Part shown: positions 1 through 64,000 of the stretch, in pieces
How the letters are laid out: each line of letters opens with the position of its first letter
Numbering within the stretch: position 1 is the first letter of the stretch
NCBI GenBank assembly: GCA_963971285.1
Contig: OZ020257.1
Coordinates: 10,120,602 to 10,184,601 of the forward strand
Direction of reading: 5' to 3'
From: Astropecten irregularis
Lineage: Eukaryota > Echinodermata > Asteroidea > Paxillosida > Astropectinidae
Length of the DNA: 64,000 nucleotides
Position numbers and translations under genes: made by a program
Notes under the pieces: generated by a model
The model's input: the letters and a program-made list of their open reading frames with translations, nothing else
Databases searched by the model: none
What the model was told of the DNA's origin: nothing

Positions 1-199
1 AGAAGCGTTACGGCCATAACGCTTCTCAGATTAATAATTTTTGGAGATAAAAAGTGACATATTTTTCCATATAAACCGCGGTACTTCGAATTGAACGTTT
101 CTCAATATGCATTATACTATCCAAAGCAGCTGTACTTCTCACCAAGTAAGTTTTTATTGCCATAAATTTTCAGAGTCATTCCCAAACGTATGCAATGCC

Positions 200-390
200 T
201 TTAAAAGATAAAAAAATAAAAGAGAAAAGACTTAAGAAATACTGTGGCTGTTTTTCACTGTTTTTCTCAAAAGGTGGACACCATAAGGGACTGAAATTTT
301 CACAGATGACTGTTAGTGGATCTGTCTTGACATTTTAGCCCAGGAATCTGTATTTCATTGATAAAAACCAACATATGATACCACCTTTAA
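200..390. mobile_element. TTAA-MITE, truncated copy
   Basis: Right half of the short TTAA-flanked element described at 7047-7415. It keeps the AAAAGAGAAAAG..CTTAAGAAATACTG block, the GGGACTGAAATTTTCACA block and the terminal ACCACCTTTAA. The left half is missing. It lies in the VPS45 intron downstream of exon 467-574. Confidence 0.6.
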
Positions 391-466
391 GCAAATGGCA
401 AATAAAATGCAGAAACCTTCTTTATTTCAAAATTACATCAGTTAAGGTAAACTGCATGATTGTTAC

Positions 467-3400
467 CTTCAGTCCTTTGAAGAACCTCCGTGTTCTCGAG
501 ATGGGATTGTTCTGTCCAAACAGGTCAGTTCCTCTGGTCTTTTCACTTCCAAATTCTACCACAGCTCTCACCAACTAAATATGTAATATTTAAAAAATAT
601 TAACAAATGTCAAAAATTACAATGTACAGGTTCATTCTACAAAGTTGGGGCAGGATTTGTATAGTTGTCAATGAAGCATCAGCAAATGTACACCATAAAC
701 AAAGGTAGGTTAGCGGTGACACCATGCAATCTCTTCTATGACAGTGTGTGGTTCTGAGAAGAACCAGTTGTATTATCTTGACGTTCTGAACAGTGTGCTC
801 TGTTCATCCTCAGGAGAGAAACAAACAGCAAGAGGATGACCAGAGCACACTGTTCCGAATGTTGAGATAATACTAAAATTATATGGTGTCACCGCAAACC
901 TACCTTCTTTTAGTACTTCCACCATGCATAGCTTCAAGTCTTAACAGTATACCATTTTATAATGCATCATAGAGATCCTTAATTAATACTGCTGTATTTC
1001 CTTCCTAATGAACCACTTGATGACGTGGAGGACAGGAAATCAGCGTCCACGTCGCGTCCTCTGGTAACTGCATTCGCAGGCTAATGATTTCTCCAGTCAA
1101 ACAACAACAACAACAACAACAACACCAACGACAACAATGATTTCACCAGATGAACAACAACAATCTAGTCAACCCCCTCCCTCGTCCAAACATGCGCCCT
1201 TATCAGGGCAGGCGGCCCCGATCGTCATAGGGCGAGGTATAGGCCGAGGCATTGCCATTCTCCAAATCAACGTTGAAGGCATCTCTAAAGCGAAAACCGA
1301 AATAATTTCGCACCTAGCGACTGAGAACGAAGCAACCGTCATCGTGCTCCAAGAGACTCACGCCACTTCATCTGAAGTGCTCCAAGTAGCTGGGTACGAT
1401 CTCGCCGCATACAACATCAGCGGTGTGCATGGAATCGCTACGTTTGTCACCAGCTCGGCCTCATGGCAGGACATAGCAATTGCGCCACTCGCGGGTGAGA
1501 TCGAGTGGGCCACTACACAAGTGGAAGGTGTTACAATCACGAACGTGTACAAACCCCCAGGTACCAGCCTCAATGCCGATGATCTGCCTCGTTACCCGCA
1601 GCCGTGTATCTACACCGGAGACTTTAACTGTCACAGCACCACATGGGGTTATAGCTCCACCAACCCCGATGGTGCGGCACTCGAAGACTGGGCATCCATG
1701 TCTGACCTGTCTTTGGTCCATGACCCGAAACAACCGGGTAGCTTTCATTCAGCACGCTGGGGGACAACAACCAACCCCGACCTGGCCTTCGCAAACCTCG
1801 GCCTGCACACCATCAATCGGCGAGTCCTCGACCAGTTCCCTAAGTCACAACATCGACCATCCATCACTGAGTCCTCAGCGGCCATCAAGACGGTTCCAAC
1901 ACGCCCGGTCAAGAGATGGAACTTCCGGAAGGCAGACTGGGACAGTTTCACAGATAATCTGAACTTAGCTGCCAACCAGCTGCCCAGTCCAGCTTCTGAC
2001 CCGGACTCTGCGTACAGTGCGTGGTGTTCTGCGATCCTGGCAGCCGCGAAGAAGACCATCCCCCGGGGATGCCGAGCTGGCCTGATCCCTACGTGGGACG
2101 ATGAATGCCAACAACTGTACGACCACTTCATAAGTGCAGCTCCCGGTGTCGAAGCGAATGAGCGTGCGGTGACCCTGACCAAAGCTCTCGACGAGAAACG
2201 TCGCAGTCGATGGGAGACCAGCACTGAGAACATCGACTTCAGCCACTCGAGCCGTATTGCATGGCAGTCTTTCAACCGCCTCACCGGTCGCGCAAAAAAG
2301 ACCCAGCCCTGCTCAGTGAGTGCCAATGCCATCGCCTCCAAGCTCATCGCGAACGGCCGCCATACCAACGTGGACAAGCAAGTCAGCCGGGACGTGAATG
2401 CAGGGATCGCGCGCCTGAGAGCTAGTGCCACTGCAGCCCTAGGTGCGCTTTCGGAACCCTTCTCAGCAGAGGAAATGTCAGCTGCTGTTAAATTCATCAA
2501 ACCTGGCAAAGCACAGGGCCCCGACAAGATCGCCCCAGAGTTCATCACTCACTGTGGGTCGCACATGCTCACCTGGCTGAGAGTCTTCTTCTGCCAATGT
2601 ATGTCCTCCCTCCGTCTTCCGAAGATCTGGCGCAGGTCGGAAATCATTGCGATCCTGAAACCGAAGAAGCCAGCTGACGACGCCAAGAGCTACCGCCCAA
2701 TCTCGCTCCTCTGCGTGCCGCTAAAACTCCTCGAGCGGCTGTTGTTAGCACGCCTCGAGCCTGTGATTGACCCACAGCTTCCTCCGCAGCAAGCCGGTTT
2801 CCGCCATGGACGCTCCACCACCGACCAAGTGACTCTCCTGACCGATGACATCGAGGCAGGTTTCGAAGCAAAGCACAAGGTCGGCGTGGTCCTGGTGGAC
2901 CTGACCGCGGCCTATGACACGGTTTGGCTGCGTGGACTCCACCTCAAGCTGTTGCGCATGGTCCCTGATGTCCACATGGTCTCTTTCGTGATGGAGCTCC
3001 TCACAAACCGCAGCTTCAAGTTGAAAACTAGCGATGGCCAGGTGAGCGGCCTGAGACGCCTCCGCAATGGCGTGCCTCAAGGTTCCACTCTCTCTCCCAC
3101 TCTCTTCAACATCTACATTAGTGAGTTAGTAACATCCCGCAGACCACATCCATGCAGTACGGTTACGCTGACGATCTGGCCCTACTCGCTGCGGATGACA
3201 CCTGGGAGAAGGTTGAGGAGACACTCAACCACGACATGCAGGCTATAACCAACTATCTGCAGAAATGGCGCCTCATACTTAGCATGGCCAAGACCACCTC
3301 CACGGCATTCCATTTGAACAATCGAGACAGCCAACGCCAACTGGCTATCAGTGTGAACGGCACTATGCTGCCCAACTGCAACCATCCAGTCTACCTTGGT

Positions 3401-6400
3401 GTCACCCTGGACCGCACATTGACCTACAAACACCACATCGAAGCTCTCCGCCGTAAGGTCAACGTGAGGAACGGCCTCCTTCGCTGTCTGGCAGGCTCAA
3501 CGTGGGGTGCGTACACCTCTACCCTTCGGACTGGAGCACTAGCCCTCGTGTACAGTGCCGCCGAGTATGCATCACCCGTGTGGTCTCGCAGCACCCATAC
3601 AAGGAAGCTGGACGTAAGCCTGAATGACACAATGCGCATCGTTACCGGCTGCCTGCGCCAAACTGAGACGACGTTCCTTCCCGTCCTCGCTGGAATCGTG
3701 CCACCTGACATCCGGCGCGAGTCGAAGGTTGCCCGCATCACGAACTTGGCGATGGACAACCCGAGTCACCTCCTCCACGAGCGGGTCTTTGGCGCTGTCA
3801 CTCACGCCAATGAACAACGTCTCAAGTCACGTCGACCTTTCTCCCGACACGCTGCCCATCTCGTTGCAAATAACTATGATCCACCCAAGACGTGGAACGA
3901 CCGTATTGATGCTGGTCCACCTCTCATTCGATCTGCCTGTCCCCCGCCCAGCCCGTCGCTGCCACCTGGTGCTGACCTACCGCGTAAGCAGTGGGTGCGA
4001 CTCAACCGTCTTCGTTCCGGCACTGCTCGCGTCGGTGAGACCCTCCAACGCTGGGGCATGCAAGAAGCAGCTTCATGTCCATGTGGCCACCCGACCCAGA
4101 CCGTGGAGCATGTGGTGACTGACTGCGTCTTGCTCAAGTCGCCCGGGGACCTCACTGCTCTATGCTGTCCGAACGCCGAAATGAGATCCTGGCTCAGCAA
4201 TCTGCCCATTGAACTTTGATTTCTGATGATTTGACTTTTGTTATCGTTGCTGTTTGACAAACGCTTATATATATATATATATATATACTTGATGACGTTA
4301 ATATCTAAAAATTGCCACCAGTATGTAAATGAGCAAAATGAACATATTATGTACACATGCCGCTGGGGACTACAGTGATGCATGTAGTTTCAGATACCAG
4401 CTGTTAAAAGCAAACATGTGATCACCTGTCAACCAATCAAAATGACAGATTTTCCAAGATTTCTAAGTAGTTCAGAATTTGATTGATAAATCAATCAATC
4501 AATCAATCAATTGCTTACCCTTTTGTTTCGTTCAGTGACTCCTCTCTTTGTTAATGCACCCAGTAATGTCATGAAGTCATTGTTACTATGTCGCTCATAT
4601 CGTAGTCCATATAAAGCAACCAGGCAGCAAGCATCTAACTCTTTGACTCTGTCACTCATGACCAAACCACGCACTTTCTGTTCAGAAAAATAATAAATGT
4701 CATTAAATCACAAAACAATAGCTACAATAGTTCATGCTGACATTGTTTTAAAGAAGTTGAAACTAATTGTGAAATTTTTTTATACCAAGACCGTTTCTGG
4801 AAATGATTTTGGATCGACTTTGAGCATGAAAATGACAAAAGAAAACAAACTTACAACAGTTTCCACTGCACTTCCAACATTAAGAAATACATTGTGGACA
4901 GTAAGACTACTCAGGCAATAGAAGAATTTGTTATGAAAATACTGACCAATCAACCGAAGCGTTGTATAAAGATGATTATTTACTTCAATGGGCGCGCATG
5001 CTCACAATTGCGTGCATGTGCGCTGTTGACTTGAAGACCGGTTCTCAAAAGTCCCCCATTGCTACACATAAGTGGTATTCCTTAGTATAGTATGTGTTTG
5101 AGTGATCAATAACATAGTTCCCAAATATGAAAGGCAACTGGACTAATGACCACAAAAAACACTGAAGTACCCACAGTTAGGATTAACTAAAAATGCAGTT
5201 ATTTTAAAAAGATAGGAAAAGAAAGACCAAGGTTTGCATACCTTGAGTGCTTCATTGTGATCATTCTGGCAGGCTAGTTCCTGTTGTACTTCTGATACTT
5301 CCAGTAGATTCTGCAATCCTACTAATCTTGATAGCTCACCAACTACTGTTACATGTTTGGCAACTGTACCAGACATCTTCTTGAACTGTGGATAGTTCTC
5401 AACAAATGCCTGTAGGTTCAAATGAAAAAATTCCTTCCGTTCAAACTAACTGACTTTTTGAAAGGTGATTGCACAAAATGTATGGATACTTCCAACACAC
5501 AATATATGCCCATTGGTCCTACTCCACCCAATGTCTTCATAAACCCCATGATGATTGAGCATAGCACATTAATGAGTATTTATGTCATGTACATGTATGT
5601 AAGTATTGAGAGTCTTGCTCAATAATCCATTAAGGAGTCCATATTCTGGAGACTCATCCATCACATACAAGTCACATACTGACCACCAATTACTGACAAC
5701 CATGTAAATCCCACAACTGCATTATTCAATACTGGGTACATTCAGACAGCATTTTAAATTCGCTAAAACCACTGCTTCATCCTGATCGCTTTTAACAATT
5801 TGTGTCTGGAGGCTCTAAAACAGATTTACATTTAAAACTGATTGGTTTGGAAGGAAGGTTTACAGCTTAAAACCGATCGAGTTTACTGGACAGAATAATT
5901 TTCCGACATCCGGTTTCAATGCAGTGAAGCCTGACAGAGGTTATGTAACCCGTATTGTGGCGCGCTGGTTTATATTCCGCACACAGCAATCCGCGCATGC
6001 TTTATATAACTGGAAGCATGTACGGGTCAACCGTCAAGGCACAGTGCATGATATCTTAAAACCGAAAATAAAATTTATCGGTTTTAACTACAGTAAAATG
6101 CTGTATGAACGCAACATAGTTTTAACATAACGACTTACCCCCCATGGTTGCCGGGCGGTTTAACTCAATTGGTTTGAAATAAAAGGCTGTCTGAACGCAC
6201 CCACTATCACTTACTTACAGAATATTACACCCCAAGCCAACAAGCTTGGGTAGTGAGATAATCATCTGCACTAATATATGAGAATATGAGTTCAAATTCC
6301 ATGCTAGCACAACTCTGTATTATGTCACAGCTTCCATGGCAACGCGTAATGATGCCCCTTGAATTGTCATGATATTGTTCAAAATTACCAAATTGTCATT

Positions 6401-9400
6401 GAAATGGAATATTACCCCTTTTTCTGCATATCTTTTATCTAACACATGTTGAATAGCACAGTGAGTATGGTTTACCAGGCAGCTTTGAAAACTTATTTTA
6501 TAGCAGTGATCTTGTTGTCTACACTAACTGACATTTAACATCACAGACACAACCTATTGTCAATGTCTCCTAAAATCTAACTTACCTTCATATCTGAGAT
6601 GGATTCTATCTTCTTAGTACTTTGACTTTTCGTTTGGAATTCTTCCATGAGTTCTTTGATTCGAGCTCCAATTTCACCGAAATTATTGTACAGATTCTGA
6701 AAACAAATGTCAAAACAGCCAGGAGGCAAATTATATATATGAACACCATGTCTGGAGAAAGACATGGCTTTGTCTTTTCTATTATCCATGTACTGTAACA
6801 CACTCCCATAGAATAAGCACGCATATGTCTGTCTGAGGACAATTTTGAACAAAAGAAATCTGTTCAAGTATAAAAATGGTTTCATAGTGATGCCTTTATC
6901 CTCCTGTTCTGGATCCTGTATGCTAATAAAATACAGATATCAAAATGCTCATTGGTTATTTATTACTTCAATTTTGAAACATCAAAATAGGTTTGACAGG
7001 TCACAACAAAAACTGTCTTTAACTTCATATACACCAAAGTGTTGCTTTAAAGGTAGTAGTATCATACTTTGGTAAGAAACCAAAACAGAAATGTTCACAG
7101 ATTTACGTATAACTTATTTACAGGGTATAAAGATTGTGCTGGTAGAAACCTACCGTTGAAATATTTTCGCCTGAAATGGTGTATTTATCCAGAAATGAGT
7201 AAAACAATGATTTTTGATCTTTTAAAAGATCAAAAATAAAAGAGAAAAGTCTTAAGAAATACTGCGGCCGTTTTTCACGATTTTCTCAAAAAGACTGAGT
7301 GGTCACCCTATGGGACTGAAATTTTCACAAATGACTGTGACTGTATCTTCCTTGATGTTTTTGCCCATGAATCTGAACTTCTTTGACAAAAACCAAAGTA
7401 TGATACTACCTTTAAACACATTATGAACATGTAGATGCCAATTTCTAGAGAGGGGCATATACTGGACAAATTTTTAACTTTGCATGTGCAAAAAAAAATA
7501 AAGCAATGAAACTTGCGCATAGTGTTATTTTAATGAACATGATGGATGTGTGATTTCAGGGATAGGTTAGCTTTAGCTTAGGACTTTCATATGTCATCGG
7601 TAAATCTATAAAATCAGCTTTTCAGATTTTGAATTACTAGGTTCCTCCAAACGTTGATTGAAACTTTCACAACCTGTGTGTACAATATTTACAACAAAAG
7701 TATTAAGTGAGTAACAATAATATTAATCAAACATGTCAAATGGACTGTTGAATGGTAGGATGTTTACATACCGCGGCATAGAATTCATCTTGCTCTGCTG
7801 AGAGTACCACTTCCTGGAGATCCCTGGAGATGCCAGGAACTTTAGATAAATCAATGCGATTATTACGAATCCCAAGCAACTCATGAACCATAGCCTGGTA
7901 TGTCCACTGCAAAAAACAAGCACATTATACATTCAATCACAACTGGATACACACAATGACCAACCAATAGAACCATATAATCATATAGTACCATCACCAC
8001 AGTGACCATCTTCATACCCTGTAAGTTATAGGTAAATCTGTTCAGATTTCTGTTTCTGTATGCTACCAAAGTATGCTACTACCTTTAAGAGCAAAGCAAA
8101 ACGGTCCATATCTGACTCTGGGGCTTGTTCAATCCAAATTTATGTAATTGATATAGAGTGTTATTCATGCATAGGAATGCTTGCCATACTTAATGTACAA
8201 GGTAATATGAAACATCAACATCTTGTCTGACCCTTGCACCAGGATGCCTTATTGAGGTCAATGACCTCTGATACATATATCTGATATATGTCATTACCTG
8301 ATGAAGGAGTGGAGTAACAGCATCACTACGACGATCTACAATCAGCAACAGAGGAGGAACATCTGTCCTTCTGAAGTCAAATAATCCTGCATCTTTGGAT
8401 ATCACTTGCTAGGAACAAACACAATAAGGTACACCTCCATCATTATTACACAAATTATGAAATGGCATAACACAAGCAACAAAAAATGGCATAATTGTAA
8501 ACTGTACTCAGGCATTCGAACATGTCAGCTTACAGTGTATGTACACACATATACATGGGTTCCAAAATACCACTATCAAAGTTAAAGTAATTCAAATACC
8601 AAATACATATCCAAAGGCATGTGATATCTTTCAGGCAGTCACAGTGCAGTCACTCTACCTGAATTCTACCTCAACATCACCTAGCACTTCGGACTTACTT
8701 GAGATTGCACCTGCCACCGGTATTTCAACGTCATACTTGAGAGAGCTCATTGTTAAAAGCAAGGAGCATGCCCTTTATAAGGCCACCCCACTACCCATGC
8801 ATCAGTGCATTTTTTGTGACAGGTATCATCAACATGTCTTTGGAGCCCAGCCTACTCGATTTACTAAGTATCCCCTCGGACAGCGAGGCTATGATGTCGC
8901 AGCTTGACCCGGGCGCGGGTCCCTCGGGCTCCGTTGCTGACAGCAATCTGCCAGCGACTGGTTCTTCGGGTAAACCAAAACAGAAAAGAACCGCAAAAGC
9001 AACCAATGTTGTTCGCCCAGAAGAATTCTCGGATATGCAAGAGAAAATGGGATCAATCGCCGAGGCCCTACAGACACTGCAGTCTACAGTGCTGTCTGCC
9101 ATGGATGGCAGACCAGTCAAACGTCAGAAAACTGATGAGACTGTCTCGTCTAGTGACGAGTCTATCACTACAGCCACGGCGATTGTCCAGCTACTTCGGC
9201 CATCAGAGCAAGCCGAAGCAGGTTCATCTGCAGGAGTCCTTGACGCCATTGAGCAGCTTTACTGCGAGGACGATTTGGGCGAGAAAGTGGACGATAAGCT
9301 CGCGTCACTGGTGACCAAAGTGGTCCGTAATAAACCGTCAGACACGAAAATGACGGATAAGCTCAATAGCTTTAAACGCCCATCCAACATTCAGGGACTT

Positions 9401-12400
9401 GAATGTACTCGGGTTAACCCCGAGATCTGGAGTACTTTGCAACCAAAAAGCTTAATTTGCGTCGTCGTGAATGCATTAAGCCTGACCTCAACCAACAATT
9501 CGCCAGTCTCTGTTCTGCACAAACCCCCGTAACTGGGCTATTGTTCGGAGACAACCTGTCACAGCAATGCAAAGACATACAGGAGACGAATAAATTGGGC
9601 CAAAAATTTGGCAAGCGTGCAGGGTCTTTCTCCAACCCGAACAGGGTCATGGAAAGCAGCGCTATAGACGAGGTGGGCAGTCGACCCGCCAATCGGGTCA
9701 GTCGGGTTATTTAAACTCCTCGCGCCCCAGAAACTGGCAGAGGAAGAAACCCTCAGACGGGCAACGCCCGGCTTCGACCAAGTAGAATCCAAGAACCTAT
9801 CGGTAAGTAAACAAGAATACGGTTTAACTGGTCCTAATCATATGGCAGAGGTTTTCCAGGTAGGTAGACTGGCACACTTTGTCGCCAAATGGCGTACAGT
9901 CACGTCTGATGAATGGGTTTTGGACACTGTCCAGCATTACCATAGTGAATTTGCCCAATGGCCTTTTCAAACACACGTTCCTAAAGGGATACGGTTTTCC
10001 GATATGGAATCTGCCCTGATAACCCAAGAGGTTGAAATAATGCTCCAAAAGGGAGCTATTGTTGAGACATCCCACACAGATGGGCAATTTCTGTTCAACA
10101 TTTTTCTGAGACCTAAAAAAGACGGGTCCTTCCGCCCCATCATAAATCTACGGGGTTTGAATGCGTTCGTGGCTTATCCAGGCGCGGTTCTAGAGTCAAA
10201 ATTTTGGGGGGGCTAGAAGAGCCATTATTTTTGGGGGGGCTAGAAGACCCAATATTTTGGGTTCTTCTAACACTCGCTTCTGCTATGTCTTATTAGGGGT
10301 CGAAAAACATGCACATTATAGCCCACATAACGCGTTTTTTATGTAATTGGCGCTTAATAACTGAAAAAATCCAGTATTTTCAAGATTTTTTTTTTTCACT
10401 TTCATTTTTTTGGGGGGGCTAGACGAAATTTTTGGGGGGCTACAGCCCCCCCTAGCCCCCCCGTAGAACCGCGCCTGGGCTTATCACCATTTCAAAATGG
10501 AGACCATTCGTAACGCCTTACAATTAATACGGCCTAATGATTACATGGCCTCTATTGATTTGAAGGATGCATACTTTGCTATCCCTATCGCCAAAGAGCA
10601 CAGAAAATTCCTGCGCTTTATATGGCAAGACAAAGTGTACGAGTTTACATGCCTGCCTTTTGGTTTAGCGTGTGCCCCTCGGGTTTTCACCAAAGGGATG
10701 AAACCTTTAATAGCTTCACTGAGGCAATTGGGCCATGAATCATGTGATTATACATAGATGACTCGTTACTTCTAGGGCGAACAGCCCAAGAATGCATTGA
10801 GAATATTCAGGGAAGAATTACTCTTGCTCAAAACCTTGGGTTTACGGTCAATACCAAGAAATCAGTCTTGACACCCACACAAAATATTGTGTTTCTGGGA
10901 TTTAACTTAAATTCTGTTACAATGACTGTCTCAATACCTTCAACAAAAGTTGAATATGCTGTTAAGACAATTCAGAAACTTATTGAGACAAAATCACCGA
11001 AAATTTGGAATGTTGCTAGCATTGTTGGCCTCTTGGTTTCATGCGAACTTGCTGTACCACATGGCCCCATGTATAGACATGCAGTAGAGAAAGAGAAAAA
11101 TTCAATGCTAGCTGAGAATGGTGGCAATTTTGATGCCAATATGGTTCTGTCTGAACAGGCCATTTGTGACTTACGTTGGTGGTTAAAAACCCTACCAACA
11201 TCTGCGGCCCCAATGCACAGGCAAACGCCTGATTATGTAATATAAACTGATGCCTCAATGGAAGGCTGGGGTGCTTACTGTAATGACCGCACAACTGGAA
11301 GACAATGGTCCCGCCAGGAAGCCAAACACCACATTAATTACCTTGAGCTAAAGGCATGCTTTTTGGCCCTAAAGTCATTCTTTACGGGCAACAATGGCAC
11401 TCAAATCCATCTGAAATCAGACAATACCACAGCAGTAGCCTATCTTAAACACTTCGGTGGCTCAAAATCAGATTCACTGAACTCCCTAACTAGGGAAATT
11501 TGGTCATGGTGTATACACCGTAATATTTGGCTTACGGTATCCCATCTCCCGGGGTCCAAAAACACCCGAGCCGACTATGCGTCTCGACATTTCGGAGACG
11601 ATTTGGAATGGCGACTTGACTCTTGTGTTTTTCAGAGAATAACTAAATGGTTCTTATGCCAGATGTTGATTTATTCGCATCTCGGCTTAATCACCAAGTG
11701 AGTTCATATGTGTCTTGGCGGCCAGACCCAGGTTCTGTACACATAGATGCGTTTACCCTAGACTGGTCTGGGTTTACATGTTTCTATGCCTTCCCGCCGT
11801 TTTGTCTTATTGACAGGGTGCTGACAAAAGTTGAGCACGATGGTGCTAAAGGTATTCTAATCGCACCTTTGTGGCATACCCAACCGTGGTTCCCTAAAAT
11901 GCTAAAACTTCTTGTGAGGAAGCCTTGCATTTTGCCTGCTCGTCATGACCTACTTTCCCTTCCTTTTTCAGACAGACTCCACCCTTTAAGGGATCGCCTT
12001 CGGCTGATTGTCTGCCTCTTATCGGGGAAACACTCCGAAAACAAGGAGTTTCAAGGGAAGCTTCCCAGATCATCCTTTCATCCTGGAGAACCTCTACCAG
12101 GAAGTGCTACAGATCAGCGATACAGAAATGGATTCATTTCTGTAGTAAGACAGGGACTGATCCAGTTCGACCAGATGTAATCTCTGTCGTCAACTTTCTG
12201 GCTGAAGAATTTCACAAAGGAAATTGCTACAGCAATCTCAATACACTGCGAAGTGCCATATCAGCAGTTACTCTACCAATAGAGGGCGTGACCATGGGCT
12301 CACAACCGCTAGTCAAAAGACTGTTGGCAGGTATATTTAACCTCAGACCACCGGCACCTCGGTGCTCGCACACCTGGGATGTGGACGATGTGCTACGTTT

Positions 12401-15400
12401 CCTCAAGACCCTTGGGTCCAACGAGGATCTTTCTATGAAAGACTTAACCATGAAATTGGTCATGTTGATTGCTTTGGTGTCAGGGCAGCGTTGTCAATCA
12501 CTTTCATTAATCAATTTAGATTATTCTGACGTCACCACCACTGGTGTCACGTTTACAATTGACAAACTCACCAAAACCAGCAAAGCGGGCAAGCCCCGCA
12601 CTAGCATATCCCTGACATCATACTCACATGACAATGTACTTTGTGTTGTAAATTGCTTAAGAGCATATCTGGAAAGAACAAGAGCCGTAAGAGGTAACAA
12701 TAGAAGATTGTTTCTAAGTTATGTTCCACCACTCAAGGCTATTGGTGCTGAAACTATAGGCCGCTGGATTAAAGGTACTTTGAAGGCAGCAGGTGTCAAT
12801 ACTGATTGTTTTACTGCTCACAGTACTAGATCTGCATCATGCAGTAAGGCATATATGCACAAGGTGCCACTAGATGCAATTATGAGAACAGCCAGTTGGT
12901 CTAATAGTTCAACTTTTGCTAAATATTATAATAAATGCATCGTTGATAACTGTGTGTTTGCTAATGCCGTTCTGAATACGAATTAAGCCTTATTTGATTT
13001 GTATGAGTGCTTGTGTGCAAACTGACACATGGCTTTATTTTCCAAGATTTAATTCTACTGTGTAGATAACAGTATAGCGAAGTCGCAAATGGAAGTTGCG
13101 GGAAACGCAAGATCATGAAATATGAGTTCTATGTGTTGATATTAATAAAGTTCACTGTGAGAATACAGTGAGTATGCAAAGATGAATTTCTTTTTCATGT
13201 ATGAATGGTATGAATGGTATGAATGACGTACACATGTACTTAACATGCCTTCGGAAGGGTTTTTTTGCAGTCTAAGGGGCTCTAAACATCTCAAGTAAGT
13301 CCGAAGTGCTAGGTGATGTCGAGGTAGAAATTAAAAATTAAACGAAATGAAATTGAAGTTTAATTATGATTCTACCGAGACATCACTAGCACTGAAGGAC
13401 TTACGTCTCCCCCCCCCCTTTACATGGTTTTTCATTGAGGTTATGACTGGTACCCTCCCTTTGGTTGACTGCAAACACCTCTCTATGCACAAAAAATACA
13501 CTGATGCATGGGTAGTGGGGTGGCCTTATAAAGGGCATGCTCCTTGCTTTTAACAATGAGCTCTCTCAAGTGTGACGTTGAAATACCGGTGGCAGGTGCA
13601 ATCTCAAGTAAGTCCTTCAGTGCTAGTGATGTCTCGGTAGAATCATAATTAAACTTCAATTTCATTTTGTTTTATTTTTAAAATATCCAGGAAGTAGATA
13701 TTCATTTTGGGGCACAAGATAATACTATGCATTGCAAATTAGGCTTACCCTTCATCGACGTGGATGAGCACTGTATACTCAGTGGTGAATCGAATCCAAT
13801 ATTGGATTCGATTCCGTTATTGGATTCGATTCACCCTGCAGACCCTAGCTAGCTCAGTGGCCTAGCAGGTAAGGCATCTGCACTAGTAAGCAGGAGGTCG
13901 TGGGTTCGAATCCCACCTGAGCAAGCATGTAATTTTTTTTCACGTGCTCTCACAAGCACTGAGTATACAGTGCTCATCCACGTCGGTGAAGGGTAAGCCT
14001 AATTTGCATATTATCTATTTCCCCGACCAAAAATCATTTAATATTCATGCAGATTATACTACTCGCATTTTATTGTAGTTTCAAAAGCAATAATACACAT
14101 AAAATTGAATAAATAACTGTCAGGCATACATGAAGTGATGACAACTACACCACCTATCCACTGAATAGCCCCCTCAACACATGTATGACCTGTAGGTTAT
14201 ATCAATACAGCAGCAAGGTGAGGTTCCATTCTCATTCCTGCTGGTTGGACAATGATTTGTATGGTGTACATGTACATTTCAACAAAACTTGTATCCCTAG
14301 ACTCTACTTGATGAGCGCACACTTATATTCTTATTTAGATCAAAATGAAATAAACTTAAGCTGGCACTTGTAGGAATATAAAGCAAGAGTCAGAATAAAG
14401 TTTAACAGTAAAGTACCATTTTGCTGATACTGTGTACACATGATCATACAAATTAATCCTCAATAGTAAAGCTACTAACCTTGACATTTTCAGCCAGACG
14501 TTTGGATAATTCTGATGAGTTTTGGTAGCGGATCATGGGGCACTTCTTGAGTGAAAGGAGCACCGCAGTCAATCCAGCACATATTCTATTCAGCACACCA
14601 TTGTTCCACACACTACCCTATATGACATGTAGGCACATGAAAAGGCAGAATTACTACCGGTAGTTTGCTACTTTGCTATCCAGCCACAATATAAAGTAAA
14701 TAGAAAAACAAATATTCCACTGACTCTATTAATTAATTATTATTACATTTATTATGCACCTTTTCTTTAAGTAACTAAGCTTACAAAGTTACTCTACCCT
14801 TATAAAGAGGATATAGTCCCATTCTTTCATCCATGAGGAATTTGTAACTAAATTAACCTTCTAATATAAGCTGAACAAATGAGTAACAGCCAACAAATCA
14901 ATCATTAATGTGCATACACTGTAAATATATTAAATAGTAGGGCCATTTGATACATGCTTGGTCACCAAGTTTATGATTCTCAATCATATTACCTGCAGGT
15001 AACTGATATTCATGATTGGTGAACTGGAGGTTTGGAAATCTGTTCTCAAGATCAATCTTGATTGAACAAGGGTCTGTTCATATGGACACTAGTAGGTTAT
15101 AATATAACTCAGCTGAGATTCACAATACCAGTATCTGTTATAGTCACTCAGTAAGTTTTGTTGGTACTGCTCCTGACCCCAACCCAACATATATTACATG
15201 TCAATTTGTAATTCAGGAGATAAACATGAATATAATACATACCCGTGAACAACCCACTATGTTGAAAGAGTAGATATGTGGACTGACTGCAATGAAGTCT
15301 CCATAAAACTCCTACAATTAAACACACGTACACTATTATCAGCACATTGAAAGGACTCTCACAACCAACCCTACGTGTATACTGGTCACTGTGCTCTCTT

Positions 15401-18400
15401 CAAAGGAAGATGCTAACCAGCCTCTTACTACCCTGCTGTATACTATTGGCATAATGCCCAACATGTCAGACTTACACAGCCCACATTTGTACAAATACAG
15501 GACTTTGGCAACCCTGGTCATTTACAGGTTTAAACATGTTAAAATACTGTTAATCTGTCACTATTGTACACACACAAATGACACATGGATAAAGACTAAT
15601 TCAATATGGAAAAATATGTCAACAACACAAATATTACAACTTGCAATGGCAGTTAGCCACTAATGGCAGGCAAATTTACTGATAATAAACGAAAACAGAA
15701 AAATGATGTATTTAGCTTTGTCTATCGAGGAGGAAAGACATAATTTGACTTCATGTATGAGACATTAACTGACGCCTTGTGCATATTTGAAATAGAAACA
15801 ACTTTCTGATCAAATAATGACACAGAGTGGTTACTGAATACAACAAAGTCTAGTACCTGGACTTCTCTAACAACCTCCTGTTCATCTGCTTCTGCTAACC
15901 TTTTCACATCACTTTTGCTGACCACATTGCTAAAATCTGAAAATTGATTTGAAAAAAAAAATTTGAAAAACGTGCTGCAAACTTCTCATTAACAAAACAT
16001 TGACCTGTTTTATTCAAATTGCTCAGAGTTAATGCACACAAGATTGTTAAAAATAGTGAAGTCTCAGATATTTTTCCCGATTGTTCTTATATTAATGGCA
16101 ACATTCCTATAGTCCTGAAAACACTGTGCATTCAAGCAATCTTTCATTCTTTCAGTTATCAGTTTATCATGTTTATATGGCATAGTCTTGTATCATTCCG
16201 TACTAGGTTGGCCAAGAATGTGTACTTTGCCCACATGTTCATGACATTTATTATTCTTCTTTATTAGGACTCAAAATGTACTTGTTAGAACTTCCTACAA
16301 ATTAATAATTGATTAATGAAATACATGTGCAATTGTAACTAGATAATAGATTGTTACAGGTAGTCACATGTGACAAATCATGGCCCAACTTGGTATCATA
16401 GCCCTTTATGACTGAGATAAATCATAATGTAAAACACTTACAGATAAAGTAAACTCCATACTTGGGATTCTTCAGTTCATGACAAAGCACATCTATATTT
16501 TCCTGTGTGCAGATGGGAAGAAAATGATACATACAGAAAATCATTGATGCAAATACAGAAACCACAGAGAGACAAAGAGACAATGAACAAGGAATATCAT
16601 TGATTACATTTACATGAACATGTGTGCTGAATGCCTGAAACATAGCAGCTATGGATCTATTCTTCATTATGAAAGTTCCATATTTGTTATATAAATGCAC
16701 AAAATATGTGGATACTTCCAACACACAATACGCTCCTACGCTACCCCATGTCTTAATGATGAAGATATGGAGCATAGCATATAAGCTATTCATCAGTATT
16801 TATGTCGTGTATAAAGCATTGAGTTTCTTGCTATAGGAAACATTCATAAAAATTCAAGGAGTCCACATTCTGGAGACTCGACCATCACACACATGTACAA
16901 GTCACTTGGGCATTGTATTGTGCTGCATTTTCAAAGATGATACATGTATATCCACTTAATGTACTGTATTAGAGCACATGATTTACACATCACAGTGTAA
17001 CAAACAATGGGAAGGCATTGCAGTTACTACTCTCCAAACAGACAAAGTTCATAACACACAGACTAAGGGTGTACCCAAAGCATACTAAACACAATAAATC
17101 TGTTTAATAGTATACATGGTATAAGAAGTAAAACCAAGGTGGCTAATTCAAGTTAATATTATGAATGGCTTGGCACCAGTGCTAAGATTTATATATTTGT
17201 TTAGCATGAACATCATACAGAATGTTGGTTACTTATTGCCTGGTGTGTGGTTTTTGTTTCTTTTGCAAAGGTAGACATTTTAGGTGTAAGGCCATACATG
17301 TTTCATACACGGGTTTACACTTCCAAAAAAGCGCATGCGTGAAAGTGCCTCGTTTCGAAGTCGCAATCAAAACTACCGAAGTGTAAACCCGTGTATCGTC
17401 TTCGACAATGGACGGGTTAACACTTTGAAAAGTGCGCATGCGTGGAAGTGCCTCGTTTCGAAGTCGCGATCAAAATCTAAGATGGCCGCCATGGTGTAAA
17501 CCCGTGTATTACATGTCATGTACATGTAGACTGCACCTCTGCTGGCCATGTCATTTACATGTATTTATTTATGTAAATGTTTATTTACAGCAATTAATTT
17601 TTTTCTCGCTGCCTTTGAAAGTATCCCACTTGATCATCTTGCAACTGTAAACTATGACTGTCGGATTGTGACAGTTAATACAACACGCCATTTCTCCTAC
17701 TTGTATCATACTACAATGGCATATATAGCAAATGTTTGCTACAACACAAACCTCAAGTGTTAACTACAAGTGTTGATCTACCTTTGTTGGTCTGATGAAA
17801 CAGATGCATCGAAGATGTTTCATTGTTTCTCTTGAGCTGTTACTAAGAAGTTCAAAGAGATAAACCTCTTTCTGTAAAATCTCAGACTGTGCGTATACCA
17901 TGCTCACGTAGCTTATCTGTAGAAGAAGGAAAGAAATGGGATTGCATGCATTACATGGTTGCTCTTATGGCTAAAATATCTTTTCAAATGGCCAGTTGTT
18001 GAATCATTCTTCATTCTTGGTATGGGCAGTGTGAGGTGGGGAGGGGCTGGATGGTAGGAAATGACTGACTCATTGACTCAAGACTAGAAACTGAGGGAAA
18101 AAAGCAAAATGTACATGTAGAAACACCCCAAAAATGCAGAGATTTTGATTGAGGTGTTTTCTTTGTTGAAGGAACAAGCACAATTAGCTTTAAATCACTC
18201 CCTGTTGGGTGACCCCACCATGATTATGATCTAGATGTACTGTACTATGTGTTTATAAAATTAAGTATTTTAAGGACTTTCCTCTACAGGTACGTAGCAC
18301 AGGATTGGTAACATGCCCAAAACAGAAATGTTCACAGATTTACGTATAACTTTCAGGATATGAAAATGGTGCTGATAGAAACATACCATTAAAATATTTC

Positions 18401-20687
18401 TGCCTGAAATGGTGTATTTATCCAGAATTGTGTAAAATAAAGAACGCAAACTGTTTTGACAGTCTAAGATCAAAACCATTCTTTTGATCTTATATATATA
18501 AGATAATATTCTTTCGCTATTTTCTCGTGACTCAGATGTCTAATTGAGCTCAAATTTTCACAGGTTTCTCATTTCAAATACATGTTTGATCAGACAACGT
18601 GTGAGTGCTGTTCTGTGACCTTTATCAATCATGTACATGTATTATACCTTTAACAAAATGTCACTTTGGACTAGTGCTGGGCAAAAACTGGTAATTTCAA
18701 ATCCGGTTTCTTATTGCAAAAATCAGGTTAACAGTTCACCTATGTAATCATGTGCAAGTGCAACGTGTGCGATTTATGGTATACATATCTTCTTCAATGT
18801 GATCGTCGCTTTCAGAATGCTTTTTACAATGTTAGTCCTTATTAGATCAACCATTTAGAACAAGTAAACAATGTTTCTTTAAAGGTACAATACATGATTG
18901 GTAAAGGTCACAAGACAGCACTCATACTTTGTCTGATCAAACATGTACCTGAAATAATAAACCTGTGAAAATTTGAGCTCAATTTGACATCTGAGTCACG
19001 AGAAATTAGCGAAAACCCGACTCGATTTTTCTAAAACATGAAGAATAGTTTACTTTACATGTATGTTTGTTCCAAAAATCATTCTGATGAACGATCTTTG
19101 GAAAAGACACTAAATCTTGATTTGCTTGAAAAACCAAGCATCTGATGAACCAAGATTTCCCATGGTGACTGTTTGCACTGTTTACGAACTGTTGAGTCCA
19201 TTTTCTGTCTCAAACTCAATCATTTTGTTTAGGACTTGCAAATCCTTCATGTATATGCTCCCTTTAACATCACGTATTTGAAAAGCTTGTTTCTACTTGG
19301 CAAAATGGACAAAATAACTGACTGAAATTCTACAGCTTACACTTTTTGGGTTGTTGAGCATAAGCCAAAGGCTTGGCCCTTTTTTTTTAGAAACCACTTA
19401 TTTCTGCTTGCAAAAATGGTCAGATGAAAGCAAACTATTGCTTATCCATGTTATCAGGCAAACATTATGTGTGTATACATACATTGATACATGCCTATGT
19501 ACACAAGCATAGACAGATCAAAAACAATGAATAGTGGCCTCTGTCGTCGACCCCTCAACTCCTCAATTTATAGAAAAAGACATGTTGACAAATGAAATGA
19601 CAATAATATTGTCATATTATGGCTGCAATGCAGTGATTACAGTTATTAAGCAGATAAAGCAGTGCCATTTCCGTGTCTCTCTCCATCATTGCAACATGAT
19701 ACATCAAGAAATTAAACAAACTATACATGCATACTGTGAATTGAAAAGTAGATCAAGAAAAGATCAAGCAGATACAAAAATTTGGAGGAATAAATTGGGG
19801 AAAAAAACACTAAGTAGGTTAAAGCGCACGTTCAGAATATACGCACGCGGTGACCACAGATCAGAGACCGACTATTTATTTTTCATTGCCTAATGAGTAA
19901 TATAAACTTTAAAAGGCAGATGGACTGGAAACAGGAAACAAGGAAATGTAACATCAAAATTGCACAGTGCACACAGTTAAAAATTCACGTAGGAAATCTT
20001 ACAAGTTACATGTATTGTGCAATTCTTTAATTTCACAGAGGAATCAAAATTGCACAGAATAAAATTCTGCGGTTTGCGCAAGTTTAACAGTAGTGCTCGG
20101 CTAGTAGTTGACCAACAATTCCCATTAGGCCCTAGGCCCTACTAGTACTAGTACTACAAGTACAACTATTGCATATTGAACTAGCAACTATTATAAGGCT
20201 GTGTCCCATTTAACTGGCTGCGACCGTGGCTGTGGCCGCGACGTCACAAATATCAACATGATAGTTCAGTTGTGTGTATGGATTCAAATCGTCCCGAGGG
20301 CGAGGAGGGTGCGTCTACGCAACCGAAGGCGCGGGCACGTCCCAATTCTTCTGGCTGAATCCAGTTCGAAGACGCAGTTGCAGCCACAGCCGTAGTCAGC
20401 GGCCGCAGCCAGTGAATTGGAACATGGCCCTAGGCCTAAGTAATATTAGTCAACTACAATTTTAGAACAATTTACATTAGTTCAGTACAGGCTACACTGA
20501 CTAACCAGTAACGTTTATACACTAACGTTAGGCCTACAGCATAAACTTAAACTTGTTAAAGTAGGGCTCGCATTTTTAAAATAAAATTTCTCACGGTATC
20601 TTTATCCATAAGAAGCACTTTCATGCCTGGCCCACTGTCTTCGATCATCTTTGCCACATATTGCTTCACTGCAAGGATCACATTCAT
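467..20687 (-). CDS. VPS45: VPS45, SM-family vacuolar protein sorting protein (3' end outside window)
   Basis: Sec1/Munc18 protein that binds syntaxin-16-type SNAREs and controls fusion at endosomes and the trans-Golgi. Twelve coding exons read on the minus strand: 20687-20595, 17916-17782, 16502-16442, 15936-15857, 15311-15243, 14617-14480, 8408-8298, 7906-7772, 6696-6586, 5409-5242, 4677-4519, 574-467. They sum to 1368 nt (456 codons) with AG acceptors, GT donors and matching phases. The start [20 protein letters not shown] and the segments [73 protein letters not shown] and [13 protein letters not shown] align without gaps to animal VPS45 (about 570 residues). About 110 C-terminal codons should lie left of position 1. 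The introns hold a LINE, a DIRS element and several MITEs. Identity is secure; individual splice sites are inferred from sequence. Confidence 0.95.
701..907. mobile_element. Foldback MITE of about 207 bp
   Basis: Nearly perfect palindrome. The left end AAAGGTAGGTTAGCGGTGAC is matched in inverse by the right end reading GCAAACCTACCTTCTTT. Inner arms also pair: ACAGTGTGCTCTG on the left and CAGAGCACACTGTTC on the right. There is no coding capacity. It is an intronic insertion in VPS45, just upstream of the LINE. Confidence 0.7.
1027..4286 (+). mobile_element. Full-length non-LTR retrotransposon with 12-bp target duplication
   Basis: A 3.26-kb insertion in the VPS45 intron, antisense to the host gene. 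It is bounded by the identical 12-mer ACTTGATGACGT at 1015-1026 and 4287-4298, read here as the target-site duplication. A roughly 110-bp 5' leader with a (CAA)n tract precedes one long reading frame for an endonuclease and reverse transcriptase. The 3' end is a (TA)n microsatellite (about 4265-4286) in place of poly(A). The [10 protein letters not shown] and NPDLAF endonuclease motifs and the C-terminal CPCG..H..C motif resemble the Jockey/I/R1 group of LINEs; the exact clade is not resolved. The perfect duplication and nearly open frame point to a recent insertion. Confidence 0.9.
1137..4219 (+). pseudogene. LINE polyprotein: AP-type endonuclease plus reverse transcriptase, one frameshift
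   Basis: The first segment (1137-3248) holds an endonuclease/exonuclease/phosphatase domain: QETH near residue 72, TGDFNCH near 160, then a PDLAF segment. The reverse transcriptase follows with SYRPISLL near 517, [11 protein letters not shown] near 587 and [11 protein letters not shown] near 643. Between about 3125 and 3151 the frame shifts, and the catalytic YADD motif ([12 protein letters not shown]) continues from 3152 in another frame. That part runs to 4219 and ends with a Cys/His motif ([17 protein letters not shown]). The downstream frame sits two positions out of register, as one lost base would cause. Apart from that shift both parts are open, so this copy is inactive but young. It mobilises its own RNA and has no host role that I can see. 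Confidence 0.9.
5734..6201. mobile_element. MITE with GGGTRCRTTCAGACAGC inverted ends
   Basis: The left end GGGTACATTCAGACAGC is repeated in inverse at the right end, GCTGTCTGAACGCACCC. The next bases, ATTTTAAATT and AAATAAAAG, still roughly pair. The flanks read ACT on both sides, a possible 3-bp target duplication. The interior has no coding domain. It lies in the VPS45 intron between exons 5409-5242 and 6696-6586. Confidence 0.55.
7047..7415. mobile_element. TTAA-MITE, complete copy
   Basis: The terminal inverted repeat AGGTAGTATCATACTTTGG (with one small insertion on the left) is flanked on both sides by TTAA. The centre holds the palindrome TTGATCTTTTAAAAGATCAA. There is no coding capacity. 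The TTAA flanks resemble a piggyBac-like target, but the ends lack a known piggyBac signature. It is intronic in VPS45. Confidence 0.75.
7996..8088. mobile_element. TTAA-MITE, terminal fragment
   Basis: About 90 bp of one end of the TTAA-MITE: CTTCATACCCTGTAAGTTAT, AATCTGTTCAGATTTCTGTT and terminal CCAAAGTATGCTACTACC with TTAA. It ends about 200 bp from VPS45 exon 8408-8298. Confidence 0.6.
8661..8819 (+). repeat. DIRS left inverted terminal repeat
   Basis: From GAATTCTACCTCAACATCAC to ATGCATCAGTGCATTTTTTG. It matches the right end in inverse, including the blocks CACCTGCCACCGGTATTTCA and GGAGCATGCCCTTTATAAGG. The terminal part is slightly different from the right end (CTAGCACTTCGG against the right-end counterpart), as expected when the internal complementary region stores each end separately. 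Confidence 0.85.
8834..9781 (+). pseudogene. DIRS gag-like ORF, frameshifted
   Basis: The frame opens at an ATG at 8834 ([20 protein letters not shown]) and encodes an acidic, Ser/Gly-rich protein with a short basic stretch [10 protein letters not shown]. Near 9450 it shifts frame into [20 protein letters not shown], and near 9650 again into a basic Gly/Arg/Gln-rich tail that ends by 9781. The position just 5' of reverse transcriptase fits the DIRS structural protein. There is no zinc knuckle. The assignment rests mainly on position and general character. Confidence 0.65.
9842..12180 (+). pseudogene. DIRS reverse transcriptase / RNase H ORF, broken
   Basis: Reverse transcriptase motifs in order: [20 protein letters not shown] (about 10112), then a 299-bp MITE, then [13 protein letters not shown] (10551), [15 protein letters not shown] (10652) and YIDDSLLLG (10748). 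RNase H follows: [11 protein letters not shown] (11249), [10 protein letters not shown] (11418) and [15 protein letters not shown] further segment, [19 protein letters not shown] (11658 on), corresponds to the methyltransferase-like region seen in DIRS elements. Lesions: the hAT insertion at 10179-10477, a frameshift just before YIDD, TAA at 11243-11245 where a codon before TDAS is expected, and a frameshift near 11650. The end overlaps the recombinase frame, as is usual in this group. Confidence 0.88.
10179..10477. mobile_element. Non-autonomous hAT-type MITE nested in the DIRS element
   Basis: The 299-bp insert starts CAGGCGCGGTTCTA and ends TAGAACCGCGCCTG, a perfect 14-bp inverted repeat. 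It is flanked by the 8-mer GGCTTATC at 10171-10178 and 10478-10485. An 8-bp duplication and CA..TG ends are typical of the hAT superfamily. G-rich runs (GGGGGGGCTAGA) near the left end and the matching C-rich run at the right add subterminal symmetry. There is no ORF. Without the insert and one duplication copy the DIRS frame is continuous across this point. Confidence 0.9.
11967..12986 (+). CDS. DIRS tyrosine recombinase ORF
   Basis: Phage-integrase-type recombinase that would insert the circular DNA intermediate. The frame is open from about 11967, overlaps the end of the RNase H frame, and stops at 12984-12986. An N-terminal helical DNA-binding part ([18 protein letters not shown] and the [11 protein letters not shown] region) precedes the catalytic domain. 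Visible catalytic residues are Arg in VSGQRCQSL (near 12487), Lys in KAGKPRT, the HSTR box (near 12820) and Tyr in FAKYYNK (near 12922). No stop or frameshift was seen in it, so it is the least damaged part of the element. The true start is unclear, as translation may depend on the upstream frame. Confidence 0.88.
   Translation, partial: FRQTPPFKGSPSADCLPLIGETLRKQGVSREASQIILSSWRTSTRKCYRSAIQKWIHFCSKTGTDPVRPDVISVVNFLAEEFHKGNCYSNLNTLRSAISAVTLPIEGVTMGSQPLVKRLLAGIFNLRPPAPRCSHTWDVDDVLRFLKTLGSNEDLSMKDLTMKLVMLIALVSGQRCQSLSLINLDYSDVTTTGVTFTIDKLTKTSKAGKPRTSISLTSYSHDNVLCVVNCLRAYLERTRAVRGNNRRLFLSYVPPLKAIGAETIGRWIKGTLKAAGVNTDCFTAHSTRSASCSKAYMHKVPLDAIMRTASWSNSSTFAKYYNKCIVDNCVFANAVLNTN
13288..13404 (+). repeat. 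DIRS internal complementary region
   Basis: CTCAAGTAAGTCCGAAGTGC onward is the reverse complement of the element's left end (8661-8703). The part from about 13345 (AAATGAAATTGAAGTTTAAT onward) is the reverse complement of its right end (13609-13668). The two ends are thus stored head to tail next to the recombinase gene, the template used to complete the termini in DIRS replication. Confidence 0.85.
13488..13680 (-). repeat. DIRS right inverted terminal repeat
   Basis: Reads CACAAAAAATACACTGATGC onward, the inverse of the left terminal repeat, then continues past it with AATCATAATTAAACTTCAAT. That extension is found again only in the internal complementary region. The outer limit near 13680 is an estimate. 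Confidence 0.8.
13733..14009. mobile_element. T1 element: inverted-repeat ends enclosing a tRNA-like sequence
   Basis: The left end TGCAAATTAGGCTTACCCTT..CACTGTATACTCAGTG (about 53 bp) is repeated in inverse at the right end. Between them, plus-strand 13851-13927 carries a tRNA-like segment with a TAGCTCAGTGG A box and a GTGGGTTCGAATCCCAC T-arm with B box. An extra inverted pair, TGAATCGAATCCAATATTGG and GATTCGATTCA, lies left of it. This looks like a SINE-type pol III unit inside a MITE frame. It is not a plain tRNA gene, because the acceptor stem does not pair well. It sits about 50 bp right of the DIRS element. Confidence 0.75.
17307..17509. repeat. Two tandem short inverted-repeat units (CGGGTTTACAC ends)
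   Basis: Units at about 17307-17395 and 17411-17509. Each begins with an ACGGGTT(T/A)ACAC end and finishes with GTGTAAACCCGTGTA. They share an inner core, GCGCATGCGTG..AAGTGCC and TCGTTTCGAAGTCGC, so two copies of one roughly 90-bp hairpin-forming element lie side by side in VPS45 intron 1. Confidence 0.6.
18262..18653. mobile_element. TTAA-MITE, diverged subtype
   Basis: Shares with the main family the blocks CAGAAATGTTCACAGATTTA, CGTATAACTTTCAGG, GAAATGGTGTATTTATCCAG and CAAATTTTCACAG, but its right end reads TATCAATCATGTACATG..ATACC before TTAA. It is in VPS45 intron 1. Confidence 0.6.
18879..19267. mobile_element. TTAA-MITE, diverged subtype, inverted relative to the previous copy
   Basis: Starts at TTAA, then AGGTACAATACATGATTGGT, and shares in inverse the right half of the copy at 18262-18653 (CACTCATACTTTGTCTGATC, CTGTGAAAATTTGAGCTCAA, TGACATCTGAGTCACGAGAA). 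It ends at CCTTTAA near 19267. The two copies face each other across about 225 bp. Confidence 0.55.
20193..20433. mobile_element. GC-rich foldback element
   Basis: The left arm TGTGTCCCATTTAACTGGCT and GCGACCGTGGCTGTGGCCGC pair with the right arm (CAGCCACAGCCGTAG, GCGGCCGCAGCCAGTGAATT, GGAACATGGCC). It stands out from the AT-rich surroundings. It is about 160 bp inside VPS45 intron 1. Short open frames here are by-products of base composition. Confidence 0.55.
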
Positions 20688-22920
20688 TTTAAGTGTAATT
20701 TAACGGGTAGATTTTACCCCTGTTCAATGCAAGTTACTGTTCTGACACGGCGATGAAACATTAATAATATTAATCTGATCGCCGTTTACCAGTCTTTCGT
20801 ACTTGCACTTGCAGTATAAACGGAATTACTGAGGCGGAAATAAGACGACAGAATAGTCAAATACCCTTCACATCTGGCGCATTAATCACGTAATATAAGT
20901 CAGGGCTAAGACTAAGGTCTTGCATCCAGAATGCACATGCACAAATTATACGCATTCTAGACACCATTGTCAAGCACCAGTACCATGGCTTACAGTTTTT
21001 CATTTCCGTGCATGATACAGGGACGGTGGGAGGGTACGTATCTTCTTCAGTGAATCTTCACAACTGTCATTGTGCTGCTTTTCTCTCGAAGTTCAAGTCT
21101 TTTCTTTGAAAATATTGTCCGTCATTTACAGGGACACCAATTCCGCTATGTAAACGCGACGTCATGTGTTTTCACCCCCTTGGCTGAGTGGCAAAGTTCA
21201 TTGACATTTGAGTAGCTATGGCGCACCAACTCACTCAAAAACGGCTGGAATATTGTCCTGACTCGATTCTTCTTACTGGGTCAATTGAGTTTATTTTAAA
21301 AAGGTTCTAAAACAGTCTTGATTCCAAGATTGTGAATTATAGATAATTTATCAACAATATCATGCATGACATATTTAATGGCAATTCGTTGTAAATTTGT
21401 CTTATTTTTGTCAAATAAAATTAAATCGAATTGTTTATCTTGATGCAAAATATTATCACAGCACTTTTCATAATATCTGGCATCATTATGAGAGGCCTAA
21501 ACATGGATACATTAGGCTAGCTTATCAAAGTTAAAATTTAAAGGAGAAAAACAAAACACTGTCATTCCGATTAGAGAAAGACTTAAACACTTTTGTCTCA
21601 TTGGCACGCCATAAAAACCCAGATCGCAACAGGGTCACATGATCTGCCGTCTGACATCGGAAGAATGAAAGTTGCTTCAGCAGACGACAGTTTAGTTTGG
21701 ATTATTTGACCACAGATTGTGTTTTTTATAAACGTTTGAACATAAGCCTTAAAATGCATTAGTAATATACACCCAAAATCACATAGGGGGCCTAGTTTTT
21801 TAACTTTTGAGTATTACTCACGACTGGAAACTTTATTTTCAACATCCTGAATGTTGGAGATAGTCCTGAGTGTAGTCATCACTTCAGGGATACTGATCAC
21901 AAAGAATCACGCACGATCTCCCCGTAAATGGGAGTTGAATTTAGGGAGCGAAAACACATGTCGGGTGAAAACACATGACTGGACGATATGTTATGCATGC
22001 ATAGATGTACTGAAACACTACTAGTTTATTGCATTAATTTCATGTAATGGTGAAATAAGACAGTATTGTCATGTGTGGAAATAATACTGGTTTCTATGTG
22101 ATGATGGTATTGCTTTGATTTTTATTGGAGGCAAAGAGGCTTCCTTAAATAAATGTGGGTTTTTAGTGGCCCTTCGCTGGTCGGCAGATTTGGACATTGA
22201 TTCTCAAACCACCAAATATGGGTCTCTTAGGAGCTCTGATGTAGACATGTTAGACCCAGTAACTGTGGCACTGTAGTCCCTTTTTTCATTGAGGAAAGAA
22301 AGTATTTCCTTCCTCCATCATGTCCATGCTTTTGTAATTTTGGGGACTCGACAGTAAGTGCCCTTGCGCAGAGAATTGTATATCATTTGAGGTTTTGCAC
22401 AGAAAAAAATTACAGTGCCCCATACTGGGTCTAGTTGACATTCTTAATGTTAAAAAATCATGATTTCCCATTTGGAAACCTTTACTCTTCTTATGTGTTC
22501 TTCACTTCAGTCACTGTTGTCATGGTTTACAGAACAATAGTGTCATACTTGTGACTTGCCATACACTTTTACAGTTTAATGTGAACGTTTAACCTGTGAA
22601 AACCAAAAAGCATTTACATGTACTTAGAAAACACTTTGAATTCTTCAGTTCAGTCCTATAGTCTTTGCATCATGGGGTGTCAAGCGTTGTCCATGGAAGT
22701 CTTATCCTAACTTTCCCATTTCCCACTTATGTCACATAATGGTTCATGTATTAAGGCCTAGATATATACACAAATGACCATTAAATACACAGTTTCATGC
22801 AATGTAATATGCAGATTAAAACTAATGAATAAAACTATTTTGAATAATCAAATAATTGAAATAAATAATGAATTAATATTTCAGTTGTAGGTGCGTCCAT
22901 CCAGTATAGTCACTGTAACC
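20688..22920. promoter_or_regulatory. Divergent VPS45-UBA6 intergenic region
   Basis: 2.2 kb between the VPS45 start codon (minus strand) and the UBA6 start codon (plus strand). It must hold both promoters unless one starts farther off. I see no TATA box at a convincing distance. A GCGACGTCATGTG site at about 21166 resembles a CRE half-site. Just before the UBA6 ATG, ATTAATATTTCAG at about 22873-22883 looks like a splice acceptor, so a non-coding first exon of UBA6 probably lies upstream. The rest shows no coding signal. Confidence 0.4.
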
Positions 22921-25900
22921 ATGGCAACAGAGGAGGAAATTGACGATGCACTGTACAGGTGAGAAACATAAATTCATTTGTATCACACCGAACTGAGTCC
23001 CTTTACCAGTCACAAAGTTCATTTTCCTCTTCGTCTATCATCTAATATTCTTGTCGCAATGTTTTCAGTTAATCTATACCAATAGGAACTTGTTCCTGCA
23101 GATAACAAAAACAGTACTACTGTACTCTTTGTATTTTTAATATAATTGAAATCAAGTTTATACATCAAAGGCGTATTTGCTATCTCCATTAACTTAAGGT
23201 TTATGGTGCACTATGTAAATATGTAAATCATCAAAAAACCACAAGGGAAACTTACTGATTAATTTTAAGTTATTGAGTAGTGAACAAAGAAAAATTGACT
23301 GGAATAGGATTCAAACCAGTGACCTTCGGAATACCATACCGGTGCTTTACCAACTGAGCTATCCAGCCCTATGTTGGTGGTGTCCCTAATAGTCAATTAT
23401 CTTTGTTTGTTTGGCAGTCAGAAGCCACGAAACCACTCACATACTGCTATATATCAAGGAAATAGTATATCTATAAAAAGTGGTGGGTGCAAAAGAAGCA
23501 GGGTTTCTATTAAAGTTGAATTCTTAGCAAGCACATACAATATGGTCTGATTCTCTTCTACATGACAGCCAGAACATACAAGCCATGATGCCCAGTTTAA
23601 ACCTTACATCTTTCAGGGACGGATCCAGGGGGAGGTGGGGGCATCTTCAAAAAAGAAGGGATATCAAAATATTTGGCCATTTAACGTCAGGCCCGCCAAA
23701 TTATGCCAGCTTTGATTGCCCCGAAATGCATCCATCACTATTGAATTGGTGCATTTATCCCCCCCTGGAAAATCCGGTATCTGCTCCTGTCTTTACTTGT
23801 TGGTTCTTTCAAATCCAGCTGTTCTGGCAAAGAAATAATCACTAGTTGTTTTTGTCTACATGATTGACTTGTTGGTTTTTTATTTCTCTAATACTTTACA
23901 GTCGTCAGCGCTATGTTCTTGGTGATACAGCCATGAAGGCTATGGCCCATTCCAATGTCTTCTTGAGTGGATTAGGAGGTCTTGGTGTTGAAATAGGTAT
24001 TTGATGACATTATCATAATTGTGCAAAGTTCACACACAGTATCTGATGGCATATCTTGATGTTACAAAGTTCACACACATTTGATTGATATTGAGGCTTG
24101 ACAATTGCGTAATACTTTCATCCCAATACAAATTGAATTAATTCAGTTTATCTTACATGACTTACATGTTTGCTTTATTCACTATGACCCCATTCTCTTT
24201 CCCATGTCATATCCTTGGGATATTTGCTTAAATTCATCCAGTTATAGATTCCGGTGTACTTGGCAAATCATTACATTACAAAATGTAAATATTGGTTATC
24301 ATTTCTCTCCTTTCCAGCCAAAAATGTGGTGCTCGCAGGAGTCAGGGTAAGGCAACAAGTTGTTTGTTAGAATGAATTTCAGTGTTGAAGATTTGAAAGT
24401 TCTTTATTCAAAGAAAACGTCATGCAAGTGTTGAATTGTTTTTAGTAAATTTGTCTGTACTTTTCATACAGTTATAAAGATGGATTTCACATGCAATGTT
24501 TCAACCAAAAACATAAAGGAGGCAGTGTAAAGTTTGTCCATCGGCATTTGTCTCATTACACATCATTAAATAGTGAAATACATGTAGAGTTGCATGCATG
24601 TGTATTTGAATTCCATCAGAGATTCCTGTGATGTTTTTCACAGGAATGTGGGGTTTCACCTGGGTAATATAGTGCTTCAGCATGCTCAAGGGACAGGGGG
24701 AAGAGTATAGCTTATCAGATTTTATTACATCTTATGTGATAATTAACACATTCTTGTTCTATTTCTTATAGTCCTTGATGGTACATGACACAAAAACAGC
24801 AACTTATAAGGATCTTGGAACTCAGTTCTTTCTCCGGGAAAAGGATGTTACAGCAAAGAGAAACAGGTACATTATACAGTTATACTCATCAGATTCATTC
24901 AAACTGGGTACAGTCTACAGTTCAGTGTATAACAAGTATAACACAGTATAAGGAGAATGCGATGACAAGTCAAAATGGATTGCTCATCTTTAAATGTTCT
25001 GTACAGTAACTAACTTGTCCATGGGGGAAATGGGGTATTGAATCATACCCAAACAATTTCAATTGGAATAAATCTTTCATTTGGAAACATGTACTGTGTC
25101 ATACCATCAATAAAACCAGACTTCAACACAATAAATATAGTGTATATAGTGGATGATATTGGCTGTGACTCTGAGGATCTATCAGCACTGATGAGGGACA
25201 GTGACAGGTGGAAAGATTGTGTCAAGGAATGTTGAGCTCGCTCTACCTGATGATATTTAAAACTGAATTGATAAATAATAATGTCTTTATGTCAGTTCAT
25301 TTCTAGTAAGTTGATATGGAAACCTTTATTCTTCTACTCATTTCATTATTATTTTGTATGATTTGTTTATACAGGGCTGAAGCATGTGAGGCACGTCTTG
25401 CTGAGCTCAATCCTCATGTTTCCATCAAGTCATCTACAGACACTCTCTCTATGGATTCAGATCTTAATTTCCTGTGTCAGTATCAGTGTGTTGTCTTGAC
25501 AGAGGCTACTCGGAGTCTGCAAATCAAAGTGGATGCATTTTGCCGGACCCAGAAACCACCAATCAAGGTGATATACTGTACCAATGTTAGGAATAATGCT
25601 ACTTTACTGTTATTAAGATTTCCGTCAGATGATAGATTTGAAAAGTGAACAAAAAGAATTTGACACCGTTCTCAGGTTGCAGCATTGCTGCATGTATCGA
25701 TGAAATGATCCTTGGGATATGGCAGTGTGTCCGTGGTTTCATGGCTTCTGTCTGCCAAATGAACAAAGATAATTGACTATTGGGGTCACCACCAACGTAG
25801 GGCTGGATGACTCAGTTGGCAGAGCGGTCGGTTGGCAGGTCATTGGTTCGAATCCTGCCCTAGTCAATTTTTCTTTGTTCATTTTTTAAGTTCACTTAGT

Positions 25901-28900
25901 TTTCCTTTTGGTTAATTCATGAAGATGATCTAGATTTATTTGAATTAGGCTTGAATCAGCACTGTATGCTCAATGCTTTTGAGTTCACATGAAAATATCA
26001 TGTGCTGGCTCAGATGAGATTCGAACCTATGACCTCCTGCTTACTTGTGCAAATGTCCTGCTACTAGACCACCAAGCTAGCTAGGGTAAGCAGGTTATTT
26101 TAAGTGGAATATTACAACAGTTACCACAATTAATCATTGTTGTAACATTTTTAACCCCTTCAGCCCGGGAGTTTTGTTTTTTGTTTTTACTGGTATCATG
26201 AACAGTCACTGGTCAACATTCAGTTCAAAGTTAGTTGAAAAACACTGCCTCAAAAACACATAGCAGTTGAAAAATAGCTATCCATATAAGAATTATCACC
26301 AATATTAGGCTTCATACAAGCCTAGCATGTTGAATTTCTTTGAACCCTTTTAAGTGTACTTTAAGCACTTAATACTTTATAATATCTGTTTTGACTAATA
26401 TCCATTTTACTTATTCCTTTAAACAGTTCATAAGTGGAGATGTTTATGGTGTGTATGGCTATGCATTCTGTGATTTTGGCCCTGAATTCACTATCATGGA
26501 TCCTACAGGAGAAGAACCAAAGGAATCCTTCATTGCTAACATCACCAAGGTAAGTTCAACTCTCTCTCACTGACCTAGGTTGGATATGTTGAGATATATG
26601 TCCCCTAGCCCCATGCCATTGGGATGAGAGTAAGGTTCTATATGTACATAGGGAAGGCATCAGGTCCCAGGGAGGAAACAACACAATTATCAACATTTTG
26701 AAAATCTGTAATCTTTATTGCCTCTTAGATCAGCAGTCAGACAGAATAGCACCTTTACTATAAATACTGAGCAGTTTTGAACCTATAAACAGTAATGAAT
26801 GTTGATATTGTGTTCATTTCTTCTAGGGCAATCCAGGGGTAGTTACCAGCCTGGATAACCGAATGCATGGCCTGGAATCAGGAGATTGTATCACATTTAA
26901 AGAAATTGAAGGAATGTCTTTACTCAATGGAAGCACACAGGAGGTGAAAGGTACGTGTTACTGAGGTTATACTGCTTCATTTTTAGATATTCATATGGAT
27001 TTCATCTTATGGTCTGCTAAAAGACTTATACCTGCTTTTAATGTTCAATTCCAAGAATTCTTTCCACACTGCCAGATTTATACATTGACAAATCAAGTAC
27101 TGCCTTCTTTTGTGCTTTGTTTTGTGCCAGTTTTGTCACCATATGCATATAGCATATGTGATACCAGTGGAGATGAGTACCAACCATATAAGAATGGAGG
27201 TATTGCTGTACAAATCAAAATGCCCAAGACAGTGGCATTTGTAAGTATTTTGTTTTTATTGTCTCACTTTATTAATGAGTACTAGACTCCCATTAGAAAC
27301 CTCTTCCTGTCTTAGAGTCATCTAATTTGAAGGAACTAATACTGGAAGTGGAGTGACAAAGTCAGTCTTGCTGCTTGAATTTCATGCATGGTCAAGGCTC
27401 ACATACTAGCAGTGGTGTCACATATTACATAATTATAAGTAACTTGCTAGACTGGTAACTATATACACACTTTTAAAGGTAAAGTACAGTATTGGTAACA
27501 TAACCAAACAGAAATGCTCACAAATTTACGTATAACTTTCAGGGTATATAGATAGTGCTGGTAGATACATATCGTTAATATATTTCTGGCTGAATTTATG
27601 CAGAAATTAGTAAAACAAAGACTGAAAACAGTTTTGATCGCAGGGTGAGATCCAAACTCCTGTATACATTTGAAAATGATGTGAGCATTTTACACTGTTT
27701 ACTACAGTTTCGGGATGGGCTGAAAATTTTGCAAGTTTGTTTTTATTCCATGACAAATCAAATTATGAACAGTCTGCAGTTGTTCTGTCATCTTTACCAA
27801 TCTTGTCACATGATTAATGTTACTTTTGATGTTTTTGATTGGATCTGTTGCAGGAGAGTTTAGAGACTCAACTCAACAAGCCATCAACAACATTTGTGGA
27901 TTTCATGAAGGATCCTGTCTTCTCACATATTGCAGTCTGTTCCTTACAGCAGTTTCAGGAAGAGAATGGTAGACTACCTAACGTCAGGTAAACACTGGGT
28001 TGGGTTTATTCATCTCAAACACACAGTAGCTCATTTGGTTGATCAAGATGAATATATAGCTCTGCCAAGTCACATTATCCTATGATTGTATTGGGTACTG
28101 GTATTTATCTTCATAGTTTGTTTAAAAGCTGTGCCAGTCATGGTGAGTGCTTCTTACTGCACAGATTAACAACAAAGTACCTGTGGGTGGATAATTCTAC
28201 TATCAATTGAAAACATTTTATGCCCAAATGTTTACCAGATTAATTGTGTATTTTTATTTGAAACACTAAGTCCATGAAGTACCAAGCTCTGATCTTTGCA
28301 GCATCCACTGGCGGCCATTGCTATGATGTGTCAGTGAATTGCCATGATGCCAATTTAAAAAAATCATGCTTCTTACGACCACTTGGCCGAGGTGCCCCTT
28401 TTCAATGATTAGTATTTGCAAGGGGTAATTGTATTGCAGGGAATAATCTTCCTGATATTTCATCACTATATTCCCAATGCATTTTCAGCCATTGCTACTC
28501 ACATTTGCTACATTTGCTTTGAATCTCAAAGCAACTGCAGTGCAAATATGTGCTGGAAATGTATTGTCCAATCAGCGGAAATGTTGTATGAATGGAACGT
28601 TATGCTTGGGTTTAGTCGCACATATCCTATGTGTGTTATGGTAAACATGAAAGTTTCAGACAAAATTTGGCCAATATGTTGCAAACTCATAGTGGCGCAT
28701 CACCCGTATTGCTTATACATGTATCCACAGAAAATGTATTACTCCCTGTCAAACAAAGATGTTTTAACAAGTTTTTCTTAGTAATATGATTCACAAATTT
28801 GATGACCATACTCGTCATTTGTTCTCTTTTCATTATCTCAACAGATCAGTAAAGGACAGTAATGCTTTTATCGAAATTGCCAGAAAGCTGAATAACAAGC

Positions 28901-31900
28901 TAGAGAGCGCCCTCAATCCTCTAGATGAGGAGAGTCTGAGGATGGTCTCATTTACTGCACAGGGGTGTTTTGCTCCACTGACAGCCACACTGGGTGGCAT
29001 CATAGCGCAGGAGGTTCTTAAAGCTCTGACTGGGAAGTTTACTCCCATCAACCAATGGGTAAATTTGCCACCTAACCATAGTCGTATAAAAATTGAAAGG
29101 TTTTTCAGTTATGAATGTGTGGCCCATTACTAAGTCTTGATATAAAATACTGGCTAAATTATTGTTTGCAGGCAGATATACAATGCATATGACTATATTG
29201 TAAGGTTTGCAATGAGACTCTTGAAGTGTAATAAGCTGTTGGTTTTTTTTATAATGTTTCAAACAGCTGCTCATTACAGTCATTGATATAGCAGGGCTGC
29301 ATCGTTGGATTCATTGGGTGTTGAAAGGATACTAGTGAAGACTTGAATTCTGGAATCTGGGAACTTAAGCCCGGTTTATAAATTTTCTTGCATCACAATT
29401 TAGAAGAAACAGCACATGTAGATTGTTGCATCACCAAAATTTGCTTCACATTGCAATTTGCAGGAGATATTATAGAACCACAGAAGATTAAAGATTTTCA
29501 CATTACACAGCTACATGTAGCTGCCTTAATACCACAAACCTACCATATGAACTGCCACCATGGCCAACATGCAGTCTGGAATCATATTCACATATGCATT
29601 ATGTAACCAACGAAAGATAGTTTGAGTGTGATAAATTTGGTATTTTTTAACTCTCTCTATTTCTGTCAGCTTACTATACATAGAATCATATGTATTCATT
29701 GTCAGTATGCTTCATATACATGTAATAAGATCTCTATGATAGCAACCATTATGTGTGTCATATTGTTACAGTTACATCTAGATGCAAAGGAACTTCTGAA
29801 AGATCTGGAACAGTGTCCAGCAAGCGCATTTGAACCAAGGTAATCTTAAAATTATCAGTTTAGGGTAGTTTAGTGTGTAATGATTCATTGCACTGTGACC
29901 TTATCAAGGTTACAGTTTACATTCTGCACAGTCTTTCATAGTGAAACAATACTGATAGTTTTTGGCGGAGCCAGTTGTACAACTGCAATGAATACTGCTG
30001 TATATTTTATTTGCAATCAAACATTAATCACAATAAACATGGCCACCAGATTTGTCATCAAGCTATTTTTCTGGGATAATCACTGTTGCAAATATCAGTG
30101 GTTGCCATGACAAAGAGGCATTATTAGGAACTCCATCTCCTCGTTGCTTGCAAATAATCATCTACTGTATCTTATCCTATACCCATACCTTGTGGCGAAT
30201 CATTGAGAGATGCAGAATCCTCCCAATATGTTTGTTCTGATATTAACTTATGAGACACAGCTGCCATGTCTGATCTAAACACACCATCATCCAAGATAAT
30301 GGCTTCATGTCATATGTCTTCTTGTAGACAGTTCATGTCCTATCTAGATTGGTCTTCCTGCTCCTCCAGTCCTTCATATTAGTCTTATCATCAATGGCCA
30401 GTTAACCCTTCCTTACCCTTCAACTCTTCTGGAACCTATTCTACAAGATTCTGACAAATAATCTTCTAAGGCTGGAACTCACTACTCAAATATTATGCCA
30501 CTACCATAGGTATCTTAATGTGTGGTATTATTCTATTGTTGTTTCTATAAGGAATGATCGCTATGATGCCCAGCGTATCTGTCTTGGTGAGGATCTCGTT
30601 GAGAAGTTGCACAATCTCAAGTTGTTTATGGTTGGCTGTGGTGCTATAGGTTGTGAAATGCTCAAGAACTATGCACTGCTAGGTATAGCAACATCTCCTA
30701 CAGGCAAGGTATGTACAGATATTCTCTACTGCTGTTCAATCTCATAATCATCAAATAACCACAAGGGAAACTGGCCGAATTTTAAGTCATTGAAAAATGA
30801 ACACAAAAAATTGACTGGAGCAGGATTTGAACCAACTACCTCCAGAATACAGTACCTGCACTCTTACCAGCTGAGCTATCCAGCCCTATGTTGGTAGTGT
30901 CCCCAATAGTCAATTATCTTTGTTCGTTTGGCAGTCAGAAGCCATGAAACCACGCACACACCGCCATATATACCCCAAGGATCATTCTATTGATATGCGC
31001 AACATTAACAATGATGCAACCGAAGAAAGAGTGTGCTGTTTGATCTCGTTAGAAATTGCTTAACATGGCTAAGAGCAGATTCAGAATATTGGCAGTGTAT
31101 TTGATCCACTTACTTTAGGGAACAGTTGTCTTAAAGACATGAACACATGAACTGTCAGTGTATTATCAAAGATCATACATGAGCATTGACTAACTTCTTC
31201 CATAAGACCAGTACAGATTCTTAGGCTATTCCCTGTGCATACTGCACTCTAGCATAACTCATAATTTCATGTTCCTGTTAAATTGAATATTTTCTGGATA
31301 TTAAACAGTGGTGCTATAATCTGTTTTCTTTTAGATTACAATCACTGACAATGACATCATAGAGAAGTCCAATTTGAATCGGCAGTTTCTCTTCAGGCCA
31401 CACCATATACAGGTATTTAGCATCATACAACATGTAACTAGGGTTCAATTTCACCAAACTCATCATAACTTACTATCAATCGTAGGACCTATTATGAATT
31501 TGCAGCTCTACGTAGGATACGATTGGTTATCCTTCGTAACTCGAGTTATGGCTTTGTGAAATCGACCTCAGAAGGGAGTTGCCATGACTGGGGACATGGC
31601 ATAAAGACCTATCAAGTGCATTCCATGTGCACAAAAAAAAGCATGTCATATTTTCAAATTGATGCATTCTTGGTGGTATGCAAACAGTTGGAGTGTTAAG
31701 TGGTATCCAGCTAATGGCCACCCTTTAGTAACTGTTTAGATTTGAATCTGAAATCAGAATTTTAGTTTTTTCCCCCAAATTTGTCCCCTTCAAATATTTG
31801 AATAGAACAATTTATTTTCAAGTCTCCTTTGGTGATATTCACTTCATGATGTACACGTATCTATAACATACAGAGTTTCAAACAGAGATCTTAATCAACT

Positions 31901-34900
31901 TAGATGGATCTTGAATTGTAATAATACTGATTTGATTGATGTTTTGTTTTGTTGTATAGAAACCCAAATCCACTACTGCAGCTGACTCTACTCAGGATAT
32001 TAATCCAGCACTTCATATAGAGGCACATCAACATAAAGGTATACATTGCATCTTACATATTCATACTGAAATCATTGCATTTCAAGTCAGGTCTGGTTTC
32101 AGACTCATACAAGCACCTGGAATCAAACAGACTTGTAATTGTGTAGCCTGTATGATTTGCTATTCCATGAATCAATCTGATATGAGAATGCTTGTGATGA
32201 CTCTGTGTGCAACTGAACACTTGGCCTACAGTTGTTCTCATATTGAATGAGTCGTACATGGTGACATCTTCAAGTGTTTGTAGATTATACCTTCACTGAT
32301 GCAAACTCTGATATTTCTCTTTATCTCTTATAGTTTGTCCTGCTACAGAGATGACTATTTTCAATGATACATTCTTCAAGAGGATGGATGTTGTAGTCAA
32401 TGCATTGGATAATGTGGCAGCCAGGCAATATATGGACAGGTTAGATATACAATCTATCAAGTATCATGTATCTGTCAGATAACTTCCTTGCTTCCTTCCT
32501 TAGTTGAATATTGAGTTTTATATAACACCTTAGTAGATCCTTGTCATTTGATTGGAGGATTGTATGTCACGTGATATTTGATAAATAGACCAATTCATGG
32601 CTTACGTCACAACCGTTGAAATTTGTTCCATCCACCGTGCATTTTTGGTTCCATCCGATTTGTACCATTGCACGCCAGGGACTCTAATACGTGATTGGTC
32701 AAGCGGCATTTCATTTATTTGTCACCGCGTGCGCGCGTACGCGTTGGTGTGCAACGCGCGTTACTGTAATAAGAGCATATAGTTTGCCAAGATTTTAAGC
32801 TTTTTTTGTCTCGCTAACTCTTAAAATGTTATCCTCCAATCAAAATCAAATGACAAAGATCTACTTAGATGTTTTATATAACACCTTAGTAGATCCTTGT
32901 CATTTGATTGGAGGATTGTATGTCACGTGATATTTGATAAATAGACCAATTCATGGCTTACGTCACAACCGTTGAAATTTGTACCATCCACCGTGCATTT
33001 TTGGTGCCATCCGATTTGTACCATTGCACGCCAGGGACTCTAATACGTGATTGGTCAATGTGGCGTTCCATTTATTTGTCACTGCGTGCGCGCGTACGCG
33101 TTGGTGTGCAACGCGCATTACTGCAATAAGAGCAATATAGTTTGCCAAGATTTTAAGCTTTTTTTGTCTCGCTAACTCTTAAAATGTTATCCTCCAATCA
33201 AAATCAAATGACAAAGATCTACTTAGATGTTATATAAAGCAAATAATGAATGTTTCACATTCGTAGAATGGAAAAAATAATTTCATTCGGTGACAGATGG
33301 ACTGTTCCATTCCACTCGGCTTCGCCTCGTGAAATGGAACAGTCCATCTGTCACCTCATGAAATTATTTTTACCATTCCACTCATAAACATTCATTATTT
33401 GTATAATATAAAACAAATAATGAATGTTTCACTTCGCCTCGTGAAATGGAACAGTCCATCTGTCACCTCATGAAATTATTTTTACCATTCCACTCATAAA
33501 CATTCATTATTTGTATATCATTTAGTTTGTCTGCATCTATATTAGATCTTGTATAAGAAAGGGGTAGTTGTATGTCAACAGTCCCATTAGAGAGGTTTGG
33601 CATGCAACGGATACGGTTAGCGCGCCGGATATGTCACCAGTTTTTGTGTACTTTTGCTATCAGCTATACGTCTAAGAGGCATGGATATCTTGATCGATTC
33701 GCGCAAGTATGAAATGCGAAGCGAATTTCCATTTTCTCGTAATTCTCTGTTAATTTTTTGTCTTGTGCATGTCAAAAAGAAAGGATTTGCTGAACACTAA
33801 TATGTCATTTCTATGTATTTCAAAACTTAAGAATATGATAAAATTAGCCTCAAAGTCAGGGACAAAACTGGTTCTCTGTTCGGAAATAGACTTCACTATT
33901 GCAAAACATCCGGATCAGCTGTTGACGTTTACGGATAGCTATACGCTTATTCGTATTCATTCGCATGTGAAACCTCCCTAATGTATGTACATCTCAAGAT
34001 TAAGTCCATTTTGTGCAAATATTGTAGCTGTATCTTCTGCATACTGATATTTACAATTCATTGATGGTATTATTTATTGCTTGTTATCTGTATAGCCGAT
34101 GTGTAACCAATGAGAAACCTCTGATGGAATCAGGTACTATGGGAGCTAAAGGTCATGTACAGGTCATTATACCTCATATGACTGAGACCTATGCTAGTCA
34201 ACGTGATCCACCTGATGAATCGGTCCCATATTGTACACTCAAGTCATTCCCATCTACTGTAGAACATACTATACAATGGGCTAGAGATAAGGTAAGACAT
34301 GATGACCCTTCACATATAACCTCTGACCTCCGACCATTGACTTGATGTTATAGACCTAACGTTTGCAACATCACAGCCTGAGTTTTTGCCAAACAAGATA
34401 GCAGAAACTATGGCGAGCCATCAAAAGCAACCAAACCATATGAACACATATGAACACAATTTTTATATTGATAAACATTCAAAGATATTGCTGAATTTAA
34501 ACAATGGCGCTATGTATTATGTACAGCTATGGGAAGTTTGCTAAAATGAATTTGGTCACATATTCTGTCAAGAAAATTAAATATTTTTTAACATTTGGCC
34601 GCCCATGCCAACCATCAGCGGTTGTTTGTATGGTCTTGGTTCATGACGTTGTTATTAATTGAATTGTATGAACCGATTCCCCTCACTGACCCACACGCAC
34701 GTATGTCTTGGGAATTCTGTAAAGGCCTCGAGTTGCATGTGCACCTCGTTATGTTGCGTGCTACGTCGTCTCCATGACGCACTGTTGAATATGTATGATT
34801 ACCTGCACGGGCCTGCATGCACGGACATGTACGTGTATGTTAATTGGCTGTGCCCTACTTCGAAAGTAACGTATGCGCATTGTGTCTTCCCCCGTTTTCG

Positions 34901-37900
34901 GACGGAGATTTTACAGGATTCCAAACACGTTGTAAGTGACAGTTCCGTGCATATGTGTGCGGATCATCTGTATGGACGTACATAGTGTACATGTGTGCTG
35001 GTCAGTGTGGTTTGAGTATCCACACCAATAACGTTGTGAACCAAGACTATTATTTGTAAACATTAGAAAGGTCTTTATGATTGGATACATCTAATGTGTG
35101 CATCACTATATTTCACTATATTTCATTTGATTAATTTAATTTTTGTTTATATTCATGTCACAGTTTGAGAGTTCTTTTACCCAGAAGCCCACAATGTTTA
35201 ACAAGTATTGGATGACCAATGGCAAGCCGGAAGATGTATTAAAGGTAAACAAATTAGGTTGATTGTTTGAATTGCATATTTGAATACAGAATAAGTATTT
35301 TAGTCACTTTCTTACTATCACAAAAATAAATCACAAAAAATGAATAATATGAAAAATTAAGACAAACTCAATATGCCTTGTTCAGGTTTGTTTAGTGTTC
35401 AATATTTCAATATTGGTGAGTTTCCCAGCATTACCTGAACCACAGAGTAGTTAGAATGGCTATGAAGTGTAAATTCCTTGCTTGGCTTAATTTGTTTGTT
35501 TACAGAAGTTTAAAGAGAACATTCAACCAGAGAACTCTGTATCAGTCATCAAGATTCTCAGGAACAGACCATCCAGCTGGGCGGAGTGTCTGTCAATGGC
35601 CAGGATCAAATTTGAAAAATACTTCAACCACAAGGTACATGCATGCATCAACAGTGAAACTTGCTAACAGTGCTAATGAGTCACTACAATCTCTATGGGA
35701 ATTACACAGAACAGATTGTTGGTACTGCACCAACTGGTAACCAGCATATTACCAACTCTGCATTCCGTTAAGCACACTATTTAGAATGAAGCTTTGATCT
35801 CATTAGTGAATGTCAGCAGTAATGGTATACTATACATGTATGTAATGTAATGTAGGATGTATCAATCTTTCTGACAAGGCCTCCATCAGTCTCAATGCAC
35901 ACATAGCCAAATGCCATCACATACAGACCTATTTGATTGTACAACTGTGTTTAGGTGACTGACTACAATTATAAGACATGTGTTGCTATGTGATGATCCC
36001 CTGTTATTGTCACCATCAGATGCCAGTGTGTACATGTAGATGGAGGTATATATTCTTAACTTGTTGTCTTCTCTGATTGGTTGCTTAACAGGCCAGGCTT
36101 TTGCTATCTGTCTTTCCATTGGACCACAAGATGAATGATGGAAGTAAGTTGTAGCTTTGCTAATTCTCAATGATATGTTCAGATTTCTTTTTCGCATAGC
36201 ATTGTATTACTGTTCCAAGTATACGGCGCATCCATGTATATGGCGCACCCTCAACTTTTGACATCAGCTGGCAGAAAAAAAAATCATCCGTGGACAACCA
36301 GAAAAATATGGAAAACTGCAGCGCTCATTTTTCTAAGGTCATTTGTGATTTGTATTTCACTTGAGAATTCAAGAAAAATAAAAACAATGAATTCCACAAT
36401 CCAACTCACAACTTTCGGCGATGCTTTGCCTGAGTTTGCAACAACCCGAAGTGCGTTTACATTGGCTACCAGTGCCACACCATGCTGCACCACGCCGCAA
36501 CGAAAGCAGTACTACCGTTACGCGTGCAGCAGGCCCACAACACGTTGTGCACAACACGTGCAAACAGTATTCAATCTCCACCATAGTAGACTTCCTCTAC
36601 AGTCTACATATTCAACAGACCCCATTCAATTCAATATTCAATACATTCCCGTTCCGTATACCTCAATTGCAGTCTGTTATATAAATTTATGTGAGTGGAT
36701 AATGTGTTGCAAGCGCTGCGTGTCCAACTAAATATGATAATAACGACTCAATCCAAAGCTATCGTCATTTCCCTGGCATGAAATGCTTACCCGTGGCACG
36801 TGTTCACGACAAGGGCTGATGACTGCTGGTCAACTTGTACTGTACGCCGACCAACTCCTACGCCGTCCAACTCGTATGCCAACCAACTCATACACCGACC
36901 AACTCATACGCCGACCAACTCATACGCCGTCCAACTCATACGCCGTCCAACTCGTACGCCGTCCAACTCGTACGCCATTCAACTCGTACGCCATCCAACT
37001 CATACGCCGTCCAACTCATATGCCGTCCAACTCATATGCCGTCCAACTCGTACGCCGTCCAACTCATACGCCGTCCAATTCGTACGCCGTCCAACTCAAA
37101 CGTTGTCCAACTCATACGCCGTCCAACTCATACGCCATCCAATTCATACGCCGTCCAACTCGTACGCCGTCCAACTCGTACGCCGTCCAATTCGTACGCC
37201 GTCCAACTCGTACGCCGTCCAACTCGTACGCCGTCCAACTCGTACGCCGTCCAACTCGTACGCCGTCCAACTCGTACGCCGTCCAACTCGTACGCCGTCC
37301 AACTCTTACGCCGTCCAACTCTTACGCCGTCCAACTCATACGCCGTCCAACTCATACGCCGTCCAACTCGTACGCCATCCAACTCGTACACAAACCAACT
37401 CGTACGCCGTATAACTCTTACGCCGTCCAACTGATACGCGCGTATCTAATTTTGTGATTGGCTAGACGATCCCACTGTGATCATCTTACAATAAAACAAA
37501 TCAAAATGGTGATTCACGTTGCAGCATAACGCTGTCGCGAACTGGACTTTTTTACCTATGATGATAAGGATATTTCCCAATGGAAACGTGACTATTGCTG
37601 ATTAAAATAATGACTCCAGACAAAGGTTTGATAATTTATTGAACGATCACGACATTCTTAAATGAAATGTGTACCTCGGACGGCCAGTCTGACCGTCACG
37701 GTCTGGAGCTTGTATTTACTGTAATTTGTAAATGCACATGTCCACTCGCCCGTCGTTGTGCACATGTTGCGGTGCTCCAACCATGTTTTTGCATATTATT
37801 TTCAGTGTCTCTAATCTTAACTCTAACTGAGTTTGCACTTTAGTTTTCCTTGGCCTATCGCAAGAGTCGGAAATATTAGTTTTTGTAAATGGTATCTTTC

Positions 37901-40900
37901 ATGAATCATTCAATTTTGAGTTAGACATCATGCTAATTGGTTACAGTTGCTGCTGATACGGACAATAGTGCATCGCATGCCTTTACTAGACACGGCGCAA
38001 TGATCACAACCCACATTCGCGTGACCGCCAGCGGGTTGTACCCATGTATACGGTGCACCCCCAACTTGTGATTTTTGTCGAGGTGAAAAGTACGGTGTAT
38101 ATACATGGAACTTTACGGTGCTCATATGCAAAGGTTTTTTTCTTTTGGACTACCTTTTGATGGATTTCTTGGGATTGTTCGTGTCAGCACCCATGGTCAT
38201 ACATGTTTGCTTTGTTTGGTTGAACGTAGCCATGTAAAACCCAAGAAACACAGGATTGAACCAGCGATATCCGGAATACCATACCAGCGCAATATCAACT
38301 GAGCTATCCAGCCCTATGTTTGTGGTGTCCCTGTTAGTCCGTTACCTTTGTTCGTTTGGCAGACAGAAGCTACGAAACCACGCACTAGGGCTGTCTCGAA
38401 TATAGCGAATATTCGATCATCACTCGAATATTCGAATAATATTTTGCCCGTTTGAATATTCGAGAAAAAAGTAACGCGATGCCAAAAGCAGATTTTGTAC
38501 CGAAAAATGCATTGAAGCCGGCCGCGATCCATCTTACCAAAGCCATCCACGATCTGCGGTACCGTCCGAGCGCTATTTTACCATGCATGTACATGTACGT
38601 GCAGGCTTCCTGTCGACCATGTGATTGAGACTTGAGCTGGTGCACGCTATGCTATGTGCTGTGAAGTTCTCGCTATTACGTGCGCAGATACCAGCTAGAT
38701 GGCTGGCTAGGCTGCACGTGGTGTGCATGCATGATGCATGTAGCGTGTGTGCGATATGAATATATATATTTACCGTTCGTTTTTGGAATTAAGTCGGTGA
38801 ACTGAAAAGTGTGTTTCTACTTGGCCAGATGGACAAAATAACCAAATTGAAGTAAGATTTAGGTGACCAGAAAAACGCGATTTACAGTACTGTTGTAGAA
38901 GAACGGCCACGGTCAGAATATTTTTATGGGGATCTCGCTCGCAACGATACAGCAATGCATACGGCCTACTGTGTGTTCGATGTTGGTGCTTGATGTCGGA
39001 AAAAAGATCGCGCTAAATTTTGCTTGGCCTGTCAATGGCGTGTTATACGCAATCATATGCACCTGCATAGAAATAGCTGTTAGAAAATAGCGGATAATAT
39101 CATTCTGTAACTTATTAAAAATCTGCTAAAAAGGCAGGGTGTTTTGATAGGATCTGTTCATGATCTGTAGTTGTCTAGCACGCCTGGTGCGGCGTCCGGA
39201 TAGCTACCAGCAGCCATTACGCAACATACTTTCATATTTTTATTTTCTTATGTTTTACATTGAATTGCGAATTTTCGAATATTCGAATATTCGATCAATT
39301 TTTTTCTCGATTTGCGAATACCAAATTATTCGTTAATGGACAGCCCTACCACGCACATACCGCTATATCTCAAAAAAGATGTTTGTTATTTCATATTTAC
39401 AGCAGTGTGTTTCTTATTTCTCTATAAATTGACATATTGTTGCTATTTCAGCTCCATTTTGGCAGTCACCTAAACGACCACCTCAGCCAATAACGTTTGA
39501 TACTGCCAGTGAACTGTAAGTACATGTTGGATTCTATTCAAATTTCACGTCCATTCTTTTGCCAAAAGTTTGCAGAATTTGAGAGAAACTCTTATATATG
39601 ATTTTCATGAATATTAATGGTTTATTTCATCTGGGAGATATAAATATGCAAATTAGGCTTGCCATTCACCGATGTGGATGAGCATTGCATACTTAATGCT
39701 TGTTGAGTGCACTTAAAAAATCATGCACTAGCTCAGGTGGGATTCGAACCCACGACCTCCTGCTTACTAGTGCAGATGCCATACCGCTAGGCTACTAAGC
39801 TAGCTTGGGTCAGCAGGGTGAATTGAATCCAATATCACGGCGCTTACCGCAGTGAATGATCGGGAAGATAAAAAAATGCAAATTAGGCTTGCTATTCTCT
39901 GATGTGACAAGATTTTGTTAGCCAAAATATCAATGAAAAACCTAAAAAATGCATTTAATAAGAATGACAAAAAAAATAGATTGAGAAAATAATACTGAAG
40001 GTGCAGCCCTGATACTGTTTGGAATTGGTTTACAGTTTGCATCTACTTACTTTTTCCTACTTGTAATAGTGAGTGGAAATGCAACTTTCTAAGCTGTTTG
40101 CATTAACAACTCTCATCATAATACTGCTATGTAATATTCAGGAAACTGTGTAGAATGAAATATTGAGAAGTACAAGTAGTTAATAAATGTTGGGGCATTG
40201 AATTTGTTTTTCATTCTCAGACACATGTTGTTTGTGGTCAGCACTGCAAGATTAGCAGCGGCATATTGTGGTATTCCTGTATCTGAACATGACTTGAGTA
40301 CTGATACATTACTACGGATACTATCTGGTGTCAAAGTACCAGCATTCAAGCCATCTAGTAAGGTAGGTTTCAAAACAGCAATCAGGGGATAAGGTCAGAC
40401 ATGTTGGGATAAGGGAATATAATAGACCTGTAGATAGAGAGAGTTACAGTGGAACACTGCTTATAATGAACACTGCTACACCGAACATGTTGCTATACTG
40501 AACATCATCTTTGGCAATTTTTGTGTACAAAACATACCAAAAATTGTTGTTTAAAATTGCTATACGGAATGACCACTATAATGAACAGTTACTGTTGATC
40601 CCACTGTGTTTGTTATAGTGGTGTTACATTGTACTTAGAATCATAATGCCTGATCACAATGGCCACTGGACACATAATGAAATTATCCCACCTCTCTACA
40701 TTCACGTCACTGGGTGCTGTTAAACTACCAATATCATGGCATCTATTTACTTTGTAAACACTTTGCTTTTGCAATAGATATATTGTATAACTACAGCCTA
40801 AGCTCCTTTCACACCGGGCCTACATAGAGTTGCGTATCGTGTAAGCCAAAAGAAGGCTGCGTACTCAAGGTGGGCGCACGCAGATGCGCATAGTGCGACG

Positions 40901-43900
40901 ATGTATGGTTGCGTACCCTGTGCAGAGGCACTGCGTACCTACCAGAATAATATAATTGCCGTGCAGGTGCATATGATTGCGTATAACAGACGTAGGGTAG
41001 CATACTATTGCGTATGCATGCCGTACAGTAGTGTAGTGTTACGTAGACATGCGTAAAAACTGCGTACGTCCGGTGTCCAGTGCTCTACGCCAAGAGTACG
41101 CAAAAAAGTTAAACATTTTTGTATTGTTTGCGTACATGTCGCGTACTCCTTCTGTGTACTCGGCGTATTGTTACGTAAACCAGCGTAGACTACCGTAGGA
41201 ACAGTGTAGGGCAGCATAGTCGCTACGCAACGCTATGCAACTGTACGTAAGGCTCGGTGTGAAAGGGGCTTAACTGTTCTGTCATATGTCAGTGCATTTT
41301 CCCTGATAAAAGAAAGACTGTTTCAGTAACTCTTTCAATTTCTTACAGGTGATTGAGACTGATGCATCGGCGTCTGGGAAGGCAGAGCAAAAATACACAT
41401 CCGATGATTTGGAACATTGCAAACAGCAGTTAACACATCTTATAGCCAAGAAAAAAGCTTCAACAGGTAGGAGCATAGGACCTTGACTGATACAAGCTCA
41501 ATAATAATGAACAGGCTCACAATAGGATATTCTCTCTAGACTTAAAGGTAGTATCATACTTTGGTAAGAAACCAAAACAGAAATGTTCACAGATTTACGT
41601 ATAACTTATAGGGTATGAAGATGGTGGTGGTAGAAACATACCGTTAAAATTGTTCCACCTAAAATGGTGTATTTATCCAGAAATGAGTAACATAACGACC
41701 GAAAATCTTGTTGATCTTTTAAAAGATAAAAAATAAAAATGATATTACCTTTTATATAGATGTCTGTAGTCTTAACTGTGCGGCTCTTTAAAGGGCAAAA
41801 AAGGGCATAAGTTACAGGGTATGAAGATGGTAATGGTAGAAAAATACTGTGAAAATGTTTCTGCCTCAAATGCTGTATTTATCCAGAAAATAGTCAAACC
41901 AAACACCAACAACATTTTTGATCTTGGTACATGTAAGATGTGTGAAGCTAATATATAAACACTATAATAAATCTAAACTATTTCATCTTGAATTGTCATT
42001 TTTTATTTCCAGTGCACTGTCAGATGATTGCAGTAGAGTTTGAGAAAGATGATGATTCTAATGGTCATATAGATTACATCACTTCAGCATCTAACCTTAG
42101 AGCAGCTATGTATCATATTGAGCCTGCTGATCGCTTCAAGACTAAACTAATAGCTGGGCGCATTGTACCAGCTATAGCTACAACTACTGCTGCAGTAGCT
42201 GGATTGGTAAGTATAGATTAATATACATGATTGGTATCAGCTGGCATCCGTTAGTGTGTAACTACAAGGCTTGATTGAGCTCAGATCCATGGTATTGCCA
42301 GTCTACCAACAAGCCTGTATCACTTGGGCTCAGTTTCATGACCTGGCTTTAATAATGTAGAATCAGTGAAATATATATGCAAATTAGGCTTGGCCTTCAC
42401 CAACGTAGTAGATGATCCACGACCATTGGAAATACATGTAGAGATTCTGTGCTTATGAGACCCCATTCTATGGCTTAGATTTGTCATGTTTTACCTGATT
42501 AAATGAATATTTGGACCCAACCTCATAAGCAAATTATCATTCCAGAAATGTATAATAAGCAGATCCATTACACTAATTGCTGCCTGTATGGTTCTCACAT
42601 ACTAGCAGGTAGCACCATGATACCAACATGCCTCTATGTACATTGACTATATATGACCAAATACACTACAGGTTAAAGGAACTACAGACATCTTGTGTTG
42701 AAAGTAGTGACTGATTAAAACATTAAAGCATCAAATCTTATCTGCAATGAGATTGAAAGGCACACGTTAGGAGTACAGTATACAGATGTTTGATCTGCAG
42801 TTATGACATGTTATAATGATACGCCCTTAATGTTCTGCTCAGTTATGTTCTCATCTTCCTATTTTCTAATGATGGCCAGAGCACTATGAATACTACTGCA
42901 TGTTGTGACCAGTAATTACTTCTTCAGATGAAGAACAACACACGACAACAACACTTCAACAACACCTGAACACGCTGTATTGTTGGTAGACAAACTAGCA
43001 CATCAGATAGTGTGCAAGAGGACTGGAGCACAATACTACTTGACTGCTGGCATTAACTTACACTGACAGAGCTTGTTTGTTTCTATCACTCTGATTCTAC
43101 CAGGCTACCTTGGAGTTGATCAAGTACATCAAGGGAGTAAGGCTTGAGGATTATCGTAACTGCTTCTTGAATCTAGGCTTATCTCTCATCATGTTCTCTG
43201 AACCTGGACCAGCAAACATCACTCAGATTAAACCAGGTTTAACATTTACACAATGGGATATGTGGCATGTACAAGGACATAGACAATACACACTCAAGGA
43301 CTTCAACAAACATTTCAAGGTATATTGGCTTTATATCATTTCCTGCTTTTTAACGATTCATTCCCTTATGGTCTGGTTGTTTCAGGAACGTGATCAGTGA
43401 TTCTGCTGATTCAGATCCCATTTAGCATATCCTGCATAGAACATGGAGCAGTTTTTGCATGCAGGATCACTGATCACTGACCTCCAGTCACTGTTGGCAT
43501 TCTACATTCTATAATGATGACCATGCTGAGAGATACAATATGAAGCTGTCTGGATTACTTATTGCATGTACATTCATGCAATGCAGATATGCTGCACTGT
43601 TCACATGGACCCCTCAAGTTTGTCTTCTAAGTCAAATTCAATGTATCTGACTTGTGTCTTAAATAGTTTTGAATTTTACACTAGTACAAAGAGAAAAGAA
43701 GAGCGACAGTTAACTAGCAGACATATTATTGTCATTGAAAGGTGAACCAAACAAAATTGACTGGAGCGGGATTCGAACCGGCGACCTTCTGAGTACCGTA
43801 CAGGCGCTCTACCAACTGAGCTATCCAGCTCTTTGTTGGTGGTGTCCCTAATTGTCAATTCTTTGTTCGTGAAAGCCATGAAACCACGCACATTCCGGGA

Positions 43901-45232
43901 TAATTGACTATATGGGGACACCACCAATGTAGGGGCTGGATAGCTCAGTTGGTGGAGCGCATGTACGGTATTCAGGAGGTTGCTGGTTCGAATCCCGCTC
44001 CAGTCAATTTTTTCTTTGTTCACCTTTTAATGAGTTAAAAATCCAGTCAGTTTCCCTTGTGATTATTTGATGATTAGACATATTATATTGCACAGGTTAT
44101 GATTATATATTGATATAGCATAACAGGATACCATGATCCTGTTAGAATCAGATGTTTTACAACGTCACATTAACCTGAATATACCCAGTAAATAAGCTAG
44201 TAGTAGTTCCACTCAGATGTACGTTTACTTAAAGTACATGTAGTACTCACAGTTTAGAATCATAGCTTTGCAGTTCACAGTGTCCTCATCATAACCATTG
44301 CATTGTAATTTACATTGTACAGGATATGTATGACATGAATATATCTCTGGTTGTACATGGTGTCAAGATGGTCTTTGTTCCTATGATGCCTGGACATATG
44401 AAAAGACTCAACAAAACGTAAGTTGAATAAATCTTTAGTCTTTACATAATTTGAAAATCTTGAAAAATCAATGTTCAATCTTATGTGTTTATGCAAGAAT
44501 CATTTGAAACTTAAGGCCTATTTACACATATGCAACTTTGTTGCACGGTTTTTAAACTGCGCACAAATCTATGGTAGTGTTTACATTTACATGATAAAGT
44601 AGTGCGACTTGTCACATGACTTTTTAAAATTAAATTGAAAAGTGATTTTGTCTCGCGACAAATAAAGTTGGCCACATATTTCCCGATGTCTTCATATGCC
44701 AGCTGTATTGATTGGTTAGGAAAGATGGACAAGAAAATGATAACTGAGGTCCAGAAATACAATGAATAGATGCCGGGAGAAGAGACAACATACTTGGGCC
44801 TAATTATGATCTCATCCTGATGGTATGCCCCAGGATTGCCCTAGCTGCCAAAAAAAGCAGTAGGCCCCTAAGTAAAATATCTTCTTCCTCATCCGAGGAC
44901 AAAGAAAATGACGCATTATATTATGAGGTGGCAATGTTTTGAAAAAGAGAAGTCGTGCAACAGATCGCATAATTTTGGACAGCTGCACGTTTGCGACTTT
45001 CTCGCATGACTAAATGGTTGCAACAAAGTTAATAGGCATTTATATTATATTATCATTGCTTGATCCTTGAAAGAACATCTCTTTGATTTGATGTAGTATG
45101 CTGGAGTTGCTGAAACCGAGTGATGGGACTCAATATGCTGATCTGACTGTTGGATTTGAAGCTATTACATCAGGAGATGATGATGAAGATTTACCAGCCC
45201 CTCCCATTAGATATTACTTCCGGTCTCAGTAA
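22921..45232 (+). CDS. UBA6: UBA6, E1 activating enzyme for ubiquitin and FAT10
   Basis: Adenylates ubiquitin (and FAT10 in vertebrates) and carries it as a thioester. Exons: 22921-22958, 23902-23996, 24318-24346, 24772-24866, 25375-25567, 26427-26549, 26827-26950, 27131-27240, 27854-27987, 28845-29058, 29772-29839, 30552-30708, 31335-31412, 31960-32038, 32334-32439, 34096-34291, 35164-35244, 35506-35634, 36092-36143, 39452-39515, 40221-40362, 41349-41466, 42013-42206, 43104-43319, 44323-44417, 45097-45232. Total 3066 nt, 1021 codons plus TAA; human UBA6 has 1052. The [18 protein letters not shown] start marks UBA6 as distinct from UBA1. ATP site GCGAIG is at 436-441, [15 protein letters not shown] at 464-478, and the catalytic Cys of [10 protein letters not shown] is about 594 (34232). 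The ubiquitin-fold domain ends in [13 protein letters not shown]. The last 19 codons begin a tandem array. Confidence 0.95.
23226..23461 (-). mobile_element. T2 tRNA-like SINE copy 1
   Basis: Minus-strand tRNA-like unit in UBA6 intron 1. Reading inward: CCACAAGGGAAAC tail, GAACAAAG, AATTGACTGGAATAGGATTC (B box side), CCAACTGAGCTATCCAGCCC (A box side), then GGTGTCCCTAATAGTCAATT, ATCTTTGTTTGTTTGGCAGT and GAAACCACTCAC. It shares this order with six other loci in the window. Confidence 0.7.
25660..25925 (+). mobile_element. T2 tRNA-like SINE copy 2
   Basis: Plus-strand copy in UBA6 intron 5, with GGTTTCATGGCTTCTG, ACAAAGATAATTGACTATTG, GGGCTGGATGACTCAGTTGG (A box) and GGTTCGAATCCTGCC (B box), then TTTCTTTGTTC and a degraded TTTTCCTTTTGGTTA tail. 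It lies directly next to a T1 fragment. Confidence 0.65.
25945..26095 (-). mobile_element. T1 element fragment
   Basis: Keeps GAATTAGGCTT, AGCACTGTATGCTCAATGCT and the minus-strand tRNA-like part (GGCTCAGATGAGATTCGAAC, ACCTCCTGCTTACTTGTGCA, CACCAAGCTAGCTAGGGT). The far inverted end is missing. Confidence 0.6.
27473..27820. mobile_element. TTAA-MITE, diverged copy
   Basis: TTAA at 27473 is followed by AGGTAAAGTACAGTATTGGT, CAGAAATGCTCACAAATTTA, CGTATAACTTTCAGGGTATA and the CAGAAATTAGTAAAACAAAG block. The right part is weakly conserved, ending near ATCTTTACCAATCTTGTCAC. It ends within 40 bp of UBA6 exon 27854-27987. Confidence 0.5.
30746..30990 (-). mobile_element. T2 tRNA-like SINE copy 3
   Basis: Minus-strand copy in UBA6 intron 12. 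It has AATAACCACAAGGGAAACTG, AATTGACTGGAGCAGGATTT, CCAGCTGAGCTATCCAGCCC, GTGTCCCCAATAGTCAATTA and GAAACCACGCACACACCGCC, ending at CCCCAAGGATCATT. Confidence 0.7.
32515..33232. mobile_element. Tandem dimer of a 356-bp inverted-repeat element
   Basis: Two near-identical units start at 32515 and 32871. Each opens with TTATATAACACCTTAGTAGA and GTCATTTGATTGGAGGATTG, and closes with the inverse (TTATCCTCCAATCAAAATCA, ATGACAAAGATCTACTTAGA). The GC-rich middle holds GTGCGCGCGTACGCG. The junction TTTTATATAACACC is shared between units. They lie in UBA6 intron 15. Confidence 0.75.
33239..33516. mobile_element. Pair of palindromic MITE copies, second with an arm deletion
   Basis: The first unit, 33239-33402, is an almost complete hairpin: CAAATAATGAATGTTTCAC against CATTCATTATTTG, and GACAGATGGACTGTTCCATT against its inverse around the loop CTCGGCTTCGCCTCG. 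The second, 33413-33516, has the same ends but lacks most of the left arm, so it no longer folds fully. Confidence 0.7.
36835..37440. repeat. 16-bp minisatellite
   Basis: About 37 tandem copies of the unit CGTACGCCGTCCAACT with variants (CGTACG or CATACG; CCGTCC, CCATCC or CCGACC). Because 16 is not a multiple of 3, the three forward frames read the same 16-residue repeat, [16 protein letters not shown], in different phases, and all are open. Similar frames are open in reverse. It lies in UBA6 intron 19, with no splice sites or start context that would suggest translation. Confidence 0.9.
38236..39380 (-). mobile_element. T2 tRNA-like SINE copy 4, split by a hAT element
   Basis: Left part about 38236-38385 (AGGATTGAACCAGCGATATC, CAACTGAGCTATCCAGCCCT, GGTGTCCCTGTTAGTC, AGACAGAAGCTACGAAACCA). 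The rest resumes at 39349 with CCACGCACATACCGCTATAT. The two parts are separated by the 963-bp element at 38386-39348, and the 8-mer CCACGCAC is present on both sides of it. Confidence 0.75.
38386..39348. mobile_element. Non-autonomous hAT element with TAGGGCTGTC ends
   Basis: The 963-bp insert starts TAGGGCTGTC and ends GACAGCCCTA, a perfect 10-bp inverted repeat. It is flanked by the duplicated 8-mer CCACGCAC (38378-38385 and 39349-39356). Subterminal CGAATATTCG motifs are repeated at both ends. The 8-bp duplication and TAGGG-type ends fit the hAT superfamily. I found no transposase motif in either strand, so it would need an enzyme from elsewhere. Confidence 0.9.
39643..39895 (-). mobile_element. 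T1 element, second long copy
   Basis: Left end TATGCAAATTAGGCTTGCC, GATGTGGATGAGCATTGCAT. The minus-strand tRNA-like centre has GTGGGATTCGAACCCACGAC (B box), CCTGCTTACTAGTGCAGATG and CTAAGCTAGCTTGGGTCAGC (A box side). A second ATGCAAATTAGGCTTGC at about 39877 is in direct rather than inverted order, so the right end was rearranged or belongs to another copy. It is in UBA6 intron 20. Confidence 0.65.
40447..40632. repeat. Interspersed repeat with ACAGTGGAACACTGC and TATAGTG motifs
   Basis: Ends read ACAGTGGAACACTGCTTATA and TTATAGTGGTGTTACATTGT, with repeated ATAATGAAC or TATACTGAAC phrases inside. A related, inverted copy lies at about 51655-51797. There is no coding capacity. It is in UBA6 intron 21. 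Confidence 0.45.
40799..41272. mobile_element. MITE with TTTCACACC inverted ends
   Basis: Left TAAGCTCCTTTCACACCGGG and right CGGTGTGAAAGGGGCTTA pair over 22 bp with few mismatches. The 474-bp interior is rich in GCGTA and TACGC words on both strands. No ORF is credible. It is in UBA6 intron 21. Confidence 0.7.
41542..41930. mobile_element. TTAA-MITE, truncated copy plus second fragment
   Basis: TTAA, then AGGTAGTATCATACTTTGG and the complete left half of the element as far as the TTGATCTTTTAAAAGAT centre at about 41720. A second left-half fragment (AAGTTACAGGGTATGAAGAT, GCTGTATTTATCCAGAAAAT) follows at about 41806-41930. Both are in UBA6 intron 22. Confidence 0.6.
42370..42416. mobile_element. 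T1 element terminal fragment
   Basis: TATGCAAATTAGGCTTGGCC followed by TTCACCAACGTAGTAGATGA matches the first 45 bp of the T1 element. Nothing else of the element remains. It is in UBA6 intron 23. Confidence 0.45.
43735..44075. mobile_element. T2 tRNA-like SINE, inverted dimer
   Basis: Two tRNA-like units face in opposite directions. Minus strand at about 43757-43838: TTGACTGGAGCGGGATTCG, CCAACTGAGCTATCCAGCTC. Plus strand at about 43930-44008: GGCTGGATAGCTCAGTTGG, GCTGGTTCGAATCCCGCTCC, AGTCAATTTT. They are joined by GTCAATTCTTTGTTCGTGAA and CATTCCGGGATAATTGACTA, making a long hairpin. The plus-strand unit keeps the GTTTCCCTTGTGATTATTTG tail. It is in UBA6 intron 24. Confidence 0.75.
44512..45045. 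mobile_element. MITE with GCAACTTTGTTGCA ends
   Basis: Left TTAAGGCCTATTTACACATA and TGCAACTTTGTTGCAC are matched in inverse by GGTTGCAACAAAGTTAATAG and GCATTTATA on the right. Inner pairs such as AGTAGTGCGACTTGTCACAT and GCGACTTTCTCGCATGAC also suggest folding. It fills most of the last UBA6 intron and ends about 50 bp from the final exon. Confidence 0.55.
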
Positions 45233-46487
45233 GAAGCAACCTGGTCTACTGCAGCAAGGTTTGATGATGATGAAGATTTACCAGCCCCTCCCATTAGATA
45301 TTACTTCCAGCCTCAGTAAGAAGCATCCTGGTCTACTGCAACAAGGTTTGATGATGATGAAGATTTACCAGCCCCTCCCATTAGATATTACTTCCAGTCT
45401 CAGTAAGAAGCAACCTGGTCTGCAACCTGGTCTACTGCAACAAGGTTTGATGATGATGAAGATTTACCAGCCCCTCCCATTAGATATTACTTCCAGTCTC
45501 AGTAAGAAGCAACCTGGTCTGCAACCTGGTCTACTGCAACAAGGTTTGATGATGATGAAGATTTACCAGCCCCTCCCATTAGATATTACTTCCAGTCTCA
45601 GTAAGAAGCAACCTGGTCTACTGCAACAAGGTTTGATGATGATGAAGATTTACCAGCCCCTCCCATTAGATACTACTTCCAGTCTCAGTAAGAAGCAACC
45701 TGGTCTACTGCAACAAGGTTTGATGATGATGAAGATTTAACAGCCCCTCCCATTAGATATTACTTCCAGCATCAGTAAGAAGCAACCTGGTCTGCAACCT
45801 GGTCTACTGCAATAAGGTTTGATGATGATGAAGATTTACCAGCCCCTCCCATTAGATATTACTTCCAGTCTCAGTAAGAAGCAACCTGGTCTGCAACCTG
45901 GTCTACTGCAACAAGGTTTGATGATGATGAAGATTTACCAGCCCCTCCCATTAGATACTACTTCCAGTCTCAGTAAGAAGCAACCTGGTCTGCAACCTGG
46001 TCTACTGCAACAAGGTTTGATGATGATGAAGATTTACCAGCCCCTCCCATTAGATATTACTTCCAGTCTCAGTGAGAAGCATCCTGGTCTGCAACCTTGT
46101 CTACTGCAACAAGGTTTGATGATGATGAAGATTTACCAGCCCCTCCCATTAGATATTACTTCCAGTCTCAGTAAGAAGCAACCTGGTCTACTGCAACAAG
46201 GTTTGATGATGATGAAGATTTACCAGCCCCTCCCATTAGATATTACTTCCAGTCTCAGTAAGAAGCATCCTGGTCTACTGCAACAAGGTTTGATGATGAT
46301 GAAGATTTACCAGCCCCTCCCATTAGATATTACTTCCAGTCTCAGTAAGAAGCATCCTGGTCTGCAACCTTGTCTACTGCAACAAGGTTTGATGATGATG
46401 AAGATTTACCAGCCCCTCCCATTAGATATTACTTCCAGTCTCAGTAAGAAGCATCCTGGTCTACTGCAACAAGGTTTGATGATGATG
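45176..46487 (+). repeat. Tandem array of the UBA6 C-terminal codons including the stop
   Basis: Units start at 45176, 45263, 45350, 45449, 45548, 45635, 45722, 45821, 45920, 46019, 46118, 46205, 46292 and 46391, with a partial fifteenth at 46478. Spacing is 87 bp, or 99 bp when a 12-bp block (TGCAACCTGGTC) is doubled; both are multiples of three. Each unit in the UBA6 frame reads [15 protein letters not shown], then QSQ or a close variant, then a stop (TAA, once TGA). Unit 1 is the true UBA6 end and alone has Arg (CGG) before SQ. The units are over 95% alike, so the array is young or homogenised. It lies in the 3' untranslated region if the first stop is used. Confidence 0.92.
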
Positions 46488-46530
46488 GTGCAGTGTAGGA
46501 ATGCTGATAGAACTATCAACAGCAGAGAGG

Positions 46531-46747
46531 TTTAAGGTCTTTTCACACAACGCTAAAAACATCTCAACCATGGGTTTGGACCTCGGTCAAAATCTCTCAA
46601 GGATTCACCAGGGACGTCGGTCACTGTCAAGCATTGGTGTCCTTTCACACGATGACACTTTTGTCATGTTTGTAAGATATTGTAACCATGAGAGAATTTC
46701 TCAACAGTTGAGAGGTTTTTTTTAGCGTCGTGTGAAAAGGCCTTTAA
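46531..46747. mobile_element. Foldback MITE with TTTTCACAC ends, TTAA-flanked
   Basis: Left TTTAAGGTCTTTTCACACAA and CGCTAAAAA pair with right TTTTTAGCGTCGTGTGAAAA and GGCCTTTAA. The inner segments ATCTCAACCATGGG and TCTCAACAGTTGAGAG add weaker pairing. It lies about 45 bp after the UBA6 repeat array, probably inside the 3' untranslated region or just beyond. Confidence 0.65.
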
Positions 46748-47000
46748 TTGCACATTTTGTAAGATGTCACGAGAGTGTCCAAATATATGGCAGGGAAGTC
46801 AAACTTGAAAAGGTGCACATAAGACTGCATAATTGATTGCTTAGCTGCACGACACGTCTGTCATGTCTGTGTGAACAGGGTTTTGTACATGATGATGAAA
46901 TCATCTCATCAAAATCATCAAGCAAATCGTGGAGGCCTCATAGATAAGCTTCATTTCATAATCTGTTACTAAAGAAAAAACCGCAAACTGCTAGATTTTA

Positions 47001-47006
47001 AATAAA
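47001..47006 (+). terminator. Candidate UBA6 polyadenylation signal
   Basis: AATAAA in TTTTAAATAAATTCC, the first canonical signal I noticed on the plus strand after the repeat array. If used, the 3' untranslated region would be about 1.8 kb and include the array and the foldback element. Weak evidence: AT-rich sequence often contains this hexamer. Confidence 0.25.
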
Positions 47007-47629
47007 TTCCTCAAATTTAAATCAGATTTTTGTATGTCTGTAAGAAGCGGCTGTATGCGAGTGACGAATGCAAAAAAGCTGAAAAGTACAAAAAGTACAC
47101 AAACGATTGGCATTTACATATTAATTTGCATCTGATCTCTCTATTTTAGCCCAACATTTGCCAGAGCAGACCTTTATCAAGATAAGTCTGTAATTGGTGT
47201 TGGAACCACTACACCATGTAACATGTACAGTACCCACCTGTTTCTTAAATTGTATATGACGGAAATCTTTTATCAAATACATGTCAAGATAACAAGATGA
47301 AATATAGATAGGAACATTTATTTGTAAAGTAATTTTGTATTATGACAGCTTCAGAAATTGTTTAAATACAATTATGCATTTAATGTTATTATTGCTATGG
47401 CAACATCGTTGTAGGTCTTACCAATACAGTGGGTTTCTTTTCATAATTATTGATTGGTTATGAATTGGAAAGGTTATACAAAAACAGGAAAAAAAACGAA
47501 AAATGTTTCATTCTTGATCGCGAGAAACAAGTTGTGTGTTGGTCCCCAGTGATTTGCAGTTATTTTCATCAGTGCGCAAATGTTTTTGTGGGGGAATATG
47601 TTGACATTATGACCATATATGTTAATATA

Positions 47630-47777
47630 CAAATATCACATGGTTTGAGGGTGAAAGAGTCGATTCTAGCTCCGGAGGTGTTGGAAGTTGACAAACTATA
47701 GAAAGCCTTGGGAACTAGTTTGTCAACCGAGGGAAGCTAGAATCGACAGTCACCTGAAATAAACCATGTGATATTTG
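47630..47777. repeat. Palindromic element with CAAATATCACATGGTTT arms
   Basis: Left CAAATATCACATGGTTTGAG, GAGTCGATTCTAGCTCC and AGTTGACAAACTA are matched in inverse by TAGTTTGTCAACCGAGGGAA, GCTAGAATCGACAGTC and AAACCATGTGATATTTG. It is 148 bp, without coding capacity, in the interval after UBA6. Confidence 0.6.
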
Positions 47778-48059
47778 TTTCACTATACCTCATAAATATT
47801 CACAATTTCGTCAAGATCGGTATCATAAGTGCAGCAAAATGTTTGTGTCTTGTAGGTCAAGGCTTACGCATGCGTGATGCAAACTTTTCCTAGGATGCAC
47901 AGTGAGATGTTACATGTGTAACAGTTCCTTCAGAGATTCCCGGTCTACTCGCTGGTGATCAGCAAATATATCCCCTGGCACGTGATGGTGAATTGACCAA
48001 TTTGGATTTGGCTATAGGTCATGAATATTTATGAGGTATGGTAATATTACTTAGTTATC

Positions 48060-51000
48060 TTCCATTATAGCTATATTTTCATCGACTGCTGCAAAAGGCC
48101 ATTAACAATTTTAGTTTTCAGGCTACATGGTAATTGACTTGGAAAGCTAGAGAAGCTGATCAGTGTGTCTGCCTTCTATATCAACGATTATTGCAAACAT
48201 GTTTGTTTACTGCATTCATAAATGTAATTAATGTAACATGAATTGATGTATATAATTTGTTTCTGTTGATAAACATAAATATTTTGTTTTGTACATCTGA
48301 CAGGACAGAAAGAAAAAACCATAGAGGCGAAGCATCATGTACATTGCTTTATTGTAACATGATCAATGTAACATACAAAATATAGTTACAAAATTACTCA
48401 CAAATTATGCAACTTCAATACGATAATATTCATTAGTACATGTACATGTTATGTGTGCATAATAGTAAGCATTGGCATTAACTTTAAGTAATTGACAAGA
48501 TTGGTATGTTTTGGATGTCATTTGTTAGCAAGTACTTGGCAAGGCTTTTATGTAATAGTCAAAACCTCATATTGAGAATAAGGTATCAGTTAGCCATGAT
48601 GGGGCAGGGCTGCAGTATTGGTTTATACAGTCCTAACTGTTACAATGCATATCTGCAGCAATATTACTGTGATTGTTACCCTAAACAATTTCCCTTCATT
48701 ATATGCAGAGAATATATATATTATACACGAATGTAGACACTATGAAAGACGTTTTTAAATAGTATGAACGAGATAACAGACATACAACCTGGTGTCCATA
48801 TTGGTATTCATGTAATTCAAATAAACTATGTATGACATGTATAACACTGCTGTCATTTGAATCCTTTCTGCTAGTACATGTACATGTTTTTTTCTATCCC
48901 ACTGTTAACTGAACCTGCTGGTAGTAGAAAAGCTACCAAATGTTTCACAAGGCATGCAACTTTGATTTAAATGAGGAAACAAAAACAAGGAAAATCCTAT
49001 CTTTGCCATACTTTGTGCAGTGTTGTTTACTTTTCAGCTGATTCAAGGAAAAGTTGCATGCCTGAATGAGTGAATGCCATCTAAATATGCCAAGTATCTA
49101 AACTGATTTATGGTTGATTGGGATTTCAGTACCAATAGAGTACATGTATATGTGTACATAATTATAGGGAAGACCCTGGAATTTAGCTTACTGTTAGTGT
49201 TCAGAGCATGTATCCTGACACTATTATTGTCTAATAACTCTTATTATAATACTCAATACTAATATTGGAGTTATTCAATGTTTTTGAGACCATCGTCGTC
49301 TGCGGCATCTCCCGTCGTAAAAAGTTACCCATGGTCAGCTTTCATGTGTCTAGTGCCAATTTGCTGCTGGGTATTTTAGTGGATATTTACAGCCTACCAA
49401 GAGTTATTAGGATCAACACACTGAACCCGATGGCAAGAAGGCTGACTGATCATGCAAATTTGCTGTCTGGGTCAGCACGTGGGAACTCACCCAAGGCTCA
49501 GATCAGCAGATAGATTCGCCAAAAAGTGCCACTTTAACTGCTTCACCATCCAAAATGTGGCCATTTGAACCAGGAAAATAACACCCACAAGTTAGACTAA
49601 GTCATATGCATGCCGTCAATCAAGGAGTATGGTTATTTTACACATGTACATGAACTACACAACACCACACAAAATCAATGTAGACACTTCATTAAGTTCA
49701 TACATCTTGAACTTGAAAGACATTTTTACAATCCAATATTTGTCACAAAATTTCATCTTAAACATCATGCACATACATTTGACCAATTATTTACTGTGTG
49801 AAGAAATACTATTCTCTACAGAAATATACATTCATTCTCATCGTCTGTGATATGCTGTTAGACAAATCCAAAAATTCATTATACAGTGTCTTCAAATTAA
49901 AAAATATATTTTTACTTTTAAGTTATATAAGTCTTGTCTGGGTACAAAATATTTTTTTTTAAAGAACAGCAAATGATACATAGCGTTTACAAGTAAAAAC
50001 AAATTAAAAACAAACAAGTACTTGCATATTTAAAAATTATTTCTCCCATAATACATGTAGTTTATCTTTTTAACACCAAATTAGTTTTGTTCAAAGGTTA
50101 AATTGCATGATGCTACATCACAATTACAAAATCAATGCTTTGGAAGCACACACCAACCTTTTCCCTGTAGCTATATGCAATGCATTAAGTCTGTGTACTT
50201 GCAGTATACATGCAGTTATGTATAAATCCACCTCATTTATGACTACAGAATCATTTGATGCCTTGTTCCCTGTATACATGAATGTGTGTTGTGATCAACA
50301 AACTATTATTACTTGAGGTTTTATCAACCTGCACTTAATAGTCACCAAACACTTTCTATTCCATATAAAACTCAAAGGTTTTAGGTCATAATTCTTTGGG
50401 ACTTCCCAAACCAGTTTAGAGCCATGCATGCACCATGCTTCCCGACTATTACATGCTGCTCTACTGGTATTCAAGCCCATGACAAATGGGAGCTGGGGAT
50501 CAGCAACCCCCAAAAGCCCCCTCTAGGTCAACCACTGCACCAAACAGCTACACTAAGTCTAGATGGCAACAGAAATTGGAGAGACTATAAGAATCATCTT
50601 CTCTTTTTCTCTACAAATATCAGTCGACGTACATTATCTGCCATCATTTATGTTCACCCGTCACTAAGAAAGACAAACTGAATAATAGAAAATAACCTGA
50701 AAGAGAAATTATTCATTCTCACTGGTTTTCTTTGACTACTGATTGCAAACTGGATCACATGTTATACGAGCAATGGCCACAACATATTAATAGAGCATAT
50801 AGAGTACAATGCTGTAAGATCTGATGCTAAGTATGACATACATCATATTCATTCTGAGGTGAAATATATACTTTACTCTCAGTTCTATATGAGTGTGGGT
50901 TTCTAGCAGCCAGTATTTGTTGCCGCATTGCCCATCCTATTCATTACATTCAAGAGCTAACTGCAGGTTGCAACTCAGCAGAATGAACTCTCTTTTATGT

Positions 51001-51295
51001 TGTACATTGTACACTGCCCGCGTAGTAATTCAACATTTGACTGCTTACTAGTCAGCAAATAGAGCAAGTTGCAGAAAAAGGTCACAACAATCCATATTAA
51101 CCTTGTCAGTGATAGAGCCCTATTGAGTGAATCAGCTGTAGACACGACTTAAAGGCTATTTTATCAAAATTGACTAGAATTAGCTTTTCATCAATGAAAT
51201 GCATTTAAACTTGAAGTTTTCAGAATGCTTTTGTAAAGTATACGGTAGTTATCTTGAAGGAATCTTGGTAGATACGTCCCTCTGCGTACTTGCAT
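48060..51295. other. Gene-poor interval between UBA6 and the convergent adaptor-like gene
   Basis: AT-rich sequence with scattered TACATG words. I found no open frame with coding character, no splice-flanked homology and no structured RNA that I could support. The 3' untranslated region of the minus-strand gene should occupy some of the right end below its stop codon at 51298-51296. Confidence 0.4.
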
Positions 51296-54200
51296 TTAAC
51301 TGTCCTCTTTGATCCCAAACTTTTTGAAGATTTCACCCAGCTCAGCACTTTCTGGTATCTTACTTCCTCCTGTAACCATGGAGATAAAACTTGTTGTTAG
51401 AATTGTTCTTTGAGTATATGGGCAAATCATGATCAGATCGTATAGCCCATTATATAGCTCTGAAACTGGAAACTTCCAACTTCAAGAAATTGTGACAATT
51501 TATCATGTGAAAAGAGAAACATTGAAATGAAACAGGATTCTTATCATGCACATGAACATGATGAAAAATGTGCAATATTAGAATTAATAAAGCTACAGTG
51601 ACTGATCTCTGCATGGAAGGAGTACTGGATTATGCCCCGTAAGACCTTGTAATAACGTGCAACACCAATATAACAAACATGCTGGGATGCACAGAAGTTG
51701 TTTGTAATAGTGAACAATGTTCAGTACATTGTACAAATTAGGAGCCAAGGATGATGTTCAGTATGGCAGTGTTCGTTATAGCGACATTCCACTGTATTAC
51801 CCAATTACTGTATGTTGCAATGCCCTGTTTTATAGCACTAAAATGCTGTAGTATGTATTAAAATGCATGCTTTTGGACATTGTAACATCATAATAAATGC
51901 ATTATTACTATTCTGGCATTCTTGCATAATTTGTTAAAAATGTTAATGTCTTCTAAACAGAAATCAGTCGCTTTATATAGCAAATATATATGTTAACAGC
52001 GAGCAAAGGCATCTACAAAAGTCAGCATGTATTAAATATTAACTTTACTTAGTAAAAGCAGCATTAGACCAGCAGCCCATTTCACGAAACTTTATGCAGT
52101 GGCGTAAGTCCACTTACGCCACAAATTTTGTGGCGTAAGCCAATTAACTGCGTAAAGTTTCATGAAATCGGCTGCAGGTCAAGCTGTAGGAATAAACGTG
52201 CACTAACATAGACTTGACCATATTAAATGATGTCAGTAGTAATTGACTTGATGGTTTGGATACTGAGTGGGAATTGTATGTGGGTGTGATATGACACCAC
52301 CATGACCCAGCTTCATTATACCAGTCATGCCAGTAAGCACTGGGTTGTACACTTCAATCTCCGTTCATGTATAGCTTTCCTACATGAACAAAACCGAAAG
52401 TCTAAAAAAACAGGATTTGTTTGGCACCCTGTGTTTTCTTTCAGTTTGTGCAAAAGCATATACAAGCATAACATGCCTAGACTAACATACATGTATGGAG
52501 GCATTATGGTCAAAGTAAACACTACATGTACATGCAGGCAATGTAGCATTCTGATTGCATGTACAACTGTACATGTATCTGACAGGATGTTTATAATCAC
52601 CCCTCTAAAGTTTCTGAAATATATAATATAGTGGTTTTCAAACAGCAGTTTCTAGGTATTCATGAATGTACACGAATACAAACATTGATTGGACAAAAAC
52701 AAGGTTGATTGTATGGTGCTATCAAGCATGTCTGAAGCAATCAGAAAAGGACTGAGCATTATATGTGCTATGTTACTTGGCAATGAACATGGGCCTTTAT
52801 CCATCATATGTTACATTGTGTCACCCTCATAGCTCAATACCATTATGGGTTGTACCGACTATTCTTCCTGCAGCAACAATGAGCTATGATCATGAATGTA
52901 TTCTAGGAAAAGCAATACTCAGGCTAACGAGTGGTTTCATGCACCAAACAGTTGCAGACCGTTGGTATTTTGGTATCATTTCTCTAAACTAAATGTAAAT
53001 GTATTTCCTTGATCATTTTGGGCAAGTGACTTTCAGTTAGTTGGGTAGTTTTGCCAAAATTTGCAAGATGAACATTGACAAAAATATTTGGATTCATTGC
53101 CAAAAAGGAACATTACTGTATATGAAGCACAGCATGGGTGATAAACAGCTGATCAAGGTATGCCGGATAACAATTTTTCATGTTACTGAATTGGATCATA
53201 CTGTAGCACTTTGAACTACAAGCTGAAAAAGCTTTCATCATGGTCTTACTGGTTGGAGTGAAATTGAAAATGAGGTCTTGCAAATGAGATGAATCATGTC
53301 TGAAAATAATTCCAGAAATATCACCTTGTGCATGCTTGGGGAAGCCAGCCTGAGCACAGTGTTGCCTAGGTCTAGGAATTGGATGGATGTCACTTTGTGC
53401 AGGCTTTGGGAGGCCGGCACAGTGTTGCCTAGGTTTAGGTATTGGTTGAATGTAACTCCTGGTGGCCTGACCTATACCAGTACAATGCTCATCATATTTT
53501 ACTGGTTGCTTAAATGCAGACTGCTGATTGGATACACCAGTTTGGGAAGTAGGTTTAGTTGCCATGGATAATTGTTCATTGTCTTGTTTTTTGATGAGTA
53601 GAAGTTTTTGACTGGTTGGAATTTCACAGAAATCTGTGGGTGCAGCCATATCAACTGAAAATACAGACAAAGAAATATACTAAATTAAACTGCCATTATT
53701 AAAGTGGATTAAATGTGGGTATATGTTTTGTTAATACATACGACTGACTCATTTTAGTCATTGCAATGACATGAAAAATAATATGTGTCAAATTATATGC
53801 TCAAAAATATAAATGATATGAAACAACTCAAATATTGTGATTTTCATTTAGCATTTTATAAAGGAATGAACTTATGATTTGCAACCTGGTGTTGTTTTAG
53901 CTCTTGTTCTGCCATTGGCTGGTGTTGGTAACGGTCTCTTTTTGAGCGGCTGTTGCAAGGCAAAGGTTTCACCACTTGGAGTATTATAAATGTTGGCTGT
54001 TAGTAGAAAGAACATGTTATTTTTAAAACAAGTACTGGTATACATGTACACAAAGACCAAATAGAAAACAAACCAAAAAGTAAGACAATGCTACCACCAA
54101 AGCAAGAGTGGTTAAACATATACATGTGGCATATTTACAATTTTGCCATCAAGCACAACTAAAACAAAATGCTTCAAAATTGAAAATTCAAAAACAAGTA

Positions 54201-57200
54201 CTAAACTTGCACTAACTTGCACTTAACACATTGTACATTTGTATTAAGAGAAAATACACAAAAAAAACCTAAATTTTTCTTCACACTAATGACAATGTGG
54301 TTTTTTTTTCAAAAGTGTCAGAATGAATGTTTGTGCAAATGAGAATGGCAAGATATGTAGAGATGAGAATGGCATGATATAGAAGGGTCATTCATACCAG
54401 CAGGTTCAGGCTTAAATTAGACTTGTGGCCAATTTGTTAGAAGTCACGGTGATCGTCTCTGCTTTCACGTGAGACTCCTGGCTATGGTGGGATTTCAGCT
54501 CTCTGGACCACTTGAAAGTGGTTCCCGAAAGCCGAAATCTCGCCATAGCCAGGAGTTTTGTGAGAAAGTAGAATAGTTATGCGAAAGTTACGTGAAAGCA
54601 GAGACAATCACTGCGACTTCTAACGACTTGGCCACAAGTCTAGGCTTAAGTCTGCATGATGAATCAAAATACCAGTTAGGATTGTTGTTCTTTTCCTAGT
54701 TGTAGATTGATATTAACTGTACGGTACATGCACTGATTACTGAATAATAGATGATACTATACACTGTACAGATTTATTGATGTAACATAGGCATGTACAC
54801 ATTCATGTCTTTACCTGGTGGCATACACATGGCATAACCCAGATTTGTTAACATGCTATGGATATAAGAGTGAACAGGAACAGCTAGTGAATTCAACAAA
54901 CAAATTCATGCAGCCACAGCTGAGTAGAGGAACATAAAATCAGAAACAGATTGTAACTCAAAGAAACGTAAAAATCAAACCATTGGCAGCCTGGGTACAA
55001 TAATGAAAAGTGCTTTGATTTCAATAAAAAAATGAACACCTTGCTTGCTTTATCAGTGACTAAATCAGCAGAATTACAAATGACAAGTCAACAACAAAAA
55101 AGGCTCAGGTCATACCTAACAGTGGTTTCATTTTGTCCAAACAAGCATTCATATATTTAGGCTTCATGCATATGAAAATGTGCATTTACCAGAGAGATTT
55201 TAAGTTGGCCATTTGACACTTTGTGAATACTTCCTGATTGATGTAGTCTTTCTCCTAGTGCCTACAATGACAAAGGTGGTCATATTATCATCTTTTTAGA
55301 GATTTCTTTTTTGATGGATTTCACTTGTTATGAATCAGGGAATTTGAAGTGATCCTGTTTTGCAACATTGCCAATGCTGCATGTATCTTTGTTTCATGGC
55401 TTCTGACTGCCAAACAAACAAAGATAATTGACATAGGGCTGGATAGGTCAGTTGGACTTGGTGGAGTACCAGTAGTATTCCAGAGGTAGCAGGTTCGAAT
55501 CATGCTCCATATTTTGAACGACTTAAAATTAACCCAGTGAGTTTCCCTTGTGGTTATCTGATGAATATTCAATTTTGTTACAAATTGAATAATTCTGTGT
55601 TGTATATTAGTGGGTTACTTCTGGCAGTGTACATTCATTTATATGGCTACATTTGATCTTATACGATATATGTTGAACTGAAATGGTGATTTTAAGAACA
55701 TTAATCTTTGGGTTTTTAGTAGTTATGTGATGGAACGCATGCTCTCATTCACTACTAAGCTAACCTGCTAAACTATGAACAGTCAATTTACTCAGAATAT
55801 TAAGTAACTACATCAGCATCAGCAGATGATCAGTTTGACATGTTAGCAAATCAAAACAAATATGGCCGACTCATTGATGTTTACTCTGTCATCATGCTAA
55901 AGCACTATACGTAGTCTGTAATCTACTACATGTAAGTCTCTATGAAACAACCAATCACAGACAAGGTATGATACACAACCAATCACAGACAAGGTATGAT
56001 AAACAACCAATCACAGACAAGGTATGATTCAAACCTGTGATTCCTGTCTTCTAGTCTAGAAAATCTTCCTACACAAAGCTTGACCATGAACCTACAGTAG
56101 TTCATTCTATCCAGGGGTGGGTACTACAGTCATATAGATGTTAAGCTAAATTTTTCAATCTACACTCAATTCATCAGACCTAAGAAATGAAATGTTCTTA
56201 TCTAAGCTTCTTTCTTTTTTTATCTTAAGCTTTTTTTAAAGAAATACAAGAACAGGAAAATATATATTTTGGTCTGGTCAATTACAGTCAATTCTGAATG
56301 AAGAAAATGTTCAGACAAAATTTCAGTAGTAACTTAAGATTTACAAATGATGTAAACTTTGCTTCTATGTGTGCAGTCCTAGAATGATACAAACATGCAT
56401 GATGAAATTGCTAGAAATTGGGAATATTGAGTGAGGATCGAGTCCGGTTTAAGATTGTGCTTTACATAAAAGCTATATGTACTACAGTATATGCAACAAA
56501 TGCTAAATAGACATGTTTCTTCACTAAAATGCTGCAAATATTGCCCATATATTGTTATTTGGAATTCAGATCCAGAGAGAACAAGCAAAAAAGGTTTCTT
56601 CAAATGGAAACACCTAGGTCTTGGCAAGTGAAGAAAATATGTGAAATAATGAAGCAGTCCACCACCATAAGAGTAGCCGTATTTTAGCCAGCTATTAATG
56701 ACCCCTAACCAGCTGGGGAAACATGTCATTTGCAAAACATCATTCTAAGCATGAACCAACCAATGTAACAAAGTTATCACTATAAAGAACATGAGTTTTA
56801 TATGATATGAAAGCATTATATCCCAGCTGGGATAAAGCAGATGAACTAAGCTTCTACTCTCATAACAAACCAAACACATTCTAATATCAAACAGATTACT
56901 ATCCATTAATAAGAGGCATTTTAGTTAAATGGAAGTAGCATAGCTAGTCCATGGACAAGAAGGAGCTGGAATGACATGTATAATGTGAGTACTGTATGTG
57001 AAATACATATGTATTGCATGTGCAGTGGGCAGAAATAGCTTCAACTGTGATACTTAACACAAAACAAAATATCACAACATTCCAATGCTCCCCCCACCAA
57101 AAAAACAAACCAAAAACCATTATTAGAAATGTTTGATGATGATGATTTGTCCCATTTTGAAACAAACTCACTTATGGAGGAAGTATAAGGAAATGCTGTG

Positions 57201-60200
57201 GATGGGGTATCAGAGGTAGACTCAGAGCGTTGTCTAGGAGGTGGTAGTCTAGGTGCACCTGATTAAATTACAAGAGGATACAGCAAAGTCATCAACAGTT
57301 TGCCTGCACGTGTCATAATGCCATAATCTATCAGACAATGCTACAACAGACAATAAACAGATTACGCAGGAACAAAATCAGGGAGTTTCTAAGCATGTAT
57401 TTGTAAAGCAAGAAAATAACTTGACTGGATGGCTCAATTGGTAGAGCATCGGTACGCACCCAAAAAACAGTTAATTGCCAAAAATCCATGTGACTTTCAT
57501 GTTGAAGCAAACACATTTTGAAATATCAGTGAAATGATCCTTGGGTATGGCGGTGTGTGCATGGTTTCATGGCTTCTGCCTGCCAAACGAACAAAGATAA
57601 TTGACTATTGGGGTCACCACCAATGTAGGACTGGATGGCTCAGTTGGTAGAGCGCCTGTACGGTATTCACCGGTTCGAATCCAGCTCCAGTCAACTTTTC
57701 TTTGTTCACTTTTTAATTACTTTAAAATTCAGTCAGTTTCCCTTGTGGTTATTTGATGATTACATTTTGAAATACACAGCATGTAGAATTATGACTGATG
57801 TCCCATTTTGAATAAGAAAGACTGCTGCACTAAGCATATATCTGTGCTCAGTAGCTCCATGTAGATCTGTACCAGTTCAACAAGATGCTAAGCTGAGATC
57901 TGCCGGCATTTATTACACAGCTAAGACAGATTATATGAAGCTTTCAAGAAAAGGACGGTGTTTTGCCCTTTGAAGACCGCTCTTGATGTCAATCTACAAA
58001 GCATAAAATAGCAAGTTTATCAACTTTGTTGTGTAGGTATACCACTTGTTGCAATGCTGCCTTCTACTAGCCATAACAAAAACAAATTAAAACAGATTCA
58101 ACAGACATGACAGAGATCAGACAAGAAATAAGATCTACAGGGGTGTATCTAGGGGGATCTACCTTACAGAGACACAAATATTTAGACTGCGGACAGACAT
58201 GAGGACTGAGACAGGATTAGACAGGATTGCATCTGCTTGTCATCAGACATATGTCAACTCACGTGTTTGGTCAGGGGGGAAATTCGGAAGTGCTGTTGTT
58301 GAAAAACGATTCTGTCGTCTTTGCATATCTGGTAGTCATGGAAATGGGTAAGGTTAACAATGAATGAGGCATGTTATTGGGTGATAATGACCATGTGAGT
58401 TAGGACAGTTTTCACAGAATGATTTAGAAAGAACTGGAATCTATTAATATCAATTCTACAATAACTCAAATCTGCAAGTAACAAGAATGTTCACATTATC
58501 TTATAAATGCATAGTGTATCTGGTGCTTTAGTAAGTGGGAAATAAATATTGAAGTCAAGAATCAAAACTAGCCGCCAACTACATTGTAGATGTAGTTGCT
58601 CTATTCAGTCCACTACAAAATAAACTCAAAATGAACAGCAACAAAATCTGAAAACCAGAGAAAAAACTTATAATGTTGAAATGAAAACAGGTCAAAAACT
58701 CAGCATCTTCACGGCTCATCTTCGCTAGAGCTGGGTCTCCAATGAGGGTAAAGTCTGAAATTTTGCATATGATTTGATGATTTATTTTAATTAAATAAGC
58801 TAACCAGATCGATCGCAGAGCCAGATGTATGTTAATGAAAAGTAAATTACATGTATGATGTCCAAACACATTATATGGAATGTATTTTTTTACAAAAAAA
58901 TACACCAAACGTGTTGAAATTTACACTGCTCTAGTGTATTAAAATGCCATTCAGTGTGGCATATTATTGGCTTGTGTACATGTACATCAATTTTGGAAGG
59001 AGGCCCTCTATTGGGGCCAAATTCATAGAGCTGCTTAATTAAGCAGAACATTTGCTTATAATTAGCATGAAAAGTCTTCCTTGAACAAACAGGCTTGCCA
59101 ACCAAATTTTCATGAGATGTTTACTGCTTTTGATTTGCATTCGGCCATTGTTTGCTGAGCATAACATTCACAAAGAGTTTTCGCTGGCATACTGATTTTA
59201 TTCACCAAAGTTTTTGGTGCTTAAAGGTAGTATCATACTTTGGTTTTTGTCAAAGAAATACAGCTCCATTGGCAAAAATATCAAGGAAGATACAGCAACA
59301 GTCATCTGTGAAAATTTCAGTCCCATATGGTGCCAAATTTTTGAGAAAACAGTGAAAAACGGCCACAATATTTCTTAAGTCTTTTCTCTTTTATTTTTGA
59401 TCTTTTAAAAGATCAACAAGATTTTCGGTCTTTGTTTTATTAATTTCTGGATAAATACACCATTTCAGGCGGAAATATTTTAACGGTAGGGTCAGCATCA
59501 TCTTCATAGCCTGAAAGTTATATGTAAATCTGTGAACATTTCTGTTTTGGTCTCTTATCAAAGTATGATACAACCTTTAAGCAAATTTTCGTGTATGAAA
59601 TTGGCCCCTGGTCATTAGGGGTCAAGAAGACATATACATGTAGATTATTGTCCCATTTATGCATGTTGTGAAACTATGTCAATTTATCAGGATAATTGCT
59701 CCAACCATGGCTGGATACAGGTTGAAAAGCTCTCACAAACCTTCATGAAGTGTCAATTGAACTCAGGTCCATTGTCAGGTTCAAATGTTACTATGTAAAA
59801 AGACCCAGGTTCACCTCTAAGATTTTTCTTAGTCAGAAAAGGCCCCTAATTGAACACGTTCATGTAACTCTCATTACTGATGAGTAGAAACAAATGGCTA
59901 ATTACTTCAAAATAAAAATCCTTCCCTGTCAATCACGATGCACCATGTAGCCATGGGTGGAAAAGGAAGGACTGGTCTACTCTGCTCAACTATTACATCA
60001 TATTTCAAGTACAATATTTGAAATTCAATTAATACATTTTCCTTTAATTGTATCCATGTGGTTCCAAGTTCCTCCATGTGTTCCCATTAGACTACAGAAA
60101 GCACATATCACATAACTATTAGGCACATCATATGATCATAGTGTAAACCCATTTGAAGAGATGGCATGTCTATTATATATTCATTCATAGGAATTGTGGC

Positions 60201-63200
60201 CTAAAAACAATGAGGAACTTCCTGAAAGAAATTAAGTCAAGTTGTGAATTTGAACAAACATACTGAAGTCAACCCAAACAATTTCTCACTAAAATAAAAA
60301 AAACTCATTGTAACTGATAATATGCCAGAGCTTAAATTAACGAAAGGAAGTGTCCATACAATGTGACTGTATATGTTTACATTTTATCATGAAACAGAAT
60401 TGGAATTAAACAAATAAGATAATCAGAATGAATGGTCAGAGAGATAGATATAACTATTACACAGACTGATACTGCTACACAGCTCAATCTAATATACACA
60501 CAGTGATCATATGAAACTAATAAGGTGAAGTGCATGTTAATAATTAGTTAGAATTACAATCAAGTACAGGTTACAGGTCACTCTGCACTTCAGGAATCAG
60601 TCATGAATACAAATTATATTAACTGCAAAAGAAAACATGAGCATGTGTGGAGTTCTGACAACAAAAGAAATGTGTGCGATCTATGTATGAGAGTGCTAGG
60701 CTATGACTGTACAGAAATACCTTAAATTAAACCTGTATAAAATATGTGTTTGAGCGAGAAGATATATTTGTTTAATTTGTTTAAATTTTGTTTCAAAGCA
60801 AATACAACTAGAAGTCAGTGAATTATGTTTGCTTAAGTGGTTATGATCATAATAGTCCTAATTCATCACAGTATAATAGTAATTACAAACAAAGAGAACT
60901 GCAGTTATTTGTGCATTCATATTTGACTTGAACACAAAACCCACTTCAAGTTGCTAAACCTCACACAGCCGGCCTTTTCTGTTTTCCTTTTAGTCATTTT
61001 TTGGGGGGCAAATTATAGTTCCGAGATGTTTACTTTCACAGTTTTATTCATTTTAATTCGCAGTAATTCATTTCAAATTTTCATACATAATAATCTACAA
61101 GATTTTTTTTTAAAGTGTGTGAAAAAGTATAACCTTCTAGTTAGTGCAATTTGTATAGTCATTGTTTTTTAAAGTTCAGATTTCATATGAGTATAGGATG
61201 GATGCTATCTTTCAGCATTGAATAATTACAGTGATTTTTAGATTAATGGTAAATCAAAGATGTTACAAGAAAATGTTATCATGGTAATGTGCAGGCTAAG
61301 TGAAGTTGAATGTGAAATGAAAAAAATAAAATCACATGCAGGCACTGCTGAAAATAAGATTAATTTCTTCTTTTTTTTGCTCAAGCATACAATCAAAGAA
61401 AGGATAAAACGGAAATATAAACCTCCTTGGTAGAAGCAACTTCCATTGGGAAAATTCTTCTCATTCTGGTATTATCATTTTCACTAGTTAAATTATTGAA
61501 ATAAAAAAATCATTGACAAAAAAATTTGACTGACATTGCCATAGCTGTTGCAACAGGAATGTTGATAACCAAGTCAAGCAAATTGCAATATTTAACAACA
61601 AAAGACAAATGATATATGAAATTTTGACATAGATCTCAACAAAAGAACAAAATAAATGATTTGATTGCTGTTTTCAACAATGCCTTTATGTAGATTAAGA
61701 TGGATGTGAAATGTTCAGTCACTCTGTGATTTACTGGGTCATTGGTTTTTTACTCACTCTTGTCAATGTCTGCATTTACTGAGGGTGATTTGTCTCGGCC
61801 AACATTTATATACATAGGAATGTCTGGACTAGATACCACATACTGTGTGGCTTCAGACTGACTAGAAACTGAAGGGAAAAATAAACACAATCAACCGCAA
61901 TGGGAAAAATATCTACAAGAAATCTGGAAATAAACTGTGTCATGCTTTACTTTCTAAAACAATTAGAAGTTAGTTAGTCTTTAAGTGCTCCCTTAATTGT
62001 CTTTATCGTTTCTAAAACAAAGACGTTTACTGCACAATAAACAACTTGTTTATTATTCACAAAGGCTAGAAATCCGCGGAAGTAAGCGGCTCTGTCAAAA
62101 TTGGGGTTTTATTTTACAAAAACTAAGACAGGTCTGTGATTGCTGAAACTGTTCTAACAATATGGTACCGTAGAAATAAATAAATGCCATGTCCTGACAA
62201 TCTGAAATACATATTTATCATATTTTCATATCTGTATCTATTTCTAACTATAAAATAACTCTGTTTTTCAAAAGGCATATCAGGAAGACACTTACCAGAA
62301 CTGACTCCTTGTGCCATACTATGTCTGTTATGCAAGATACCTGCTTCAGCTCCCTACAAAAAGAAATCACACGTCAAATCGTCAGCATTTTTACAAACAG
62401 CCACTTTGCCCACCTAGGCGTTGAAACATAGTTTTGAAATTGAATATTTGGCCCATTTTTAGAGGACATTGATTAATTTTTCATACCAGTTTCAAGCTGA
62501 AGACTTTCCCTTACACGACATACTAATTAAGAGTTGATAGACCTTTGGATTGCGGAGTAATCAACATTCAAAGAAATTCACCCCTTCTTGAAAACTTTTT
62601 TACTGGACAAATTGGCTGTGATCCCTTCATGAAAGCCAAAAATAGGGCGCATTTGTAAATTTGTCTCTTCATGAAAACAGAAATTCATGTACGCGCTGAA
62701 AGTGCCCCAAAGAACAACATGCATTTTTGATAAATTCCCCCTTCCTGAAAACTTGAAATAGCACTTAGGTGATATTTGCCCTTTACTGATTTTCAAGACT
62801 TTATTGATTTCATTATTTTGATTTGGCCAAAACAATAGCGCTCCGCACAAATGACGTCAAAAAATCCCCGGATGTCAGACAAACATTGTCTCACATGTAG
62901 TGTACATGCACGCGCACCCACACACGTTTGCATGGTTGCAATGTTTGTCTGAGATCCGATGCTATTTTTAGCGCCAGTGCGGAGCGCTATTTTGCCAAGA
63001 TATCCATTACAATACCCTTTATAATCGATTTTGGCCAACAAAAGAAGTCCAACAAAATCTTGATTTTGCCCAATTCGCCCCTTTGTCGATGAAATGACAT
63101 TCACACAAGATTGATCTTTGGCTGTTTTATTTTCAGGAAATACATGATAATAATGATACACAAACTCTTCCCATCAGTGTATAACCTGTGTGGATGGGTG

Positions 63201-63798
63201 GACATTGTGGTGCATGGGTGGTTATCAGGGGTTATCAGGTGGATAGACAGAAGTGCCATGTGGATATTAAAGTGGAGGGTTGAGAAATAAATAGGGGATG
63301 CTTTTAATAATTATTCTACTATACTAGACTATACTAAGACAAGCAGCTCATGAAAGTTTTTAAGCCAATTGTCATTTGGCCATTTGCGTTACTAACAATT
63401 ATTTCAATTTTCGGTTCCATCAGTGCAAAGTTCCTCAAGTTAACTATGTCTTCAAATGTGCAAATTTGGCTTAAGTCCAGACAAGCAATATGGACAAATA
63501 TAACAGGAAACCTATTCTATATTCTAACTTATCCTCAACCCTTTCAACCACATCAATCCATATATATGGTATGGTAGTACCTACAAAGGTAAATGAAGGC
63601 AAGAATGCCATACAATCAACAATCATCCAACCGGACATCCAATTTACTACAGACTGTACTCAAGAAGCACTCAGCATGTGTATATCAATGGCATACATAC
63701 ATGTACTGTACTTACCACATCATTTCCAATCACCATGTTAAATGAGGCTGGAAGAGATTGCCGGTCTGGGCGTGGCTTAGCTGGTGGCTCTGGAGCTG
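51296..63798 (-). CDS. Proline-rich adaptor-like protein, last eight exons (5' part outside window)
   Basis: Exons on the minus strand: 63798-63716, 62353-62296, 61868-61758, 58328-58263, 57258-57172, 53996-53886, 53654-53250, 51369-51296. All have AG/GT borders and compatible phases (mostly phase 1), giving 995 nt, about 331 codons, ending GIKEDS and TAA. There is no enzymatic domain. It is rich in Pro, Ser, Thr and Gln. It has three PxxxPR motifs (PPAKPR, PIPKPR, PIPRPR), known ligands of CIN85/CD2AP SH3 domains, plus PRLPPPR and KKRPLPTP. PMYINV fits a Grb2-type YxN SH2 ligand, and VVSSPDIP and NIYNTPSG are other possible phosphosites. A small repeat occurs: PIPKPRQHCAG and PIPRPRQHCAQ. 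The likely role, scaffolding in signalling or endocytosis, is inferred. The family is not recognised. It converges on UBA6. Confidence 0.6.
51655..51797. repeat. Interspersed repeat, inverted relative of 40447-40632
   Basis: Contains CAACACCAATATAACAAACA, TAGTGAACAATGTTCAGTAC and GTTCGTTATAGCGACATTCC, ending ACTGTA, the inverse of the ACAGTGGAAC start of the other copy. It lies in the last intron of the adaptor-like gene. Confidence 0.4.
52072..52180. repeat. Short hairpin element
   Basis: CAGCCCATTTCACGAAACTT and TGGCGTAAGTCCACTTACGC are followed by the inverse, TGTGGCGTAAGCCAATTAAC and AAAGTTTCATGAAATCGGCTG. It is about 110 bp, nearly all base-paired if folded, and intronic. Confidence 0.6.
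54410..54650. mobile_element. Long foldback element of 240 bp
   Basis: The left arm (CTTAAATTAGACTTGTGGCC, CACGGTGATCGTCTCTGCTT, CTCCTGGCTATGGTGGGATT) pairs with the right arm (AATCTCGCCATAGCCAGGAG, AAGCAGAGACAATCACTG, GGCCACAAGTCTAGGCTTAA) around a centre near CCACTTGAAAGTGG. It lies in the intron between exons 57258-57172 and 53996-53886. Confidence 0.7.
55330..55562 (+). mobile_element. T2 tRNA-like SINE copy 6, degraded
   Basis: TTTCATGGCTTCTGACTGCC, ACAAAGATAATTGACATAGG, GCTGGATAGGTCAGTTGG (A box), GGTTCGAATCATGCTCC (B box), then the GAGTTTCCCTTGTGGTTATC tail. The tRNA-like part carries an insertion after the A box. It is antisense to the adaptor-like gene. Confidence 0.65.
55951..56030. 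repeat. Three tandem copies of a 28-bp unit
   Basis: CCAATCACAGACAAGGTATG occurs at 55951, 55979 and 56007, with the rest of the unit (ATACACAA or ATAAACAA) nearly constant. A small, recent tandem expansion in an intron of the adaptor-like gene. Confidence 0.7.
57415..57765 (+). mobile_element. T2 tRNA-like SINE copy 7 with a preceding fragment
   Basis: A tRNA-like fragment, GACTGGATGGCTCAATTGGT, is at 57422. The main copy is at about 57525-57765: GGTTTCATGGCTTCTGCCTG, ACAAAGATAATTGACTATTG, GGACTGGATGGCTCAGTTGG (A box), CACCGGTTCGAATCCAGCTC (B box), CAGTCAA, then the CAGTTTCCCTTGTGGTTATT tail. The ends GACTGGA and TCCAGTC can pair as a 7-bp acceptor stem. This is the best preserved copy. Confidence 0.75.
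59221..59580. mobile_element. TTAA-MITE, complete copy
   Basis: TTAA, AGGTAGTATCATACTTTGG, the central TTGATCTTTTAAAAGATCAA palindrome, and CAAAGTATGATACAACC with TTAA at the right end. It is inverted relative to the copy at 7047-7415. It is intronic in the adaptor-like gene. Confidence 0.75.
62823..62999. mobile_element. Short inverted-repeat element with AATAGCGCTCCGCAC ends
   Basis: Left TTGGCCAAAACAATAGCGCT and CCGCAC are matched in inverse by GTGCGGAGCGCTATTTTGCC and AAGA. An inner pair, CAGACAAACATTG and CAATGTTTGTCTGA, adds a second stem. It is intronic in the adaptor-like gene. Confidence 0.6.
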
Positions 63799-63914
63799 CT
63801 GGAAATTATACAAATATTCAACTCATCGATCAAAAGACAATCTATTATGAGCTAAGAATCCTGGTCAATGAGAGATTTTCGTGATTTTTGTCCAATACGG
63901 ATTGAGAGGTATAT

Positions 63915-64000
63915 GTGTCTTATATCTACAATTGATATATGATAATATGATACCTCTTTGAGGTCGTAGGTAAGTGTCTTATATCTACAAATGATATATG
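63915..64000. repeat. Start of a possible 59-bp tandem repeat at the window edge
   Basis: TGTCTTATATCTACAA..TGATATATG occurs at about 63916 and again at about 63975, 59 bp later, with the second copy cut by the window end. Only one full period is visible, so whether it is a longer array cannot be told here. Confidence 0.4.

Follow-up and report, generated by a model that had tools for sequence, protein, structure and literature searches.

How does the stop codon of an E1 enzyme gene come to lie inside a tandem repeat, and do the additional copies of the coding end do anything for the gene that carries them? The UBA6 locus of Astropecten irregularis raises this question, having an array of near-identical units that begins within the last exon and runs on past the stop codon. 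We analyzed a window of 64,000 nucleotides containing this locus (positions 10,120,602 to 10,184,601 of OZ020257.1), which lies on contig C21 of the genome that was searched (475.7 Mb in 168 contigs). Coordinates are window positions unless another contig is named.

The gene is UBA6 and ends in the first unit of the array

By sequence similarity, the gene is UBA6, being closer to it than to UBA1 or UBA7, with the C-terminus included. A query assembled by eye from the exon translations of the region from ~23.9 to 45.2 kb scored 1063 bits against UBA6 chains (9ykv_A), compared with 701 for UBA1 and 500 for UBA7, and the third stretch aligned to UBA6 extends to query residue 917 of 919. The gene was followed on the + strand from 23864 to 45232, i.e., from the frame with the first adenylation-domain glycine motif to the stop codon of unit 1, a span without the N-terminal exon(s); position 23864 marks where that open frame starts, not an exon boundary.

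The penultimate exon (44323 to 44417, +) ends in ...CTCAACAAAAC ahead of GTAAGT and continues in frame into T/ATGCTGGAG of the last exon. The coding part of the last exon occupies 45097 to 45232 (+), beginning AG/TATGCTGGAG behind an AG acceptor at 45095 to 45096, and the joined exons read in frame to the unit 1 stop. Its translation matches the C-terminus of UBA6 PDB chains with an E value of 8.6e-7 (DEDLPGPPVRYYF in those chains). This C-terminal match and the in-frame exon join agree with the original prediction that the true gene end is unit 1. A donor-like GTAAGA is present within the stop context, CAGTAAGA.

A genome search with Pfam E1_UFD gave two matches, both on contig C1, and missed the UBA6 gene of the window, a miss that might be due to the division of the domain among short exons. 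At the end of another E1 gene, presumed to be UBA1-like (a 3.1-kb locus on C1, L010), TRF found no tandem repeats; this is a single comparison.

Fourteen units, each with its own stop codon

TRF placed a tandem array of 14.1 copies at 45176 to 46487. Splitting it at GATGATGATG gave 14 complete head-to-tail units (45176 to 46477) and a 10-bp partial copy of the same sequence at the right edge (46478 to 46487, +). Unit 1 (45176 to 45262, +) is 87 bp long and comprises the authentic C-terminal codons, the TAA stop, and 30 bp of 3′ UTR, whereas units 2 to 14 (45263 to 46477, +) are copies of it, 87 or 99 bp each, located 3′ of the authentic stop. The units start at 45176, 45263, 45350, 45449, 45548, 45635, 45722, 45821, 45920, 46019, 46118, 46205, 46292, and 46391. 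Half of them (7/14; units 1, 2, 5, 6, 11, 12, and 14) have 87 bp and the other half (7/14; units 3, 4, 7, 8, 9, 10, and 13) have 99 bp, the difference being a 12-bp internal tandem duplication, GCAACCTGGTCT.

Each unit has one in-frame stop and keeps the UBA6 frame (14/14), with TAA in 13 of the 14 and TGA in unit 10; what had been counted as the last 19 codons are 18 sense codons plus the stop. The TRF result and the unit split thus confirm that the UBA6 stop lies inside a 14-copy array of the last codons and stop, and the predicted spacing of 87 or 99 bp, the lengths divisible by three, the retained frame, and the single TGA among TAA stops were all found when the 14 units were checked. By chance, every unit length would be divisible by three in ~1 of 9 cases. 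Because of these lengths, a second + frame is also open through the array, at 45147 to 45740 and 45816 to 46535. A hidden second protein in that frame was rejected, as unit 7 breaks the frame twice and there is no sign that it is read.

The units are ~98% alike, with a mean pairwise substitution of 2.3%, and a 1.3-kb array of such units is far beyond chance. Minisatellites are recognized by head-to-tail units of ~10 to 100 bp, several copies, and high identity, all of which the array has. Ten alignment columns vary, and several units are identical to one another (3 = 4 = 8; 5 = 11; 12 = 14). As predicted, unit 1 alone has CGG (Arg) at the codon that is CAG in the others (13/13), and a further private base in its spacer (column 91) adds to this difference. 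The original prediction took the CGG codon to mean that homogenization had not reached the coding copy, a reading that the distances between units do not favor. The largest mean distance to the other units is that of unit 7 (5.38), far beyond that of unit 1, which ranks second (3.54) with unit 10 just below it (3.31), so that unit 1 is not singled out. Unit 14, at the right edge, is not diverged (2.00).

At four pairs of variable sites all four combinations are present, and three of these pairs involve the 12-bp insert, which indicates that variants were reshuffled between units, that the insert was gained and lost, or both. Adjacent units were not significantly more similar than random pairs (P = 0.21), and stepwise local duplication is thus unsupported by this test. 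TRF also gives periods of 186 and 372 bp, but higher-order block duplication was rejected in view of the unit-order test (P = 0.21).

Since tandem arrays are error-prone in assemblies, the real genome might have fewer copies, or just one. However, the ten variable columns and the two unit lengths are spread irregularly along the array, against a simple stutter, and the window is free of N on a contig of 18.4 Mb; we consider an assembly artifact scarcely credible.

An ordinary kind of repeat at an unusual site

The array unit was found at this locus only, with 14 DNA matches and 15 protein matches in two genome searches in which only the best candidates were scored, and a dispersed repeat family was rejected on these grounds. 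Applied to 10 random 10-kb loci, TRF detected arrays of at least 500 bp in three, namely a 219-bp repeat filling its locus, a 510-bp array, and a 1061-bp array, which extrapolates crudely, from 100 kb, to ~14,000 such arrays genome-wide. With a round figure of ~25,000 genes and random placement, some tens of arrays would be expected to begin in the last 57 coding bases, a crude estimate that ignores selection. One such stop-spanning array is therefore not astonishing, and it is the site of the array that is unusual, the kind of repeat being ordinary. Among the open-licence literature matches listed, none deals with this locus or with a minisatellite that spans a stop codon, which is weak evidence of absence, and the portion of PMC1273636 that was available contains nothing on stop-spanning arrays.

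Several other repeats occur in or near the gene. A second minisatellite between UBA6 exons (36842 to 37432) repeats a 16-bp unit, GTACGCCGTCCAACTC, ~37 times and leaves three + frames open. With an 80-bp query from it, at least 128 matches were obtained on many contigs (the best 40 of 223 candidates were scored), which shows arrays of this sort to be scattered through the genome. Also between UBA6 exons, 32517 to 33237 is a two-copy tandem duplication of 356 bp with 96% matches. A MITE-like element (46531 to 46747, +), located 43 bp past the UBA6 array, carries TTTAA at each end and terminal inverted repeats of 29 bp that are 90% complementary; it has at least 74 genome matches (the best 40 of 1759 candidates were scored), and 40 places, this one included, head the list. 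Farther away in the window, an open frame at 1068 to 3245 with endonuclease and reverse transcriptase domains is probably a non-LTR retrotransposon. At 10748 to 12983, a Phage_integrase (tyrosine recombinase) domain comes after a weak reverse transcriptase match, below the Pfam cut-off, a pair that we take to suggest a DIRS-like retrotransposon.

Searches of the assembly also returned COX1 matches on contigs C168, C131, and C25. The mitochondrial COX1 is on contig C168 (16,335 bp), just behind tRNAs Ala(+), Leu-TAG(−), Asn(−), and Gln(+), as called by ARAGORN. Among eight genetic codes applied to this contig, table 9 (echinoderm and flatworm) was the only one to yield the conserved motif STNHKDIG where the frame starts; table 21 yielded STNHKDMG, tables 4, 5, 13, and 24 had Lys instead of Asn, and tables 2 and 14 produced different longest frames. 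The tRNA order corresponds to the inverted cluster known from sea stars and brittle stars, and both features point to a probable echinoderm, perhaps an asteroid or ophiuroid. A second match (L023; contig C131, 102,890 bp) is a 552-amino-acid open frame without an internal stop, unlike the mitochondrial copy on C168, and its contig is possibly from a bacterial contaminant or associate. The third (L025; C25:9951047-9952018) is partial, has seven in-frame TGA codons, lies on a 14.4-Mb contig, and probably represents mitochondrial DNA copied into the nucleus.

Units 2 to 14 show no sign of constraint and no excess of stops

Comparing the units of this array with one another, we detected no constraint on units 2 to 14. 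The coding-derived part (6/57 positions) and the spacer plus insert (4/42) have variable columns at equal density, and among the variable sense-codon columns four of five are nonsynonymous, compared with 77% expected without selection, although these numbers are small. In unit 7, a Pro of the conserved LPAPP stretch is changed to Thr.

Back-up stop signals had been proposed as a consequence of the array. Its 434 codons include 14 in-frame stops, compared with 27.8 ± 4.7 in 1000 dinucleotide shuffles, none of which was as low as 14. The whole-array shuffle overstates this deficit because the array is one unit repeated; when a single unit was shuffled, 86% of 2000 trials gave one or more in-frame stops. 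A unit with one stop clearly has no surplus of them, and back-up stops as a special property were rejected, the in-frame stops being fewer than in shuffles.

The array is probably in the mRNA and predicted to fold weakly

When ten polyadenylation hexamers were scanned, none was found from the stop of unit 1 up to 46781. The earliest after the stop were AATATA at 46782 and TTTAAA at 46997, and the first AATAAA past the authentic stop is at 47001 to 47006 (+). With no hexamer inside it and the first AATAAA at 47001, the array is probably included in the mature UBA6 mRNA, as far as these signals in the DNA can tell.

The proposal that the array makes a structured 3′ UTR fared poorly. Two units fold at −24.6 kcal/mol, compared with a shuffle mean of −38.3 (z, +3.3; 200/200 shuffles at least as stable), and a 941-nt stretch folds at −151 compared with −228 (20/20 at least as stable). 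When the control was itself a tandemly repeated shuffled unit, the z scores were +3.0 for the 87-bp unit and +2.5 for the 99-bp unit, with 150/150 controls at least as stable for each, and we rejected a structured 3′ UTR on these comparisons. The array RNA is instead predicted to be unusually unstructured. A single unit already behaves in this way (299/300 shuffles at least as stable), and the weak folding may reflect the composition of the unit and its coding origin.

These two properties, the probable presence in mRNA and the folding weaker than that of every two-unit, 941-nt, and tandem control, are what a functional element of the UBA6 3′ UTR could build on: an unstructured repeated RNA would bind a protein or tune stability or translation, with the copy number as its dose. 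There is precedent for human VNTR genotypes tracking expression, in that the available part of PMC8096271 describes, for MXRA7, a VNTR partly overlapping a 5′ UTR exon whose genotype correlates with expression. However, the units vary about equally in all their parts, and the weak folding of the single unit is simply multiplied in the array; neither unit constraint nor a stable fold was found in this one array. We consider such an element quite unlikely.

The downstream units could also be a store of alternative C-termini that supplies replacements for unit 1 through unequal exchange or conversion, with the result that the last residues of UBA6 would differ between individuals. Their tails do differ (RSQ, QSQ, QPQ, and QHQ), and variants appear reshuffled between units. 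However, the tail variant of unit 1 is absent from all other units, which gives no sign of a recent replacement, and most tail variants fall past the conserved RYYF; this makes such a store highly improbable. A broader proposal, in which the array is a self-shielding repeat with interchangeable C-termini, the first alone being translated, where recombination swaps or regenerates the end of the enzyme and the copy number of an unstructured 3′ UTR tunes the mRNA, is in our view very unlikely. The array is most likely neutral and self-shielding, and the tests lean against the functional readings.

Probable origin by duplication between two 10-bp direct repeats

The array is very probably a single-locus minisatellite that was born by tandem duplication between two 10-bp direct repeats, GATGATGATG. 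This sequence lies exactly at both edges of the array, at 45176 and 46478, with a left extension of 0 bp and a right partial copy of 10 bp, which we read as the right-hand seed repeat. If the array is read as a single copy, 87 bp separate the starts of the two repeats. Outside the array, GATGATGATG occurs once within the window (57135), and in 100 kb of sampled genome it had 0 occurrences on either strand.

The model of Haber and Louis, as given in the accessible part of PMC3389668, holds that slippage or unequal crossing-over can duplicate a sequence that has direct repeats of 5 to 10 bp on its flanks, and the direct repeat at both array edges is of the size that it requires. The second initiation model in that part of the source is slipped-strand mispairing, whose mark is an incomplete terminal unit, and it might have initiated the array, since the 10-bp partial copy might pass for such a unit; however, the authors looked for a truncation of at most 10%. 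The 10-bp edge repeat suits the direct-repeat model best. Two observations do not add to the case for a direct-repeat origin: the weak RNA folding is not among its predictions, though a single unit already shows it, and the reshuffling at three of the four site pairs could reflect loss of the insert by slippage. The divisibility of every unit length by three, at odds of ~1 in 9, counts against it.

Under the direct-repeat origin, one seed copy of GATGATGATG would be the sequence coding for Asp-Asp-Asp in the acidic UBA6 tail, and the other would have sat in the 3′ UTR, 87 bp farther on and beyond the stop. The stretch would then have been duplicated by slippage or unequal crossing-over between the two, an initiating event that we infer from the array edges alone, and further unequal exchange or gene conversion would have brought the array to 14 units, while a 12-bp spacer duplication arose and spread to half of them. 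Having the stop within the unit explains how the array could grow, as the left copy keeps the complete tail and stop. The first unit, whichever it is, would give the complete C-terminus and the remaining ones would be 3′ UTR, so that the array could grow or shrink without breaking the enzyme; with a stop in every unit, expansion would only lengthen the 3′ UTR. Its copy number may well continue to change.

The array therefore offers a clear example of a tandem repeat invading the end of an important coding region harmlessly, with the in-unit stop shielding the protein at each step. It suggests a rule by which stop-spanning arrays are tolerated, whereas arrays wholly upstream of the stop must keep the frame. 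It is also a warning for annotation, because 13 of the 14 near-identical tail copies are presumably untranslated.

Comparison with known minisatellites

Human terminal exons contain VNTRs in SLC6A3 (in the 3′ UTR) and CEL (in the last coding exon), each on one side of the stop codon. The UBA6 array resembles them in being a tandem repeat in a last exon, but here a stop is present in every unit, whereas there the repeat stays on one side of it. With the single-locus minisatellites (VNTRs) with flanking direct repeats that are covered in the accessible part of PMC3389668, the array shares its 87- or 99-bp units, its internal variants, its 10-bp edge repeats, and its restriction to one locus; unlike those, it straddles the boundary between coding sequence and 3′ UTR and carries a stop codon in each unit.
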